Source: Spiroplasma attinicola
GTDB taxonomy: Bacteria > Bacillota_I > Bacilli_A > Mycoplasmatales > VBWQ01
Reading direction: 5' to 3'
DNA: 64,000 bases
Assembly: GCF_023509825.1 (NCBI RefSeq)
Contig: NZ_JAKQXY010000001.1
Coordinates: forward strand, 1 to 64,000
Both the position numbers and the translations under genes were made by a program. Below are positions 1-64,000 of this stretch, piece after piece. The notes beneath the pieces are model-generated. The model saw only the letters and a program-made list of their open reading frames with translations. It made no database searches and was not told the origin of the DNA. Numbering within the stretch: position 1 is the stretch's first letter; each line of letters opens with the position of its first letter.

Positions 1-611
1 TAGAAGAAATTACTGGAACTAGCGCAATGATAAATGATAATACAGGGCGAACAGCATTAGAAGCATTTTTAAATGCTAACAATGAACAATATCCTGAGTT
101 AAAATCCAATGTTACAATTGGTTCATTCAATCCACCAAATTATGGTCGAGATGGTTCATTAGTAATTAATGGTACAAATAAATATACTGGAACTCTTACA
201 ATAACTATTAATGGTATAGTACCAACAGATCAAGATATAGTTGATGAAATTATAAATTCTGATATAACTTTTGATGCTGTAAAATCAGTTAATGAAACTT
301 TAGAACATTTTATTAGTTCAGTTCTTCATGGACAAGATAATCCAAGTAATCCAGATAACGATCCACTTTGATACATTAAGGGACAACTTAAAAAATATAT
401 ACGTTCTTATCCAATTTTAGAATTTGCTGATGTTAATAAATATGAATTCATTCAATTTTGTCTTAAAGATAGTAATCATACACCATTAACTGATGATTAT
501 CTTAATACTAACTCAAGAGCAGGTGAAACTATTATCTTTCAAATTAATTTCAATTATGGTGAAGTACAAAATCAATACATTGATTTTGCTCTATCGTTCA
601 AACAAGAATAA
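1..611 (+). CDS. Surface protein with KYTG-type repeats (5' end outside window)
   Basis: The reading frame is open from the left edge and ends with TAA at 609-611; the TGA at 369 is read as Trp. The visible ~200 residues contain a module with the pattern LKSNVTIGSF, then a Gly/Asn stretch, then KYTGTLTITING. The gene at 20134-21210 carries two modules with the same spacing (LESNIEISSF ... KYTGSISVII), so the two are paralogues of one repeat family. No catalytic motif is visible. The family is probably exported and exposed at the surface, as in the paralogue, which has an N-terminal membrane anchor; here the N-terminus is missing, so this is inference. A strong terminator follows 14 bases after the stop. 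Confidence 0.7.
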
Positions 612-625
612 TAAATTATTACTTA

Positions 626-656
626 AGCGGCATTTAAATCATGCCGCTATTTTTTT
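626..656 (+). terminator. Rho-independent terminator
   Basis: The arms AGCGGCAT (626-633) and ATGCCGCT (641-648) form a GC-rich 8-bp stem with a 7-nt loop, followed by a run of seven T. It ends the partial surface-protein gene and separates it from the lipoprotein promoter. Confidence 0.9.
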
Positions 657-677
657 AATTTAATTTTAAACAAGTTA

Positions 678-706
678 TTGTCTTGCCCCCCCCCTAATGA
701 TACAAT
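678..706 (+). promoter_or_regulatory. Promoter with C9 tract in the spacer
   Basis: A -10 box TACAAT (701-706) lies 17 bp after a weak -35 box TTGTCT (678-683). The spacer contains nine consecutive C (686-694), very unusual in such AT-rich DNA. The lipoprotein start codon at 765 is about 58 bases downstream. Homopolymer tracts between -35 and -10 boxes are a known phase-variation device in mollicute surface lipoproteins; here that role is inferred from layout only. Confidence 0.6.
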
Positions 707-764
707 GATTAAAAAACATTTTACCTAAATTGAAAAATACTTTTTTAATAGAAAGGGTGAGTCA

Positions 765-1565
765 ATGCAAAAATTATTGAAATTATTATTTACTTTATCA
801 ACCGCCACAATAATACCACTTTCAGTTACAGCTTGTAATCAGCAAAATTTAGATCATACTCTAAATATAATTCAAAATGGCAATACTAGCTATAATATTA
901 CAGACTTTCTAAAAAATGAATCAACTGAAGCAACAATTGAAACTAAAACTTTAACACAAGAACAATCTCAAGTGTTAGCAAAATCAATTGCTGAAAAAAT
1001 CTTCAATAATAATATTTCTTGATTTAATGAAAATACTCCAATTAATCAACAATGTTATGACTTTAAAATTACTAATGGTGAAAATAAATCAGGTACTGAT
1101 TTAACTTGAAAAGTTCAATCTGATACTCAAAGATTTCAAATTAACATTAGTTATTTAGTTGGCACTGCTAAACAAGATAAATCCTTTGAGGCAAAACAAA
1201 GAATCAAAACAGTTTTTTATATTAAAGTTGGCACTAGCGAAAGTGATAAAAAACTTAAGGAATGAATTAATAATTTTAATAACAAAAATTGAAATCAAAC
1301 AAATCCAATTGAAATTAATTTATCAAGTAAAAATATCACTAAACCAGTAAATAATATTGATTGATCAAATGTTAAGCAAGAAGTAATAACTGAAACTTAC
1401 CAAGCAATTAAAAAACAGCTAATCTGACCTGGCGCTTTAAATCCAAGCATTCAAATTCAAAATACTAATGACAAAATTAATAATGACTTATTGAAGTTAC
1501 AACTTATCGTCAATTTAGGTCAATCAAAAGCAAATACCGAAGATTTTTATATTAAATTTGTATAA
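765..1565 (+). CDS. Lipoprotein of unknown function
   Basis: The protein is 266 residues. It starts with a type II signal peptide: basic MQK, a hydrophobic stretch, then lipobox SVTAC with Cys24 as the expected lipidated residue. The start ATG has an AGAAAGGGTG ribosome site. Five in-frame TGA codons are read as Trp. The mature part is polar, rich in Asn, Lys, Thr and Ile, and has no motif I recognise; it would sit on the outer face of the membrane. It stands alone behind its own C-tract promoter, 45 bases ahead of the YitT gene. Homology to known adhesins was not established. Confidence 0.85.
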
Positions 1566-1610
1566 TTAAATAAGAAAACAAAAGTAAAATACTAAATTTT
1601 GAGGATAACA

Positions 1611-2852
1611 ATGAAGAAAACTGATGGCAAAAAAAAATCATCAACTAAAAAAAATGATAAAACTGCTAAAAAAGCAGCAAAATTACAAATAAAAGAAGCT
1701 AAAAAGCAAGCTAAACTAGCAAAAAAAACGAAAAAAGCACAAGAAAAGCGTGCCCGACATCGAAAAAAATCTTTATTGCTTGAAGCTTTTAATTTTAAAG
1801 ATTCAGATTTTAAAAAAGAATTTTATAGTTCATTTAAAAATTTTAGTTGAAAAGAAACAAGCAAAAATTTATGATGAATTTTAATTGGTTCTTTGTTAAC
1901 ATCAGTTTCATTTTACTATTTCATTAATCCTGCTAAATTATATACTAACGGTCTATCTGCTTTTGCCCAATTGATTACTAAAGTAATATTCTTAAAGTAT
2001 GAAACTGCTAACTCATCATATTTTGATGAAATGCGAGCTTTATATTACTACCCAATCTTTTTTGCTATGAACATTCCAATTATTATTTGAGGAATTTTTA
2101 AAGTGGGATGACGCTTTTCAATATACACAATTGTTTATATGGGACTAAATATTGGTTTATTATCTTTATTTTCGCTAACACCATATTTAAAAGATTATCA
2201 AATTTTTAGAAATCTTAATCTTGGAGATACTGATTTGAGTAAAACTTTTATCTTTGCTATTTTAGGTGGTTTAATTAATGGTGCTGGTTTAGGATTACTC
2301 TTTAAAAGTGGCGGTTCTAGTGGTGGTATGGACTTTATTAGTACTTATATTTCTATGAAAAGAAAATATTCAGTTGCTAATATTATTAAAAATACTAATA
2401 TCATTATTGTTGTTATTGCCGTGTTTCTTGATGGAACTGTCCTCCATAATAGAAACTTTATTGATAATTATTTTGGCGACCAGTTTTTCTTTGCGACAAT
2501 TGTTTACATTTATATTGGTTCTTTAGTAATGAATCGAGTTTATCCAAAATTCATGATGATGACTGTCTTTATTATTTCAACTGAAATTGAAGACATTCGA
2601 AAATACATTTATTCAAACAATTACCTACGAGGTGGTAATACTTGAAGTGTTAAAGGTTTATATTCAGGAAATGAATATAACATGATGATGACAACAATGT
2701 CATTACTAGAATATAACTTTTTTAAATGGAAAATTTCCAATATTGATCCAAAGTTATTCATGATTGCTATTCCAACTCGTAGTATGCAAGGTGGTAATGC
2801 CGGTAAACCACCACAAGAAAAACCAGTTGATGTTAAAAAAATCACTAGTTAA
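1611..2852 (+). CDS. YitT family membrane protein with Lys-rich N-terminal tail
   Basis: This 413-residue protein begins with about 55 residues made mostly of Lys and Ala, probably cytoplasmic, followed by several hydrophobic helices. The glycine-rich segment GGLINGAGLGLLFKSGGSSGG with FISTY is the hallmark of the YitT/DUF161 family (here given in parts: GGLINGAGLGL at about 220, SGGSSGG just after). The C-terminal part resembles the soluble domain of the family. The start ATG at 1611 follows GAGGA at 1601-1605; a TTG at 1599 is in frame but poorly placed. YitT proteins are integral membrane proteins of unknown transport role. The Lys-rich tail is longer than usual and may contact nucleic acid or the membrane (inference). 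Confidence 0.85.
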
Positions 2853-2944
2853 TAATCAAAATAACCATTGCTCTTATTATTAATTTATGGCATAATATTA
2901 TAGTATGTTTACTTTATTGGTAAATTATATAGGAGGAATTATTA

Positions 2945-3094
2945 ATGCGTGATGGTGTAACTTTACGTTGTGATCAATGTAAAGAAGAAAATTATATTGC
3001 AGATAGAAATAAGAAAAAACAATTAGAAAAATTAGCTACTAAAAAATATTGTGCTAGATGTAATTCTCATACTTTACATAAAGAAAAAAAATAA
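2945..3094 (+). CDS. rpmG: 50S ribosomal protein L33
   Basis: This is a 49-residue protein, the usual size for bL33. Two CxxC pairs (RCDQC near residue 9 and YCARC near 37) form the zinc-binding version of L33. The ending HTLHKEKK is typical. A strong AGGAGG site lies just before the ATG. L33 is a component of the large ribosomal subunit. The last coding bases also form one arm of the terminator that follows. Confidence 0.95.
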
Positions 3095-3115
3095 GTCAAA
3101 TTTATTTTTTTTCTT
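3081..3115 (+). terminator. Terminator overlapping the rpmG stop
   Basis: The 14-nt arm at 3081-3094, which includes the rpmG stop codon, is perfectly complementary to 3102-3115, leaving a 7-nt loop; T-rich sequence follows. The stem is purely A/T apart from one G-C pair, so stability is modest. Confidence 0.6.
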
Positions 3116-3163
3116 TTTTTATTATAGAATATTTATAAGAAACATTAGAAACAAGGTAAAATT

Positions 3164-4225
3164 ATGGATAAAATAAACAAAATTAAAGAAATTTTAATTA
3201 AAAATAAACTAGATGCAATTTTATTATATAGTTTTGAAAATCGTTTTTGATATAGTAATTTTATTTCATCTTTAGGATATCTAATAGTTACTAAAAATTT
3301 TGCTAAATTATTTGTTGATGGTCGTTATATTACTGAAGCAAAAATCGATGCCGAAAATGTCATTGTTGAAAACTTTACTAATATTTACCAATCGTTAGCC
3401 AATCTTTTTGAAGATACTAATATCAAAAAAGTTGGTTTTGAAGCAGATTTTGTTACTGTTGGCCAATTGCAAGAATGAGAAGAACAATTAGCAAAAACTA
3501 CTTTAGTACCATTGGATTTAAAAGAACTACGAATGATTAAAGATCAAGATGAAATTAATCGGATTAAAAAAGCTTGTGAAATTGGTGATTTAGCTTATCA
3601 AGATGTTTTAAAACATATTAAACCAGGAATGAAAGAAAAAGATATTGAAGCAATTATCTTAAATTCTTTTAACAAAAACGGAGCAACAAAACAATCATTT
3701 GATACAATTGTTGCTTCAGGAATTAGAAGTTCAATGCCACATGGTAAAGCAAGTGATAAAATTATTAATAACAATGAAATTATTACTTGTGACTTTGGAT
3801 GTATTTATCAAGGTTTTTGTTCCGATATGACAAGAACTTTTGCTTTAGGACAAATTGATAAAAAATTACTTGAAATTCATCAAATTGTTAAAGATGCTCA
3901 AATGAATGGCATTAAAGCTGTTAAACCAGGAATTAATATTAGTACAATTGATAACATTTGTCGTGATTATATTAGCAAAAAAGGTTATGGTGAATACTTC
4001 ACACATGGTACAGGTCATGGTTTAGGAATTGAAATTCATGAAGCACCATGAGTAACAAAAAACCAACCAACAATTTTAAAACCAGGTATGGTTATTACTG
4101 TTGAACCAGGAATTTATCTTCCTAATATTGGTGGTGTTAGAATTGAAGATGACATTTTAGTTACTGCAACTGGCTATGAAATTCTAACTAAATCACCACG
4201 AGAAGTTAATGTTTTAAAAAAATAA
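3164..4225 (+). CDS. pepP: Xaa-Pro aminopeptidase (M24 family)
   Basis: The 353-residue protein has a creatinase-like N-terminal domain and a pita-bread metallopeptidase domain. Metal ligands of family M24 are visible: D in TCDFGC, D in SDMTRTF, H in [15 protein letters not shown] in VEPGIYL and E in RIEDDI. It removes N-terminal residues before proline from peptides in the cytoplasm. It lies 13 bases ahead of efp, an arrangement common in low-GC Gram-positive relatives, and is probably cotranscribed with efp and nusB. pepQ (prolidase) is the alternative name; sequence alone does not separate the two. Confidence 0.9.
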
Positions 4226-4238
4226 ATTGAGGTAAATA

Positions 4239-4796
4239 ATGATTAATGTAAATGATTTAAGATCAGGAATGACATTTTTATATGAAAAAGAAATTTTTCT
4301 AGTACTTGAAGCAAATCACAGCAAGTCAGGTCGTGGACAAGCTCATGTTAAAGCTAAAGTGAGAAATTTAAACACAGGAACAATCAAAACAATTACTTTT
4401 ACAGGTGGTGATATTGTTTATCCTGCAATTATTGAAACAAGAAAAGCACAATATCTTTATCGTGATAATCAAGATTTCATCTTTATGGATGAAGAAACTT
4501 TTGATCAAATTATTATTCCTGAAAAAACTTTAGTATGAGAAAAAAACTTTTTACTTGAAGGTGAAAGTATTAAGTTAAAAGTATATGAAGAAAAAGTAAT
4601 TGGTATTGAGTTAAAAGCAAGTGTTATTTTAACAGTAACTTATACTGAACCAGGTGTTAAAGGTAATAGTGCTACAAATACAACAAAACCAGCAACATTA
4701 GAAACAGGTTATACAGCACAAGTACCATTATTTATTAACAATAATGATAAAATCATTATTAATACTATTGATGGCACTTATAAATCACGTGCCTAA
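4239..4796 (+). CDS. efp: Elongation factor P
   Basis: The protein is 185 residues, the normal length for EF-P, with the KOW-like first domain and two OB-type domains. It enters the ribosomal E site and rescues ribosomes stalled on proline stretches. The tip of domain I, which usually reads KPGKG, reads K29-S-G-R32-G here: the modified Lys is replaced by Arg and the preceding Pro by Ser. No EarP-type rhamnosyltransferase is present nearby. A GAGG site lies before ATG 4239. The gene is between pepP and nusB in one operon. Confidence 0.95.
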
Positions 4797-4813
4797 AACT
4801 AAAGGATTAAAAT

Positions 4814-5221
4814 ATGGAAAAAACTAAACAAAATGTGTCACAACATCAAAAAAGAATTATCATTATCGAAATCCTTTATCAATATTTTTTAGAGCAAAAT
4901 AATCAAAAAGATTTTGAAAAATTTTTAGCCACAATTGCAAGTGAAGAAAATCAAAGTCAAATTACCGTAGTAAAAGATATTATTTGATATCAATCAGATT
5001 TAATTAAAGAAATTGAAAAATATTTGAAAACTAATTGAACTTTTAATAGTTTAAAACCAACCGAAAGAGCAATTCTAATTTTAGCAGCATATGAAATTCT
5101 TTATACTAAAACTGATAAAGCAATTATTATTAATGAAGCGATTATTCTTGCTAAACAATATTGTGATAAAAATGTTTATAAATATATTAATGGTGTATTA
5201 GACAAAATTAATAAATCATAA
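4814..5221 (+). CDS. nusB: Transcription antitermination factor NusB
   Basis: This 135-residue all-alpha protein has the NusB signature in its C-terminal half: RAILILAAYEILY, then KAIIINEAIILAKQYCD and FINGVLD-like YINGVLDKI. NusB binds the boxA RNA with S10 and stops premature termination of rRNA transcription. It follows efp by 17 bases with an AAAGGA site. Confidence 0.93.
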
Positions 5222-5266
5222 AAATTATTAATTTTTATTATAATATTATTAAAAACCGGAGAAATT

Positions 5267-6013
5267 ATGATTCCTGAGCGACGACTACTTAATTCATTAA
5301 TAAATCTTCATACCAATAAAGAAATAAAACACGCAATTAAAAATGCAAGTAAATCAATTGATTATAAAAAGAAAAAGAAACTTTATAGTTTTACTTCTAA
5401 CCTTAATGAAACTAGTGTTTTTTACCATTTTATTAGTCTCGATGGGTATTTAAATGATTATCAATTAGATGGTTATTATGCAAATATTATTGATTTTATT
5501 TTTTTTCTTGCTGGGTTTATGCCAATTTTTGAATATCAAAAATTATCTTATAAAAAATATGATGAAATTCAAAAAACTTTACAAACTCATGCTTTATTAA
5601 ATTCTGATATTAATAAGTGATACCAAGAAAGTCAAATTAAAGATGCAAATAACCTTAATTCTGATTTAGATTTTTTATTAAAAAATGATAAAATTGCTCA
5701 AACAACTAAAACTAGGCTACTTGCTTTAACTCACATTAGTGGCAGATTATTTGAAACCTTAAAAAATCCTGATTATCAATTAGGCTATTATTTTATGTTA
5801 TTTTATTTAATTACTTTAGAAACAAAACAAACCTTAATTCGTAAATCAGATACTAATTGAAATCTAAAGTTTTACTTTTCACCCGAAGATTTTTTCACTT
5901 ATAAATTAATGATTATTGAAAAATTTAGTCAAATTTTAATGAATAATAAAGGGAAGAATTTCAACTTATATTTAAGAGTTATTAATACTTTTATTAATAA
6001 AAATTCCGATTAA
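5267..6013 (+). CDS. Hypothetical protein
   Basis: The 248-residue protein starts at ATG 5267 with a CGGAGAA site and ends at TAA 6011-6013. It is rich in Leu, Phe, Tyr, Asn and Lys and has a moderately hydrophobic central region (FIFFLAGFMPIF), but no clear membrane segment or signal peptide. I recognise no domain. It follows nusB by 45 bases and is closed by its own terminator, so it probably ends the pepP-efp-nusB transcript. Its three TGA-Trp codons and base use match neighbouring genes, so it looks resident. Confidence 0.7.
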
Positions 6014-6047
6014 TTATTACTAGTTTAAATGGTAATAATTTTTTTAT
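6012..6047 (+). terminator. Rho-independent terminator
   Basis: Arms AATTATTAC (6012-6020) and GTAATAATT (6032-6040) are perfect complements, followed by a T-run. It overlaps the stop codon of the hypothetical gene. Confidence 0.75.
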
Positions 6048-6133
6048 TAATAAGTACTTTTAAAAAGCAAAACAAAAAAACTAGTATAATAATTTAAAAG
6101 CAAATGAATATTAAGAAATGGAGTAATAACAAT

Positions 6134-7003
6134 ATGGAACAATATTTAGAATTATGTCGTTATGTTTTAAAAAATGGTCAAAAAAAACAAGATCGTACTA
6201 ATACAGGAACAATTTCTTCATTTGGTTATCAAATGCGTTTTGATTTAAATCAAGGCTTTCCATTATTAACAACAAAAAAAATCCATTGACCAGCAATTAT
6301 TCATGAATTATTATGATTTATTTCTGGCGATACTAACATTGAATATCTAGTAAAAAATAAAGTTTACATTTGAAGTGCTTGACCTTATAAAAAATATACA
6401 AAAATAAAGTCTTATCATCAAGAAACTTTAAAAGAATTTAATTATCGCATTAGTAATGATCATGAATTTGCTTTAAAATATGGTGATTTAGGTCCTGTTT
6501 ATGGCAAACAATGAAGAAATTTTAATGGCATTGATCAATTACAAGAATTAATGACTAATTTAAAAACAAACCCCTTTTCTCGTAGACATATTTTATCAGC
6601 CTGAAATCCACAAGAAATTAATAATATGGCATTACCACCTTGTCATACTTTAATTCAATTTTATGTTAGTGAAAATAAAAAATTATCTTGTCAACTTTAT
6701 CAAAGAAGTGGCGACATATTCTTAGGTGTACCATTTAATATTGCTTCTTATGCTTTGTTAACAATGATGATTGCCCAAGTTCTTGGTTATCAAGTAGGAG
6801 AATTTGTCCATACTTTAGGAGATGCTCATATTTATTTAAATCATTTAGAACAAATTAATACCCAATTAACAAGAAAACCAAAACCATTACCAAAAATTAT
6901 TATTAATCCTAAAATTAAAAATCTTTTTGATTTTAAGTTTGAAGATTTTGAAATTGTTGACTATTATCCTGATGAAACAATTAAAGCACCTGTAGCAGTT
7001 TAG
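6134..7003 (+). CDS. thyA: Thymidylate synthase
   Basis: The 289-residue enzyme methylates dUMP to dTMP with methylenetetrahydrofolate. The catalytic Cys is in [13 protein letters not shown], the phosphate-binding Arg pair in [13 protein letters not shown], and the dUMP-contact stretch in [20 protein letters not shown]. The ATG at 6134 is chosen because GGAG lies ten bases upstream; an ATG at 6104 in the same frame would add a non-conserved extension. It is followed after 13 bases by folA, which regenerates the folate used here. Confidence 0.96.
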
Positions 7004-7016
7004 AGTGGTAAAAGAA

Positions 7017-7508
7017 ATGATTTACTTACTTTGAGCAATGACTAAATCAGGAATTATTGCTAATAATGATAAAATGCCGTGAAATATTAAAAGTGAAATG
7101 CACTATTTTCAAACTTTAACAATTAATAAAACCGTATTGATGGGTTCAAAAACTTTTTTGAGTATTGGAAAACCATTAAAAAATCGTTATAATATTATTA
7201 TTACTTCTGAACCAGACAAATACCAAAAATTTGCTAATCAAAATTGTATCATTAGTAATAATTTATCTGAAATTATTAAAAAATATCATAAAAATCCCAA
7301 AAATGAATTATGAGTAATTGGTGGAGCTAAAATTTACCAGCAAACTTTCAAAGATGCCGATTTTTTATATGTTTCTATTATTAAAGAACAGCAAGAAAAA
7401 TTTCTGGGAAATTTAAAATTTCCGATTCTTGACTTTTCAAAATTTAAAGAAATTAAAAAAACTGATTATCCAGAATTCATTGCTTATATTTATCAACGAA
7501 AGGAATAA
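7017..7508 (+). CDS. folA: Dihydrofolate reductase
   Basis: The 163-residue protein is normal length for bacterial DHFR. Recognisable blocks are IIANNDKMPWNIKSEM (substrate loop), VLMGSKTFLSIGKPLKNR (NADPH site) and the WVIGGAKIYQQ segment. It reduces dihydrofolate made by ThyA to tetrahydrofolate with NADPH. The start is ATG 7017, preceded by a weak GGTAAAAG site. Its place in the thyA-folA-plsC transcript fits a coupled dTMP cycle. Confidence 0.95.
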
Positions 7509-7520
7509 AGGATTTTAAGT

Positions 7521-8264
7521 ATGAATTGATGAAAAGTATTATTAACATGACCTTATTTATTATTAATTTATTTAAAAATGGGTTCAATGACAAAGAAAGT
7601 CTTAAAAGATCCAACAATTGTTCCTGAATCAAAACGATATGTTTGATTAAAAAAGAAAACAAAATATATTCGTTGACTTTATAATGTTAAAATTGTTAGT
7701 CATGATATTGAAAATTGACCAAAACATAAAGGTTGTGTTCTAGTAGCTAATCATCAATCTAATTTTGATTTTATAATTTTATTATCATTAAATGATTACA
7801 GTCAGTTTGCTCCTTTAGGTTTCATTGCAAAAGAAGAATTAAAACAAAATCACATTGCTAGAAGATTCATTTTCTTAATTGATGTTCTATTTATTGATCG
7901 TAAAGACCCGCGAAATGCGCTTGAAGTTTTTAAAGAAGCAAAAGAATTAATTCGTAACCCTGGAAGAACAATGGTAATTTTCCCAGAAGGAACAAGAAGT
8001 CACGCTCAAACAATGCAAGAATTTAAGCCAGGTGCTTTAAAATTAGCATATCAAGCATATGTGCCAATCTTGCCCGTTTCAATTATTAACTCTTATCAAA
8101 TTTTTGACAAAAAATTTAAAGGAAGAAAAACAATTCATGTTGTTTTTCATAAACCTTTAGAACCACAACAATTTATGCAAATTGCTTCAGTTAATTTAGC
8201 AAAGCAAATTCAGTCAAAAATCACGCAAGGGATTGAAAAATGAGATAATAATAAAGAAAACTAA
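7521..8264 (+). CDS. plsC: 1-acyl-sn-glycerol-3-phosphate acyltransferase
   Basis: The 247-residue protein carries the acyltransferase motifs NHQSNFD (H-x4-D, catalytic), FIDRKDPRN, FPEGTRS and a Pro-containing block near VPILPVSI. The N-terminal hydrophobic stretch WKVLLTWPYLLLIYL probably anchors it to the inner face of the membrane. It adds the second acyl chain to lysophosphatidic acid, giving phosphatidic acid for phospholipid synthesis. It starts 12 bases after folA. Confidence 0.92.
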
Positions 8265-8280
8265 AATCCAAGGAAAAAAT

Positions 8281-9450
8281 ATGCCAACAAAGCAGAAATC
8301 ACAATCAAAAAAACATGATTTAACTACTAAAAAAAAGACAAGTAAATTAGTCCTTGCTGGTGGCTTAGGAGTAAGTTCAGCTGTCTTTTACTCGTTAGCA
8401 CCTTTATTCATTTTTTTCTTTGATGATAATCCGTTAGTAATTCTTTATCCAATCTTTATTGCCACAATTCAAGAATTAATGTCTTTTATTGTTGTATCAG
8501 TTAGAAATGGTTTTGAAAAATGAAAAGCAATTCAAAAACAGGAAATTATCTGATTAAATTTTACTTTAATTGCACCTTTTTTTTATGCCCTTTTCGTTGG
8601 AATTTCATTAAGTATTGCTGATATTTTTAATAAATTAAAAAACCTCCAAGTATGAATTGTTGCTTTAGTTGGAGTTCTTGCTGGTCCATTTACAATGGCA
8701 TTATTAATGATTACCTCACTATTCTTAAATGATGGAACAATTGGGAATATTATTTTAAATACTGCTCCAATTTATTGTATGATTTTAAGTCACTTTATTT
8801 TAAAACAAAAAATCAATCATGTTGGTTTAGTTTCTTTGATTATTACAACATTATTTACGTTTGGAATGCTAATAAATTATTTCTTTATTGCACCAAATAT
8901 TACTTGAAAATCAATTGTTGGTGTTTGTCTTGCTTTTGTTGGCGCCTTTATTTATGCTTTTGAAAGTTTAATTAGTGATTACTTTCTCCATAGTAATAAA
9001 ATAAAACTAACAAACTATGAAATTGTCAGTGTTAAATCATTTATTAGCTTCTGAGCAATGTTAATTATTGCTTTACCAATCGCAACTGTTATTGATCAAC
9101 AACCATGATATAGTGGCTGAGCAATGTTTAAAACGACTTTTGATTCTTATCATTGACTAGCATTATTAATTTATGCTTCAGGGATTATTATGGGATTAGG
9201 GCGATTAATTTACTTTAGAACCATTCAATTATCATCAGGTACTTATGCTCTAGCAACACAATTAACAATGCTAATTTGAACACCAGTATTACAAATTCTT
9301 GGTAACTTATTAATTCCAAGAATTAATACTGCTGATTTACCTTGATTTTATTGATTATGGACTGCTTTAATCTTAATCGGCTTAGTTTTAATGACATTCA
9401 ATGAAGAAATTAATGCTTGATTTAGCAAACGAAAGAAACCAAAAAAGTAA
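8281..9450 (+). CDS. EamA-like (DMT superfamily) membrane transporter
   Basis: The 389-residue protein has a Lys-rich 20-residue N-terminus and then about ten hydrophobic helices in two halves, which fits the drug/metabolite transporter fold. Typical features are GTYALATQLTMLIWTPVLQ late in the protein and GPFTMALLMITSLFLNDG in the middle. The start ATG 8281 follows AAGGA; an upstream in-frame ATG would overlap plsC. The substrate is unknown. A strong terminator follows. Confidence 0.75.
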
Positions 9451-9460
9451 AAACATCATA

Positions 9461-9489
9461 AAAAAACTAGTTATTGAACTAGTTTTTTT
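9461..9489. terminator. Bidirectional terminator
   Basis: AAAAAACTAGT and ACTAGTTTTTT flank a 6-nt loop and form an 11-bp stem. The A-run on one side and T-run on the other give U-tracts on both strands, ending the + strand transporter gene and the - strand glpK. Confidence 0.88.
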
Positions 9490-9490
9490 A

Positions 9491-11056
9491 TTATTCAATT
9501 GCTGTTGTTCAATTTCTTGTTCGCTTTACTGCTTCTTGTCAGCCTTTATAAAGAATTTTAGCTTTTGCTGCTTCCATAATTGGATGATATTCTTTTTCCA
9601 ATTGATAAATCTTCTTAATTTCATCAAGATTTTTTCAAAAGCCAATTGCAAGACCAGCAAGATAAGCTGCACCCATTGCTGTAGTTTCAATATTTTTTGG
9701 TTTAATTAAACTTGTATTACTAATATCACTTTGAAATTGCATCACATAACTATTATTACTTGCTCCGCCATCAACTTTCATTCTAATTTTAAAGTTCTTT
9801 TTCACTAATTTTTTAATATCTTCTTTCATAACTCGAATAATATCATAAGTTTGATAAGCTAAAGATTCCAATGTTGCTTTTACAATATGTTCTCGTTTCG
9901 TTGCTCGTTCTAAACCAAAGATTGCTCCTCTGGCTGTTGAGTCTCAGTAAGGAGCACCTAAACCAACAAAAGCAGGAACAAAATAAACTCGTTGTTGATC
10001 ATGTGGATCAATAATATCAGCATATCAAAGACTTTCATCAGAACGATATAACATTCGTCATGAATCTCGTAAAAATTGAATTGCTGCCCCAGCAATAAAA
10101 ACTGAACCTTCAATAGCATAAACTGGTGCTTGATTTTCTAATTGATAAGCAACTGTTGTTAGTAAATTATTATCTGATAATATTGGTTTTTTACCAATAT
10201 TCATCATAATAAAACAACCTGTACCATAAGTCGTTTTAATTTCACCAGGAGTTAAACATAATTGACCAAATAAAGCGGCATGTTGATCACCAATTGCTGA
10301 ACAAATTGGAATACTAGTTCCATCATTTTTAAATAACATTCCAGGATAAGTTTTTCCAATCAATCCCGAACTTGGAACTACTTTTGGCAAAATAGTTTCT
10401 GGAATTTCAAATAATGTTAATAATTCTTGATCTCATGAATTAGTATTAATATTAAATAACATTGTTCTTGAAGCATTAGTAATATCAATCACATGAACAG
10501 CTTCTTCAGTATTAATTCCTGCAGTCATTTTATAAATTAATCATGAATCAATTGTTCCAAAAGCTAATTTACCTTCTTGTGCTAATTGTTTTGCTTCGGG
10601 AACATTATCTAAAATTCATTTAATTTTAGTTGCCGAAAAATAAGCATCAAGTAATAAACCAGTTTTTTTACGAATTTTTTCTTTTCAACCTTTTTTAATT
10701 AAACTTTCACAATATTGTGCTGTGCGTCGATCTTGTCAAACAATAGCATTATAAACTGGTAATCCTGTTTCACGATTTCAAACTACCGTTGTTTCTCTTT
10801 GATTAGTAATACCAATTGCCGTAATTTGATTAGAATTAATCTTACTTTTATTCAAAGCTTGAATCATTGTTGTTAGTTGACTATTTCAAATTTCAATTGG
10901 ATCGTGCTCCACTCAACCTGATTGACCTTGGGGATATTGTTGCAAAATTTCAATCTTATTAAGACCTTTAATTGCGCCTTTTTTATCAATAATTAAAGTG
11001 CGACAACTTGATGTTCCTTCATCTAAAGCCATAATATATTTTTCAGTATCAGCCAT
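9491..11056 (-). CDS. glpK: Glycerol kinase
   Basis: The 521-residue protein is an ATP-dependent FGGY kinase. Visible blocks are the N-terminal [13 protein letters not shown] phosphate loop, [48 protein letters not shown] and [19 protein letters not shown]. It phosphorylates glycerol brought in by GlpF to glycerol-3-phosphate. It is the last gene of glpO-glpF-glpK, 39 bases after glpF, with an AGGAGA site. It is about 20 residues longer than usual, ending with a short polar tail. Phosphate from the PTS often regulates GlpK; no such site was identified here. Confidence 0.96.
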
Positions 11057-11095
11057 ATTTTATTTCTCCTAGTTTTTTAAATTCTAATTTTTTAA

Positions 11096-11860
11096 TTAAA
11101 AAATGTTAAGTAGACGAACTAATCCACCAGCAAGGGCAGCACCAATAATTGGTCCAACGCAAGGAACTCATGAATATTGTCAATCTGAACTACCTTTACT
11201 TTTAATTGGTAAAATTGCATGAATAATTCTTGGTCCTAAATCACGAGCAGGATTAATCGCAAAACCTGTTGGTCCACCCAACCCTAAACCTATTACTGTG
11301 ACACCAATTGCTAAAATAATTGCTGTTGTTACATTATTAAACCCAGTAAATGGTATACTCATCAAGTTCTTAATCACCATCGTTCCTGCGACAATTAACA
11401 TTAGAACAAAAGTAGCAATAATTTCTGTGACAATATTTCAACCATAACTACGATTAACTGGTTTTGTTGAAAATGTTGCTAAAATTTTATCCTTTTCAAT
11501 CGTGGTTTGATATTGTTTAAAATATGCTAAATAGACAAGTAATTGCCCTAACATTGCTCCTAAAAATTGCATTACAATGTAAAGTGGTGCATAAACAAAT
11601 TTACCAGCAACAAAAGCACCATGTTTATTAGCAATTAATAAACCAATTGTTACAGCGGGATTTAAGTGTGCCCCCGAAATACCACTTAATAAAGCGGCAA
11701 TACCAACGGCAAAACCTCAACCAAAGCTAACAGCAACTCAACCACCATTATTACCAAGAGTTCTTCTTAAAGCAACATTAGCGACAACGCCATTACCTAA
11801 TAAAATTAACAAAAATGTTCCAACTAATTCACCAACAATGACTTGCGCTACTTCTGGCAT
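11096..11860 (-). CDS. glpF: Glycerol uptake facilitator
   Basis: The 254-residue protein has six hydrophobic helices and the two NPA half-helices of aquaporins: [11 protein letters not shown] and [11 protein letters not shown]. The Asp after the second NPA marks the glycerol-conducting subfamily. It forms a membrane channel for glycerol. Its start codon directly abuts the glpO stop codon, so translation is probably coupled. Confidence 0.95.
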
Positions 11861-12983
11861 TTATTTCACCTCATTTAATTTTTTAATCATATCTGCTACT
11901 TTTAAAGCAATTGCTGGAGCTGAACTTAACCCTGGCGATTTAATACCAGCAATATTAATAAAATTTTGATTATTATTAGCATATTCAATAACAAAATCAT
12001 CAGTTTCTTGAGAAATTGGTCTGGAACCACTTTGAATTTTACTAATTCGGTTGATATTTAATTTGGGAATAATCTTTTGACCTAATGCTTGAATTTTTGG
12101 AATCAAACTTAAATCAACTAGTCGTGTGTCTTCTTTGGCAACATTATCTTCAGCTGTTGGTCCAACTAAAATGTGACCATCAGGCATTGGCGCAACAATT
12201 ACACCTTTACCAACTTTTGATGGAATCAAAAAAATAACATGATTATTAATCATTTTTGCTTCAGTTTTTTCAAGAATACAATATTGTCCTCTTCTTGTTT
12301 TTAAATGGAAATTTTGAGCATCAATCATTTGTGCAACTTGATCAGCATAATGGCCAGCAGCATTAATAACTTGATTAGCAAAAAATGTTACTTCTTTATT
12401 ATTTATTAATGCCTGCACACTAAATCCTTGCTCAATTTTCTTAATAGCAATAACCTGATGATTTAAAAATAACTGCGCTTTGTTTGCTTTTGCTCGTGCT
12501 CATAAACTATATGTTAACATAACTGGGTCAACAATATAAGAACTAGTACATAATAAACCTGAAGTAATCTTTGGATTAAGATTTGGTTCTAAATTTAATA
12601 ATTCTTTTGGTTTCAAAATTTTTAATTCTGACTTTAATAAACCATTTTTAAGTCCACGAAGATAAAGGTTTTTGATTGCTTGATCTTCTTCTTGATTAAA
12701 AGCAAGTACTAAAGAATCAGTTTTCTTTCATTGAAAATCCAACTCTTTAAATCATTTTGTTTCATATAATTTTCTTCCTTGTAAATTTAAAAAAGCATTG
12801 ACTTTTCCAGGTTCTGGATCAAAGCCACCATGAATAATTCCAGAATTACCAGCAGTAGTTTCTTCAGCAAGATTCGGATTTCTTTCCAAAACTGCTACTT
12901 TATAACCTTGATTTGCTAATTCATCACAAATTGCAATACCAATAATTCCTGCCACCAATAATTATTACATCATACTTATCCAT
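11861..12983 (-). pseudogene. glpO: Glycerol-3-phosphate oxidase, frameshifted at codon ~11
   Basis: From 12949 down to the stop at 11861 the frame is intact and reads as a FAD-dependent oxidase of the mollicute GlpO type, with AETTAGNSGIIHGG-like EETTAGNSGIIHGG, INAAGHYADQVAQ and the C-terminal IAGIKSPGLSSAPAIA. The natural ATG at 12983, with an AAAGGTG site, starts MDKYDVIIIGG in another frame. The FAD loop would read IGGGIIG if the A at 12950 were removed. As written, the gene has one extra base, giving 373 residues if corrected. Restart at TTG 12958 or GTG 12955 would give a protein without the dinucleotide-binding start. Active GlpO makes hydrogen peroxide; this copy is probably inactive, or the base is an assembly error. 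Confidence 0.8.
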
Positions 12984-13040
12984 CTATTACACCTTTTCTT
13001 TTAGAAAATTAAAAAATAATCTATTTTTATACTAACATAA

Positions 13041-13054
13041 AAAAGCATGCTTTT
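13041..13054. promoter_or_regulatory. 14-bp perfect palindrome upstream of glp operon
   Basis: The sequence AAAAGCATGCTTTT is a perfect palindrome, about 58 bases upstream of the glpO ATG. A TATAAA box (13026-13031 on the - strand) lies 18 bp further downstream, so the palindrome covers the -35 position. It may be an operator; no regulator is identified. Confidence 0.4.
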
Positions 13055-13101
13055 GGTTTAACAAGGATTGTCTAACCAACTTTGAACTTTAATTAGATAA
13101 A

Positions 13102-13126
13102 AAGTAATTCTTTAACAGAATTACTT
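13102..13126 (-). terminator. Terminator of the DUF2130 gene
   Basis: AAGTAATTCT and AGAATTACTT form a perfect 10-bp stem with a 5-nt loop. On the - strand it is followed by a U-rich run, ten bases past the DUF2130 stop codon. Confidence 0.8.
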
Positions 13127-13135
13127 CTTTTAAAA

Positions 13136-14638
13136 TTAAAAAATAAAATTGTCTAAATAATCTTTAATGTTTTTAATTCAATTTTTATAAACTTTTGCTT
13201 TTTCTTTTTTAATTTTTTCAGCACTTCGACTAATTGAATCTGCTAAGTCATCAATTTTTTGTAAACTATCATTAAGACTTGTATCTAACTTTGGTAATTC
13301 AAGTTCTTTTCATTCATTAAACTGACTAATTTTTTCACTATAATTAGTCTTATCACGATTACTATCTAAACGATATTCAATTTTAATTAAAGTTCTTAAA
13401 ATTTGACCAACAAAATAAAAACTTTCACTATCAGTTAGGTAAATATTTGGATTATAATCTGAGCGTTTAAAAGGAATTCCTGCATATTTATTATTAAAAC
13501 TAGTTGCAATTAAAATTCCATACTTAGAACCTTGTTTTGCCATGTCATCAACTAATTTTTTTTCTCAATTATTACTTCATTCGGCATTTTTAACTTCATA
13601 AACAATTTTGCCAATAATTGTATTATCTTGTCTTACTTCCTGTAAATAATCTGCTTTTTTATCCTGATCAGTAATTTTAGAAATAACATCATCAGGTTCA
13701 AAAATTTTTCTTAATTCTTTTTCAACTTCATGTTCAAAATTTTCACCTTTAGTTTTATTTTGAATTACTCTAAATTGTAAATTTGCTTTTTCTAATTCTT
13801 GAATTTGGTTTTTTAATTTTAAAGCTTCACTATCTTTTAATTGTGTAAATTTAAGTTCTTGTTGTGACAAACTATTTGCTAATTCTAAACGATTAGTTTC
13901 AAGTTTATTTTTTTGATCGGCAATAATTTGATGCAATTGATTTAATTGTTCATGATGTGACTGTAATAAATTAGTTTCTTTTGTTGCCAATGATTTTTCT
14001 AACATTATTTTTTGTGCTTCATGCTCTTGTTTCAATTTACTAATTTCTTGTTTTAAATTAAAAATTTCATTATTTTTTGCCTGATTTAACTGATTTTCAG
14101 ATTCTGCTAAAGTTTTCTTTAAAATAAGATCACTATTTTTCAATTGATTTTTTTGATCAGCAATAATTTGATTTAATTCATCTAATTGCTTTTGCTTTGC
14201 TCTTAAGATTTCATTTTCTTTTGCTACTAAAGATTTTTCTAATGCTAACTTTTGCGTTTCACGATCATTTTTTAATTTATCAATTTCTTGTTTTAAAATA
14301 AAAACTTCATCATTTTTTACTTGATGCAATTGATTTGCTTGTTGTGACAATTTTTTTTCTAAATCTAATTTTTGATCAGCTATAACTTGATTCAATTTAT
14401 CTAATTCTTTTTGATTTGATTTTAATAATTCATTTTCTTTGGTAATTAAAGCTGATTTTATTGCTTTAGCTTCTTCAATTTTGTACCGAGCAATTAACTT
14501 TGTTTCTAATTCTTTAAGATAATTACTTTCATGAGCCTTAAAATTTTCTTTTAAGTGACTTAAAATTTGTTCATTTTTATTAAAATCTGCTTCAGTAATT
14601 ACATAGTTACAGTTAGGGCATTTAAATTTGAAACTCAT
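13136..14638 (-). CDS. DUF2130 family coiled-coil protein
   Basis: The 500-residue protein opens with a CPNCNY zinc-knuckle-like start, then about 220 residues of coiled coil, and ends in a DUF2130 domain whose conserved pieces are GENFEHEVEKEL, KKADYLQEV and IVYEVKNAEWSNNWEKKL. The coiled coil consists of three consecutive copies of a 70-80 residue unit (about residues 64-136, 137-216, 217-285), each with ADQK and a KE(N/T)xLL start. DUF2130 resembles the PD-(D/E)xK nuclease fold (E..., D..., E-x-K pattern), as in RmuC relatives, so a DNA-related role is possible. It is divergent from the helicase gene and has its own terminator. Confidence 0.8.
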
Positions 14639-14749
14639 CGCTTTCCCTCCATATTTTTTGTTTTAACACTTTATAAGAATAATTATAAGATAAAAAAAGA
14701 AAACTTTTAGCAAATTTAAGATAAAATATTAAATGAAACGGGTGAAAAA
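14639..14749. promoter_or_regulatory. Divergent promoter region
   Basis: These 111 bases separate the start codons of the - strand DUF2130 gene and the + strand helicase gene. A GGAGGGAAAG site precedes the former and CGGGTGA the latter. TAAAAT (near 14723) and TTATAAT-like boxes on the other strand are plausible -10 elements; -35 boxes are poor. Confidence 0.4.
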
Positions 14750-16057
14750 ATGTCATGAAATAATTTTAATCTTAAACCTTGAATTACTAAAACATTAATT
14801 AATAATAATTTTCTTAACCCAACTGAAGTTCAAACAAAAGTAATGCCATTAATTGCTCGTGGTGACAATTTAATTGTTTCAAGTGCAACTGGCACAGGTA
14901 AAACTCATGCATTTTTAATTCCAATTTTAAATAAAATTGAAGCAAATAAAAAAGTTCAAGCAGTTATCATTGTCCCAACAAGAGAATTAGCACAACAAAT
15001 TTTTACTGTTACTAAAACATTAATTAAAAATCAAGCAATCAAAGCAGCATGTTTTGTTGGTGGTAATGAATTACCAAAAGAAAAAACAACTACTAACGAA
15101 CCAGAAATTGTCATTGGTACAGTTACGCGATTAAAAACTTTGTATCAAGAGCGTTGATTAAATATTACAACAGCAAAAATATTAGTTTTAGATGAATGTG
15201 ATATGTTATTTGAACTCGGATTTATTAATGATTTAGATTTTCTAATGCAGAAAAGTAATGAAAAAATTCAATGTTTGGCATTCTCAGCAACAATTAATCA
15301 AGAATTAGAAATATTTTTAAAAAAATATTTTAGTAATCCAAAAATTGTTAATCTAAATCACAAAAATAATGCACCAAAAATTGAACATATTTTTATTAAT
15401 TGCCCAATTAGTAAAAGAAAGGAACAATTATTACAATTAGTCAATTTAATTAATCCTTACTTAGTATTAATTTTTGTTAATAAAAAAGAGCAAATCACAA
15501 CAATTAGTCAATTATTAATTGACAATAATAAAAAAACAGCTGTATTACATAGTAACTTAACACCAAGAAATCGGAAACAAATTTTTAAAAGAATTAATAA
15601 TCTTGATTATCAATATATTGTCACAACTGATATTAGTGCCAGAGGGATTGATATTCCTGGTATCTCTCATATTATTTCTTGACAATTACCTTATGATTTA
15701 ACTTATTATTTACACCGAGCAGGTAGAACTGCAAGAAACAACCAAACCGGAATTTCTTATTTATTTTATGATGATACTGATTTAAAACAAATTCAAGAAA
15801 TTAAAAAGTATAATATTAATATTGAGTATTATAAAATTAAAAACAATCAATTAGTTAAAGAAACTAGTTTAGCTAATAATTCAAAAGAAATTGCTAAAAG
15901 CAAATTAGCAATTCAAACAATTAATCGTTTTAAAACAACAAAAACAAATAAAAACATAAAACCAGGTTATAAAAAAGAATTCAAAACAAAAATGATAAAA
16001 ATTGATAAAATCACTAAAAAACAACAAGCAAAAAAAGCAAGACACAAGAAAATATAG
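14750..16057 (+). CDS. DEAD-box type RNA helicase (DECD variant)
   Basis: The 435-residue protein has the helicase motifs in order: Q motif near PTEVQ, Walker A ATGTGKT, VPTRELAQQ, GTVTRL, Walker B LDECD (Cys in place of Ala), SAT, ARGIDIPG and HRAGRTAR. It unwinds RNA with ATP, and in related bacteria such enzymes act in ribosome assembly and RNA decay. The C-terminus is a Lys-rich tail, likely binding RNA. Family name (CshA/CshB) is not assigned. Confidence 0.92.
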
Positions 16058-16079
16058 ATTAAATTATAGGAGTAAAATA

Positions 16080-16970
16080 ATGGATAATAAACTGATTATT
16101 GGTTGTCATGTGGCAATGAAAGCACCAAAATATCTTCTTGGTTCTTTACAAGAAGCACTTAACTATCAAGCTAATGCTTTTATGATTTATACAGGAGCAC
16201 CACAAAATGCTGTTCGTAAACCAATTAAAGATTTATTATTAAAAGAATTTCACGAGGAATTAGCAAAAACAAAAATTAACATTAATAATATTATTGTCCA
16301 TGCCCCTTATATTATTAATTTAGCTAATACTATTAAACCAAGTACTTTCGAATTTTCTGTTGAATTATTACAAAAAGAATTAAAACGCTGTCAAGAAATT
16401 GGTGTTAGTACTTTAGTTTTACACCCAGGAAGTGCTGTTGGTGCTGACAAGACACTTGCTTTAAAGCAAATTATTAAAGGCTTAGATGCTGCTTGTTTTA
16501 CTAATCAAACTGTCAAAATTGCCTTAGAAACAATGGCAGGTAAAGGCTCTGAAACTTGTAGTATCTTTCAAGATTTAGCATATATTATTAATAATGTTAA
16601 AAATAAATCATTAATTGGCGTTTGCTGAGATACTTGTCATTTATATGATGCAGGATATGATATTGTTAATAATTTAGAAAATATCATTAAAGAATTTGAC
16701 CAATTAATTGGAATTGATAAAATTTTAGCATTACATATTAACGATTCAAAATTCGGATTAAATAGCCATAAAGATCGCCATGAAAATTTAGGACTTGGCA
16801 AAATTGGTTTTGATGCTTTAATGAAAATCATTTATCACCCATTACTTATTAAAAAAACTAAAATTTTAGAAACACCATGAATTAATAATAAACCACCATA
16901 TAAAGAAGAAATTACTATGATTCATAATAAAGATTTTAATAAAGAAAGTTTATTAAAACTTAAAGATTAA
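16080..16970 (+). CDS. nfo: Endonuclease IV
   Basis: The 296-residue TIM-barrel AP endonuclease shows the zinc-ligand motifs [46 protein letters not shown] and the late HINDSK and DRHENLG. It cuts DNA 5' of abasic sites in base-excision repair. ATG 16080 with TAGGAG is chosen rather than in-frame starts inside the helicase gene. The next gene, nadD, begins 14 bases later. Confidence 0.95.
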
Positions 16971-16984
16971 AGGAGAAAGTATCA

Positions 16985-18091
16985 GTGAAAAAAATTGGGA
17001 TTCTTGGTGGAACATTTGATCCAATTCATAATCAACATATTGAAATTGCTAAAGCAGCCTATAAAAAATTAAAACTAGACGAAGTATGAATTTTACCAAC
17101 AAAATTAAATCCTTTAAAAACTAATATTAGTGCCACAACAGAACAAAGAATTGCTATGATTAAATTAGCAATTCAAGATTTTTCTTGACTAAAATTAAAT
17201 CAATATGAATTAACAACAAAAGAAAAAGTTAACTATACAATTGATACAATTAAAGCATTTCAGAAAAAGTATCCAGATACTGAATTTTCCTTTATTATTG
17301 GCTCTGATAATTTACTTTCATTAAATAAATGAAAAGATATTCATCAACTAATTACTTTAGTAAAATTTATTGTTATTAATCGTCCTAATTTTCAACCAAG
17401 TATTAGTTTAATGGAAAAATATCATTGTCAAAATTTAACTCTTGAGTTACCTAATAATATTAGTTCTTCTAAAATTCGTACTGGAGAAAATATTGATCTT
17501 TTAAATCAAGATGTCATTAATTATATTAATGATAATTTAGTCTATTACAAAGAACGATTAAAATTTCATCTTACTAATGAGCGATATCAACATTGTTTAA
17601 ATGTTGGCGAAACTGCAAAAAAATTAGCAATTAAACACCATGAAAATCCAGAAAAAGCTTTAATTGCCGGAACTTATCACGACATCGCTAAACAATGACC
17701 AAAAGAAAAATTAATTAATTATCTTAAACAATATTATCCAAAAGGTTTATCAGCGCCATTTAATCTTTATCATGGTTATGCTGGTGCTTTATATTTACAA
17801 CATCATTTAAAATATCAAGATAAAGAAATTATTAGTGCTATTTTTAATCATACTAGTGGTGCAGTAAAAATGACTAAATTAGAATTAATTGTTCTTTTAG
17901 CTGATAAAATTTCACCTGAAAGAAATTATTCTGGTGTTAATGAATTAAGAAAGTTAGCACAAAAGAATTTAGCATTAGCTTTCAGCAAATATTTAGAAAT
18001 TTTAAAAGTAAGTTTAGCAGCAAGAAAACTTCCTTTAACAGAAGAATTTAATTCAATTTACCAAACATGGCATAAAAAACAAGTAAAATAA
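16985..18091 (+). CDS. nadD: NadD-YqeK fusion: nicotinate-nucleotide adenylyltransferase with HD phosphohydrolase domain
   Basis: The 368-residue protein uses a GTG start with an AAAGGAGAAAG site. Residues 1 to about 185 are NadD: GGTFDPIHNQH (the T/H-x-G-H-like nucleotidyl site), IGSDNLL and ISSSKIRTG (ISSTxIR motif). Residues ~190-368 are a YqeK-type HD domain with HCLNVGETA, HDIAKQ, NLYHGYAG and LLADKISPERNY. NadD makes deamido-NAD from nicotinate mononucleotide; YqeK proteins cleave diadenosine tetraphosphate. They are separate neighbouring genes in many Firmicutes and fused in several mollicutes. Confidence 0.93.
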
Positions 18092-18114
18092 ATAGTGAAA
18101 GGAATTTATATAAT

Positions 18115-19917
18115 ATGAGTAAAAAAAAGCAACGACCTAAAAAGAAAAAACGAGAAAAATTAACAGAAGGCTATTCTGAAATTAAAGTTAAAAAATCTGG
18201 TTTCTTGCGAACTATTTTTAAATATTTCAAAAAATATCCTTGACTTTATACAATTGCGATTTTAGCAACAATCCTTTCTTCTTTAATGACAGTAGTTATG
18301 CCAAAAATTACTAATCAATATTTAATTGATGGTGAATTTATTGAAAGTAAAATTTTACAATTAGCTTATATCTTAATTTCTTTACAAGTAGCATCAGGAA
18401 TTTTAATGTATTTACGAAATGTTGCTGGTGGTGTTATTGGTGTTAAGATTGAAATTGAATATCGTAATAAAGTTATCAAACATTTATTAGATCTTGATAT
18501 GTCATATTACGAAGATAATAAAATTGGTGATTCATTAACAAAACTAATTAGTGATACTGAAATTATTGGTGATAATATGCAAGCAATCCCATTATCATTT
18601 TTAAGCTCAGTTGTGACATTTATTGGGGGAATTATAGTTACTTTTTCAATTAACTGACAAATGTCATTAATTGTTTTAGGAATCATTATTGTGATTTTAA
18701 TTTTAGCTGTTTTAAATGTTCAAATCATTCGTTTATTAAACTACCGATGAAGAAAAGTTTATACTGAAGTTAATGCTGATGTTACTGACCGAATTGGAAC
18801 AATGCAATTAATTAAAAGTAATGGAACCAAAGATTATGAAATGAAACGTGTAATTGATGGCCACAAACGATATTACAATTCAGCCAAAAGAACTATTAAT
18901 TTTGATGGTTTCACTCGTGCTTTATTAGTAACATTACTAACAGGAATTAATACTGTTGGATTAGTAACTGGTTTAATCTTTGCCAGTAAAGGAATTATTA
19001 AACCACAAATAATTATTTCCTTTATGCTCTCTGTCAATACTTTAATCTTTCCAATTATTCAAAGCATTCAATTTATTGGTAACTGAGCTCGGACTTCAAC
19101 CGCCATTATTCGTGTTAATGAAATTACTAATGCTGAACCAAAAATTACTGAAGTTCAACATGCAATTAAAATTGACTCAATTAAAGGTGATATTATCTTT
19201 AATGATGTTAGTTTTCGTTATAAATCTGATGGACCATGAATTTTAAAAAACTTTTCTTATACTTTTGAAAAAGGAAAAAAATATGCGATTGTTGGCGCAA
19301 CAGGAGTCGGTAAAAGTACCATTAGCAAATTGCTATTACGTTACTATGATCCTGAACTTGGAGAAATTTTAATTAATAATAATAATCTAAAAAATCTTAA
19401 TTTAAAAACTTATCTAGGCCATATTGGTTATATTGAACAAGATCCACAAATTTTATATGGTGATTTTACTGAAAATATTAGTTATAGTGTTAAAGGAGTA
19501 ACTTTTCCAGATATTGAAGCAGCAGCAAAAAAAGCTAATCTAAATGATTTTATTCAAGAACTACCACACAAATATAAAACAATTTTAGGAGAAAGAGGAA
19601 TTACCTTATCTGGTGGCCAAAAACAAAGAATTGCTATTGCTCGAGTATTTTTAAAAAATCCAGAACTATTAATTTTAGATGAAGCAACTAGTGCTTTAGA
19701 TAATATTGTTGAAAAAGAAATTCAAGCACAATTTAATAAATTAATGATTGGCCGAACAAGTATTGTTATCGCCCATCGTTTATCAACAATTAAAAATGTT
19801 GACCAAATTCTTGTTTTAGAAAAAGATAAAGGCATCGTTCAAATTGGAACCTTCAACGAATTAAAAGATCAAAAAGGTCACTTTAAAAACTTATATCAAG
19901 CAGGAATGATGGATTAA
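18115..19917 (+). CDS. ABC exporter, fused membrane and ATPase domains
   Basis: The 600-residue half-transporter begins with a Lys/Arg-rich cytoplasmic tail, has six membrane helices in the first ~330 residues and an ATPase domain after that. Motifs are Walker A GATGVGKS, Q-loop IEQDPQ, signature LSGGQKQR, Walker B LLILDEATSALD and the H-loop in IAHRLSTI. It should act as a homodimer, exporting a lipid, peptide or drug; the substrate cannot be told from sequence. It starts 23 bases after nadD and is closed by a strong terminator. Confidence 0.9.
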
Positions 19918-19941
19918 ATAATAAATTAAAATTCTAATTTT

Positions 19942-19981
19942 AAATGCACTTCATATAAATTAACTATAAGTGCATTTTTTT
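19942..19981 (+). terminator. Rho-independent terminator
   Basis: AAATGCACT (19942-19950) and AGTGCATTT (19969-19977) form a 9-bp stem followed by T-rich sequence. It closes the nfo-nadD-ABC transcript. Confidence 0.85.
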
Positions 19982-20020
19982 AGCGAAAAAATCAAAAATA
20001 TTACTTTACCTCACTTTCAA

Positions 20021-20032
20021 TAATGATACAAT
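20021..20032 (+). promoter_or_regulatory. Promoter element TAATGATACAAT
   Basis: This 12-mer includes a TACAAT -10 box and lies about 100 bases ahead of the surface-protein gene at 20134. The same 12-mer occurs at 695-706 in the C-tract promoter of the lipoprotein gene. The -35 region here (near 20004) is weak and the spacer has no C tract. Confidence 0.45.
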
Positions 20033-20133
20033 AAAAATAAGAAGAGACTTTTCAAAAAATTACATAAAAATTAAATAATGTCGTGCTGTATTATTAACAC
20101 CTTTAATAAAAATAATTGCAAAGGGGAAAAAAT

Positions 20134-21210
20134 ATGGCAAATATAAAAAATGAAATTCATTCAAAAGAAAAAAGTAAGAAAAAAAACTATACAAAAAGTG
20201 AAACCTTTATGATAATGTTGGCAATTATTTTAATTGGTACAGGTACAGGATTAGGAATTTACTATGGAATTAATAAAAATCATAATGGAAATACAATACC
20301 ACCAAATACAACAATTCCAATAACACCAATAAATTTAAACACTCTTAATCAAACTGCCATTCCAGGCAAAGAAAACATGATACAAGATGATGCCTTTAAT
20401 GTATTCATAAATAATAATAAAGAAAAATATCCTGACTTAGAAAGCAATATTGAAATCAGTTCATTTATAGCATCAAGCCATACTTTAACCGGTAAATTAA
20501 TTGTTAAAGCAAAAACAAATAGTACTAAATACACAGGAAGTATCTCAGTAATTATTAATATAATAGGAAAAATAAATTTAGCTGATTTAATTAAAACTAC
20601 AAAAATTCATTCTGTTAATAATAATGTTCAAATAATCACTGCCTTTTTAGCTGTTAATTCAACTTCTGGATTAATAGAAAGTGATCTTGAAGTTACATCA
20701 TACACTCTTGCAACAACAACTAATACTGGTTCAGCAATAATTAATGTTAAAACAGATAACAGCGACTATACAGGTCAAGTAAATGTTACAATTGAAATGT
20801 TAGGAATTCGAGAACAAATATTACAAACATTAAGAAATGCATATCTAAATAATGATGATGATAGATGAATTCCAGCATGAAGAAATTATTTTGAATTACT
20901 TAGTGAAACTGTTAATTCAATTACATATGTTTTAACTAATGAACAATTAAAAGATAATTCTCAAATACAAGAAACAATATTTAATCAATTTAGAACAAGC
21001 ATATTGGCAGAATTAAAAAATTGAAATATTCCTAAAGGTTATCGAGAAAACACAATTAAAATCAACTATTCAAGTTTTAATATTACTAATGAAACAATTA
21101 CAACAACCGGTGAAATTGCATTAAAAATATATTATTTGAATGTTGAGGGAATGAATTTTAATTGATTTAAAGATTTTAGATTTGAAATTCAATATGTAAT
21201 TGCAGATTAA
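20134..21210 (+). CDS. Membrane-anchored surface protein with repeats
   Basis: The 358-residue protein has a basic, Lys-rich N-terminus and one membrane helix (about residues 28-48), with no lipobox, so the rest is probably outside the cell. Two repeat modules follow: one from about 105 (LESNIEISSF ... KYTGSISVII) and one from about 185 (LIESDLEVTSY ... DYTGQVNVTI). The same module is present in the cut gene at 1-611. The C-terminal ~110 residues are unrelated to the repeats. ATG 20134 follows AAAGGGG; an in-frame TTG at 20116 is less likely. Function is unknown; an adhesion or interaction role is inference. Confidence 0.8.
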
Positions 21211-21358
21211 AAAACTAGTAAATGAACATCGATAATAAATTTAGACCACAAATAAAATTAAAAGGAATGATTCCAGTCGAATATCGACTAAACTATTCCT
21301 TTTAATAAGACTTTTTACTTGTCCAGTGTTATTGACTAGTTCATTTACTAGTTTTTTT
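21211..21358. repeat. Nested inverted repeats, MITE-like or compound terminator
   Basis: An outer inverted repeat of about 17 bp (AAAAACTAGTAAATGAAC near 21211-21228; its complement GTTCATTTACTAGTTTTT near 21339-21356) encloses a second hairpin, TTAAAAGGAAT (21258-21268) with ATTCCTTTTAA (21294-21304), which itself encloses AGTCGA-ATA-TCGACT (21275-21289). The element fills the gap between two convergent genes and ends in a T-run, so it can act as a terminator for both. The three-level nesting and ~148-bp size are also consistent with a small non-autonomous element. Confidence 0.6.
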
Positions 21359-21359
21359 A

Positions 21360-22433
21360 CTATTCAAATTCAGTTTCATCAACTTTATTCTTTTTATTTA
21401 ATTCCGTTATTGTTTTTATTTGTTCCATATTTAAGTTTTTTTCTGTTAATTTTTTATTTTCTGTGTCTTGTTCAATTTTAACAATTCAAGCAGTAATATC
21501 TTGTAAAATTGTCTGAATTGGTAAATCATTAAGAATCGCATGTTTGCCTTGATCATAAAAACGATAAGTTACTGTATCACGTCAGTTTTTTTCATTTACT
21601 TTTACTTTATCATAATCAGCAAAAATATCATTACCTGTTTGAATAATCATTGCCGGACAAGTAGATTGATTAATATTTTTTGGTACAGCTTTACTAATTT
21701 TATCTCCTTGTAAACCATAAACAACAGTAACACCTTGTTGTTTCGAACGACGATAATTTCTTTCATTAAAATAATCAATATAAATTTCATTATCAGAAAT
21801 TTTTTTTAAATCAAATTCAATTGGTAAAATTAATTGTTTATTAAATAAAAAACCAATTATTTTTCTACAAATTAAATTAGGTGTCATTTTAATTACCCTC
21901 TTACTTGTAATAAAATTAGTTAAAATCACACCATCAATTTTATCTTCTAAGCGTTTAAGCGCTAAAGCACAAAAAGCTGAACCTAATGCTTCACCTAATA
22001 AAAAAATCTTTTGATTAGGAAACTTTTCATTTAAAACACTAACAATATCTTCCAAATCAGCAATAGTTGTTCCTAAACTATGATATTTTCATTTACTATT
22101 CTTACCCCAATTTCGTTGATCAAAACCTAATAATGAAATTTTTTGTTCGGCAAAAAAATTTTTTGCAGCAATAAAATCTTCTTTGGCACATCTTAAACTA
22201 TGAATTCCAATCACAATAGAGTTACTATCTTCAACAAAATTATAGTTAGTATGCAGTAAATAATTATCTCTGGTAATAATCCCTACATCACTTCATTGTG
22301 GAAAATGACGTTTTTTTTCTGAATTATAACTAATATGATAAACTTTAAATCAACGCAATAAAAAAAACAAGAAAAGTATCATTATTACTGCAACTATTAA
22401 TATTACTCATCAGTAATCTTTTCAAAAACCCAT
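21360..22433 (-). CDS. Alpha/beta hydrolase-like membrane-anchored protein, nucleophile Ser absent
   Basis: The 357-residue protein starts with a Trp-rich membrane anchor (about residues 8-27). The fold pieces of a lysophospholipase-type hydrolase are present: GIHSLRCAKEDF, LGFDQRNWGKN, the elbow FLLGEALGSAFC, TGNDIFADYD and the late YDQGKHAILND. In the elbow, the G-x-S-x-G nucleophile is replaced by Ala (G-E-A-L-G), while the expected Asp and His are present. Either Ser is truly lost, making it a non-enzymatic protein, or the elbow is divergent. Overlapping operon partners are not evident. Confidence 0.75.
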
Positions 22434-22559
22434 TTTTTAATCTAAAATCCTCCCAATTACTAAATTTAGTATCTAGGATAATTTTATCAAATTAAATAAC
22501 TTTTATGTTTAATAATTAAAAAACTCTAACTTATAACTAAATAAATTAGAGTTTCTAAA

Positions 22560-23090
22560 TTAACTAATTTCTGCTCGTTCAGGGGCTTTTACTAATTCAG
22601 CAACAACATCTCCTGCCTTAACTTGGCCAAATTTTAAAATATTAATCTTATAACCTTGTTCAGCAATTGTTTCTTTCGTAAAGATTACCGGTGTTGTTAA
22701 ATCTTTATTATTCTTTTTCATTGTGTCTAAATTAACTGCTACTAATGGTGTATCATTAGCAACAACTTTATCTTCCTTATGAACTTTAGCACTAAAACCA
22801 TTACCATTTAATTCAACTGTATCCATACCAATATGAATTAAACATTCAACTTTAGTTGATTTTTCAGTAATTCCATAAGCATGACCTGTATCTAAAATTG
22901 TTGTTAAAACTCCTGAGATTGGTGCAATAAATGTTGCTTCTTTTGTTTCCTTACCTTTTTTAGGAATGATTGCAAAACCATCACCTAACATTTTATTAGA
23001 AAATACTGGATCTTCTACTTTCTCAATACTAATAACTTCACCTGAAATTGGCGCATATACTTCAATTCGTTTCTTTTTTAAAAAAAACAT
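22560..23090 (-). CDS. crr: PTS glucose-type IIA component
   Basis: The 176-residue protein is a stand-alone EIIA(Glc)-type domain. APISGEVISIEKV, GDGFAIIP, GHAYGI and the phospho-site LIHIGMDTVELNG (His accepts phosphate from HPr) are visible. It passes phosphate to sugar-specific EIIB/C proteins and may be regulatory. It lies 78 bases after ptsI on the same strand. Confidence 0.95.
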   Translation of the reverse strand: MFFLKKKRIEVYAPISGEVISIEKVEDPVFSNKMLGDGFAIIPKKGKETKEATFIAPISGVLTTILDTGHAYGITEKSTKVECLIHIGMDTVELNGNGFSAKVHKEDKVVANDTPLVAVNLDTMKKNNKDLTTPVIFTKETIAEQGYKINILKFGQVKAGDVVAELVKAPERAEIS

Positions 23091-23168
23091 TTACTTTTTC
23101 TCCCTTAATTTAGTTTATTTTTTAAACATTCTTTAATACTTCAATAATAGCACTTAATATTGTAAAAT

Positions 23169-24902
23169 TTAATCTAAAAGATTACCTAATTTTTTAGTTA
23201 CCAATGCTTTAACTTCATCGTGACTATCACATTTCAATGCTTCAGCAACTAATAATTCCATATCTTTTTTATTCAAACTATTAATTAATTTTCTTGCTGC
23301 CAAAATATCTGATGCTGACATTGAAAACTCATCTAATCCCATACCAACTAATAATGGTATCGCAATTTTATCTCCTGCCATTTCACCACACATTCCAACA
23401 GGAATTTTTTTAGCATGTGCTTTAGCACCATCAATTGTCATTTTAATTAATCGTAAAACTGCTGGATGATAAGGTTGATATAAATAAGAAACCTTTTCTG
23501 ACATTCTGTCAGCAGCTAATGTATATTGAATTAAATCATTAGTTCCAATTGAGAAGAAATCAGCATATTTTGCAAAGATTTCAGCATTAACAGCTGAAGC
23601 AGGAACTTCAATCATCATTCCAATTAAAATATTATCACTAACTTTTTTACCTTCTTTAATTAATTCTGCCTTACATTTTAAAACAAAATCTTTTGCTTCT
23701 TTAAATTCTTCAACAGTAGCAACCATTGGAAACATAATTGCCAAATTTCCTGAAGTTGAAGCTTGTAATAATGCTCTAATTTGAGTTTTAAAAACATCTT
23801 TTTGATCTAAACACAAACGAATTGCACGGTATCCTAAGAAAGGATTCATTTCGTGTGGTAAATCTCAATAAGTTAATTTCTTATCGCCACCAATATCCAA
23901 AGTTCTAATTACAACTTTAAACTTTGACATTGTTTTTAAAACAGTTTTGTATTCTGTAAATTGTTCTGTTTCAGTTGGAAAATTATCATTTTCCATATAT
24001 AAAAATTCAGTTCTAAATAAACCAATTCCATGAGCATCATTTTCAAGAGCAGAATCCAAATCTCTTACTGAACCAACATTAGCTTCTAATTTAAATTCAT
24101 AACCATCCTTAGTAATAGTTTTCTTTCCTTTAAAAGAAAGCAATTCAGTTTTTAAATTAATTCATTTTTTTTCTTGTTCTTTTCAAACTGTAACTTTTTC
24201 ATCAGCTAAATCAAATTCAACTTCACCGGAATTACCATTTAAAGCAATATTTGTTTTATCTTTAACTTTAGTTGTAATATCTTTTAATCCAACAACAGCA
24301 GGAATTCCTAAACTTCTGGCCATAATTGCAGAGTGTGAAGTTCTACCACCAATATTACATAAAAATCCTTTAACAAATTTTGGATCTAATTGACTTGTTT
24401 GTGATGGTGTTAAATCATTAGCAACAATCACTACTTCTTGCTTAATATCACTTAAAGCATTATCTTTAATTCCTAAAAGTTGATTGATAATCTTTGTTTT
24501 AATATCAAGAATATCAGCTGCTCTTTCTCGTAAATACTCATCTTCTAAAGCACTAAAAAGTTGATAAAAATTATTGCAAGTAACATCAACTGCTTTAACA
24601 ACATTAAATTTTTCATTAGTAATTAAATCTTTAATTTGATTAGATAATTCTGGATCTTTTAAAATTGATAAATGAGCTTCAAAGATTTCAGCATGTTCAC
24701 TGCCAAGCTTTTTTTGTGTTTTAACAATTAATTCATTAAGATCATTTTTAGTTTCTAGAATTGCTTTGTCAAATCTTTTTATTTCTGAAGCAATATCTTT
24801 TTCAGCAATTTTATTATCACTAATTTTAATTTTTGCTTCTTTTAATAGTAAAACTTTGCCTACTGCAATACCATTACTAGCACCGATGCCATTTATTTTC
24901 AT
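23169..24902 (-). CDS. ptsI: PTS enzyme I
   Basis: The 577-residue protein is full length. Motifs include the phosphorylated His in [77 protein letters not shown] and the active-site Cys in [11 protein letters not shown]. It takes phosphate from phosphoenolpyruvate and passes it to HPr, the first PTS step. ptsI and crr are together; ptsH is not in the window. A palindrome in the upstream region may regulate it. Confidence 0.97.
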
Positions 24903-25041
24903 TATATATTTATTATCTCTTTCTATATCTTGATTATTTTAATAATATTTATTTTTATTAATAACTTAATCTTCTACATTATTCAATGATTACTCATTCT
25001 AGTAAAATTATAATAAAAAATAACATAATTGTATATATAAT

Positions 25042-25060
25042 TTGGAAAAAATAGTTCCAA
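25042..25060. promoter_or_regulatory. Inverted repeat upstream of ptsI
   Basis: TTGGAA (25042-25047) and TTCCAA (25055-25060) form a 6-bp inverted repeat about 140 bases ahead of the ptsI start. TATAAT on the - strand lies between it and ptsI. The gap of 190 bases is otherwise A/T-rich. It could be an operator or leader hairpin. Confidence 0.35.
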
Positions 25061-25092
25061 TTTTAATATTAAAAAGAAAAAAATTATGTTTT

Positions 25093-25782
25093 TTATAAAG
25101 AAAAGTTGTATTTCTTATTTAAGTTAATACTATAATAATTTTCTCATCCAATAATAATATGATCTAATAATGTTATTTGAAAATTTTTTAATTGTTCTTT
25201 AATTTTACTAGTAATTTTTAAATCAGCAAAAGATGGTTCACTATCACCACTAGGATGATTGTGAACACAAATAATTTTATTAGTTCGATAAGTAATTGCT
25301 AAATATAAAATATCTTTAATATCAATTTTTAAACTATCATTTGTTCCTTTATATAACAACTTTTGATGAATTAGTTTATTTTGATTATTCAATAATAATA
25401 AATAAAAATGTTCTTGATTTAAGTTAGCATAATAATTTTTAACTAAATTAAAAACATCTTCAGGGAAAACAATCTTTAAATACCGAAATTGTTGATTAAT
25501 TAACTCAATTCTTTTTGCTAACTCCAAACAAGCAACAATTTCTAAAGCTTTACTTTTACCAATTCCTTTAATTTTTATTAAATCATTAAAATTAACTTTA
25601 CTAAAATTTTCAATTCCTTGATAAGAAGTAATAATATCTTTTGATAACGTTAAAACATCTTTTTCTTTGGTACCTGTTCGTAAAAGAATTGCTAAAAGTT
25701 CTTCATTATTTAAAGTCTCAATTCCATATTTCACTGCTTTTTCTCTTGGTTTTTTATCAGATTGTCAATCTTTAAATTTCAT
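25093..25782 (-). CDS. radC: RadC family JAMM-type protein
   Basis: The 229-residue protein has an N-terminal helix-hairpin-helix (IKGIGKSKALEIVACLELAKR) and a C-terminal JAMM metallo-domain with HNHPSGDSEPSFAD. ATG 25782 is preferred over 25788 because GGAG is eight bases upstream of it. RadC proteins were named for repair but their role remains uncertain; some are linked to mobile elements. This copy is chromosomal with normal composition, and ends with a Lys/Asn-rich tail. Confidence 0.92.
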
Positions 25783-25939
25783 TTTCATTACTCCTTATTA
25801 AATAATTAACTAAAAAATAAAAAAAATCCTTTTTAAAAGGATTTATCTTTAGAATAATTTTTGGTTTGATATTTTTCATATTAATAATAAGAATGATGAA
25901 ACAACTAATAACTAAAATTTCTATTAACGCTCCACTCAT
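25772..25939 (-). CDS. Possible 55-residue membrane peptide
   Basis: An ATG at 25939 opens a 55-codon frame with one hydrophobic stretch (ALIEILVISCFIILIIN) and a basic tail. It begins 18 bases past the nif3-like stop and overlaps the radC start by 11 bases. A strong stem-loop lies inside its second half. The ribosome site is poor (AAGATAAG). It may be a real short peptide or chance; no homologue is known to me. Confidence 0.25.
   Translation of the reverse strand: MSGALIEILVISCFIILIINMKNIKPKIILKINPFKKDFFYFLVNYLIRSNENEI
25817..25844 (-). terminator. Terminator after the rpoD/nif3 block
   Basis: AAATCCTTTT and AAAAGGATTT form a tight hairpin; on the - strand a run of nine U follows. It ends the dnaG-rpoD-nif3 transcript and precedes radC. 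Confidence 0.75.
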
Positions 25940-25957
25940 CTTATCTTGCAAATATAC

Positions 25958-26737
25958 TTAAACAAACCTTGCTTTTGGAAAAAAATATTTGTTAATTATT
26001 AGATTTTTCTTAATCAAATTATCACTTAATAAAAACTCACTAATAAAATTAACAAATTTTTCTTCCATATTATGACCAAGAATAATAACATTAATATTTT
26101 TATCTCGTGCCTCTAATTCTTGATGTCACTTCATTTCACCAGTAATAAAAAGATCAATATTTTGATTATTTGGCATAGCTTCAATAACACTACCACCAGC
26201 ACCAGAAGATAAAAGTACATTATTAATTTTAGTTTTTAAATCATTAGTAATAACTTTAACTTGATCAAAACCAAAATAATTTTTAAGATTTTTAATTATT
26301 TCAAATAAAGTCAAGTCTGAATATTGACCAATCACAGTTAATTTTTCTTGATCAAAATATTTAATATTACTAAATTTTAAATCCTTTGCAATTAATCAAT
26401 TCATACCATTAAGATGTTTATCAAAATTTGTATGTAAAACATAAACATTAATCTCATTTTTAATTAATTTTTGATACAATGATTTTTTTACTTGACTCAC
26501 TATTTTATCATTAAGATTATTAGCAAAAATAAATGGATGATGACAAATAATTAATTTAATCTTTGTTTTTATTGCTATGTCAATCACATCACTCGTAACA
26601 TCTAAAGCAATTAAAACTTGTTCAATCTCAATATTTTGTTTAGTTGCTTTAACTTGTCAACCAATAAAATCTCAATCACACGCATCTTTTAATGGAAAAG
26701 TATTTTCAATTTTCTTAATCAAATCTAAAAGTTTCAT
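25958..26737 (-). CDS. Nif3-like dinuclear metal-centre protein
   Basis: The 259-residue protein belongs to the Nif3/YqfO family: DWDFIGWQ near the start, LIALDVT, LIICHHPFIF (metal His pair), HTNFDKHLNGMN, SSGAGGSVIE and the late LGHNMEEKF. The family forms a toroidal hexamer with two metals per subunit. It is next to rpoD, separated by two bases, as in many Gram-positive relatives where it follows the sigma factor gene. Its reaction is not settled. Confidence 0.9.
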
Positions 26738-26739
26738 TT

Positions 26740-28059
26740 TTAACCTTTATAAAACTCTTTAATTAATTTTGATTTTGATGGATGTTTTAATTTTCTAATT
26801 GCTTTTGCTTCAATTTGTCTAATTCTTTCTCTGGTAACAGAGAATTCTCGTCCAACTTCTTCTAAAGTTTTTAATGTATCATATTTACTAATTTGTTTGT
26901 AAATTACTTTATTACGAATCACTTCTGGTTTATCTAAACTAGTATCATAATGTAAATGCAATTCGCTCATTACTTCTTTTAATTCATTTTGTTCTGTTTC
27001 ATCTTCGCAAAGTTCAACAATTCTTCGTAACTTTGTTGGTAAAATTCCAAAACGCATTCTAATAACTTTTTCTTCTCGTCTAGTTAAAACTTCAAAAAAT
27101 ACTTGGTCAAGTTGTTCTCGTAATCAATGACGTTCAGCAGCTTCATCAGGTGATAACATATTTTTATCTTTAATAAAATCACCAAAATGAGTATCATCTT
27201 CATCACCAATTGGTTTTTCCAACGGAACTGGATCAGATGCTAATTTTTTAATTTCTAAAATTCGATTAGCATTCATATTTTGACCCATTGCTTCAGCAAT
27301 TTCTTCTGGAGTTGGTTCTCGTCCCAATTCTTGATTTAATTGTCGTTCAATTCTTGTTAATTTATTAATTCTTTCAACCATATGAACAGGAATTCTAATT
27401 GTTCTTCCTTGATCGGCAATCGCTCTAGTAATTGCTTGTCTAATTCATCAAGTTGCATAAGTAGAAAATTTAAAACCTTTATGATAATTAAATTTTAAAA
27501 TTGCTTTACCTAAACCAATATTACCTTCTTGAATTAAATCTTCAAATGCTAAACCACGATTTAAATGTCTTCTAGCAACTGAAACAACTAATTTTAAGTT
27601 AGAATTAAATAACTGCTTAAAAGCAAAATCTCTTTCTTCTTCATCTTCAGATTCTAGCATTTTTGCATATTCAACTTCTTGTTCTTGCGTTAAAATTTGA
27701 CTAGTTCCTAAAATATTAAAGTAAGATTTAATTCCATCTTTTCTTCTTGTATCATTAGAAATACTCATAGTATTTTTTAAATTTAAATCTTGTAAATCAA
27801 CAGTAATATCATCTAAATTAATATTATCTTCTTCTTCAAGTTCAATTTCTTTTTCATCTTCATCAATTGTATCAATGAAAATAGCACCTTCTGATTCTAG
27901 AAAATCAAAAAAATCTTCAATTTCTTCATCATTTAAGTTTAAGTTTTGTAAATCAGTTAAAATTGTTTCTTGTGATAATTCTTTACCAGCAGCCATTTCA
28001 TCTGCTAAAAAGTGCTTCAAATCTTCTTTTGAATTAAATTTCTTTTTATCTTGACTCAT
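26740..28059 (-). CDS. rpoD: Primary sigma factor with extended region 4
   Basis: The 439-residue protein has an acidic N-terminus, region 2 ([52 protein letters not shown]), region 3 ([15 protein letters not shown]) and region 4 with the DNA-binding [20 protein letters not shown]. It directs RNA polymerase to -35/-10 promoters. Between RMRFG and TLEEVG, where SigA proteins have about 7 residues, there are about 59 (roughly residues 339-397), a charged, probably helical insertion. It follows dnaG by 23 bases in the classic dnaG-rpoD order. Confidence 0.96.
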
Positions 28060-28082
28060 AAATCATTTCCTTCGTTATTTTT

Positions 28083-29891
28083 TTATTTTATTAAATTTTT
28101 CTTTAAATTTGACATTTGCTGTAGTAATTCAATTTGTTTTTCAGGGTTGCTAGTATTAGTAATTTGACTTCTTAAATTAGCAATTTTTAGTTCAATCCGA
28201 TAATTTTTAATATTTTTTATATCATCTTTAATAATTGATACTGTAAATTGAGATTTTTTATTTTGATGTTGATTAATAATCTCTTGATAAAAAGGAAGAA
28301 GTTCGTTGTCTTTTAATAAGTTTAAAAGTTCTTGTAAATCAATTTGTTGAATTTTTTCTCTTTGATATTTTTCTGTAATCAAAAAGTGTAGAGTCATTAA
28401 TCTTTGGTCATCAAAAATAAATTTTTCCTTTTCTAAAATTTGATAAACCTGATAATCAAGTAATGAAAAAAAGAATAATTGCTTTTGTAATGCTAAAAAT
28501 TTTTGTTTTAAAGATAATGGGATAAACTTACTTTGCTTTTGTTTTGAGTTTACTTGATTTACAACATTTGAAGCAACAATTTGTTGTGATTCTTTAAGAA
28601 CAGAAAATAATTCCGTTTCTGTTAAATTAGTAAGAACTTTTAACTTTTCCAAGTAAAATTTAGTTGTAATTGGATCTTTAATTGCGTTTCATAAATCTTG
28701 CAATTGCTTAAGAAATGTCTTTAGTTGATAACTATCTTGTTTAAAATCATATTTCATTTGATAAAAATTAATGGCAAAATCAAGTGGATGTAAAGTAGTA
28801 TTAATAATCGTTTTAAACTGCTCAAGGTTATTTTTAATCAATTCATCTGGATCTTGGTTTGTTTGATTATCAATTACTTTAACATTAAAATTTTGTGCTA
28901 ATAAATTAGTTGCAATTTTAATTGCTGCTTCTTTACCAGGAATATCACCATCCAAAAAGATAATAATATCATTAGTAAATTGTTTTAAAGTAGCAATATG
29001 TTCTTTTGTTAAATTAGTACCCATTAAAGCAACACAGTTATTAATCTCTTGACTGCTTAGACTAATAACATCCATATAACCTTCAACTAAATAAATGCTC
29101 TTATTATGCGGATTAAGACTATTTTTAGCTTTATACAAATTGTAAAGAATTCGACCTTTTTTAAAAATTTCTGTTTCGGGAGTATTAATATACTTAAAAT
29201 TTGCCTTTTCTAAATTATCTTGATTTTTAATAAAACTTCTGGCACTAAAACCTAAACATTCACCATCTAAATCAAGAATCGGAAAAATAATGCGATTAAA
29301 AAACATATCCTTAACTTTATCTTTATCAGTAATTTTAGCAAGACCAGCACCAATAATTTCATTAGTTTGGTAACCTTGTAATTGTAAATATTCTAATAAT
29401 TGATTTTTGCTTGGTGCAAATCCAAGAGCAAAATCATTAATATTTTTTTCACTAACTTTTCGGTCATTTAAATAATTAAAAGCTGCTTTTCCTAAATCAG
29501 TTGTCATTTGATATTGATAAAAATTTAATGCTAAATTATTTAAAATTTTAAAAGGATGAAGTTTAATTTTTTGTGATTCTGTTAAATTTAAATGTAATTT
29601 CTCTAAATCAATCTTAGCAATTTTTGCAACTTCTCTAACAGCACTTAAAAAATCAATGTTTTTGTATTTTTGTAAAAAAATAAAAACATTTCCTTGTTCG
29701 CCGCAAGAAAAACACTTATAAATTTGCTTTTCTTGTGACACTGATAAAGAAGGGTTAGAATCTTGATGAAAAGGACAAATTGCTCAAAAATTATTACCCT
29801 TACGAGTTAATTTTAAATATTCTCCAACAATATCAACGATATTAACTTGTTCTTTAATTTGTTGAATTTTTTGACTGAAGTCTTGATCCAT
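28083..29891 (-). CDS. dnaG: DNA primase
   Basis: The 602-residue protein starts MDQDFSQKIQ at ATG 29891 with AAGGAAG upstream. It has a CHC2 zinc finger (CPFHQD ... CFSCGE), the RNA-polymerase core with FALGFAPS, NRIIFPILD, SARS, YLVEGYMDVI and the metal-binding DGDIPGKEAA, then a helicase-interacting C-terminus. It makes RNA primers for replication. It lies between glyQS and rpoD, the familiar macromolecular synthesis order. Confidence 0.96.
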
Positions 29892-29915
29892 AGACACGCT
29901 TCCTTATATTTATTA

Positions 29916-31307
29916 TTAACAAGAAATATTCAATTTTTGATATAAATACTTTTTTAATTCAGTAATTTTCACTCGAACTTGACCCATATCATCACGATTT
30001 CTAACTGTTACTGCTTCATCTTCTAAAGTTTGATAATCAACAGTAACACAATATAATGTTCCAATTTGGTCATGATAATTATATACTTTGCCAATTTCAG
30101 ATTTTTGATCAAAAATTACATCTAATAAAGTTGGCTGTAATAACGCAAATACTGCTTGAGCTTTTGAACCCAATTTCTTCTTATTCAATGAAGCAATCGC
30201 AACATGATATGGTGACAAAAATGAATTTAACTTTAAAACAGTTCTACTCTTATCCTTAACTTTTTCTTGAATCAAACTATCACAAATAATAGCAAAAAAT
30301 AATCTTTCAACACCAATTGATGGTTCAATTACTAATGGATTAACAAGTTTATTTGTCGTACTATCTTGCGCTAAAAAATTAACTTTGCTTGCTTTGGCAT
30401 GCTGCATTAAATCATAATTACCACGATTAGCAATACCAGATAATTCTTTTCAACCAAATGGAAATTTATACAAAATATCAGTTGTCGCTAAAGAATAATG
30501 CGACAATTTATCTTTATCATGTTGATGTAATTGACAATTATGCTCAGAAATTCCTAACTTTTTAATAAAATCTTGCATTGATTTTAATCAATAATTAAAT
30601 CAATTAATACTATCTGTTGGACTGTAAAAGAATTCTAATTCCATTTGTTCAAATTCATAAGTACGAAAAATAAAATTTCCAGGTGTAATTTCATTACGAA
30701 AACTTTTACCAATTTGACCAATCCCAAAAGGAAGTTTTTTATTATAAAATTTCTTCATATTATTGAAATTAATAAAAATTCCTTGTGCTGTTTCAGGTCG
30801 AAGATATAACTTGTTACCTTGATTTTCAACTGAACCTTGATAAGTTTCAAACATTAAACGAAATTGTTTAACTTTAGTAAAATCAGAATGCTGACAATTT
30901 AAACATTTAATCTTTTTTTCAACAATAAATTGATCTAATTTTTCATTACTTCAACCATCACAATCAAGATCAGGAAAATAATGTTGGATTAATGTATCAG
31001 CACGAAAACGAAATTTACAATTTTTACAATCAACCAAAGGGTCATTAAAATTATCTAAATGTCCAGAAGCTTGTCAAACTTTAGAATTTAATAAAATTGA
31101 ACTATCTAAAGCAATATTAAACTGATTATTTTTAATAAAATGATTTCATCATAATAACTTAATTTTATGCTTTAAAATTACTCCTAAATGACCATAATCT
31201 CAAGTATTTGCTAAGCCACCATATATTTCTGATCCTTGAAACACAAAACCAAATTCTTTTAAATGATTAATAATTTCCTTCATAGAAAAAACAGTTTTTG
31301 CTTGCAC
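29916..31307 (-). CDS. glyQS: Glycyl-tRNA synthetase (class II, single-chain)
   Basis: The 463-residue protein uses a GTG start preceded by GGAGG at the ideal distance. It shows [28 protein letters not shown], the motif 2 [18 protein letters not shown], and motif 3 [14 protein letters not shown], with the anticodon domain at the C-terminus. It charges tRNA-Gly. A zinc-type cluster (CKNC ... CLNC) is in the insertion domain. A good promoter is 80-110 bases upstream; no T-box was seen. Confidence 0.96.
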
Positions 31308-31387
31308 TTTATTCCTCCAAATTAAAATTTATGTCATTCATAAGAGTATATTAAATATTTTATCTCATTTTTTGAAAAAACTAAGTT

Positions 31388-31416
31388 ATTTTATTATTAT
31401 ATACTATATTTGTCAA
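31388..31416 (-). promoter_or_regulatory. Promoter of glyQS
   Basis: On the - strand a perfect -35 TTGACA (31411-31416) is followed after 17 bp by TAAAAT (31388-31393). The GTG start is about 80 bases downstream. Confidence 0.7.
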
Positions 31417-31480
31417 TATATTATAGGTGTTATTATTAGAAATAAAAAAGACAAAAACATCTAATAAAAGATATTACAAA

Positions 31481-31606
31481 TTAAACATTCGTTCCAATTG
31501 ATTGACTACTTTTATAATAATGTAATTCATTAATTTTTTCTGTGTTAGAATTTTTAATAACTGAATTAATATCAATTTGTTCTTTAGTAATTATTTCCAA
31601 AGTCAA
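31481..31606 (-). CDS. Possible 41-residue peptide at the recO position
   Basis: A frame opens at TTG 31606 behind a strong AAGGGGG site and runs 41 codons to TAA at 31481. It lies between era and glyQS, where recO sits in several mollicutes and Firmicutes. I see no recognisable motif in it. It could be a small gene, or what remains of a lost recO. Confidence 0.3.
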   Translation of the reverse strand: MTLEIITKEQIDINSVIKNSNTEKINELHYYKSSQSIGTNV

Positions 31607-31645
31607 CTAATTTACCCCCTTTTCGTAAACTTAGTATAAATATTA

Positions 31646-32533
31646 TTAACTATAACCTAATTCTTTTAAACTTTTCGGATTATTAGGTCATTCATCAATT
31701 ACCTTAACAAAAAGATTTAACATAATTTTAATATTAAAAATTTGTTCCAATTCTTCACGAGCTCTAATCCCAATACTTTTAATCATCTGACCTTTTTTAC
31801 CAATTAAAATTGCTTTTTGTGATTCTCTTTGGACAACAATTACTGCTGAAATTTCTAATAAATCACTATCAAAAATCATATCTTCAATCATAACTGCCAC
31901 ACTATAAGGAATTTCTTGTCTTGTTAAAAAAATAATTTTTTCACGAATTACTTCTTTAGCAATTTGTTGATCACTACTATTACTTTTAATGTCAACATCA
32001 AAGAACTTAGAGCCTTCCGGTAAATATTGATAAATATTTTTTAATAAAACATTTAAATTAAATTCTTTAATTGCTGAAATGGGAATAATTTCTTTAAAAG
32101 GTAATAAATCTTTTCATTCATTTATTTTATTAAAAAGCTCAACTTTATTAACCAAATCAACTTTAGTTAACAATAAAAAAATTGGCATTGTTCGTTCTTT
32201 TAAAAGTTTAATAATTCTTTCTTCGTTTGGCGAAATTGCTTCATTTGCCGGTGCTAGTAAACAAATAACATCAGTATCTCTAGTAGCACTCGTAGCTTGT
32301 TTATTCATAATTCGTCCCAATTGATTATGATATTTATGAATTCCTGGTGTATCTAAAAAAATAATTTGCATACTATCATCAGTATAAATCCCTTGTAGTT
32401 GCTCTCTTGTTGTTTGTGGTTTTGGACTAACAATTGCAACTTTTTCTTTTAAAATTGTATTTAATAAAGTTGATTTCCCAACATTAGGTTTACCAATAAA
32501 ACTTACAAATCCAGCCTTAAAAGTATTACTCAT
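31646..32533 (-). CDS. era: GTPase Era
   Basis: The 295-residue protein has the G motifs GKPNVGKSTLLN, DTPG and TKVD and a C-terminal KH RNA-binding domain (ILIGKKGQMIKSIG). It binds 16S rRNA near its 3' end during 30S assembly. It follows cdd after one base, in the ybeY-cdd-era order. Confidence 0.96.
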
Positions 32534-32534
32534 A

Positions 32535-32960
32535 TTATTTACTATTTCCTTTCAATGACTCTGATATAAAAGCAAAAGGCAATAAATCTTGTACCTTAAC
32601 AATTTTGATATCTTTTTCATCTTTACTATTAATATTACTAATATAAACTTTAGCTGTCATCGGCATAACTTCAGCCATAAATTGGCGACAAATACCACAA
32701 GGTGAACCTAAACTATTACTATCAGTAATTAAAAACAAAGCTTCAATATCATCCTTTTGATAACCTAAAGTAATTACTTGTGTTAATGCTGTTCTTTCAG
32801 CACAAATAGTTGCTGGAAACGAAGCATTTTCAACATTAACACCTGTAACTTCTTTTTTATCTTTAAGAATAACAATCGCAGCAACACGAAAATTTGAGTA
32901 CGGAACATAAGCATTAGTTTGTAATTTTTTTGCTTTATTTAATAATTCTTGAAAATTCAT
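32535..32960 (-). CDS. cdd: Cytidine deaminase
   Basis: The 141-residue protein is a homotetramer-type deaminase. Zinc and catalytic motifs are FPATICAERTAL (Cys and Glu) and SPCGICRQFMAE. It converts cytidine or deoxycytidine to uridine or deoxyuridine for salvage. It sits between ybeY and era. Confidence 0.95.
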   Translation of the reverse strand: MNFQELLNKAKKLQTNAYVPYSNFRVAAIVILKDKKEVTGVNVENASFPATICAERTALTQVITLGYQKDDIEALFLITDSNSLGSPCGICRQFMAEVMPMTAKVYISNINSKDEKDIKIVKVQDLLPFAFISESLKGNSK

Positions 32961-32999
32961 ATTTATCCCTTTTAATCCTTCTATCTTCTAGTTTTGAAT

Positions 33000-33461
33000 T
33001 TAATTACGAAAAATTTTTAAAGTTGTTAAAACTGTTTTTTGTAATTGAAACATAACTTTTTCTTCTTCTTTGGTCTCATGATCATAACCCAAATTATGTA
33101 ACAAACCATGTAAAAATAAAAATGATAACTCACGATTTAAACTATGTTGATACTCAATTGCTTGATGTTCTGCTTTTGGATAACAAACATAAACATCACC
33201 TAAATCACTAATATCTTTACTTTTAACAGAAACTTCATCTTGATTAGCAAACGATAAAACATCGGCAATGTAATCTTTATTACGATAAGTTCGATTTAAA
33301 AGTAAGCTTTGAGCTTCATCAACAAAAACTACGGCTACTTCAGCATTCTTAACTTTTGTTTTACTAGCTTTTAAAGTTTGATTTAAAATTCCTAGTGCTA
33401 GTTTTGGAAAATCTTCAAGATTAAAACCTTGTTCGTTAAAAATGTTTACTTGATTACTCAT
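33000..33461 (-). CDS. ybeY: Endoribonuclease YbeY
   Basis: The 153-residue protein has the metal site HGLLHNLGYDHE (H-x3-H-x5-H). The family matures the 3' end of 16S rRNA and affects ribosome quality control. The dgkA gene that commonly follows in related genomes is absent; cdd follows after 39 bases. Confidence 0.93.
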   Translation of the reverse strand: MSNQVNIFNEQGFNLEDFPKLALGILNQTLKASKTKVKNAEVAVVFVDEAQSLLLNRTYRNKDYIADVLSFANQDEVSVKSKDISDLGDVYVCYPKAEHQAIEYQHSLNRELSFLFLHGLLHNLGYDHETKEEEKVMFQLQKTVLTTLKIFRN

Positions 33462-33523
33462 TAGTTTTTTGACTCCTATAATCTCTAATTTTAATTATAA
33501 CAAGAAAATATTATTTAATTATA

Positions 33524-33563
33524 TAAAAAAATCACCACCAATAAATTAATACTGATGATGATT
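33524..33563 (-). terminator. Terminator of rpsU
   Basis: On the - strand AATCATCATCA pairs with TGGTGGTGATT through 11 pairs, two of them G-U, with a run of seven U after. It lies 20 bases past the rpsU stop. Confidence 0.8.
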
Positions 33564-33583
33564 ACCAAATTTGCTGTTACAAA

Positions 33584-33802
33584 TTACTTACGTCGCTTTG
33601 TTTTTTTTGCTGAATTTCGCTTAGCACGCATTTCAACTCGTTTTGAAACAAAATATTCTTTCTTCTTTACTTGTCGTTTTGTTTCTTGTGAGATTTTTTG
33701 AAAAGACTTTAACGCTTTATTAAAAGCTTCTTCGTTGCTTTTCTTATCTTTATCTTTGTCATTATCAGGTGTTGCTTGTGGCTTTAACTTGACTGATGGC
33801 AT
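33584..33802 (-). CDS. rpsU: 30S ribosomal protein S21
   Basis: The 72-residue protein ends in the basic tail KKTKRRK and contains EEAFNKALKSFQK and RVEMRAKRNSAKK as in bS21, though its N-terminus is a charged Lys/Asp-rich variant. It is in the small ribosomal subunit. The gene has its own promoter and terminator. Confidence 0.9.
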   Translation of the reverse strand: MPSVKLKPQATPDNDKDKDKKSNEEAFNKALKSFQKISQETKRQVKKKEYFVSKRVEMRAKRNSAKKTKRRK

Positions 33803-33836
33803 TTATATCAGCTCCTATTTCTTTTTTATCTAGTAA

Positions 33837-33865
33837 ATTATACTTACTTAAATTGGTTTTTACAA
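33837..33865 (-). promoter_or_regulatory. Promoter of rpsU
   Basis: TTGTAA (33860-33865) and a perfect TATAAT (33837-33842), 17 bp apart on the - strand, lie about 35 bases ahead of the rpsU ATG. Confidence 0.7.
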
Positions 33866-34082
33866 GTTAATTTTATCTTTTGGTTGTATTATTTATTTTA
33901 CGGATTAAAGATTTAATTAAATAAATATTATTTTTCTTTATTTAATTAAAAGCAACGTCTTTTCAATTCTTTAAAATTATAACATCAATCAAAAATAAAA
34001 TCATAAAAAATAATTATTCTGAATAAAACAAAAAATCAACTTTATTAGTTGCTTTAATAATTTATTTAATTTACCTAATCTT

Positions 34083-34412
34083 CTAACGATGATTCCATCA
34101 AGAAAAATAGTTTTTAGTTTCAGCCTTAACAATACTGCCTTGAGGGACATATAATTGTTGCTTTTTAAAAGTTCAATAACTTTTTCAATAAAAGCGTTGT
34201 TCTTTTGATTTTTCATAGTGATATTCATTTTTTAAATATTTAATAATATCTAGTTGATTAATTTCTGCAGTTCGTAATAACAACATATTTTTAAAAGTTT
34301 GATAATGAAATGCTTTTGATCCATAACCTAATAATCATTTCACAATATGAGAAATATCACCTTCAGCACTAATGCCAATATTATTATTTCTAAAATAAAA
34401 AATAGCCTCTAG
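34083..34412 (-). pseudogene. Remnant resembling UPF0236-type transposase
   Basis: An open stretch of about 109 codons without a proper start begins around IGISAEGDISHIVKWLLGYG, then SKAFHYQTFKNMLLLRTAEI, and ends at TAG 34083. This wording resembles the C-terminal half of UPF0236 family transposase-like proteins found in Spiroplasma, which is recalled knowledge and not searched. The 5' half is missing. A different frame from 34228 to 34001 looks like a chance reading. Confidence 0.4.
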
Positions 34413-34417
34413 CTATT
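34392..34417 (-). terminator. Hairpin with U-run
   Basis: AATAGC and GCTATT form a 6-bp stem, followed on the - strand by a U-rich tract. It follows the decayed gene at 34441-34994. Confidence 0.55.
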
Positions 34418-34440
34418 CAAATTTATTGGGTCAAAGTTAA

Positions 34441-34994
34441 TTATTGCTGTAAGTTTTCAAGTTTTAACTCAAGGTTTTTAATTAAGTTATTAGCAGTTTC
34501 AAATAATAGTTCGCAATCTTTTTGAATTAAAATTAATTGTGCTTTAACTATTGCTAGTTCATTTGTTATTTGCGTAATTTCTTGTTGTAAACTAATAATT
34601 CTTTGGTTTTGCCGTTCAATAACATATTCCCGAAAAATAGCATTAGTATTTTTTATTGCTAAATATTGTTTGGTATTACTATCTATCTTTTAATTAATAT
34701 CTTTAACAATTTCTAATTCAACAGTGCTATTTTTCGTATAAAAAATTTTCTTTAAGATATGTTACTTGATATAACTTGATAATTGATTGTTTTTCTAAAA
34801 AGTTAGTTTTAATAAGACTATCACCTAAATCTGGCCGATAACGATTATTATTATAAGATGTTAAGGGTATACTATAAACAGTTCCATTAATAATATCTGT
34901 AATAATAAAAGGGCAAAAAAATTTTTCTTTAGTTTTATAAGGTACAATATAATTAATAATTCAAACATCCTGGATTGTATATTCTTTTTTTCAT
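34441..34994 (-). pseudogene. Decayed gene, possibly PemK/MazF-like, with coiled-coil tail
   Basis: A good start (AAAGGAAAATAATATG) is followed by seven A, which put the ATG out of frame with the rest. Reading MKKEYTIQDVWIINY requires one A fewer. The next segment (FFCPFIITDII ... VYSIPLTSYNNN ... LYQVTYLKENF) has the feel of PemK/MazF-type toxins. A second shift near 34745 and an in-frame TAA at 34690 follow before a coiled-coil tail (ERQNQRIISLQQEITQITNE). At least three lesions show it is dead. The family assignment is weak. Confidence 0.45.
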
Positions 34995-35020
34995 ATTATT
35001 TTCCTTTCTAAAATAAAAAA

Positions 35021-35040
35021 GAGATAGTTTATACTATCTC
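35021..35040 (-). terminator. Hairpin with U-run
   Basis: GAGATAGT and ACTATCTC form an 8-bp stem with a 4-nt loop and an A-run on the 5' side, so U-rich on the - strand. It could terminate the DUF262 operon. Confidence 0.6.
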
Positions 35041-35102
35041 ACTATGTTTAACATACATTAAGCAATCACATAAATGTGAAAGATGTAGACCATAAATTAA
35101 TT

Positions 35103-35135
35103 ATAATATCTTGTTTTTTTAAAACAAGATATTAT
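35103..35135. repeat. 15-bp perfect hairpin
   Basis: ATAATATCTTGTTTT and AAAACAAGATATTAT are perfect complements around a 3-nt loop, 13 bases past the stop of the Cys/His-rich gene. There is no clear U-run on the - strand, so it is a stabilising or processing hairpin, or works with the terminator at 35021-35040. Confidence 0.6.
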
Positions 35136-35148
35136 ATTATAAAAACAA

Positions 35149-36003
35149 TTATTCTTCAATTAACTCAACAAACTTTTTGTTTTTTACAACATGATTAACT
35201 TTTTTACTATGCTTCGTATAAAATCTTTTATTTGATAAATTAGAATTTTTCATTTCATTAATTTTAGCAAGAACATGATATGTTTTAAGATTTTCTGAAT
35301 TAAATAACCTCTTTCTGCTATTTCCACAGTTAATTAAGTCATATATTTCCTTTGATACTGATATATGAAATTCTATATCCTTTTCAAGTATTTCAATTTT
35401 GTAATCTTTTGGTTCATGATTTAATTGACAATCATAATTTGATTCGCATTTTTTTCCAAGAATGCAAGAATAAAATTTCCTATTTAATATACCTGTTAAA
35501 AGAACAGCATTATTTTCTATACTATGACTTTTTTCATATCATTCTTTACAATAATCAGGATTAATAAAACTAGTTTCTTTTAGAAAACCTAATTCAGGAT
35601 CATTTTTTAATAAATCAAATAATTCAGCTAGTTTTAAGTAAGGTCCTGTGTATTTACTAGCAATCAGTTTATTAAACTCTTCTTCATCTATATTTACAGT
35701 TCTTTTTGGTAATCCTTTAATTAAAAAATTAAGAGTTCGATTTTTAATTAATTTTTGTTTTAGTCTAGCTAAATCATGAAAAGGACAATTATTTAAATGA
35801 TCACTTTTTCTTTTTGACCTTAAATAAACAAGATTATTTTTACTCAAAATAGCAGAAACTAATATTGCTTGACAATCTAAATGATAGCCACATTTTAAAT
35901 TATTTTTTGATAAATAATCTTTAATCTTTTCTCCATCAGAAAATAACTGATTAATTTCTTCAATACTTATAAATTTATTATTTAGGTAAAACTCGCTATG
36001 CAT
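35149..36003 (-). CDS. Cys/His-rich protein, CoiA-like zinc pattern
   Basis: The 284-residue protein has C38 and C44, then H69-x3-C73-x2-H76 in HLNNCPFHD, a spacing reminiscent of the zinc-binding N-terminus of CoiA-like predicted nucleases. A second cluster (SCILGKKC ... DCQLNH) lies past residue 170. There is no signal peptide or membrane helix; the C-terminus is Lys-rich. It starts 32 bases after the DUF262 gene on the same strand and is probably in one operon with it. Zinc binding and nuclease activity are inferred. The gene is intact among decayed neighbours. Confidence 0.65.
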
Positions 36004-36035
36004 TTTGAACTCCTGTAATTCTTAACATTCATTAG

Positions 36036-37229
36036 TTAAATTATTTTTAAATCAAAATTTGGATTTTGTGTTAAAAAGTCTATTAAATAGTTAATTTTTT
36101 CAAACTTATTCTTAATTTCTGTTTTGTTATGAGTTGTTTTTGATAATAATCAGGATTCTTTTACTGCCTCTAGCATGGTGTCTTTGTCGTGACTTTTAAT
36201 TTCTTCTAATTTTGTTGCTAATTTTTGTATTTTTTGACTAGCATCTTTAGAATTTCAGTATCCAGCAACTGTTGTGATTTTTTTAATTAATTTCGCTTTA
36301 TTATCTAAAGATAAATTTAAAAAATCATCATTATCATTGAATAAATAAGATAATAATAATATTTTAAAACCCAACACATTCAAAAGTCCATCATTATTTT
36401 TATTAATATTTTCTAATGTTGAATTATTTAGATCCAATCTAATTTTTTGAATAACATTATTAAACTCTTCATTATTCTCTAAATCTTCTAATTTTATTTT
36501 ACTAGTTAATTTAATAATTTCTTTATCAGGTTGACCTATTCTAGTTTTATCAAGAACTATACCTGTAAAAACAGTAAAATGTTTAACAAACCCTCTTCTT
36601 ATATCATTAAAATTAATAACTTCACAAAACTTTGTAATGTCGCCACTATCTAAATAATTATGAATAAAAACATTTGGAATTGAATGCAAAATTTCTCCGG
36701 CTTTTAATTTTTCTTGATTTTGTAACACTCTAAAATAATCTCTAATGTATTGTTCATCTTCACTATATACTAAAGTAATATTTAAAGTATAATCTAGTAT
36801 TCTTTTTTGCAAAAAATCAGGTAAATCCTTAAAGTATGCTTTTTTAAATTTAGATTCTAAAAGTTTTGAAGCTTTAGAATCACTGTTAGCAGCCACTCTT
36901 ATTGTATTTCCTATTAACTTATTTTTTACTATGCTTAATAGAGTTTCATTATCTAGTTCAAATTCATTTTTAATGAAACTTTCTATCGTACTAATTCTTT
37001 GTTGACCATCAATAATCTGTTCCTGTGGTAAACCATCTTTAAATGTACTTCAAATAATAATTGTTCCTATGGGCATATCTAAAAAAATACTTCTAATTAA
37101 ATCTCTTTTAATACTTTTTTCGATTCAAACTATTTTTCTTTGATATTTGTCATTAACAACTATAATTCCAGCTTTTTTTTCATGTAATATTGTTCCCAAA
37201 GTTTTACTTGTTGGTTTTTGGTAATTCAT
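36036..37229 (-). CDS. DUF262 domain protein
   Basis: The 397-residue protein carries the DUF262 hallmark IIDGQQRIST near residue 75, preceded by IIVVNDKYQRKIVW and DMPIGTIIIW, as in the N-terminal part of GmrS and other ParB-like NTP-binding defence proteins. No C-terminal DUF1524 HNH motif was seen, so a nuclease would have to come in trans. The start ATG 37229 has AAAGGAG. It is the first gene of a two-gene operon in an island of plasmid and transposon remnants. Role in defence is inference from family and setting. Confidence 0.8.
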
Positions 37230-37256
37230 TATTTTCTCCTTTTTCAAAATATATAA

Positions 37257-37297
37257 TAGATTCTATTTTATATTTATATTTTTATATATAGAATCTA
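37257..37297. promoter_or_regulatory. Inverted repeat at the DUF262 promoter
   Basis: TAGATTCTA (37257-37265) and TAGAATCTA (37289-37297) are a perfect 9-bp inverted repeat around 23 bases of A/T. It lies 28-68 bases ahead of the DUF262 start, in the promoter region, and may be an operator. Confidence 0.45.
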
Positions 37298-37482
37298 ACA
37301 TATTTTTAAAAATAAGTCAACAATTAACGCAATTTAAATTAATAAAAATATCTAAAAACTTTAAATTATCTACTTCAAAATTAAAATAACTAATGGATGT
37401 TAAAAATTATAGGAGCAATTAATAACTACAAATCTTTGGTCTTATTTTGTCATAAAGTAATTTGTTCTTGATAGTTAATTTT

Positions 37483-38513
37483 TTACTGATTATCTTTAAC
37501 TAAAGAGAATAAGAAATGATAATGCTGAATGTTATCTAAAGTATTTAATAATGACTGTAGTAATAACATACGTTCTTCATGAGTAAAATCCATAGCAAGG
37601 ATATTTTAAAACTTGTTCCTTTTGTTGTTGCAAATTATCATAAATTCCTTTATTAACAAGATTTTGATTTCGCAATTTTAAAGTTTCCAAGTTCATTAAA
37701 ACTCTTTGTTCTTGGTGTCATTGTTTAAAGTTTTTGTTACTAACACCAGTTTTTTGCTTTAGGTTTATATTTCTCAATTGTTTCATCAATATTGTCTTTT
37801 GATCATTATCAAAAAGATTTTTGTTGATTACTTAAATCTCTTTTATTATCAAATAACTTTGTGTGCTGTATTTTTGACTTTGAGTATAAAGAAAATGAAT
37901 AAAAATGAATATGAATATTTCTTTCATCCAAGTGAACAACAGCACCAATAATCCCAGAATCATTTCCTAATTGTGATTTTTGCCAAATAACTTCTTCATT
38001 AATAACTTTATTAGCTCATTGATTAAGTTTATCTTAATCAAAAATTTCTTTTAAATAATAGCCTTCGTTTTTAATGTTAAAATGTAACGCCAAGTCATCA
38101 TTAGGGGGTTTCTTCTTTAACTTTCCCAATACTAGCAATCCCTCATTCTTGGAATAAGATTGGACTATAAGTTTTAACAGTTTCAACTAATCAAGGTGTT
38201 TTTAGATGTTTCTTTTCAAATCCAATTAATCAAGGATTATTGTTATGTTCTTTTTGCAAAGTATTGTACATCAAATTTAATTTTATTAAAACTTCTTTAC
38301 GATTATAATGATTTATATAATCAAACATTTTTTGCTCATTGTTAAAAACAAAATAAAGGTTACTTGAACTTTTTGTTGTATCAACGCCAATACCATTTAC
38401 TTTGATGTAACCGAAATCCATGAATAATTGTTTTATTAGTTACAGCATTTCTTGTACCAGCATATTTGACATACCTTAAAATTGTTGTTCGGGCTATAAA
38501 ATATTGATCACAT
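37483..38513 (-). pseudogene. Decayed plasmid mobilisation relaxase (Pre/Mob type)
   Basis: Pieces in different frames read in order: ARTTILRYVKYAGTRNAV, GYIKVNGIGVDTTKSSSNLY, FDYINHYNRKEVLIKL, then NEEVIWQKSQLGNDSG and IGAVVHLDERNIHIHFYSF. The last contains the H-x-D-E ... H-I-H metal motif of Pre/Mob relaxases. Several frameshifts and stops separate the pieces, and the C-terminal part ends near 37483. Relaxases nick plasmid DNA at oriT; this one cannot be made. It marks an integrated plasmid. Confidence 0.6.
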
Positions 38514-38528
38514 TTCTATCCCTAAAGT

Positions 38529-38619
38529 CACCCTTTTAAAACTTTAACTGCTACGCAATCAAAAGGGCGGTGGGAGTTCTGTCACAATGGAAAAACAAGC
38601 AGTTTGCTTTCAGCAAACT
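38529..38619. other. Hairpin-rich non-coding stretch, possible plasmid origin or oriT
   Basis: This stretch upstream of the relaxase remnant is less A/T-rich than its surroundings. It contains CACCCTTTT and AAAAGGGCGGTG arms and a perfect hairpin AGTTTGCT-TTC-AGCAAACT (38601-38619). Position next to mob suggests an oriT or replication origin of the lost plasmid. Between 38514 and 38713 no gene was seen. Confidence 0.35.
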
Positions 38620-38713
38620 TTTAGTACCTAACAGTTTTCAATACTTACTATAGAAAAATCTAAAACATTTTCTTTGTGATAAATCACATAAAGATATTAG
38701 GTTAAAAGTAACT

Positions 38714-39127
38714 CTATCTCTTGATATTTAAATGCTGTCGTTGATTACGTTGAATGGAATTACTAGCTTTAGGTTTATTGATTTTTTGTTTTTCAGCAAG
38801 ATATTTTTTATAACATTGATCGCTATATTTTTCTACTTGTAAAGTTAATGTCTTACCACTTAAAACTTCTTGTGTTTTAACATATTTCCCAATGGCATCT
38901 TTAATGCTAGTCATAATCTCATACATATAATCTTCAACAAGACCTAAAGTATATAGCCTCTTGAGAATATAATCATGATTATTAACATCGATTTTAATAC
39001 CTTTTGATTTTTCAGCTGGTGTTAATCTAAATAATTGTGGATGAATATATTTCTTAGCAATTCATACTGCTTTGTTTTCATCAATTTGAATTAATATTGA
39101 GATTAATAGAGTTAATTTTATTATCAT
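38714..39127 (-). CDS. Hypothetical 137-residue protein of plasmid type
   Basis: ATG 39127 follows AAAGAG at a good distance and opens a 137-codon frame. It starts with a hydrophobic MIIKLTLLISILIQI and then charged sequence (AVWIAKKYIHPQLFRLTPAE). I recognise no domain. It overlaps the 3' end of the truncated B3/B4-domain gene by 74 bases. Its position between that gene and the relaxase remnant suggests it came with the plasmid. The frame is intact, with TGA-Trp codons. Confidence 0.5.
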
Positions 39128-39401
39128 TATTTACTCTTTTTAATAATGCTTCAATTGATGATCGAGCATCCTTTTTAGTTTTAAATTTTTGATAAGCATC
39201 TCTTCAAATTCTAATAACTTCATTATCACTAAAATTTTCTTTAGTTAAAAACTTCTTTGCTTGCTTCTGTGCTTCATCAATCATACTTTGATACTTTTCT
39301 TGATTTAATAATGAGTTATTGATGTCATAACAAATAACAACACCAATTTTAGCTTCAGGAAAAACATCTCAAAAATCTTTTTCAATAATAAATTTTTTCA
39401 T
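39054..39401 (-). pseudogene. B3/B4 tRNA-binding domain gene, truncated
   Basis: The start (ATG 39401) and MKKFIIEKDFWDVFPEAKIG, then ENFSDNEVIRIWRDAYQKFK and KKDARSSIEALLKRV, match the first half of stand-alone B3/B4 domain proteins, related to the PheT editing domain. The family normally continues for about another 110 residues; here homology stops after RVNNDNK and 17 unrelated residues follow to TAA at 39054. It was probably cut when plasmid DNA was inserted. It lies 20 bases after mupG on the same strand. Confidence 0.7.
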
Positions 39402-39421
39402 TTTTGCCTTTCAATTATTTT

Positions 39422-40480
39422 TTATGCAATAAACTTAAAACTTCTTGTTGCTTTTAATTCAGAAAGAAAATGAGAACGATAAGGTTCTTTAATTTTAGCA
39501 ACTAAATTTCTAATTCCATCATTCTTAATTCGTTTTGTAACAATTTGTAATTGACCACAATCAATAAGAGCGTTTTCATTACAAATGATAACATCACCAA
39601 CTTCAAAATATTCTTGGTTTGTTGCTCTAACCTTAATCTTGTCAACTTCATTTCTAATAGGACTAATAAACAAATCTTGTGCTAAATCAGGACGAACAAA
39701 ATGATTTTTATCATCAAACAAAATTTTCCGCTCTACTTCAGAAATATCTTCAATTATATCTACTGCTAAAGTTACTTTTTTTTGGGCAATATTAGTAATT
39801 AACTTTAATTCTGTTTCGGAAACAAATTGATTAACAATAATAACATCTGTTCCTAAAGCAATTAGATGATGAATTTGAGCACTTAAAGGTCAATCACGAT
39901 GAATTTCAAGGCTACACCCTTGTTTATCGCTAACAAATCCAGCAAAAGGAATATTATTAATATGACTTTCATATTGATTAATTAAATACTGATCAACACT
40001 AGCTGCAGTATATCTTTGTTGATAAAAATTATAACAACTAATAACATTCTTATTATTAATTCGATATTCTAAAACTAATTTATCTAAATTAATTAAATTA
40101 TGACTGCCATTAATAATTATTTTAAATTCTTGGTTATTATAAGTTAATTTAGTTTGGGTTGTTAAATCAAATGCCTGATCACATTTAATTCCTGCTAAAC
40201 CTTTGTTTTTAAAGAAATTAATTAATTCCTTTGTTTTTTTATAAGTTAAATTGTAATTTTCTAAAAACTTTTGATCAATTGTCGCATAAACAAACATTTG
40301 ATATTTTTTTGCTAATTGTGTTACTTGAGCTAATTTTTCTCATAGTTCTTGATTATTAGCAAAACCAACTAAACTAGTAAAAATTAATTGTTTTTGATAT
40401 TTTGCTAATAATTCAATATAATTAGTTAATTGTGCTTTTGTTGCTGAATGTAAATCAACTGAAAAACCAAAAAGACTCAT
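39422..40480 (-). CDS. mupG: DUF871/MupG family 6-phospho-N-acetylmuramidase-like protein
   Basis: The 352-residue protein has the TIM-barrel start MSLFGFSVDLHSATKAQ and TSLVGF, and the C-terminal FVRPDLAQDLFISP-EVGDVIICNE region of the DUF871 family. MupG enzymes hydrolyse disaccharides with MurNAc-6-phosphate. Since mollicutes have no cell wall, this would act on scavenged wall fragments, or have another substrate. It is downstream of thiN by 57 bases. Confidence 0.8.
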
Positions 40481-40537
40481 AACTTTGCTCCTTATTACTT
40501 AATATGATTTTGTTAAAAGTATTTGTAAATTAATCAA

Positions 40538-41203
40538 TTATTTTTTTGATAAAACAACAATACAATCACCTGATTTAATTTCAATTGTTGGCTGTTGATT
40601 CATTTTTAAATCAAATTCATTACTAATAGCTAAAACATCTTGATTATTAATAATAATATCAGTTCCTGAGTAGTATTTGCAACCCGTAAAGTTATAAATA
40701 ACTTTTTGATTGTTAAGACAAAAAAAAGAAATATAATGATATTTCAAAAGATTTTTTGAAAAAATAAATTTACTCTTTGCTTTTAAAGTAAAAAGATAAT
40801 TTTCTTGATCAATTAAAATTGGTTGGTATTGTTGATATTTTCGTAAAAAATTAATTTGTGCCAATAACATATCTCAACGATTACCATTAGATATAATGAT
40901 AATTTGTTGAAATGGTAATTTTAATTCAAGTGCTGTCGTAATTGCTAATTCACTATCAAGATAATCTTTTGCTTGATTAACTTTGAAAATCTTAAACTTA
41001 GCTTTTTCTTGTGCTTGATTAATTAATTGTCAATCTTTGTCATTAATACTATCAAAATCACCACAAACAAAATTAATTGGTAACTTATTTTTAATTAAAG
41101 CAATTGTTCCTGATTCAACACCAACATAAACTGGTTGAAAAAATTGTTTTCAATCAACTAAAATATCACGACAAACAATAACCAATTGCGAATTTTTATG
41201 CAT
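40538..41203 (-). CDS. thiN: Thiamine diphosphokinase
   Basis: The 221-residue protein has the motif VCGDFDSI and DWQLINQ, with ISNGNRWDMLLAQINFL as the second conserved block. It transfers pyrophosphate from ATP to thiamine. Its ATG overlaps the rpe stop (TAATG), indicating coupled translation. The order rsgA-rpe-thiN is conserved in Firmicutes. Confidence 0.88.
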
Positions 41204-41889
41204 TATTTTCACATTTTTTCTAATTGTTCAGTAATTGATGTTTGATTATTAAGTAAATAACTACCTGAAACTAAATAATCAGCACCCGCTTCAATACATA
41301 AAGCAGCAGTACTATCATTAATACCACCATCAACAGCAATGATTGGTGCTTTGAAATTTTTTGTGACTAAATATTGTTTTAAAGTTTTAATTTTTTGATA
41401 AGAGCCAGTAATAAATTTTTGATTACCAAAACCTGGTTCAACACTCATAATTAAAACATAATCTAAATTTGCTAAATAAGAAAAAAGAACTTTAATTGGT
41501 GTTTTTGGTTTTATTGCTAAACCTTTTTTAAAACCAGCATTCTTTCAATTAATAAACTCTAATAATTGTTTTTTATTCATTGCTTCATAATGTAAAGTAA
41601 TACTATTAACTCCTGAAATAATAAAAGGTTTTAAAAAGTCTTTAACTTTAACTTTTGGCTTTAATTGCATCATTAAATGACAATCAATCATAACTGCTTT
41701 ATCTTTTAAATAATTACTAACATCAGCAAGAATTTTTGGGCCAAAAGATAAATTAGGAACGAAATTATTATCCATAACATCAAAATGCAAAGCAGGAATT
41801 TTAGCAGCAATAATTCGATCAAGTTCATTTTTTAAATTTAAAAAATCAGCTGTCAAAATACTAACAGCAATTGTCGTATCTTTTTCCAT
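41203..41889 (-). CDS. rpe: Ribulose-phosphate 3-epimerase
   Basis: The 228-residue TIM-barrel enzyme shows AVSILTADF, HFDVMDNNFVPNLSFGP, IDCHLMM, VEPGFGNQKF and IAVDGGIN. It interconverts ribulose-5-phosphate and xylulose-5-phosphate in the pentose phosphate pathway, using the paired Asp residues and metal His residues seen above. It overlaps thiN by one base. Confidence 0.95.
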
Positions 41890-41912
41890 ATTTTACCTTT
41901 CATCTTTTATTA

Positions 41913-42779
41913 CTAATGTAAATTAATAAATTCTAATAAGATTTTACAATAATCTTGGTAAAAATATTTATTTAATTTATCATTTAAATTTTTAATAACG
42001 GCACATCCAGGTTCATTTTGATGTAAACAATTATTAAACTTACACTTATTAACATATTCTTTAATAACAGGAAAATTTAATGCTAAATCAAACTTTGTTA
42101 AACCTTGTAATTTTAAAACCATAAACCCAGGACTATCGGCAATAATTCCATCTAGTAAGAAATAAAGTTTCGTTGTTGTTGTTGTATGTTTACCATGTTT
42201 TAAAGTAAGAGAAATTTCATTAGTTGTTAAATTCAAACCTGGTTCTAAACTATTCAACAAAGAACTCTTACCAACACCTGAAACTCCTGTTAACAATGAA
42301 AATTTGTTTTTAAAAATTGTTCTTAATTCTTTAATCCCAACTTGATTATTATTGGAAACAAAATAACAAGGATATTTTAATGCTTGATAATATTCAATTT
42401 TCTTTCAAACTGAATCAGTTTTTTTAACTAAATCAGTTTTAGTAAATACTAAAATAACATCAATTTGATAAAAATTAAACAATGTTAATAATTTATTTAA
42501 AATCAAAGTATTAAAAGTTGGATTTGTTAAAGCATTGACAATAACAACTTGATTAATATTAGTAATTCTTGGACGATACAATTCATTGGTTCTTGGAAAA
42601 ATTTTTTCAATAACTGCTTGATTATCATCAATCATCGTTAAACCAACTTGATCACCAACTAATAAAGCACCATTCGTCTTAATTTTTTGTCTAATATGCG
42701 CTTGATAGAATTTATCATTAACTTTAACATCAGCATAATTATTAGCAACAGCAATGACAATACCTTGTTTTAACTTCAT
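41913..42779 (-). CDS. rsgA: Ribosome assembly GTPase RsgA
   Basis: The 288-residue circularly permuted GTPase has an OB domain, FTKTDL (G4) before the Walker A GVSGVGKSSLLN, DSPG, and the zinc finger CKFNNCLHQNEPGC. It checks late 30S subunits. It follows the kinase gene by 30 bases, in the same operon. Confidence 0.95.
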
Positions 42780-42809
42780 AAATCACTCCTTTAAAGTTTT
42801 ATAATATGA

Positions 42810-43820
42810 TTAAAGCACAATAATTAATATCGCAGCAATAAGAATTAAAAAAATTAATGAACTTATGAAAACTAAAAATCATTTTTTTAAAAAGAAAGGT
42901 AAAAAGAAATTTAAATTATTAATTTTGATTCCTTTATTTTTAATTATTACTTTTTGTTTATTAGATAAAGGTTTTTCACTTCGACGATTAGAATTTAAAC
43001 AAGATAATAAATCTTGTGCCATTTCATTAATGGTTTGATAACGATTTTTAGGATTTTTGCTAGTAGCTTTAATAATAACATTTTCTAAACTTTGAGGAAT
43101 TTTTTGATTATAATCACGAATTAATGGCATTGGTTCTTTAATATGTTTGTTCGCTAGTAGTTGAGGATTTTTATGAAAAAATGGTGGTCGACCTGTTAAT
43201 AATTCATATAAAATAATTCCTAAAGAATAAATATCACTTTGGACTGTTGCTGGTTCAAATTTAACAACTTCTGGAGCAATATATTTCATTGTTCCAACAA
43301 CTTGATGAGCATGTTTTTTAACTTCCTTACCATCAATCATGGCAATTCCAAAATCCAAAACTTTAATTGCGCCATTATCAGTTAATAAAATATTATCGGG
43401 CTTTAAATCACGATGAATAATTCCAACTTGATGACAAGCATTAACACCTAATAAAATCTTTTGCATAATATTTAATGTTTCATTGACACTTAAAACTCCA
43501 ATATTACTTAAATATTCTTTTAAAGTTTTGCCTTTTAATAATTCCAATACTAAACATCAATTTTTTTGGTCAATAAAAATATCATAAACTAAAATAACAT
43601 TAGGATGTCTAATTCGTGATACGGCTTTAATTTCTTGTAAAAAGCGTTCTTTATTCAAATCATCAATCTTATTAGTATCTAGGTTAATAATTTTAATTGC
43701 AACACTACGATTTAAATATAAGTCTTCCGCTTGATAAACCTTTGCCATTCCACCTGCGCCAATTTGATTAACAATTTGATAACGATTATTTAATTTTTTA
43801 GTTATTTCTTTTGTTTTCAT
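42810..43820 (-). CDS. prkC: Ser/Thr protein kinase with C-terminal membrane helix
   Basis: The 336-residue protein has a Hanks-type kinase domain: GAGGMAKVYQAED, AIKII, HRDLKPDNILL, DFGIAM, GTMKYIAPEV, DIYSLGIILYELLTG. After a basic linker it ends in one membrane helix (VFISSLIFLILIAAILIIV) and stops, so the external PASTA domains of Firmicute PrkC are absent. ATG 43820 is chosen because conserved sequence begins there; upstream in-frame starts overlap the small gene. It pairs with the PP2C phosphatase. Confidence 0.93.
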
Positions 43821-43830
43821 AATGCACCAA

Positions 43831-44079
43831 TTATGTTCATTCACTAGGTAAAAATTGATAAACTTCCGGATTTTCAGCAAAAAATTGTAATTCATCATCA
43901 ATTTTTTGCTGTTCAATTTCTTGATATAATTGCCTTAATTGTTTTTGAATTACAATTAACTTATCTGGTGGTTTACTTTTTTGATCTCAAGTTGCAAAAA
44001 TTTTTTTGCCTCGTCTCAACAACTTATGATATTTGCGTTTTAAATTTTTTATTTGCTTTTTTTGTAATCTTTTAAACAT
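43831..44079 (-). CDS. Small basic protein between phosphatase and kinase genes
   Basis: The 82-residue protein starts at ATG 44079 with an AGAAGG site. The first 30 residues are strongly basic (KKQIKNLKRKYHKLLRRGKK), followed by an acidic coiled segment and a Phe/Pro ending. It has no domain known to me. It lies between the PP2C and kinase genes, with only ten bases to the kinase start, so it should be cotranslated with both. It may be an RNA-binding or kinase-associated protein (inference). Confidence 0.65.
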
Positions 44080-44179
44080 AAAAATCAAACCTTCTTTAAA
44101 ATATTACTAATATACTACTTATATTAATATAAATTTTATTAACAAGTTTATTTTTGCTTAAAAAGTAATTATTTCATTC

Positions 44180-44929
44180 TTAATCTTTAACTAACATTAA
44201 TATTGCCGATAAATTATCAGTTGAAACATTATTTATTGCTTGTTTAATTAACATTTTAACTTTTGCTTTTAAACTATTATTTTTTTCTAAAATGTGAGTA
44301 ATTTCTGTTTCTTCTAAAAAGTCATGAACACCATCACTTGTTAATAAAAAATACGATGGAGTTTCAAATGATAAATCAAAAATATCAATTGTTAAATTTT
44401 TAATTGGTCCTAAGGCACTTGTTAATGCTTTTCAATAAGTTTGATTAACATCAACATCTGCTACTTGTTTTGGGTTATTTTTTAAATATAAATTTAAAAT
44501 ATTGTGATCTGAAGTTAATTGTTTTAAACCTTGATTATTAAATAAGTATATTCTTGAATCACCAATATTAACTAAATAGGCTTTACGATTAGTAATTAAG
44601 GTAATTACCATTGTTGTACCCATATCATTTGCTTCTTCATTATTAAGACTATATTGATTCATAGCTGACTGAATTTTAAGAACACTGGTATTTAATCATT
44701 GATGTACTTGTTCATCAGTTTGTAATCTTAATCATTTTGTTTCATTAAAAAATTCTTTTAATAAAGACACTGCCATTGAACTCGCAATATCACCACAACT
44801 ATGACCACCTAAACCATCGCAAACAACAGCTAAAACTTGACCAGTTTTATTTTTTAAAAATAATAAAGAATCTTGATTATTTTTTCTAAAAGTACCAGTA
44901 TCTGTTTTATAACTAGCTATGATATTCAT
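44180..44929 (-). CDS. prpC: PP2C-type protein phosphatase
   Basis: The 249-residue protein has the metal motifs KNNQDSL, VCDGLGGHSCGD, GTTMV, NIGDSRIYL, LTSDHN and LLTSDGVHDFL, followed by STDNLSAILM. It dephosphorylates targets of the partner kinase in the cytoplasm. It is the first gene of the prpC - small gene - prkC - rsgA - rpe - thiN block. Confidence 0.94.
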
Positions 44930-45052
44930 ATTTTTTTAAAACTCCCATTATCTTTTTTTCAGTTTTTTAACTATTTTTAATTATATAGTAATTTAAATAA
45001 TAATTTGCTTTTTAGCATCAGACAAAGAAAAAAATTTCTAATTAAAATAAAA

Positions 45053-45080
45053 AAACTCTTATCGTTTATAATAAGAGTTT
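45053..45080 (-). terminator. Terminator after the mreB pair
   Basis: AAACTCTTAT and ATAAGAGTTT form a perfect 10-bp stem with an 8-nt loop; an A-run before it gives U-run on the - strand. It lies 18 bases past the mreB stop. Confidence 0.85.
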
Positions 45081-45097
45081 CTTGTTTTAAAGTATTA

Positions 45098-46315
45098 CTA
45101 TCTTAAACGATAAATACTACTTTTTGATTTTCTAAACAGATTAAATTTCTTTTCTTCTAAAATTTCACGATAAATTTCATCACGATATTTTACACAACCA
45201 TTAATTACATCATATAATGGCTCTGCTGAACAACGAACTTCAAATTCATCACCTTCATAAACTTCATCAGAAACAATGTTTCCGTGTTCGTCATAAGCTT
45301 CTAAATGATATTCTTTTGAAAGTTCATCTTGAATGAATTTATCAATTCCTCTGATGTAAGCTCCACCACCTGAAATTGTGATTCCTTTACCTAATTTTTT
45401 CAAATCAGCAACTGATCCAAGTGCTTTTTCAGTAGAAATTCTTAATACTTTTCTAATTGCTGGAATAATATGTTCACGGAATTCACGTTGCATTACTTCA
45501 CGAATTTCTTCTGGTGTAACATAAATTGTTTTAGAAATTGCTAACACTTCTCCTGATTTTGCACTATCTTTAGGAATTAATAATCCACTAACACGATAAG
45601 GTTGTTCATTTGGTCCAGGAACTAAAGAAGCAATTGCTTTCTTTAATTCTTCAGTTTCTTTCAATCCAATATGAACAGCTTTAGTTCTAAGAATATGTTC
45701 ACGGATTTTTTCTGTTAAGTAATCACCGGCACAATAACTTGAAGTTGAATGTAAAATTGAATCTTTACTAATTACTGCAATATCAGTTGATCCTCCACCC
45801 ATGTCAACAGACATAATTGAAGTTCCAAAAATATCTTGTCCGGCACCTAAAGCTGACATTTTTACTTCTTCTTGAACAAAACCACGACTAGCTCCTAATT
45901 TTGTTACAATACTTTCTAATGCTGCTCTTTGTACAGGATTAATATCACTTGGTGTTGCCATAATTACAATTAACTTTTTCTTTGTTGCTTTTGAAATTTT
46001 GAAATGATCAAAAATTCTAATAAGAATTCTTTCTAAAGCTTGTGGATCGGCAATATTACCATCACGAACTGGTCGCTTAATAATAATATTTTCATTAGTC
46101 TTATCAACTAAAGCTTTAGCTTCTTCACCAAAATAAACACGATTTTTTTCATAATCTTCAGCAATATAAGAAGGTTCATCAAATCTTAACCCAGTATTAA
46201 CATAACGAGCTTTCATATTTTCCGTACCAACATCCATACATAATCATTCATATCCTGCAATGGAATCATTAAAAGTACGGCTTTTTTTAATTTGTCATTT
46301 TTTAAATTGTGTCAT
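45098..46315 (-). CDS. mreB: MreB/actin-like cytoskeletal protein (second of pair)
   Basis: The 405-residue protein has an N-terminal extension (MTQFKKWQIKKSRTF) before the actin-like core: DVGTENMKA (phosphate 1), RPVRDGNIAD, VQEEVKMSALGAGQDI, DMGGGSTDIAVI (phosphate 2) and ISGGGAYIRGID (adenosine). Compared with typical MreB (~335-350 residues) it also has an extended acidic C-terminus ending KSSIYRLR. Spiroplasma has several MreB paralogues that build the helical cell shape; I do not assign the paralogue number. It starts 19 bases after the upstream mreB. Confidence 0.93.
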
Positions 46316-46334
46316 TTTTTAAAATTCTCCTTCC

Positions 46335-47456
46335 CTATCTACTTGGTCTAATAAATTCTTTATCATATAAATCATTTTTATACATTTCGTAAATCTCTGT
46401 TCCTTTAATTACAGAATGCTTTGGTTCAGGAGCAATGATAACTTTTTCAAGGTTTAATCTTTGACTTAAATACACATCAATGTTCTTTAATAAAGAAGTA
46501 CCACCTGTTAAAATTAAACCATTTTCTTGAATAACTTTAGCAAAACTTGCTGCAGAACGAAGAATAATTGATTTACAAAGATCAACAATTGGTTCAATTG
46601 ATTCAATAATAATTTTTTGAATTTCTGCCTTTTGTAAAATAATTTTTGTTGGAGTACCAGTTTTTAAACTTTTACCATAAATAGTAATTTGTTTATCAAT
46701 TTCTTTTAAGTCATCACGACCTTCAATATTAATTCCAACTTCAATTTTAATATTTTCTGCTTGTTCTCTAGTAACTGAAACATAATGCATATCTTCTAAA
46801 TACTTTTGAATTGCACTATCAATTGTATTACCAGCCACATTAACTGAATCTTGAACAATAATGTCACCAGTAGCAACGATTGAACAGTCAGAAGTTCCAG
46901 CTCCAATATCAAGTAAAAATGCGCCTTGTGAATCTCAAATTGAAACTCCAGCTCCAATTGTTGCTAACTTAACAGCTGGCATAATAACAATTTTTTCAGC
47001 ATTCATAACTTTACTAAAGTATTCGTATCTTCTAAACTTTTCACTAAAACTAGGAATTCTAGCAGGTTGCTTTCCGTGTAATGCTTGTCTTAATACATCT
47101 TCATCTAAACGATAAATTTTAGATGGAACTGCTACTAAAACAACTGAATTCTTTCAGAAACTACCTCGTTTTCAAATTTTCTTGTTATTAACTTGAACAA
47201 TATTAACAAAAATTTCTGTTAACAATGCAATCAAAGCATTAACATCAGAAATTACTCCGTTTGCTAATGGTTCTCTAACAAGTTTGTTAACTGGTGTTTT
47301 ATCACGCATAGTTAATGCTTCTTCACCAATAAATACTTGACCACTTTCATTATCGAAAACAATAATAGAAGGTTGGTCATAAACAATTTGATCATTAACT
47401 TTAACAATCAAATTTTTTGTTCCTAAATCAATAGAAACCATATTAACATTTTTCAT
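46335..47456 (-). CDS. mreB: MreB/actin-like cytoskeletal protein (first of pair)
   Basis: The 373-residue protein has SIDLGTKNLIVKV, REPLANGVISD, DIGAGTSDCSIVA and LTGGTSLLKNID, the ATP-binding motifs of the actin fold. The usual PxGG of MreB near the second phosphate loop is altered to GAGTSD. It is the first gene after a good promoter and differs clearly from its neighbour, so the pair is an old duplication. It polymerises under the membrane. Confidence 0.93.
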
Positions 47457-47766
47457 CAGACATTCTCCTTTCTAAAAATTTCATAGAATGTTTTTAATAT
47501 ATTACTTTTAAAAAAATACTGTAACAAGTCTTTTATTTAAAAAAAATCAGAGTATAATTTATTACCCTAACACTATATTTTAATTACATTAATTATTAAA
47601 ATTATCAATAATTATTTAATCTCAAATTAAATAAAAAAACAATTTAGTAAAATTGCTTGAGTTTGTAAATTCATTTAAAAAAATTTTTTAAAATTTTTTA
47701 ATTAAATTAATTTTTTTAAATAAAGAATGATTATAATTAAGAAAAATATAATAAAGGAAACAAATC
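47457..47766. other. Divergent intergenic region, mreB / PQ-loop
   Basis: These 310 bases between the - strand mreB pair and the + strand PQ-loop genes hold the mreB promoter (47499-47527) and, further right, A/T-only tracts with an AAAGG ribosome site for the PQ-loop gene. No reading frame of interest was seen. Confidence 0.5.
47499..47527 (-). promoter_or_regulatory. Promoter of the mreB operon
   Basis: TTGTTA (47522-47527) and TAATAT (47499-47504) with a 17-bp spacer on the - strand, about 43 bases ahead of the mreB ATG. Confidence 0.65.
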
Positions 47767-48174
47767 ATGACAATTTTTATTGCAATTATTGGATATTTAG
47801 CAGGTTTTTTTGGAGTAATTGCTTTTATTCCTCAAACAATTAAAACTATTAAAACAAAAAATACTAAAGAAATTTCTTTAAAAGCTTATATTATTTATAA
47901 TTTAGCTAATTTTTTATTTTTATTATTAGCAATTCTTTCGATTGTTTTACCAATTATGCATCCAGAAAATGCTGCAATAAGTCAAATCATTATTTGAAGT
48001 ATTACAATAATTCTTCCGTATACTGTTACTATGATTGGTGTTTCTTGTATTATTTTCATTAAAGTTCAAAATATTCGTAAATTTGGTGAATATGCTAATA
48101 AAAGTAAAAAACAAATTAATCAAATTGAACTAGAATTAAACCAAGAAATTGAGGAAATAAATAATGTGATTTAA
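47767..48174 (+). CDS. PQ-loop (SemiSWEET-like) membrane protein 1
   Basis: The 135-residue protein has three hydrophobic helices, and in the first the PQ motif FIPQTIKTIKTKNTKEIS. This is the SemiSWEET-type half transporter; two copies pair in the membrane and carry small sugars in known cases. A Lys/Glu-rich tail follows. The stop overlaps the next start, showing tight coupling. Substrate is unknown. Confidence 0.8.
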
Positions 48175-48607
48175 TAGCATCTTAAATAATCAAGAAAAAA
48201 TCAATTCAAGTCTCTTTTGATTAGTAATGGGAATTGGTTTCTTTGGTACAGGCATTGCTATTATTGCTTTTTTACCACAATCACTAAAAACTCTTAAAAG
48301 TAAAAAAACTAATGGTGTATCAGTGCTTACTTTTAGTTTTTATACTTTAGCTAATAGTCTCTGATTTATTTGAGGAATTTTAGATTTAGTTTTTAATGGT
48401 AATCAAGATTTAATTACAATTTTAAAAGATTCAATTGTTATTGCTGCTAATGTCCCTTGTGCTTTATGAGCAGCAATTATTCTAGCAATTAAAATTCATA
48501 ATATTTATTATTATGGTGAAGATTGTAAAAAATGAAAAGGCAAAAAAAATCAAAATGATATTTCTCAATCAAACATTTATGAGATCATGAAAGATAGAAA
48601 GGATTAA
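48164..48607 (+). CDS. PQ-loop (SemiSWEET-like) membrane protein 2
   Basis: The 147-residue protein has the PQ motif FLPQSLKTLKSKKTNGVS and three membrane helices, with a Lys/Asn-rich tail. It starts 11 bases inside the end of the first copy. Sequence differs enough from the neighbours to suggest it works as a distinct subunit, possibly forming a heteromer. Confidence 0.8.
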
Positions 48608-48613
48608 TTTAAT

Positions 48614-48904
48614 ATGCAAATAGCAATTTATATTTTAAGTGGCATTGGTTGTTTATTAACAGCAAGTATTTTAATTCCACAAATTGTGAAAGTTATTAAA
48701 ACAAATAGTGCCAAAGACATATCAACAATTATGATTACGATTAATATTTCAAGTTGTATTTTTTGAATTGTGGCAACTAGTATGCAAATTGCAACTGGAT
48801 TTAATGAATTGCAACCAGCACTAATTGTTGTTAATTCAATTAGTTTAACTTGTGCTGTTATTCTATTAACATTAAAATTATTACATAATAAGAAAGGAAA
48901 ATAG
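48614..48904 (+). CDS. PQ-loop (SemiSWEET-like) membrane protein 3
   Basis: The 96-residue protein has ILIPQIVKVIKTNSAKDIS and three membrane helices, the most compact of the three, close to the minimal SemiSWEET length. It begins six bases after the previous stop, with AAAGGA upstream. It ends the three-gene row. Confidence 0.8.
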
Positions 48905-48968
48905 CAATAAGTCTTTTTATTTTAAAAGTTAAAATTATCCTAATCAATGTTTTAAAAACTATAAGTTA

Positions 48969-49060
48969 TAAGTGCAACACTTACCTTAAAGTTTAAATAA
49001 ATGCTTCGTATCGATTTTTGGAAGATAAATATCGAAAGATTTCACGAGGCATTTTTATTT
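48969..49060. terminator. Hairpin pair, probably terminator
   Basis: A small perfect hairpin TAAGTG-CAA-CACTTA (48969-48983) is followed by ATGCTTCGT (49001-49009) pairing with ACGAGGCAT (49044-49052, one G-U), and then T-rich sequence. Lying between convergent genes it can serve both strands. 48905-49191 holds no gene. Confidence 0.55.
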
Positions 49061-49191
49061 ATTTCATTAAAAATATTTTGTACTTCTCTTTCTTTGAAAA
49101 TATCAAAATTAGTTTCTTTAGCAACATGAGATGATAGCTATAAAATAGACAGTAAAAATAAAAAGTTAATTGTAGTTTTTTCAAAATTTTT

Positions 49192-49866
49192 TTAATTTCA
49201 TAGCATATTCCATTGCTGCTTGACTCATCTGATGCATTCAAAATATCAATTTAATAAAATTTTGTCATTTTTAATTTGATTATAATGCTTTTTCATTTCT
49301 TTTTTAATAACTTTATAAATTCACTTTTTAATTTTATTCAAATCATTATTATTATAATTCATTATCTTTTTAAAGATATTAGCTTCATACTTTATTTGTT
49401 GTAATGTTTTCTTTTCTGAACCAAAATTGATTCATAGTCAAAAAACATATGCTGGGTCTTGATACTTTGAACCAATACTAACATTATCTCAATCAATAAT
49501 CTTTTTAACATGTAAATTTTGATCAAAAATAACATTAACAGGACTTAGATCACCATGAACAATATATTTTCTTTTATATTTTATTTTTTGAATATTTTGA
49601 ATTGTTATTAAAATTTGAATTAGATGTTTAGTATTAGTTAATCCAATTTTTACAAAAGTATAACCATTAATCACATCATAACAAAGTCAATCTCGTGTAA
49701 TAGTTAAAATTGGTAAGTATTGATTATTATTAGTTTGTAATCAATTAAGAATATTTTGGGTTTTACGATTTAGTTTTACATATTTAAAAACTTTATTATC
49801 ACTAATTAATATTTTGTTATTTGATAAACCATTACTTTTAAAGTTTTTTGATACATTTTCTAACAT
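49192..49866 (-). CDS. Aminoglycoside/choline kinase-like phosphotransferase
   Basis: The 224-residue protein has the catalytic loop IVHGDLSPVNVIFD and the metal motif IIDWDNVSIGSKYQDPAYVF of the APH/choline kinase superfamily. The N-terminal nucleotide-binding lobe is short. The C-terminus is rich in Lys and Trp. It starts at ATG 49866 with GGAGAAG. A choline, ethanolamine or sugar substrate is likelier than an antibiotic, but this cannot be told from sequence. Confidence 0.75.
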
Positions 49867-50135
49867 TTTTATTCTTCTCCAAACATCAAAAATAAAGATA
49901 AAATAAACTTTCTAATTATTTTACATGCGAAGTTGATTTAAATAAGATAAAATTTGAGAAAATTAAAAATAAATTAATTTTATGATATTTTTAATTTCTC
50001 TTGAAATTATGTTTTTGTTTCTTTTAAAGATATAACTGGACTTGTAATTGCAATTTATAGTTTTTAAAACATTGATAATTAATTTATATAAAAAAATAAT
50101 TAATGTTAAAATTACCTTAAAAGAAAGGAACGAAA

Positions 50136-51011
50136 ATGGAAAAGAGTTTACAAACGGATGTCGTAAAAATTACTAATGTTACTAAAAAATATAAAGATAA
50201 TTTAGTAATAAAAAATCTTAATTTAACAATTCCTAATCATGCTCGGATTGCAATTGTTGGACCAAATGGTTCTGGTAAAACAACACTTTGTGAAATGATT
50301 GCTCAATTAAGAGTACCAACTAGTGGTGAAATTACTTTAAAAGAAAATTTAAAAATTGGCATGCAAATCCAAGAAGCAAAATATCCTCGTGGAATGACTG
50401 CTTGAGATATTGTTAATTATTATTTAAAAACTTATCGTTTAACAACATCAGTTGCCGAGATTCAAAAATTATTATATTTTCTTGACGCTGAAACAATTAT
50501 TGAAAAACCAATTAGCAATTTATCTGGTGGTCAACAACAAAAAATTAATATTCTCTTAGCTTTAATTATTCAACCTGATTTATTAATTTTAGATGAACTA
50601 GCAACTGGTCTAGATTTAGAAGCACGAGAAAGAATTTATCAATTATTAGAAAAAGAAGTATTAAAACGAAAAGATTTATCATTACTAATTGTTTCACATA
50701 ATATGAATGAAATTGAAAAATTTTGTCAACAATTAATTTTTATGTTAAATGGTGAAATTATTGGGATTTTTGAAATAAAAGATATTATTAAGCAATATCA
50801 TAGTGTTGAAACATTTGTCAAAGAAAAATTTAAAGCTTACAAAATTGGCATGTATGATAAAGCAGTTGTGACACAAAAATTACAAAAAGTAAATACTGGA
50901 AAATGAGCACAAGCATGAGAAAAACATTTAAGTAAAACAAAAAATAAAGCAAATAAAAATAATAAAAAAAATGATAATAAATCAAAAGAAAAAGGTTCTA
51001 ACGATGAATAA
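50136..51011 (+). CDS. ABC transporter ATPase
   Basis: The 291-residue protein has Walker A GPNGSGKTT, signature LSGGQQQK, Walker B LLILDELATGLD and the H-loop SHNMNE. After the ATPase domain it carries a long Lys/Asn-rich tail. It overlaps the permease gene by 8 bases and pairs with it. Confidence 0.92.
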
Positions 51012-51747
51012 TCAAGCAAATCAAATTAATAGCTGATCACTTTTAGGTTTCTTTATGAGTTTTTTAAAACGAAATAAAGCCGTTATTGTTTCAATGTTTG
51101 TTTTACCATTACTTTTTATTCTTATTCTTGCTCTTAACTATAAAAGTATTCTTTCCCAAGCAAATGGCATCATGACAATTTTAATTTTATGATTAATTCA
51201 GTCATCATCATTTGCCTTACAAAGTTTTTTAGCAATTCTATTAGATTTTAAACAATCAATTATTTTTCGCAGAATTGGTTTAACAAGAATAAAAAAAATC
51301 AATTTCTTAATTATGTCATCACTATTTAATTTAATTTTAATGATAATTTCTAATATATTTATCTTTTTAGTTGCAATAATTTTATTATTGGCTTTTCATA
51401 AAACTGCAATTATCAATTCAATCTTCATTTGACAATTGGTTTTAGTAATTTTAGTAACACTTGCTTTTTTAGTTTTATTTACTAGCATTGCTTTAGTTAT
51501 GGCAGTATTTATTAAAACTAGAACAGGTCATACCATTTCTTCACTAATTGTTACTTTCTTAATTACGATTCCTTTATTTATTTTAATCTTTTTCTTAAAT
51601 TCAATTACTAATTCTGACAATGGTTTATTTGTGCAAGTTAGTTTACCAATCTTACTAGCAATTTTCTTTGGTATTTTTATTGGTGTTAGTTTAATTAGTG
51701 TTTTACTTTATTATATCGCCTGAAAATACTTAAAATGATATGAATAA
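51004..51747 (+). CDS. ABC-2 type permease
   Basis: The 247-residue protein has six hydrophobic helices and the ABC-2 layout (IIFRRIGLTRIKKINFL after helix 2). With the preceding ATPase it would form an export complex; substrate unknown. A bidirectional terminator follows after eight bases. Confidence 0.85.
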
Positions 51748-51755
51748 GAACTAAA

Positions 51756-51786
51756 AGAACTTCCAAAATCGGAAGTTCTTTTTTTA
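51756..51786. terminator. Terminator between convergent genes
   Basis: AGAACTTCC (51756-51764) and GGAAGTTCT (51771-51779) form a 9-bp stem with a 6-nt loop, then eight T on the + strand. It closes the ABC pair, and its left side is next to the end of deoC. Confidence 0.88.
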
Positions 51787-52461
51787 ATAACTATTACTAT
51801 TTTTTACTTGATTAGTAACAATATTAATGCCATTTGAAGTGCCAATTCTTGTTGCTCCAGCAGCAATCATTGCTAACGCTTGTGCTTGAGTTCTAATGCC
51901 ACCAGAAGCCTTAATAGCAATGTTTTTGGCAATATGCTGTTTCAATAACTTAACATCAGCAACAGTTGCTCCACCATTGGCAACAAAGCCAGTTGAAGTT
52001 TTAATGAAATCTGCTTTTGCTTCACTCACTAACTTACAAGCAATAATTTTTTCTTGTTCTGTTAATAATGCTGTTTCAATAATAACTTTTAAGATAATAT
52101 CTTTAGAACAAACTTGCCGAATTGCTTGTAATTCTTGTAAAACATAATTAGTTTCTTGATCTTTTAAAGCACCAATATTAATAACAACATCAATTTCATT
52201 AGCACCATTAGCAATTGCTGTCTTAGTTTCAAAAACTTTTGTTGTTGTTGCATTAGCACCTAAAGGAAAACCAATTACGGTACAAATTTTAATCTTAGTA
52301 TTTTTTAATTTTTCAGCACAGTATTTAACATAATATGGATTAATGCAAACTGCTTTAAATTTATAAGTTTTAGCTTCGGCAATTAAAGTTTCAATTTCTT
52401 GAATTTTTGCATCTGCCTTTAATATTGTTTGATCAATATATTGATTTAAATTATTAATCAT
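51784..52461 (-). CDS. deoC: Deoxyribose-phosphate aldolase
   Basis: The 225-residue TIM-barrel enzyme has VIGFPLGANAT, EIDVVINIGAL, VIIETALL and DFIKTSTGF, with the Schiff-base Lys in the last, and IKASGGIRT. It splits deoxyribose-5-phosphate to glyceraldehyde-3-phosphate and acetaldehyde, completing salvage by the nucleoside phosphorylase at 56917. It follows rsmE by 20 bases. Confidence 0.96.
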   Translation of the reverse strand: MINNLNQYIDQTILKADAKIQEIETLIAEAKTYKFKAVCINPYYVKYCAEKLKNTKIKICTVIGFPLGANATTTKVFETKTAIANGANEIDVVINIGALKDQETNYVLQELQAIRQVCSKDIILKVIIETALLTEQEKIIACKLVSEAKADFIKTSTGFVANGGATVADVKLLKQHIAKNIAIKASGGIRTQAQALAMIAAGATRIGTSNGINIVTNQVKNSNSY

Positions 52462-52481
52462 TTTTATTCTTCCTTAAATTT

Positions 52482-53198
52482 TTATTTCTTTAATAATGAG
52501 TGATAATTAACAACCGATAAAAAATAAAGTGGTGCTGTTTCAGCTCGTAAAATCGTCAAACCTAAACTAATATTAGTAAAATTTAAAGTTTTAAAACTAG
52601 TTAATTCATCAGGGCTAATACCACCTTCTGGACCAACAACAATTGTAATACTATTAATATTTGTTAAGTTTTGAGTTCAATCTTGAAAATTTTCATTTTC
52701 ATAAGCAAGAAAATTAACTTCACTTTGATATTGTTTTAAATCTTCAATATTTTTAACTACTGAAGTAACTTCAGGAATGATATTACGATTAGCTTGCTTT
52801 GCTGCTGCTTTAGCAATTTTTTGTCAGCGTGCAACTTTTTGCGTAATTTTATTATTAACAATACTAACACAATATTTTAATTGAATTGGCACAATCTTAT
52901 TAACGCCTAATTCAACAGCTTTTTGAATTACTAAATCAAATTTTTGTTCTTTTAACAAAGCCATTACTAAAGTTACTTTAATTGGTAACTCATTATTTTC
53001 TTTTAATGGTTCAATAATTTGACAAATAACATTAGGCATTAAGGCAACAATTTTTGTTAAATATTTTTCTGCTTGAAAATTGACAATTATTTCATCATTA
53101 ATTTGATGTCGTAAAACTTTAATAATATGTTTACTATCATCAAGATCTAATACTAATTGTCCTTTTTTATTTTTAATTGTCGCAAAATAAGATTCCAT
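52482..53198 (-). CDS. rsmE: 16S rRNA m3U1498 methyltransferase
   Basis: The 238-residue SPOUT methyltransferase has the N-terminal HIIKVLRHQINDEI, AVELGVNKIVPI, and the knot VVGPEGGISPDEL, plus LRAETAPLY at the end. It methylates U1498 of 16S rRNA. It is upstream of deoC on the - strand. Confidence 0.94.
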
Positions 53199-53252
53199 TA
53201 TTCACCTCAATTAATTATAATTGTAAATTTAGAATTTAAAAAAACTAAATCT

Positions 53253-53993
53253 TTATTGTGATACTAAAGACAATAAATCTTGTCTTTCTTTTGTTGTCAA
53301 AATACGATAATCACCTGGTTTTAAACCTGTTAGATTAAGATTGCCAATTGCAATTCGTTTTAATGTTAAAACCTTGCTGCCAACACCTTTTAACATTCTT
53401 TTTACTTGATTTTTATAACCTTGATGAATTGTTAAATTAATTATTGTTGTTTCAGTTTGGAAATCAGTTTTAATAACTTTTACTTTTGCAGGTGCAGTAA
53501 TAATCATTGCTTCAATTTGAACACCTTTTGTTAATTGCTTAATTTGTTCCTGACTTAATAATCCTTGACAAGTAACTTGATATACTTTATCAATTTTATA
53601 TTTTGGATGTAAAATTTGATTACTAAAATCACCATCATTAGTCATTAATAATAAGCCAGAAGTATCAAAATCTAAGCGACCAACGGGATAAATCCGAACT
53701 TTAATTTTTGAAAAATATGGCATAATTGTTGGGCGATTTCTTGGATCATTTAAAGTAGTTAAACAATTAACTGGTTTATAAAAAATGAAATAAAGATAAT
53801 CATTAAACTCTAAAATTTTATTATTAATTTTAATAACATCATTTGGTAAAACTCTAGTACCTAGTGTTGTCACAACTTGGTCATTAACTTTAACCTTACC
53901 AGAAGTAATTAACAATTCTGCTTTTCGACGAGCAATATAACCAGCATTAGCAATAACCTTTTGTAATCTTTGACCTTGATTATTTTTTGTCAT
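53253..53993 (-). CDS. rluB: 23S rRNA pseudouridine synthase (RluB type)
   Basis: The 246-residue protein has an N-terminal S4 domain (RLQKVIANAGYIARRKAE), YKPVNCLTT and the catalytic block GRLDFDTSGLLLMTNDG, then the C-terminal IHQGYKNQVKRML. ATG 53993 is chosen, 14 bases inside the end of scpB; an in-frame TTG at 54020 is another option. The order scpA-scpB-rluB is conserved. Confidence 0.93.
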   Translation of the reverse strand: MTKNNQGQRLQKVIANAGYIARRKAELLITSGKVKVNDQVVTTLGTRVLPNDVIKINNKILEFNDYLYFIFYKPVNCLTTLNDPRNRPTIMPYFSKIKVRIYPVGRLDFDTSGLLLMTNDGDFSNQILHPKYKIDKVYQVTCQGLLSQEQIKQLTKGVQIEAMIITAPAKVKVIKTDFQTETTIINLTIHQGYKNQVKRMLKGVGSKVLTLKRIAIGNLNLTGLKPGDYRILTTKERQDLLSLVSQ

Positions 53994-54582
53994 TAGAGTA
54001 ATTATAAATCTCCTGTTCAATCTCTAAATTAAAGTTTGGTAATTCAGGTAATTGTGCCAAAGATTCAAGTTGAAAGTGATCCATAAATTCATCAGTAATA
54101 ACATAAAGATATGGTCTTCCTGGTAATTCACTTCTTTCAGATTCATTAATAAAATTTAAACTTTTTAATTTATTAATGATACTATCGCAATTAACACCTC
54201 TAATTTCTTCAATTTTAGTCTTTGTTACTGGCTGATTATAAGCAATAATTGCCAAAGTTTCTAAAGCAGCTTGTGATAAACGCGTAATTGGCTGAGCTTT
54301 TAAAACTTGATAATACTGATGATGTTCTGGCTTAGTTGTTAATTTATATAAATTACCTAACTTAATAATTGTTAAACCTGAAGTTTCATCAATATCTAAT
54401 TTTACTTGTAATTGTTCAACTAAGGCGATAACCTTATTTTTTTTCTTAACTAAACTTAAATAAAAAGCAATTGCATCAATATCCAACCCTTCATTACCAG
54501 CAATAAATAATAATCCTTGAATAATCGCCATTAATTGTAAATCAGATAACTTCTCTTTTTTAAGTTCTTTGGTTTCTTGCAT
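53980..54582 (-). CDS. scpB: Segregation and condensation protein B
   Basis: The 200-residue protein has two winged-helix domains with the signatures ALETLAIIAYNQPVTKTKIEEIRGVNCDSII and FINESERSELPGRPYLYVIT (given in parts; each block under 20 is ALETLAIIAYNQPVT and PGRPYLYVIT). It joins ScpA in the SMC complex that compacts the chromosome. It starts 39 bases after scpA. Confidence 0.95.
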   Translation of the reverse strand: MQETKELKKEKLSDLQLMAIIQGLLFIAGNEGLDIDAIAFYLSLVKKKNKVIALVEQLQVKLDIDETSGLTIIKLGNLYKLTTKPEHHQYYQVLKAQPITRLSQAALETLAIIAYNQPVTKTKIEEIRGVNCDSIINKLKSLNFINESERSELPGRPYLYVITDEFMDHFQLESLAQLPELPNFNLEIEQEIYNYSNDKK

Positions 54583-54621
54583 TAATTTCTTTCTCTCCTT
54601 TAGTTTTTACGAACTTGATAA

Positions 54622-55368
54622 TTAACCTTTATACTTAACCATAATTGAACCAAAATTATCTTTTTGTTCAATTATTAAAAATTGATGTTTTGCTAAATCT
54701 AAAATAGCAATAAAGGTAATAATAAAATAGTGTAAATTTAATTCCGCTACTAAAAATAATGATTCTAACTTAATAAATTCGCCTTTATGTTTTTTAAGAA
54801 TATTTTTGATTTCCAAAGCTCGGTCTTCAGTTGAAATTAAATTCAAATTTAAATTAACTGATAATTTATTTTCTGCTTGTAATTGCTTTCATAAATTTAG
54901 CATTGCTTGACTTAATTGATTAATATTATTTTTTGCTAAAATTGGAACTTTTTGTTCATCAGTAAAGTATTGATCTAAATCACTAGCATCTTTCAAAAAG
55001 ATTTTTTGTCGATCTTGAGCTTGCTTAACAAAATAGCCAGTTATCTCTTTAAATTTTTTATACTCCAAAATCCGAGCAATTAATTTTTGGCGATTAATTT
55101 CTGCTTCATAATCACTATCAATTTCATCATCTTTTGGAACTGGTAATAATTGCTTTGATTGTAATTCTAATAAATATGAAGCAACTGGTAAATATTCACT
55201 AATAATTTCAAGATTAAGATTTTTATCTTGAAAAATAAAAGCAAGATATTGTTCTGTTACAACTTGTAAATCTAAATTTAAAATATCTAATTGTTTTTCT
55301 TTAATTAAATGTAATAATAAATCAATTGGCCCTTGAAATGATTCAATATCAATCATTAATTCTTTCAT
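54622..55368 (-). CDS. scpA: Segregation and condensation protein A
   Basis: The 248-residue kleisin begins IDIESFQGPIDLLLHLIKEK and DILNLDLQVVTEQYL, with ITEYLPVASYLLELQS-like sequence after; the C-terminal part folds as a winged helix. It bridges SMC heads and ScpB. Its start has no unusual features. Confidence 0.94.
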
Positions 55369-55456
55369 TTGTTACTACCTTTTCTGAAAATAATTTAGAT
55401 TCTCCTTACTAATTATATAATAAATAAAGCTGACAATTTTGAAATTTAAATTTTAA

Positions 55457-55485
55457 AAAAGTCATTATTAACAATAATGACTTTT
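55457..55485 (-). terminator. Terminator of the lipoprotein gene
   Basis: AAAAGTCATTATT and AATAATGACTTTT form a perfect 13-bp stem with a 3-nt loop, with an A-run on the low side giving a U-run on the - strand. It lies 16 bases past the lipoprotein stop. Confidence 0.88.
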
Positions 55486-55500
55486 ATTTTTAATTAATTA

Positions 55501-56853
55501 TTAATTTGAAGTTGTTGTAGTTGTTTTAAGGTTTAATCTTAAATCACCAATTGATGACAAAATACTGTCATTACCAATGGTACAAGAAAACTGAACATTA
55601 ATAGTAAAATAACCATTATTAGTTCCATCACTATTAGGATCATCTGGATCTGTTTCAAGGACAAATTGACTTGAATTTGCATTAGGAAATGTAATTGCAT
55701 CTACTGTTCAAGCACTACCCATTGTTGCACTTGGATAAATCTGACTAATAAGATCAAAAAGCTTTTGCGCTACTTTTGCAGTAAAGGTTTTACCATCACC
55801 ATCATAAGTACTTAAAGTATCACCAGGATTTGGCAAGGTACTATTTGGAAGATCACTATTAATAAATCATAAAGCATCTGGTCCTTGATTTAAAATCCCT
55901 GAAATTTGATTAGTAGCATCACTAAATCTTTGTCTAATTTTAAGACTTGTACTTGTCAAACTACTTAAAGCAATATCATGTGAAAAAGCATTTTTATCAG
56001 ATATTTCCAAAGTTAAATTTTGTAAAGTACCATTAATGACACCAATTGTTGCTGTACTATCATCTGGATCAGTAATTTCTGAAACATCAGTTAAATTATA
56101 AATAGTTTGATTTTGACCTGCAGTAATCGGTAAAACAGTAAACTCTAATCCTTCAACATCAATTATTGGGTCATCTGAACTAAATAAAGCATCTTTTAAA
56201 CTAGTAGCAATTTTACCGTAAACATTCTTTGCTTCATTGTCATCACTTGATAAATTATTTTTAAATAAAGTTTGAAATTCAAAAGACTCTGTTCGACTAT
56301 TTAAATAAGTTGTTAAATAAGTTCCAATCGCATCAATTCTTGTTTGTGGTGATACTGTATCATTAGTAATGATAACAACAATTGGCACAGAACTAGTCAA
56401 ATTTTTAAATGATAAATCAGCTGTTAAATCAATTTTTGCTTCAACATCTGCTCCATATTTAGCAGAAAATGCTGTGTCAGATTCTACTGGTTTATTTGTA
56501 CCAGTTGTATCATCAAGTTCATAAGTAGTTTTAACATTACGAATATTGACTGAAACTGTTTCATAAGGTCAACTTAAATTACCAGATTTTATTAAACCAC
56601 TATAATGATTACTAATGATAGTTCTGACACTAGCATTAATAGCATTATAATTACTTCCATCATTAGGAATATTAATTAAACTTAAATCTGCATTCATCTT
56701 AAAGGTTTGGTTTGCCATTACGACACCTTCAGCTGAATTTAAAACATCACGATCTGAAAAATTACTTGAATCACTAGATGAACAAGCAACAACACTAACA
56801 ATTGGCATTGTTGTCAATGTTGATAATAATAAAAACTTTAAATATCGTTTCAC
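55501..56853 (-). CDS. Lipoprotein of unknown function
   Basis: The 450-residue protein has a type II signal peptide (MKRYLKFLLLST, then SVVAC with the Cys near residue 24). GTG 56853 is preferred because AGGTG lies at the right distance; an ATG at 56868 is in the same frame. The mature part contains Asp-rich motifs (DPDDSTA, DPDDPNSDG) that could bind calcium, and long beta-type sequence with many Thr and Ser. The protein is on the outside. It resembles families of large mollicute lipoproteins, not identified further. Confidence 0.85.
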
Positions 56854-56916
56854 TAAAAAACACCTCATACTTATTAAAGCAAAATTTATTATTATTATAC
56901 TAATGATTTTATTAAA

Positions 56917-58224
56917 TTACATTATTATTTCCAAAATTAATTTTGATAATTTTGGTTTTTCTCCTTTAATAGTAAAAGTCTTTAAAGCTAATTCTTGAAA
57001 TTCCTTTTCCCTAGTAATTTCTTTATTAGTATGTAATTCCATAATAACTTGATTTTTTTTAACTTGATCACCATGAACTTGTTTTAAAATAATTCCCGCC
57101 AAAGGATCAATAATATCATCTTTAACGATTCGACCTGCTCCTAATAAAACTGAAAGTTCACCCAAAAAATAAATATTATTAAAATCTAAATAACCTTCAT
57201 TATTTGCTTTAACTAACAAAATATGTTTTGTTGCTGGTAACTTATTAAGATTTTTAATGTAATTCAAATCACCACCTTGAGCAACAACAAAATCATAAAA
57301 AAGTTTTAAAGGTTTTGGTGAGTTAAAAGTCTTAATTACTTGATTTTTTGCTGCTGCTAAAGTTAATTTTTTATTACTTGCTGCTAATGCTAAACCTGTT
57401 AAGTTAACAACTAATTCTTTTAAGTCATCAGGACCTTGATTTTCTAAACTCGCAACCACTTCTTTTAATTCTAAAGCATTACCAATTGCTCGACCCAAAG
57501 GTCGATTCATATCACTAATAACAACAATAACTTGTTTGTGAAAACCTTGACCAATATCAATCATTAAATTAGCTAGTTTTCTTGCTGCTGCTAAATCTTG
57601 AGCAAAAGCACCGGTTCCACATTTAACATCTAACAAAATTAAATCAGTACCAAGCGCAATTTTTTTACTCATAACACTAGCTGCTATTAACTCTAAAATA
57701 TCAATTGTCCCTGAAACATCGCGCAAAGCATAAAGTTTTTTATCAGCAGGAACTAAATTAGCAGTTTGTCCTGTAATACTAAAACCAACTTTATTAATTG
57801 TCGCAATAAATTCTGCTGTTGATAATTCAGTCTTAAAATTAGGAATTGCTAATAATTTATCAATTGTGCCACCAGTAATTCCTAAACCTTTCCCTGACAT
57901 TTTACATACTTTTAAACCTAAACTCGCAGCAACAGGCGCAAAAACTAAACTAGTTTTATCACCAACACCACCTGTTGAATGCTTATCAACTTTAAAACCT
58001 TTTACTGCTTTTAAATCAAGTGTTTGCCCAGAATTAAGCATTGCTTTAGTAAAAGCAATTAATTCTCGTTTAGTCATTCCTTGAAAATAAACTGCCATTG
58101 CTCAAGCAGTAATTTGATAATCAGGAATTGTCCCGTTAGTAATCCCTTGAACTAAAAATGTTAATTCTGAATCGGTCAACTCTAAGCCTTGCTTCTTTTT
58201 CTGAATTAAATCAATCATATACAT
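56917..58224 (-). CDS. pdp: Pyrimidine-nucleoside phosphorylase
   Basis: The 435-residue protein begins MYMIDLIQKKKQG, with AMAVYFQGM, KHSTGGVGDKTSL, GRGLGITGGTIDKL-like KGLGITGGTIDKL, DVKCGTGAFAQD and MNRPLGRAIGNALE. It splits pyrimidine (deoxy)nucleosides with phosphate. ATG 58224 has AGGAG upstream. With deoC and cdd it completes nucleoside breakdown. Its C-terminal domain is present. Confidence 0.95.
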
Positions 58225-58254
58225 TTTAATTATTGTTCTCCTTTAACTAGTATT

Positions 58255-58875
58255 TTATTTTTTAACTCCAATTTGTTTTAACTCATCATATAATAATTGA
58301 TTTTTTTCATTGCTCCATAAACCAAATCTTTCATTAAAAGAAGTAAGTAAAGGATATGGAAAATTAAGATCTACCAATTTTTTAATGCATTTAAAATAAT
58401 CATCTTTTAATGGTAAAACAACATTTGTTATCTTTTGTTTTCATTGTCTTTTATATTTAATTCCTGAATAAATATCATTTAATTCAGGAGCAATAAAAGC
58501 ATAAATACCCCCAACTCCAACATCATCAATAATATTTTTATTAGGATTAGGAAATTCAAAAATCTTAATATGTAAAACTAAATGTTCTAACAAATTACAA
58601 TAAACTAATCGATCTGCTCTTTGATAATCAAATGGATTTTTTATTGCTCACTCTGGAGTAGAAAGTAAAATTGCTTTATCTTCATCAATATGATGAAGAT
58701 ACAATCCTTCATTTGTTCGCGTATTTCCTCTTGAATTTTGAGTACACCTTTCATTAACAAAATAATCTTTTGGAACATTGCCATATTTTGTCTTAAGATA
58801 ATTAGTACATTGATCGTAATTCATCAACAATAACTTTTCAATCTCAGTCACTTTTCCCCTTAAAATCCTTTTCAT
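58255..58875 (-). CDS. Possible HNH-type nuclease
   Basis: The 206-residue protein has LYLHHIDED at 58-66, then RADRLVYCNLLEHLVLH at 87-103. The order H61-H62, N94, H98 and H102 fits an HNH/His-Me finger site with two zinc Cys absent. It is a single gene between pdp and arcC, with no partner. It may be a restriction-like or housekeeping nuclease; function not known. Confidence 0.55.
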
Positions 58876-58930
58876 TTTTATTGTTTATCGTATTAATTAT
58901 TTATTAACTTAATATATTTATTATAAGTAA

Positions 58931-58964
58931 AAAAGTTCTAGATTTTAAAAAAACTAGAACTTTT
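58931..58964. terminator. Terminator of the arc operon
   Basis: AAAAGTTCTAG and CTAGAACTTTT form a perfect 11-bp stem, with T-runs on both strands. On the - strand it follows arcC by 30 bases. Confidence 0.85.
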
Positions 58965-58993
58965 TATCATAAATCATAACTTAAAATTAAATT

Positions 58994-59926
58994 TTAATCA
59001 CCAAAAATTGTTCCACTCTTACCAGCAATTGCATCCGCTGCTTTTTCTAAGTTAGCAATGATTGCTTTACGACCTTTTTTACTACTAATAAACTTTTTTG
59101 CTGCTTGAACTTTTGGCAACATACTACCTGCTGCAAATTGATTTTCAGAAATATATTGATCAACTTCGGCACTATTTAATTTATCTAATGCTTTTTGATC
59201 TGGTTTACCATAATTAATCATTACTTTATCAACAGCTGTTAAAATAATTAATTGATCGGCATCAAGAATTTCAGCAAGTTTTTCGCTAGTAAAATCTTTA
59301 TCAATCACAGCATCAATTCCTTGATAACCGGCATTAGTTTTAATTACAGGAATACCACCCCCACCAGCAGCAATGACAATAAAACCATGATTAACTAAAT
59401 CAGCAATAACATCTTTTTCAATAATATCAATTGGCTGTGGTGAAGCAATAACTCTTCTTCAACCACGATTAGCATCATTTTTTACTGTTCAATTATATTT
59501 CTTTGCTAAAGCTTCTGCTTCATCTTCTTGATAAAATGGACCAACTGGTTTGCTTGGATTAGAAAAAGCAGTATCATGAATATTAACTAATGTTTGTGTC
59601 ACAATTCCAGCAACATTCTTTTTAATTTTTCTTTGTTGTAATTGATATTGAATTGCTTGTTGTAAATGATAAGCAATATAACCTTGTGACATGCTACCAC
59701 ACTCAGGAAAAGGCATAACGGAAATACTTTTATCATTTTTATTAGCAATATTAAAACCTAAATTAATCATTCCCACTTGTGGACCATTCCCATGACAGAT
59801 AATTAAAGTATTACCTCGTTCAACAATATCAACTAAGTATTTAGCAGTTTTTTTGACAATTTCTTTTTGCTCTTCAGGATTATTTCCCAAAGCATTACCA
59901 CCAAGTGCCACAACAACTTTTGCCAT
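58994..59926 (-). CDS. arcC: Carbamate kinase
   Basis: The 310-residue protein starts AKVVVALGGNALG and has CHGNGPQVGMI, ASPQPIDII-like, GIDAVIDKDFTSEKLAEILDAD and SGTIFGD at the end. It makes ATP from carbamoyl phosphate and ADP, the energy step of arginine fermentation. It is last in arcA-argF-carrier-arcC. Confidence 0.96.
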
Positions 59927-59965
59927 ATTTTCTCTCCTATAATTTTAAATTTTTTGATTGCTTAA

Positions 59966-61522
59966 TTAGAAAATTGAACCACCAATTAAACTTCCTGCTA
60001 CGATTAAAACAACTGCAAGACCAGTTAAAATTAATAATAATGGTCAAACTCCTTTTAATAATTTATCATAACTAACACGAGCAATTGCTAAAGCACCCAT
60101 AACTACTCCTGATGTTGGAGTGACTAAATTAATAATTCCTGTCGCAAAAGAAAATGCTGTAATTGCTCCTGAACCAGTAACATCACTACTTGGCATTGTC
60201 ATTAAGACTGGTCCCAAAATTGGGAAAATTGCCGTAGCAAAACCACTTGATGACGGTATTAAGAATGACAATGGTAAGAATAGCAAGAGTAAAATTACCA
60301 TTAAACCAATTGTATTTAAACCAGTAATTACTTTTGATAAACCATTAACAATTAAATCTTGCATATAAGTTTTTTCTAAAATAACACTAATTCCTGCAGC
60401 CGTAGCAATAACTAAACAAACACTTAAAATATCAGCAGCACCGGCTAAAAACTTATTAATAAAATCAGCTTCACTACGAAAATTAATAAATCCTAAAATC
60501 ACTGCTGAAAGCAAGAAGAAACCACCAACATCTCCTAAACCACCAACCCCAAAACCAGGGATAAAAGCAGTAATTCAAGGAATATGTTTATTCATTCAGG
60601 CACCAGCGTTTTCAAATTTAGTTGTACCTAAAATTGAATCTCAACCAATTAAATAAACAATCATAATAAGTAAAGTTAATCCAAAAATTGCTAAAGTTGT
60701 TTTCTTTCTTCAATCCATAACAATAACTTCATTAGCACTTTGTAAAAAATATTCTTTATCGGCTTCAGCAGTAGCAAAAGTAACTGAAACACTACTATTC
60801 TTTTTAACTCTCATTGCATAAATCATAACAAAAGCAATTACAACAGTAGTTAAGATTAATCAACAAATTAATCTTCAAACAATACCATCACCAGCACTAA
60901 TATCAAAAGAACCAGAACCATTAATCGCATTAACAGCAACAGTAATAATAAATGGATTAACAGTTGAACCCATTACGCCAACACCTGCACCAAGTAAAAC
61001 TATCATTAATCCAGTAAAACTATCAAATCCAGCAGCAATCATTAACGGAATCATAATCATATAAAATCCTAATGATTCTTCAGCTAACCCTTCAGTTGAA
61101 CCTAAAATTGAAAAGAAAACCATAATAAAAGGTATTGCTCAAATTTCCTTACCTTTTAATTTTCTCGTAATTACTTGCGCTGAGCCAATTAATGATTTAG
61201 AAACTAATACAACATTAATGAACGCACCAAGCGCTAAAATGAAAATAATAATATCGGATTTATTAATAAATCCTTGAATTGGAACTCAAAATAAATCAAC
61301 AATTCCAGCAGCACCAATTTTGACTGTCTCTGAAGTATTAGCATCAATATTTTTATGAGTTGTTGTAATTCCAATCCCATTTAAAATTCATGAAACAACA
61401 ATCAAAATGAAAATAATAATCAATAAAATTGAAAATGCCGAAAGCATTTTAAATTTAAACGACTTTTTTTTTGGTTGTTTTGGATTTTTGATTTCAGTTT
61501 GTTTAGCTTCTGTCGCCGTCAT
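59966..61522 (-). CDS. YfcC/DcuC-type carrier, probable arginine/ornithine exchanger
   Basis: The 518-residue protein has about 12 hydrophobic helices, and glycine-rich hairpin segments such as LPLSFLIPSSSGFATAIFP and IINLVTPTSGVVMGAL typical of the YfcC/ArcD family. The N-terminus is Lys-rich. Its place inside the arc operon makes arginine/ornithine exchange the best guess; the family also includes C4-dicarboxylate carriers. It follows argF by 30 bases. Confidence 0.8.
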
Positions 61523-61552
61523 ACTACACCTTTCACATTAGTAATTTATTAA

Positions 61553-62551
61553 TTAATCACCGATTGTTGCAACCATTACCGCTTTAATAGTATGTAAACG
61601 ATTTTCAGCTTGATCAAAAACTTTTGATTGTTTTGATTCAAAAACTTGATCAGTAACTTCAAAGTCGTTACGATTAAATTTATCACCCATTTCTTTACCA
61701 ATCTTAGTATCTTTATTATGATAAGCTGGTAAACAATGTAAGAAAATTGCTTTAGATTTTGCTTGATCCATAAGCTTTTTATTTACTTGATAAGGACTTA
61801 ATAAGTTAATTCTTTCTGCTCAAACACTTTCAGGTTCTCCCATTGATACTCAAACATCAGTATAAAGAACATCAGCATTTTTTGCTGCTAACAATGGCTT
61901 TTCATTCAATTCAATTTTTGCTCCAGTTGATTTAGCAATTTCTTGACATTTCTTTACTAAATTAGGATCAGGTCATTGAGCTTTTGGAGCACAAGCAACA
62001 AAGTGTAATCCCATTTTGGCTGAACCAATCATTAAAGAATTACCCATATTATTTCTGGCATCACCAAAAAATACTAATTTAACACCCTTTAAATCATTAT
62101 TAACATGTTCTTTAATTGTTAAAAAGTCAGCTAAAATTTGTGTTGGATGATAAGAATCAGTTAAACCATTTCACACTGGTACTCCAGCATATTTTGCCAA
62201 TGTTTCAACATCAGTATGTTTTGAACCACGGAATTCAATGCCATCATACATTCTTCCTAAAACTCTTGCTGTATCAGCAATTGTTTCTTTAACTCCAATT
62301 TGTGAACCACTAGAACTAATGTAAGTAACATGAGCACCTTGGTCAAAAGCACCAACTTCAAAAGCTGATCTTGTTCTTGTTGAAGTCTTTTCAAAAATCA
62401 GGACAACATTTTTATTACGCATTCTTTGTGTTTCAGTTTTTGCTTTTTTTGCTTTTTTTAAACTCATTGATAGTTCTAATAAATAATTAATTTCTTCTGG
62501 CGTAAAATCTAATAATGTTAAAAAATTTCTACCTTTTAAATTTACTGGCAT
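61553..62551 (-). CDS. argF: Ornithine carbamoyltransferase (catabolic)
   Basis: The 332-residue protein shows [15 protein letters not shown] (carbamoyl phosphate site), [15 protein letters not shown]-like sequence, and HCLPAYH. In the arc operon it runs in the direction of citrulline to ornithine and carbamoyl phosphate. It also carries the typical [20 protein letters not shown] end. arcB is the alternative name. Confidence 0.95.
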
Positions 62552-62569
62552 TACTTTGCTCCTTTTGTG

Positions 62570-63769
62570 TTATTTTTCAAGTTCTTCTCTAATTAATGGC
62601 ATTGACATACATCTTGGACCACCGCGACCACGAGATAATTCTGAAGAAGGAATTGTTAAAACTTTAACTCCTGCTTTTTTTAATAATTCAATTGTTACAT
62701 AATTTCGTTCATAAGCAATTACTTTACCTGGAGCAAGGGTAATAACATTTGTTCCATCATTTCATTGTTCTCTTCCAGCAGCAATTTCATCATCACCACC
62801 ACATTTAATTAATTTTACTTTCTTACCAACTAATTCTTCTAAATATACTTGTAAATTCTTTTTAACTCTTTTTTTACCATCATCTTTTGTTATTTCTCAA
62901 ATTTTGAATTGATCAATATAGTCAAAAATTAATGGATGAACAATAAATTTATCATAATCAATATTAGTAAAGACAGTATCTAAATGCATAAAAGCACGAG
63001 CTTTTGGTAAATCAAGAATAGCAATTTTTTCAAAAGTTGCTTTAGGATCGTTAAAAATTCGCTTTGCTACTTTCTTAATTGCTTTCATTTCTGTTCTTTG
63101 TGAAAGACCAATAACTAAAGTTGTTTTATTTAAAACCATAATATCGCCACCTTCAATACTATGACGGTCTTTACGAGTATAATAAAATGTTATTTGATTA
63201 GCAAAACGACTATTATCTCTTAAAACAAAATCACAAAAAAGGGTTTCGCGATTTCTTGTTTCAGCTCACATTTTATGAATTGTTGCTCCATTACCAATAC
63301 TAGCAAATGGATCTCTTTGGAAAAGAATATTTGGCAAAGGTTCAGTAATAAAAGGATCACCATTACTATTTTTAATTTTTAAATCATACTTTTTAGTACC
63401 AGCAATCATCGTTTTAACCATATCTAAATTCTTTTTCTTGCTAATAAAAGTACGATATTTCTCACGATATTTTTTATTTATTTTTGCTTCTTTAATAAAG
63501 CGATTAATAAAATCATCTCTTCATTGTGGATTTTCATCTAATGTTTTTGCTACTAATTCTTCAATATATAAAACTTCAACACCATTTGCTTCCAAGTGAG
63601 CTTTAAAAGCATCATGTTCTTCAGCAGCAACTTTTTGATATGGAATTTCATCAAATAGTAATCTTTCTAATAAATCTGGTGTTAAATTTTCAAGTTCTTG
63701 TCCTGGTCGATGAATTAAAACTGACTTTAACTTACCAATCTCTGAAAAAACATTAATTGGATTACTCAT
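62570..63769 (-). CDS. arcA: Arginine deiminase
   Basis: The 399-residue protein begins [18 protein letters not shown] and has NPQWRDDFIN-like sequence, FMHLDTVFT (His and Asp of the active site), and the catalytic Cys in [15 protein letters not shown] near the end. It converts arginine to citrulline and ammonia. ATG 63769 follows GGAG. It is first in the arc operon, so the promoter should lie in 63770-63900, but no clear boxes were found. Confidence 0.96.
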
Positions 63770-63903
63770 ATATTTTCACTCCTCAATTTTCTTTTCCTAA
63801 CTTCTATATAACACACAAATATAGAAATAAAAAATAAATCTTTTACATATTAATTTTAATGGTTTTAAAAAAAAGATAGTGAAAAATGCTTATTATAAAA
63901 TAA

Positions 63904-64000
63904 TTATATTTTTTTTAATATTTTCTTAGTATTCGCAAAATGATATTTTGTATGACGAAGTAAAAATTTCTTAATGTCTTTATCAAAAAGATCTTGGTGT
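63904..64000 (-). CDS. 3' end of a gene cut by the window
   Basis: On the - strand a frame with no stop enters from the right edge and reads about 31 residues (ending HFANTKKILKKI) to TAA at 63904. The residues are basic and I recognise no family. It is 134 bases upstream of arcA on the same strand. Confidence 0.4.
   Translation of the reverse strand, partial: HQDLFDKDIKKFLLRHTKYHFANTKKILKKI

Follow-up and report, generated by a model that had tools for sequence, protein, structure and literature searches.

A run of nine cytosines (C9) lies in the spacer of a putative promoter upstream of a lipoprotein gene of the wall-less bacterium Spiroplasma attinicola, and on balance we lean towards reading it as a functional slippage switch or rheostat, with a promoter that is plausibly phase-variable. 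Three observations carry this reading, namely the sequence layout, its recurrence at promoters of surface genes in the genus, and the lack of MutS. Slippage, its effect on transcription and a mixture of lengths in the population are predicted from the sequence, and the locus is a candidate for switching. The window analysed here makes up the opening 64 kb of contig C1, which has 632,388 bases and belongs to a genome of 835,706 bases and four contigs (G000); open reading frames were translated with TGA as tryptophan. The features, in window coordinates unless a contig is given, are as follows.

1–611, + strand: 3′ portion of a gene for a spiralin-family surface protein, truncated at the contig start and with its first ATG at 27 (tblastn and blastp to the 683-aa gene of the C11 locus)
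626–648, + strand: intrinsic terminator of the upstream gene, 8-bp stem and T-run (fold z = −3.55)
678–683, + strand: candidate −35 TTGTCT, weak, changed in the paralogous copy
686–694, + strand: C9 tract, promoter spacer and candidate slippage site (sequence and run counts)
698–700, + strand: extended −10 element TGA (TG at 698–699), common to the C11 and C13 loci
701–706, + strand: −10 TACAAT, the sole promoter-like site in 600–780 and the best one upstream of the gene
712–714, + strand: putative transcription start, placed from the −10 position
725–730, + strand: CTAAAT, aligned to TATAAT of the orthologues, probably a decayed ancestral −10
752–756, + strand: Shine-Dalgarno-like AAAGG
765–1565, + strand: 266-aa lipoprotein with signal peptide and lipobox VTA-C (PLSVTA-C) (ORF and orthologues)
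1611–2852, + strand: YitT-family membrane protein (PF02588, PF10035), probably co-transcribed across a 45-bp gap
C2:175334–175344: C11 tract, in the context TTTG-C11-GTGATAAAAT

The segment 678–706 contains, in order, TTGTCT, TG, CCCCCCCCC, TAATGA and TACAAT. The first-pass annotation had placed TTGTCT and TACAAT around C9 with 17 bp between them, and this holds letter for letter; the tract thus lies within a spacer of near-optimal length. The same annotation had named C9 as the longest C run of the window, and it is in fact the sole run of C or G longer than five bases in the 64 kb, where Markov models of orders 1–3 predict only 0.0001–0.002 C9 runs on both strands. We agree that the −35 is weak. 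The hexamers alone are not significant, as shuffling of the 180-bp region yields 1.3 promoter-like sites per shuffle. An alternative −35, TTGCCC at 683, is conceivable: its spacing is 12 bp at present and would be 17 bp at C14, so that it would predict a different ON length. The extended −10, the terminator at 626–648 and a conserved lipoprotein–yitT unit go beyond what the first-pass annotation had described.

The terminator is predicted to separate the lipoprotein gene from upstream transcription, and the gene would therefore need a promoter of its own here. The idea that the C run belongs to a hairpin or terminator was rejected, since the terminator lies at 626–648 and the Cs remain unpaired in the fold. 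Separately, C8 and G6 runs pair as inverted repeats (hairpins) near two gene starts (L043 5673–5710 and L045 4707–4731); one lies upstream of an ECF-transporter-like gene, and such a hairpin is possibly a riboswitch or a terminator.

We propose that C9 acts as the slippage-prone spacer of a σ70-type promoter with an extended −10. Replication slippage would add Cs to the tract or remove them. Specifically, gain or loss of one base would change the spacing from 17 to 18 or 16 bp and rotate the −35 region, so that the number of Cs would alter how far apart the −35 region and TGATACAAT lie, and their helical phase. Such a shift would make transcription of the lipoprotein gene, and probably also of yitT, stronger or weaker, and would yield a mixed population. 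By analogy with opc, porA and fetA (PMC2791445) and with vlp, maa2 and vmm (PMC2268961), a change of spacing would be expected to alter transcription. Graded control is likelier than full ON/OFF switching, since the extended −10 takes over part of the role of the −35 and a conserved membrane gene lies downstream; a promoter of this type may tolerate spacing changes, blunting the effect of C9.

The repair background is permissive, a property that is not strictly defining for a switch of this kind. A model search found no MutS in the S. attinicola genome or in seven family relatives, and the same model matches 11 of 14 control genomes, in accordance with the reported universal absence of mutS and mutL in Spiroplasma (PMC8208695). 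Slippage would go uncorrected because MutS is absent, and in a pure C tract it should be frequent.

The gene downstream of the tract encodes a protein whose signal peptide and lipobox point to a surface-exposed product. Searches of Pfam and NCBIfam gave no match for the 266-aa protein, which thus carries no recognizable spiralin-type domain; spiralin-type members at these loci are the neighbour at 1–611, the C11 gene and the C13 gene only. A single-sequence structure prediction of the lipoprotein reached a pLDDT of 35. Orthologues are present in seven of the eight other family genomes, with identities of 51% in G002, 43% in S. platyhelix and about 31–34% in the five others. Furthermore, yitT is the next gene in every family genome that has the lipoprotein (8/8), with a YitT identity of 59–68%. 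The two genes therefore form a conserved unit, and the lipoprotein is not a member of a variable antigen family; a switch at the promoter would probably act on both genes.

The tract is not retained among the orthologues. No C run of at least six bases was found upstream of the orthologues in seven family genomes, and a search for tract-length variants, in genome collections with one genome per species, found the tract absent from all orthologues. In S. platyhelix and G002, an extended −10 (TGTTATAAT) sits 36–38 nt 5′ of the ATG and aligns with TACCTAAAT at window positions 722–730, while the tract promoter lies 64 nt 5′ of the ATG. The aligned site is probably a decayed ancestral −10, and the tract promoter therefore looks like a newer one, to judge from an alignment of three sequences of AT-rich DNA.

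A possible origin of the tract site is a duplicated block. Window positions 9–715 match a copy at C2:152 kb with 85% DNA identity over 731 aligned columns, and the block runs from the 3′ part of the spiralin-family gene through the 3′ flank of that gene and the tract site to just beyond the −10. At the tract site the paralogous copy reads CTTG-CTTTTCGTC-TAATGATACAAAT, with equal length and flanks; its nine bases there contain no homopolymer, and TTGTCT is not retained. The next gene, about 200 bp downstream of that copy, is an ORF that we take to be diadenylate-cyclase-like. Either state, homopolymer or mixed site, may be the ancestral one. Both ends of contig C1 lie within spiralin-family genes (window 1–611 and L048 1563–2389), and this repeated family is probably where the assembly breaks.

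The whole genome has twelve C7+ runs. CRISPR spacers account for four of them and hairpins for two; a methyltransferase, a GH85 glycosidase and a PTS-like gene hold one apiece, another adjoins a tRNA-like sequence, and the remaining two are next to an extended −10. The idea of an invariable link between long C runs and promoters in this genome was accordingly discarded, as other runs are found in coding sequence, hairpins and CRISPR spacers.

Several of these other loci are of interest in their own right. A CRISPR array with an adjoining Cas9 gene (L042 2300–8400; G000:C1:404.3–410.4 kb) has five spacers that consist of a GGGACCTTTTACTAACCA-like sequence followed by C6, C7, C9, C12 and C13, as if a single invader whose C tract varies had been sampled several times. 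No source was found for these spacers in IMG/VR (exact matches) or outside the array in nine family genomes (two mismatches). An N6/N4 DNA methyltransferase carries an in-frame G13 (L045 6197–7864; G000:C1:617–621 kb), the other frames stopping within 6 and 18 codons, and lies next to a ResIII helicase (L045 7858–10125); together they are a candidate phase-variable, type III-like restriction-modification system. A GH85 endohexosaminidase has a G8 near codon 697 (L046 928–3450; G000:C2:102–104 kb), and the two alternative frames are closed within 0 and 8 codons. In addition, a family of short ORFs beginning MKTWIKTN carries G7–G9 tracts in the sister-genus relatives G003, G004, G005 and G008 (e.g. 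L064, L103, L105, L059 and L062); G003 has two copies with the same N-terminus, one with G7 (57 aa) and one with G9 (93 aa), and these ORFs are likely translational slippage loci.

The association of C tracts with extended −10 elements recurs at surface genes. Sites of the form C6+...TGNTANAAT number only two in the 835,706 bases, the window C9 and C11, against none in the reversed control, and both lie 49–59 bp 5′ of the ATG of a surface protein. At the C11 locus the first base of the −10 is 54 nt from the ATG of the gene, which encodes a signal-anchored protein of 683 aa; this protein has a weak Spiralin-domain match and beta-propeller-like matches. S. platyhelix PALS-1 (744,499 bases, complete chromosome), a congener in the taxonomy used, has CTTG-C13-GAGAAAATGATAAAAT upstream of a lipoprotein with tandem repeats that belongs to the spiralin-type family; a second good extended −10 is closer to the ATG at that locus. 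For the 16 C7+ runs of both genomes, 0.05 coincidences with an extended −10 are expected and three are seen (P about 2e-5, or about 6e-5 with the intergenic motif rate), values that are indicative only, because the motif was picked after the first case had been seen.

Within the stretches of the S. attinicola genome that were read, six intergenic extended −10 sites have at least seven Cs in the preceding 20 nt, either pure or interrupted: C11, C9, GCTCCCCCTCCTCCTGAGAG, TATTGCTTGCCCTTTCCCCA, TCCATTCGCTCGCCCGAAAA and ACCCCATTTTCTGCCAAAAA, the last two being weak cases. All six precede surface genes, five of them spiralin-family genes, and the flank of the fourth site, TTATTGCTTGCCCTTTCCCC, matches the window flank TTATTGTCTTGCCCC. 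Of the intergenic sites that have a gene start no more than 220 bp away, 6/30 are C-rich, against 3/124 of the other sites (Fisher P 0.002), a description and not an unbiased test, since the stretches were chosen for the spiralin-type family. It may be that pure C tracts are live and those with interruptions locked, or that all of them represent one fixed C-rich element. The latter idea, that a C-rich (polypyrimidine) spacer is a fixed feature of spiralin-type promoters, setting their strength or binding a regulator, with a length that does not vary meaningfully, would account for the interrupted spacers CCCTTTCCCC and CCCCCTCCTCCT, which are kept at paralogous surface promoters though they should slip less. 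We nevertheless regard it as unlikely, because C-richness is absent from other family promoters, the common core is only TTG and the −10, and the pure C9, C11 and C13 are far longer than composition predicts.

The layout also occurs outside the genus. A scan of 298 Mycoplasmatales genomes gives 17 matches for C7+ with an extended −10 within the next 8 nt, against 5 in reversed controls, and 8 against 1 for C9+ before an extended −10. Five of the eight C9+ matches precede lipoprotein or surface ORFs, and TTG directly abuts the 5′ side of the Cs at all five of these surface-gene loci; one further match has a secreted-looking ORF at 140 bp. Among these five, at an orthologous lipoprotein promoter with near-identical flanks, M. 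agalactiae 14628 has C10 and a sister species C9. In G161 (L089 1490–1507), a further genome of the Mycoplasmatales, a C18 lies before an extended −10, with no clear gene within 450 bp downstream. Across 84,980 species, the pattern TTG-C9+-N0-15-extended −10 occurs in 53 stretches from many phyla, several of them before secreted proteins, so the layout is not special to mollicutes.

Promoter-spacer repeats of mollicutes differ in kind, being poly-A in vlp and TA repeats in vmm. In vlp (M. hyorhinis), maa2 (M. arthritidis) and vmm (M. mycoides), spacer indels are reported to turn transcription ON or OFF (PMC2268961, citing Citti and Wise 1995, Washburn 1998 and Persson 2002). The C9 locus shares with them a simple repeat between −35 and −10 at a mollicute lipoprotein gene, but has poly-C, an extended −10 and a single-copy gene ahead of yitT, and is a candidate for switching only. 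The opc, porA and fetA genes of Neisseria meningitidis likewise have a homopolymer between −35 and −10, poly-cytidine in opc (PMC2791445); these are Gram-negative outer-membrane genes, for which the relation of length to expression was measured. In M. agalactiae, poly-G tracts precede the spma and P48-like lipoprotein genes (PMC2824730). They resemble C9 as long G/C homopolymers 5′ of mollicute surface genes, but lie in the 5′ untranslated or coding part and are not known to fall in a promoter spacer.

A warning comes from the vpma T-tract of M. agalactiae, which, like C9, is a homopolymer directly upstream of a lipoprotein −10, and which was silent when tested, showing no slippage switching (PMC2268961). 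It tempers the ON/OFF reading and lends some weight to a further alternative, slightly less probable still than a fixed C-rich element, in which slippage of the tract matters little, the promoter being carried by the extended −10 TGATACAAT, or the tract is a chance relic. The weak, unconserved −35 and the orthologous locus without a tract agree with this alternative, but C runs beside extended −10s are far above control and, again, found at surface genes. An error of assembly in the length of C9, or in the run itself, is very improbable: the site lies 686 bp from the start of C1 and adjoins a duplicated gene, so the length may be uncertain, but comparable tracts occur inside contig C2 and in the complete S. 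platyhelix chromosome.

The preferred reading remains a slippage switch or rheostat. The first-pass annotation had likened this site to phase-variable promoters, a view that is partly supported: the layout, the type of gene, the lack of MutS and the repeated occurrence of C-rich spacers in promoters of surface genes in this genus fit it, but the −35 hexamer on which it drew is not conserved in the paralogue. A broader scenario is tentative, and we would not call it probable. In platyhelix-group Spiroplasma, a cassette of TTG, poly-C and extended −10 might have spread among spiralin-type surface genes, with pure tracts as live switches and interrupted ones locked; one cassette, arriving when a surface gene and its 3′ flank were duplicated, might have replaced the ancestral lipoprotein–yitT promoter and placed the unit under phase variation, alongside the methyltransferase with the in-frame G13 at another place in the genome.

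Promoter-spacer homopolymers are an established kind of element, and the more interesting part is possibly the spread of one cassette among spiralin-type genes. The open papers searched gave no account of phase variation in Spiroplasma, by such tracts or otherwise. Mycoplasmas of vertebrates are well known for phase variation, and the hosts of Spiroplasma are mostly arthropods, which have no antibodies. If the tracts are live, surface variation in Spiroplasma would serve something other than escape from antibodies.

What the first reader, a model, noticed from the sequence alone, without database searches (positions are those of the whole stretch)
35149..37229. DUF262 protein paired with a Cys/His-rich CoiA-like protein: candidate two-gene defence system
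Both genes are intact in an island of decayed plasmid and transposon DNA. DUF262 has the DGQQR motif but no DUF1524 nuclease domain; the partner has two Cys/His clusters with a C-H-C-x2-H spacing like CoiA-type predicted nucleases. The two-gene operon could split sensing and cutting between proteins in a way not described to my knowledge.
Basis: partly seen in the sequence, partly recalled or inferred. Interest (0 to 1): 0.75.

Follow-up and report, generated by a model that had tools for sequence, protein, structure and literature searches.

The report
DUF262 gene with orphan cysteine-rich partner
In a Spiroplasma-like bacterium, a piece of old plasmid DNA carries two intact neighbouring genes, one related to known anti-virus switch proteins (DUF262) and one found nowhere else we could search; they probably form a small defence module of a known general design, but the pairing is not conserved and the partner's activity is unknown.

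Summary
The two ORFs are real, intact (genetic code 4) and arranged like an operon on the minus strand: DUF262 (36036-37229, 397 aa), then a Cys-rich 284-aa protein (35149-36003). They lie in a decayed-plasmid insertion; a sister genome has only 94 bp between the flanking genes. The DUF262 protein keeps YQR, DGQQR and FRxxQNQE, lacks DUF1524, folds most like BrxU/ParB, and matches the Menshen NsnA profile over its whole length. The CoiA reading of the partner is not supported: no Pfam, NCBIfam, PADLOC or PHROG hit, a profile score against 17 CoiA relatives within shuffles, no CoiA Cys spacing, and no usable structure. No homologue of the partner was found in about 1,100 scored Bacilli/Bacillota genomes (overlapping sets), GTDB, IMG/VR, plasmids or phages. 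None of the 22 nearest DUF262 relatives has a similar neighbour: 17 have no evident partner and 5 are followed by a DUF3800 gene. More distant short DUF262 genes are followed by HEPN or AAA/DUF3696 genes. Short DUF262 plus separate effector is therefore a known modular design. Most likely this is one more such module with an orphan effector.

The parts
36036..37229 (-). DUF262 (GmrS/NsnA-like) protein, 397 aa, no DUF1524; motifs YQR 29-31, IIDGQQR 72-78, YFRVLQNQExLxAGE 165-179
   Evidence: Pfam PF03235 E=8e-20 and PADLOC NsnA E=4e-20 over residues 8-385; alignment A2 with 18 relatives; AF2 model pLDDT 81 with best PDB match BrxU, E=2e-3, prob 0.98
35149..36003 (-). Cys-rich orphan protein, 284 aa, candidate effector; clusters C38-x2-H-x2-C44 / H69-x3-C73-x2-H76 and C180-x5-C-x5-C-x3-H196
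   Evidence: Intact code-4 ORF; no family hit; no homologue found; 2.8% Cys against 0.8% in neighbouring proteins; AF2 unusable, pLDDT 32
36010..36014 (-). Shine-Dalgarno AGGAG of the partner gene
   Evidence: Read from sequence
37236..37240 (-). Shine-Dalgarno AGGAG of the DUF262 gene
   Evidence: Read from sequence
35021..35040 (-). Intrinsic-terminator-like hairpin GAGATAGT-ATAA-ACTATCTC followed by TTTTTT, downstream of the partner
37808..38110 (-). Remnant of a Pre/Mob plasmid relaxase with internal stops and an HLDERNIHIHF motif (approximate ends)
   Evidence: PF01076 Mob_Pre E=2e-7 on the read-through peptide

Best explanation
The locus is a plasmid-derived two-gene defence-type module of the known 'short DUF262 plus separate effector' design. 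The DUF262 protein is an NTP-dependent switch and sensor with a ParB/Srx-type fold and a DGQQR nucleotide site, followed by a helical domain. The Cys-rich partner, probably metal-binding, is the effector or an accessory DNA/RNA-binding subunit. Shown here: both ORFs are intact and arranged as an operon, the DUF262 motifs are kept, no DUF1524 is present, it fits the NsnA profile over its full length, and the setting is mobile-element DNA. Inferred by analogy: NTP hydrolysis, sensing of foreign or modified DNA, and partner activation. Not shown: any nuclease activity or metal binding of the partner, or any defence phenotype.
For: DUF262 identity and full-length NsnA match; BrxU as best PDB fold match, then ParB/Noc; motif conservation over 19 sequences. 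The gene arrangement (DUF262 first, 32-bp gap, own SD, terminator after the pair) parallels relatives where DUF262 is followed after 10-28 bp by DUF3800 in 5 of 22 loci and more distant short DUF262 genes followed within a few bases by HEPN or AAA/DUF3696 genes. Both genes share the same atypical codon usage, 0.31-0.32 per codon against 0.47-0.52 for other genes compared, consistent with arrival together. Published precedents: Menshen, Dazbog and PD-T4-2 carry DUF262 without DUF1524, and losing the DUF262 gene abolished resistance for Menshen and Dazbog (PMC10952713).
Against: No second locus with this pair exists in anything searched, so functional coupling rests on gene order and composition alone. 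17 of the 22 nearest DUF262 relatives have no evident partner, so DUF262 may work alone. The partner has no recognisable domain or fold.
Confidence: 0.45

Rival explanations
1. DUF262 acts alone as a single-gene defence or DNA-processing protein (NTPase, possibly nuclease), and the Cys-rich gene is unrelated plasmid cargo or a regulator that happens to share the transcript.
For: 17 of the 22 closest full-length relatives have no evident partner, including in Tenericutes, Clostridia and Flavobacteria; many single-domain GmrS/GmrD homologues are known to be unpaired (PMC4619093).
Against: A 32-bp gap, a terminator after the pair, matching codon usage and joint survival of these two genes in an otherwise decayed island.
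Confidence: 0.3
2. The pair serves plasmid maintenance, transfer or toxin-antitoxin function rather than phage defence; the Cys-rich protein would be the antitoxin, regulator or toxin.
For: Position beside a Mob_Pre relaxase remnant and a weak PemK-like remnant; survival of an intact pair among pseudogenes is what addiction modules show (inference).
Against: DUF262 proteins are chiefly known from defence systems (PMC10952713); no known TA family matches.
Confidence: 0.2
3. The partner is a CoiA-type or PD-(D/E)xK nuclease, giving a split DUF262/CoiA restriction system.
For: A post hoc D-x10-E-F-H stretch at residues 198-211 has the spacing of the CoiA D...EFQ motif; 1% of shuffles contain such a pattern. 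Cys/His clusters are present.
Against: A profile of 17 CoiA relatives scores the partner within shuffled sequences; the CoiA Cys spacing and RAD motif are absent; no Pfam CoiA hit; the D-x10-E stretch follows the second Cys cluster directly, without the intervening region CoiA has.
Confidence: 0.05

Closest known systems
Menshen (NsnA DUF262 component)
   Same: Full-length NsnA profile match (E=4e-20); DUF262 without DUF1524, encoded with a separate effector gene.
   Different: Menshen pairs DUF262 with a predicted OLD/TOPRIM nuclease (PMC10952713); no such gene is near here.
GmrSD / BrxU / SspE type IV restriction enzymes
   Same: DUF262 with the DGQQR NTP-binding motif; BrxU is the best solved-structure match.
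   Different: No DUF1524/HNH nuclease domain in either protein by Pfam.
DUF262 + HEPN (RiboL-PSP / MAE_28990) operons
   Same: Short DUF262 (about 360-380 aa) followed immediately by an effector-like gene; seen here in L105 and L112; ParB-nuclease/HEPN operons reported in PMC3710099.
   Different: The partner shows no similarity to the HEPN proteins.
DUF262 + DUF3800 pairs in gut Clostridia (L032, L035, L036, L038, L040)
   Same: Same DUF262 subfamily, same gene order and similar gap size.
   Different: The partner here is not DUF3800.
PtuXYZ, Dazbog, PD-T4-2
   Same: DUF262 lacking DUF1524, encoded with separate genes in reported or putative defence loci.
   Different: No PADLOC model hits the partner; gene content differs for PtuXYZ; Dazbog and PD-T4-2 partners were not compared directly.
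CoiA competence protein
   Same: Both have Cys/His clusters.
   Different: Spacing differs and there is no profile similarity above shuffles.

Membership tests
DUF262 / GmrSD_N (PF03235) | Profile match above gathering score and (I/V)DGQQR motif | tested here: met
   72.2 bits against cut-off 33.2; IIDGQQR 72-78
GmrSD type IV restriction system | DUF1524/HNH domain in the same or the adjacent protein | tested here: not met
   No GmrSD_C hit in either protein at E<=10; a further profile test had only two training sequences and was uninformative
Menshen | NsnA-like DUF262 protein | tested here: met
   PDLC03877 E=4.3e-20, profile 50-381 of 385
Menshen | OLD-type ATPase/TOPRIM partner gene | tested here: not met
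   The only intact adjacent gene is the orphan; no such domain by Pfam or PADLOC
CoiA | CoiA nuclease profile match | tested here: not met
   No Pfam hit; custom profile within shuffles
CoiA | N-terminal C-x2-C-x(12-14)-HF(A/S)H cluster | tested here: not met
   Partner reads C-x5-C-x24-H-x3-C-x2-H
DUF1173 | Profile match; C-x-C...KRMP...H-x3-4-C motif | tested here: not met
   Profile of 7 members scores within shuffles; only a loose H-x3-C-P resemblance
DUF262 + DUF3800 or HEPN pair | Partner homologous to DUF3800 or RiboL-PSP-HEPN | tested here: not met
   Scores within 500 shuffles
Anti-phage defence system | Protection against phage or plasmid | not testable with these tools
   Needs experiment

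The most novel reading that the evidence does not exclude
The orphan is a new metal-binding effector family, perhaps a CCCH-type RNA-binding protein or a new nuclease, controlled by an NsnA-like DUF262 switch and confined to poorly sampled mollicute plasmids: a two-gene immune module of known logic with an undescribed effector.
Probability: 0.25. Interest if true: 0.5.

Novelty: new variant of a known kind. Interest (0 to 1): 0.3.

Why it matters
If the two genes work together, DUF262 switches would be shown to swap effectors even more freely than known, and a host with a very small genome would have a candidate immune module. The wider result, that one DUF262 subfamily stands alone or is followed by DUF3800, and that distant short DUF262 genes precede HEPN or ATPase genes, gives a simple way to look for new effectors next to short DUF262 genes.

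Tried and rejected
CoiA and DUF1173 profiles against the partner: within shuffles. HEPN and DUF3800 proteins against the partner: within shuffles. DUF1524 test with a locally built profile: only two training sequences, uninformative. PDB sequence search: only chance hits at E>=0.2. AF2 of the partner as a single sequence: pLDDT 32, not used for a fold search. Weak 14-16-bit hits of the partner in G232, G360, G057, G561, G582 and G598: short, with no shared Cys clusters in the alignments inspected, treated as chance. GTDB genome contigs and IMG/VR scans with the partner: no relatives. A 42-bp inverted repeat flanking the DUF262 gene as a transposon end: borderline against shuffles, no further genome copies, no evident target duplication.

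Full report
Observation. Read with genetic code 4, the minus strand holds DUF262 at 36036-37229 (397 aa) and a second ORF at 35149-36003 (284 aa), 32 bp apart. Each start is preceded by AGGAG at 6 nt. A terminator-like hairpin follows the second gene at 35040-35021; four such sites were found in the region against 0.8 expected in shuffles. The partner frame is open for 284 codons while its other frames carry 10-34 stops. All tryptophans in both genes are TGA, so both are adapted to a mollicute-type code. Both show the same weaker fit to the local codon usage (0.31-0.32 per codon against 0.47-0.52 for the other genes compared), which suggests arrival as a unit.

Setting. Upstream lies a broken Pre/Mob relaxase (PF01076 E=2e-7, with internal stops) and downstream a weak PemK-like remnant (E=0.016, below cut-off). 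The stretch lies between rpsU and a thiN-type gene. In sister genome G001 these two genes are 94 bp apart; in G002 there are 3.3 kb with two different ORFs; in G004 and G007 a DUF871 gene lies in this region, as in the window. No DUF262 or partner homologue was found in the other eight genomes of the family.

DUF262. PF03235 matches residues 12-183 (E=8e-20). PADLOC NsnA, taken as the Menshen DUF262 component, matches residues 8-385 (E=4e-20). Against 18 relatives the invariant positions include YQR 29-31, DGQQR 74-78 and much of FR..QNQE.L.AGE 166-179. The AF2 model (pLDDT 81) finds BrxU first in the PDB (E=2e-3, prob 0.98) and then ParB/Noc, and DUF262 proteins among viral models. TM-scores over the full length are low, so the match supports the N-terminal fold and not the arrangement of the whole protein.

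Partner. No Pfam, PADLOC or PHROG family matches, and the single NCBIfam hit is a lipoprotein at 11 bits against a cut-off of 115. No homologue was found in 320 Mycoplasmatales genomes, 395 Bacilli genomes, 392 Bacillota genomes (the sets overlap), GTDB contigs, IMG/VR, plasmids or phages. The GTDB and IMG/VR scans reach close relatives only. It has 8 Cys (2.8% against 0.8% in neighbouring proteins), in C38/H41/C44...H69/C73/H76 and C180-x5-C-x5-C-x3-H196. The second fits the general CCCH zinc-finger spacing (own knowledge) and occurs in 0.5% of composition-preserving shuffles; cluster density as such occurs in 13%. The CoiA profile built from the fetched relatives scores the partner within shuffles, and the CoiA Cys spacing is different. 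DUF1173, DUF3800 and HEPN were tested in similar ways with the same result. Metal binding is therefore an inference from sequence only.

Relatives and pairing. A GTDB scan gave 22 relatives with E below 1e-20. Their neighbours were examined by script: 5 (L032, L035, L036, L038, L040) have a gene of the DUF3800 type 10-28 bp downstream (Pfam E 1e-9 to 7e-20 for the three tested), and the others have no evident partner. No neighbour resembles the orphan, by sequence with all filters off or by combined Cys pattern. More distant short DUF262 genes on plasmids are followed directly by RiboL-PSP-HEPN genes (L105, L112) or AAA/DUF3696 genes (L106, L110).

Literature. DUF262 without DUF1524 is already reported in Menshen, Dazbog and PD-T4-2 (PMC10952713) and in the putative PtuXYZ operon (PMC11980606). 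HEPN operons with ParB-type nucleases were described in 2013 (PMC3710099). GmrS and GmrD as separate proteins are described in PMC4619093. No paper in the library names DUF262 together with CoiA, DUF3800 or Spiroplasma.

Conclusion. The most likely reading is a plasmid-borne module of the known short-DUF262-plus-effector design with an orphan effector (0.45). Solo DUF262 action (0.3) and a plasmid maintenance role (0.2) remain open. A CoiA-type partner is unlikely (0.05).

Noticed in passing
L032:6109-6858, L035:6110-6859, L036:1987-2802, L038:1561-2376, L040:3392-4201: NsnA-like DUF262 genes of gut Clostridia are followed after 10-28 bp by DUF3800-type genes, a family that PADLOC also lists as a retron effector; no paper in the library names the two together.
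   Followed up: partly
window 36010-36051 and 37374-37415: A 42-bp inverted repeat (35/42) brackets the DUF262 gene and includes the partner's Shine-Dalgarno; best shuffles reach 34/42, and no other copies of its core exist in the genome.
   Followed up: partly
window 34750-34990: Decayed stretch with weak similarity to PemK/MazF-type toxin (E=0.016, below cut-off) just downstream of the operon.
   Followed up: partly
L101:8259-11146: The same rpsU-thiN site in sister genome G002 holds two other ORFs (381 and 479 aa), so the site looks like an insertion hotspot.
   Followed up: partly
window 47767-48904: Three small tandem membrane proteins that look like PQ-loop/SemiSWEET proteins by eye.
   Followed up: no
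L044:2479-6107: Two different DUF262-type genes in a row, after a gene that may be a DNA methylase (by eye).
   Followed up: no
L030:4001-4492: Unannotated DUF262-like sequence on Psychrobacter plasmid pYP14d, shortly after a DpnII-type restriction-modification pair.
   Followed up: no
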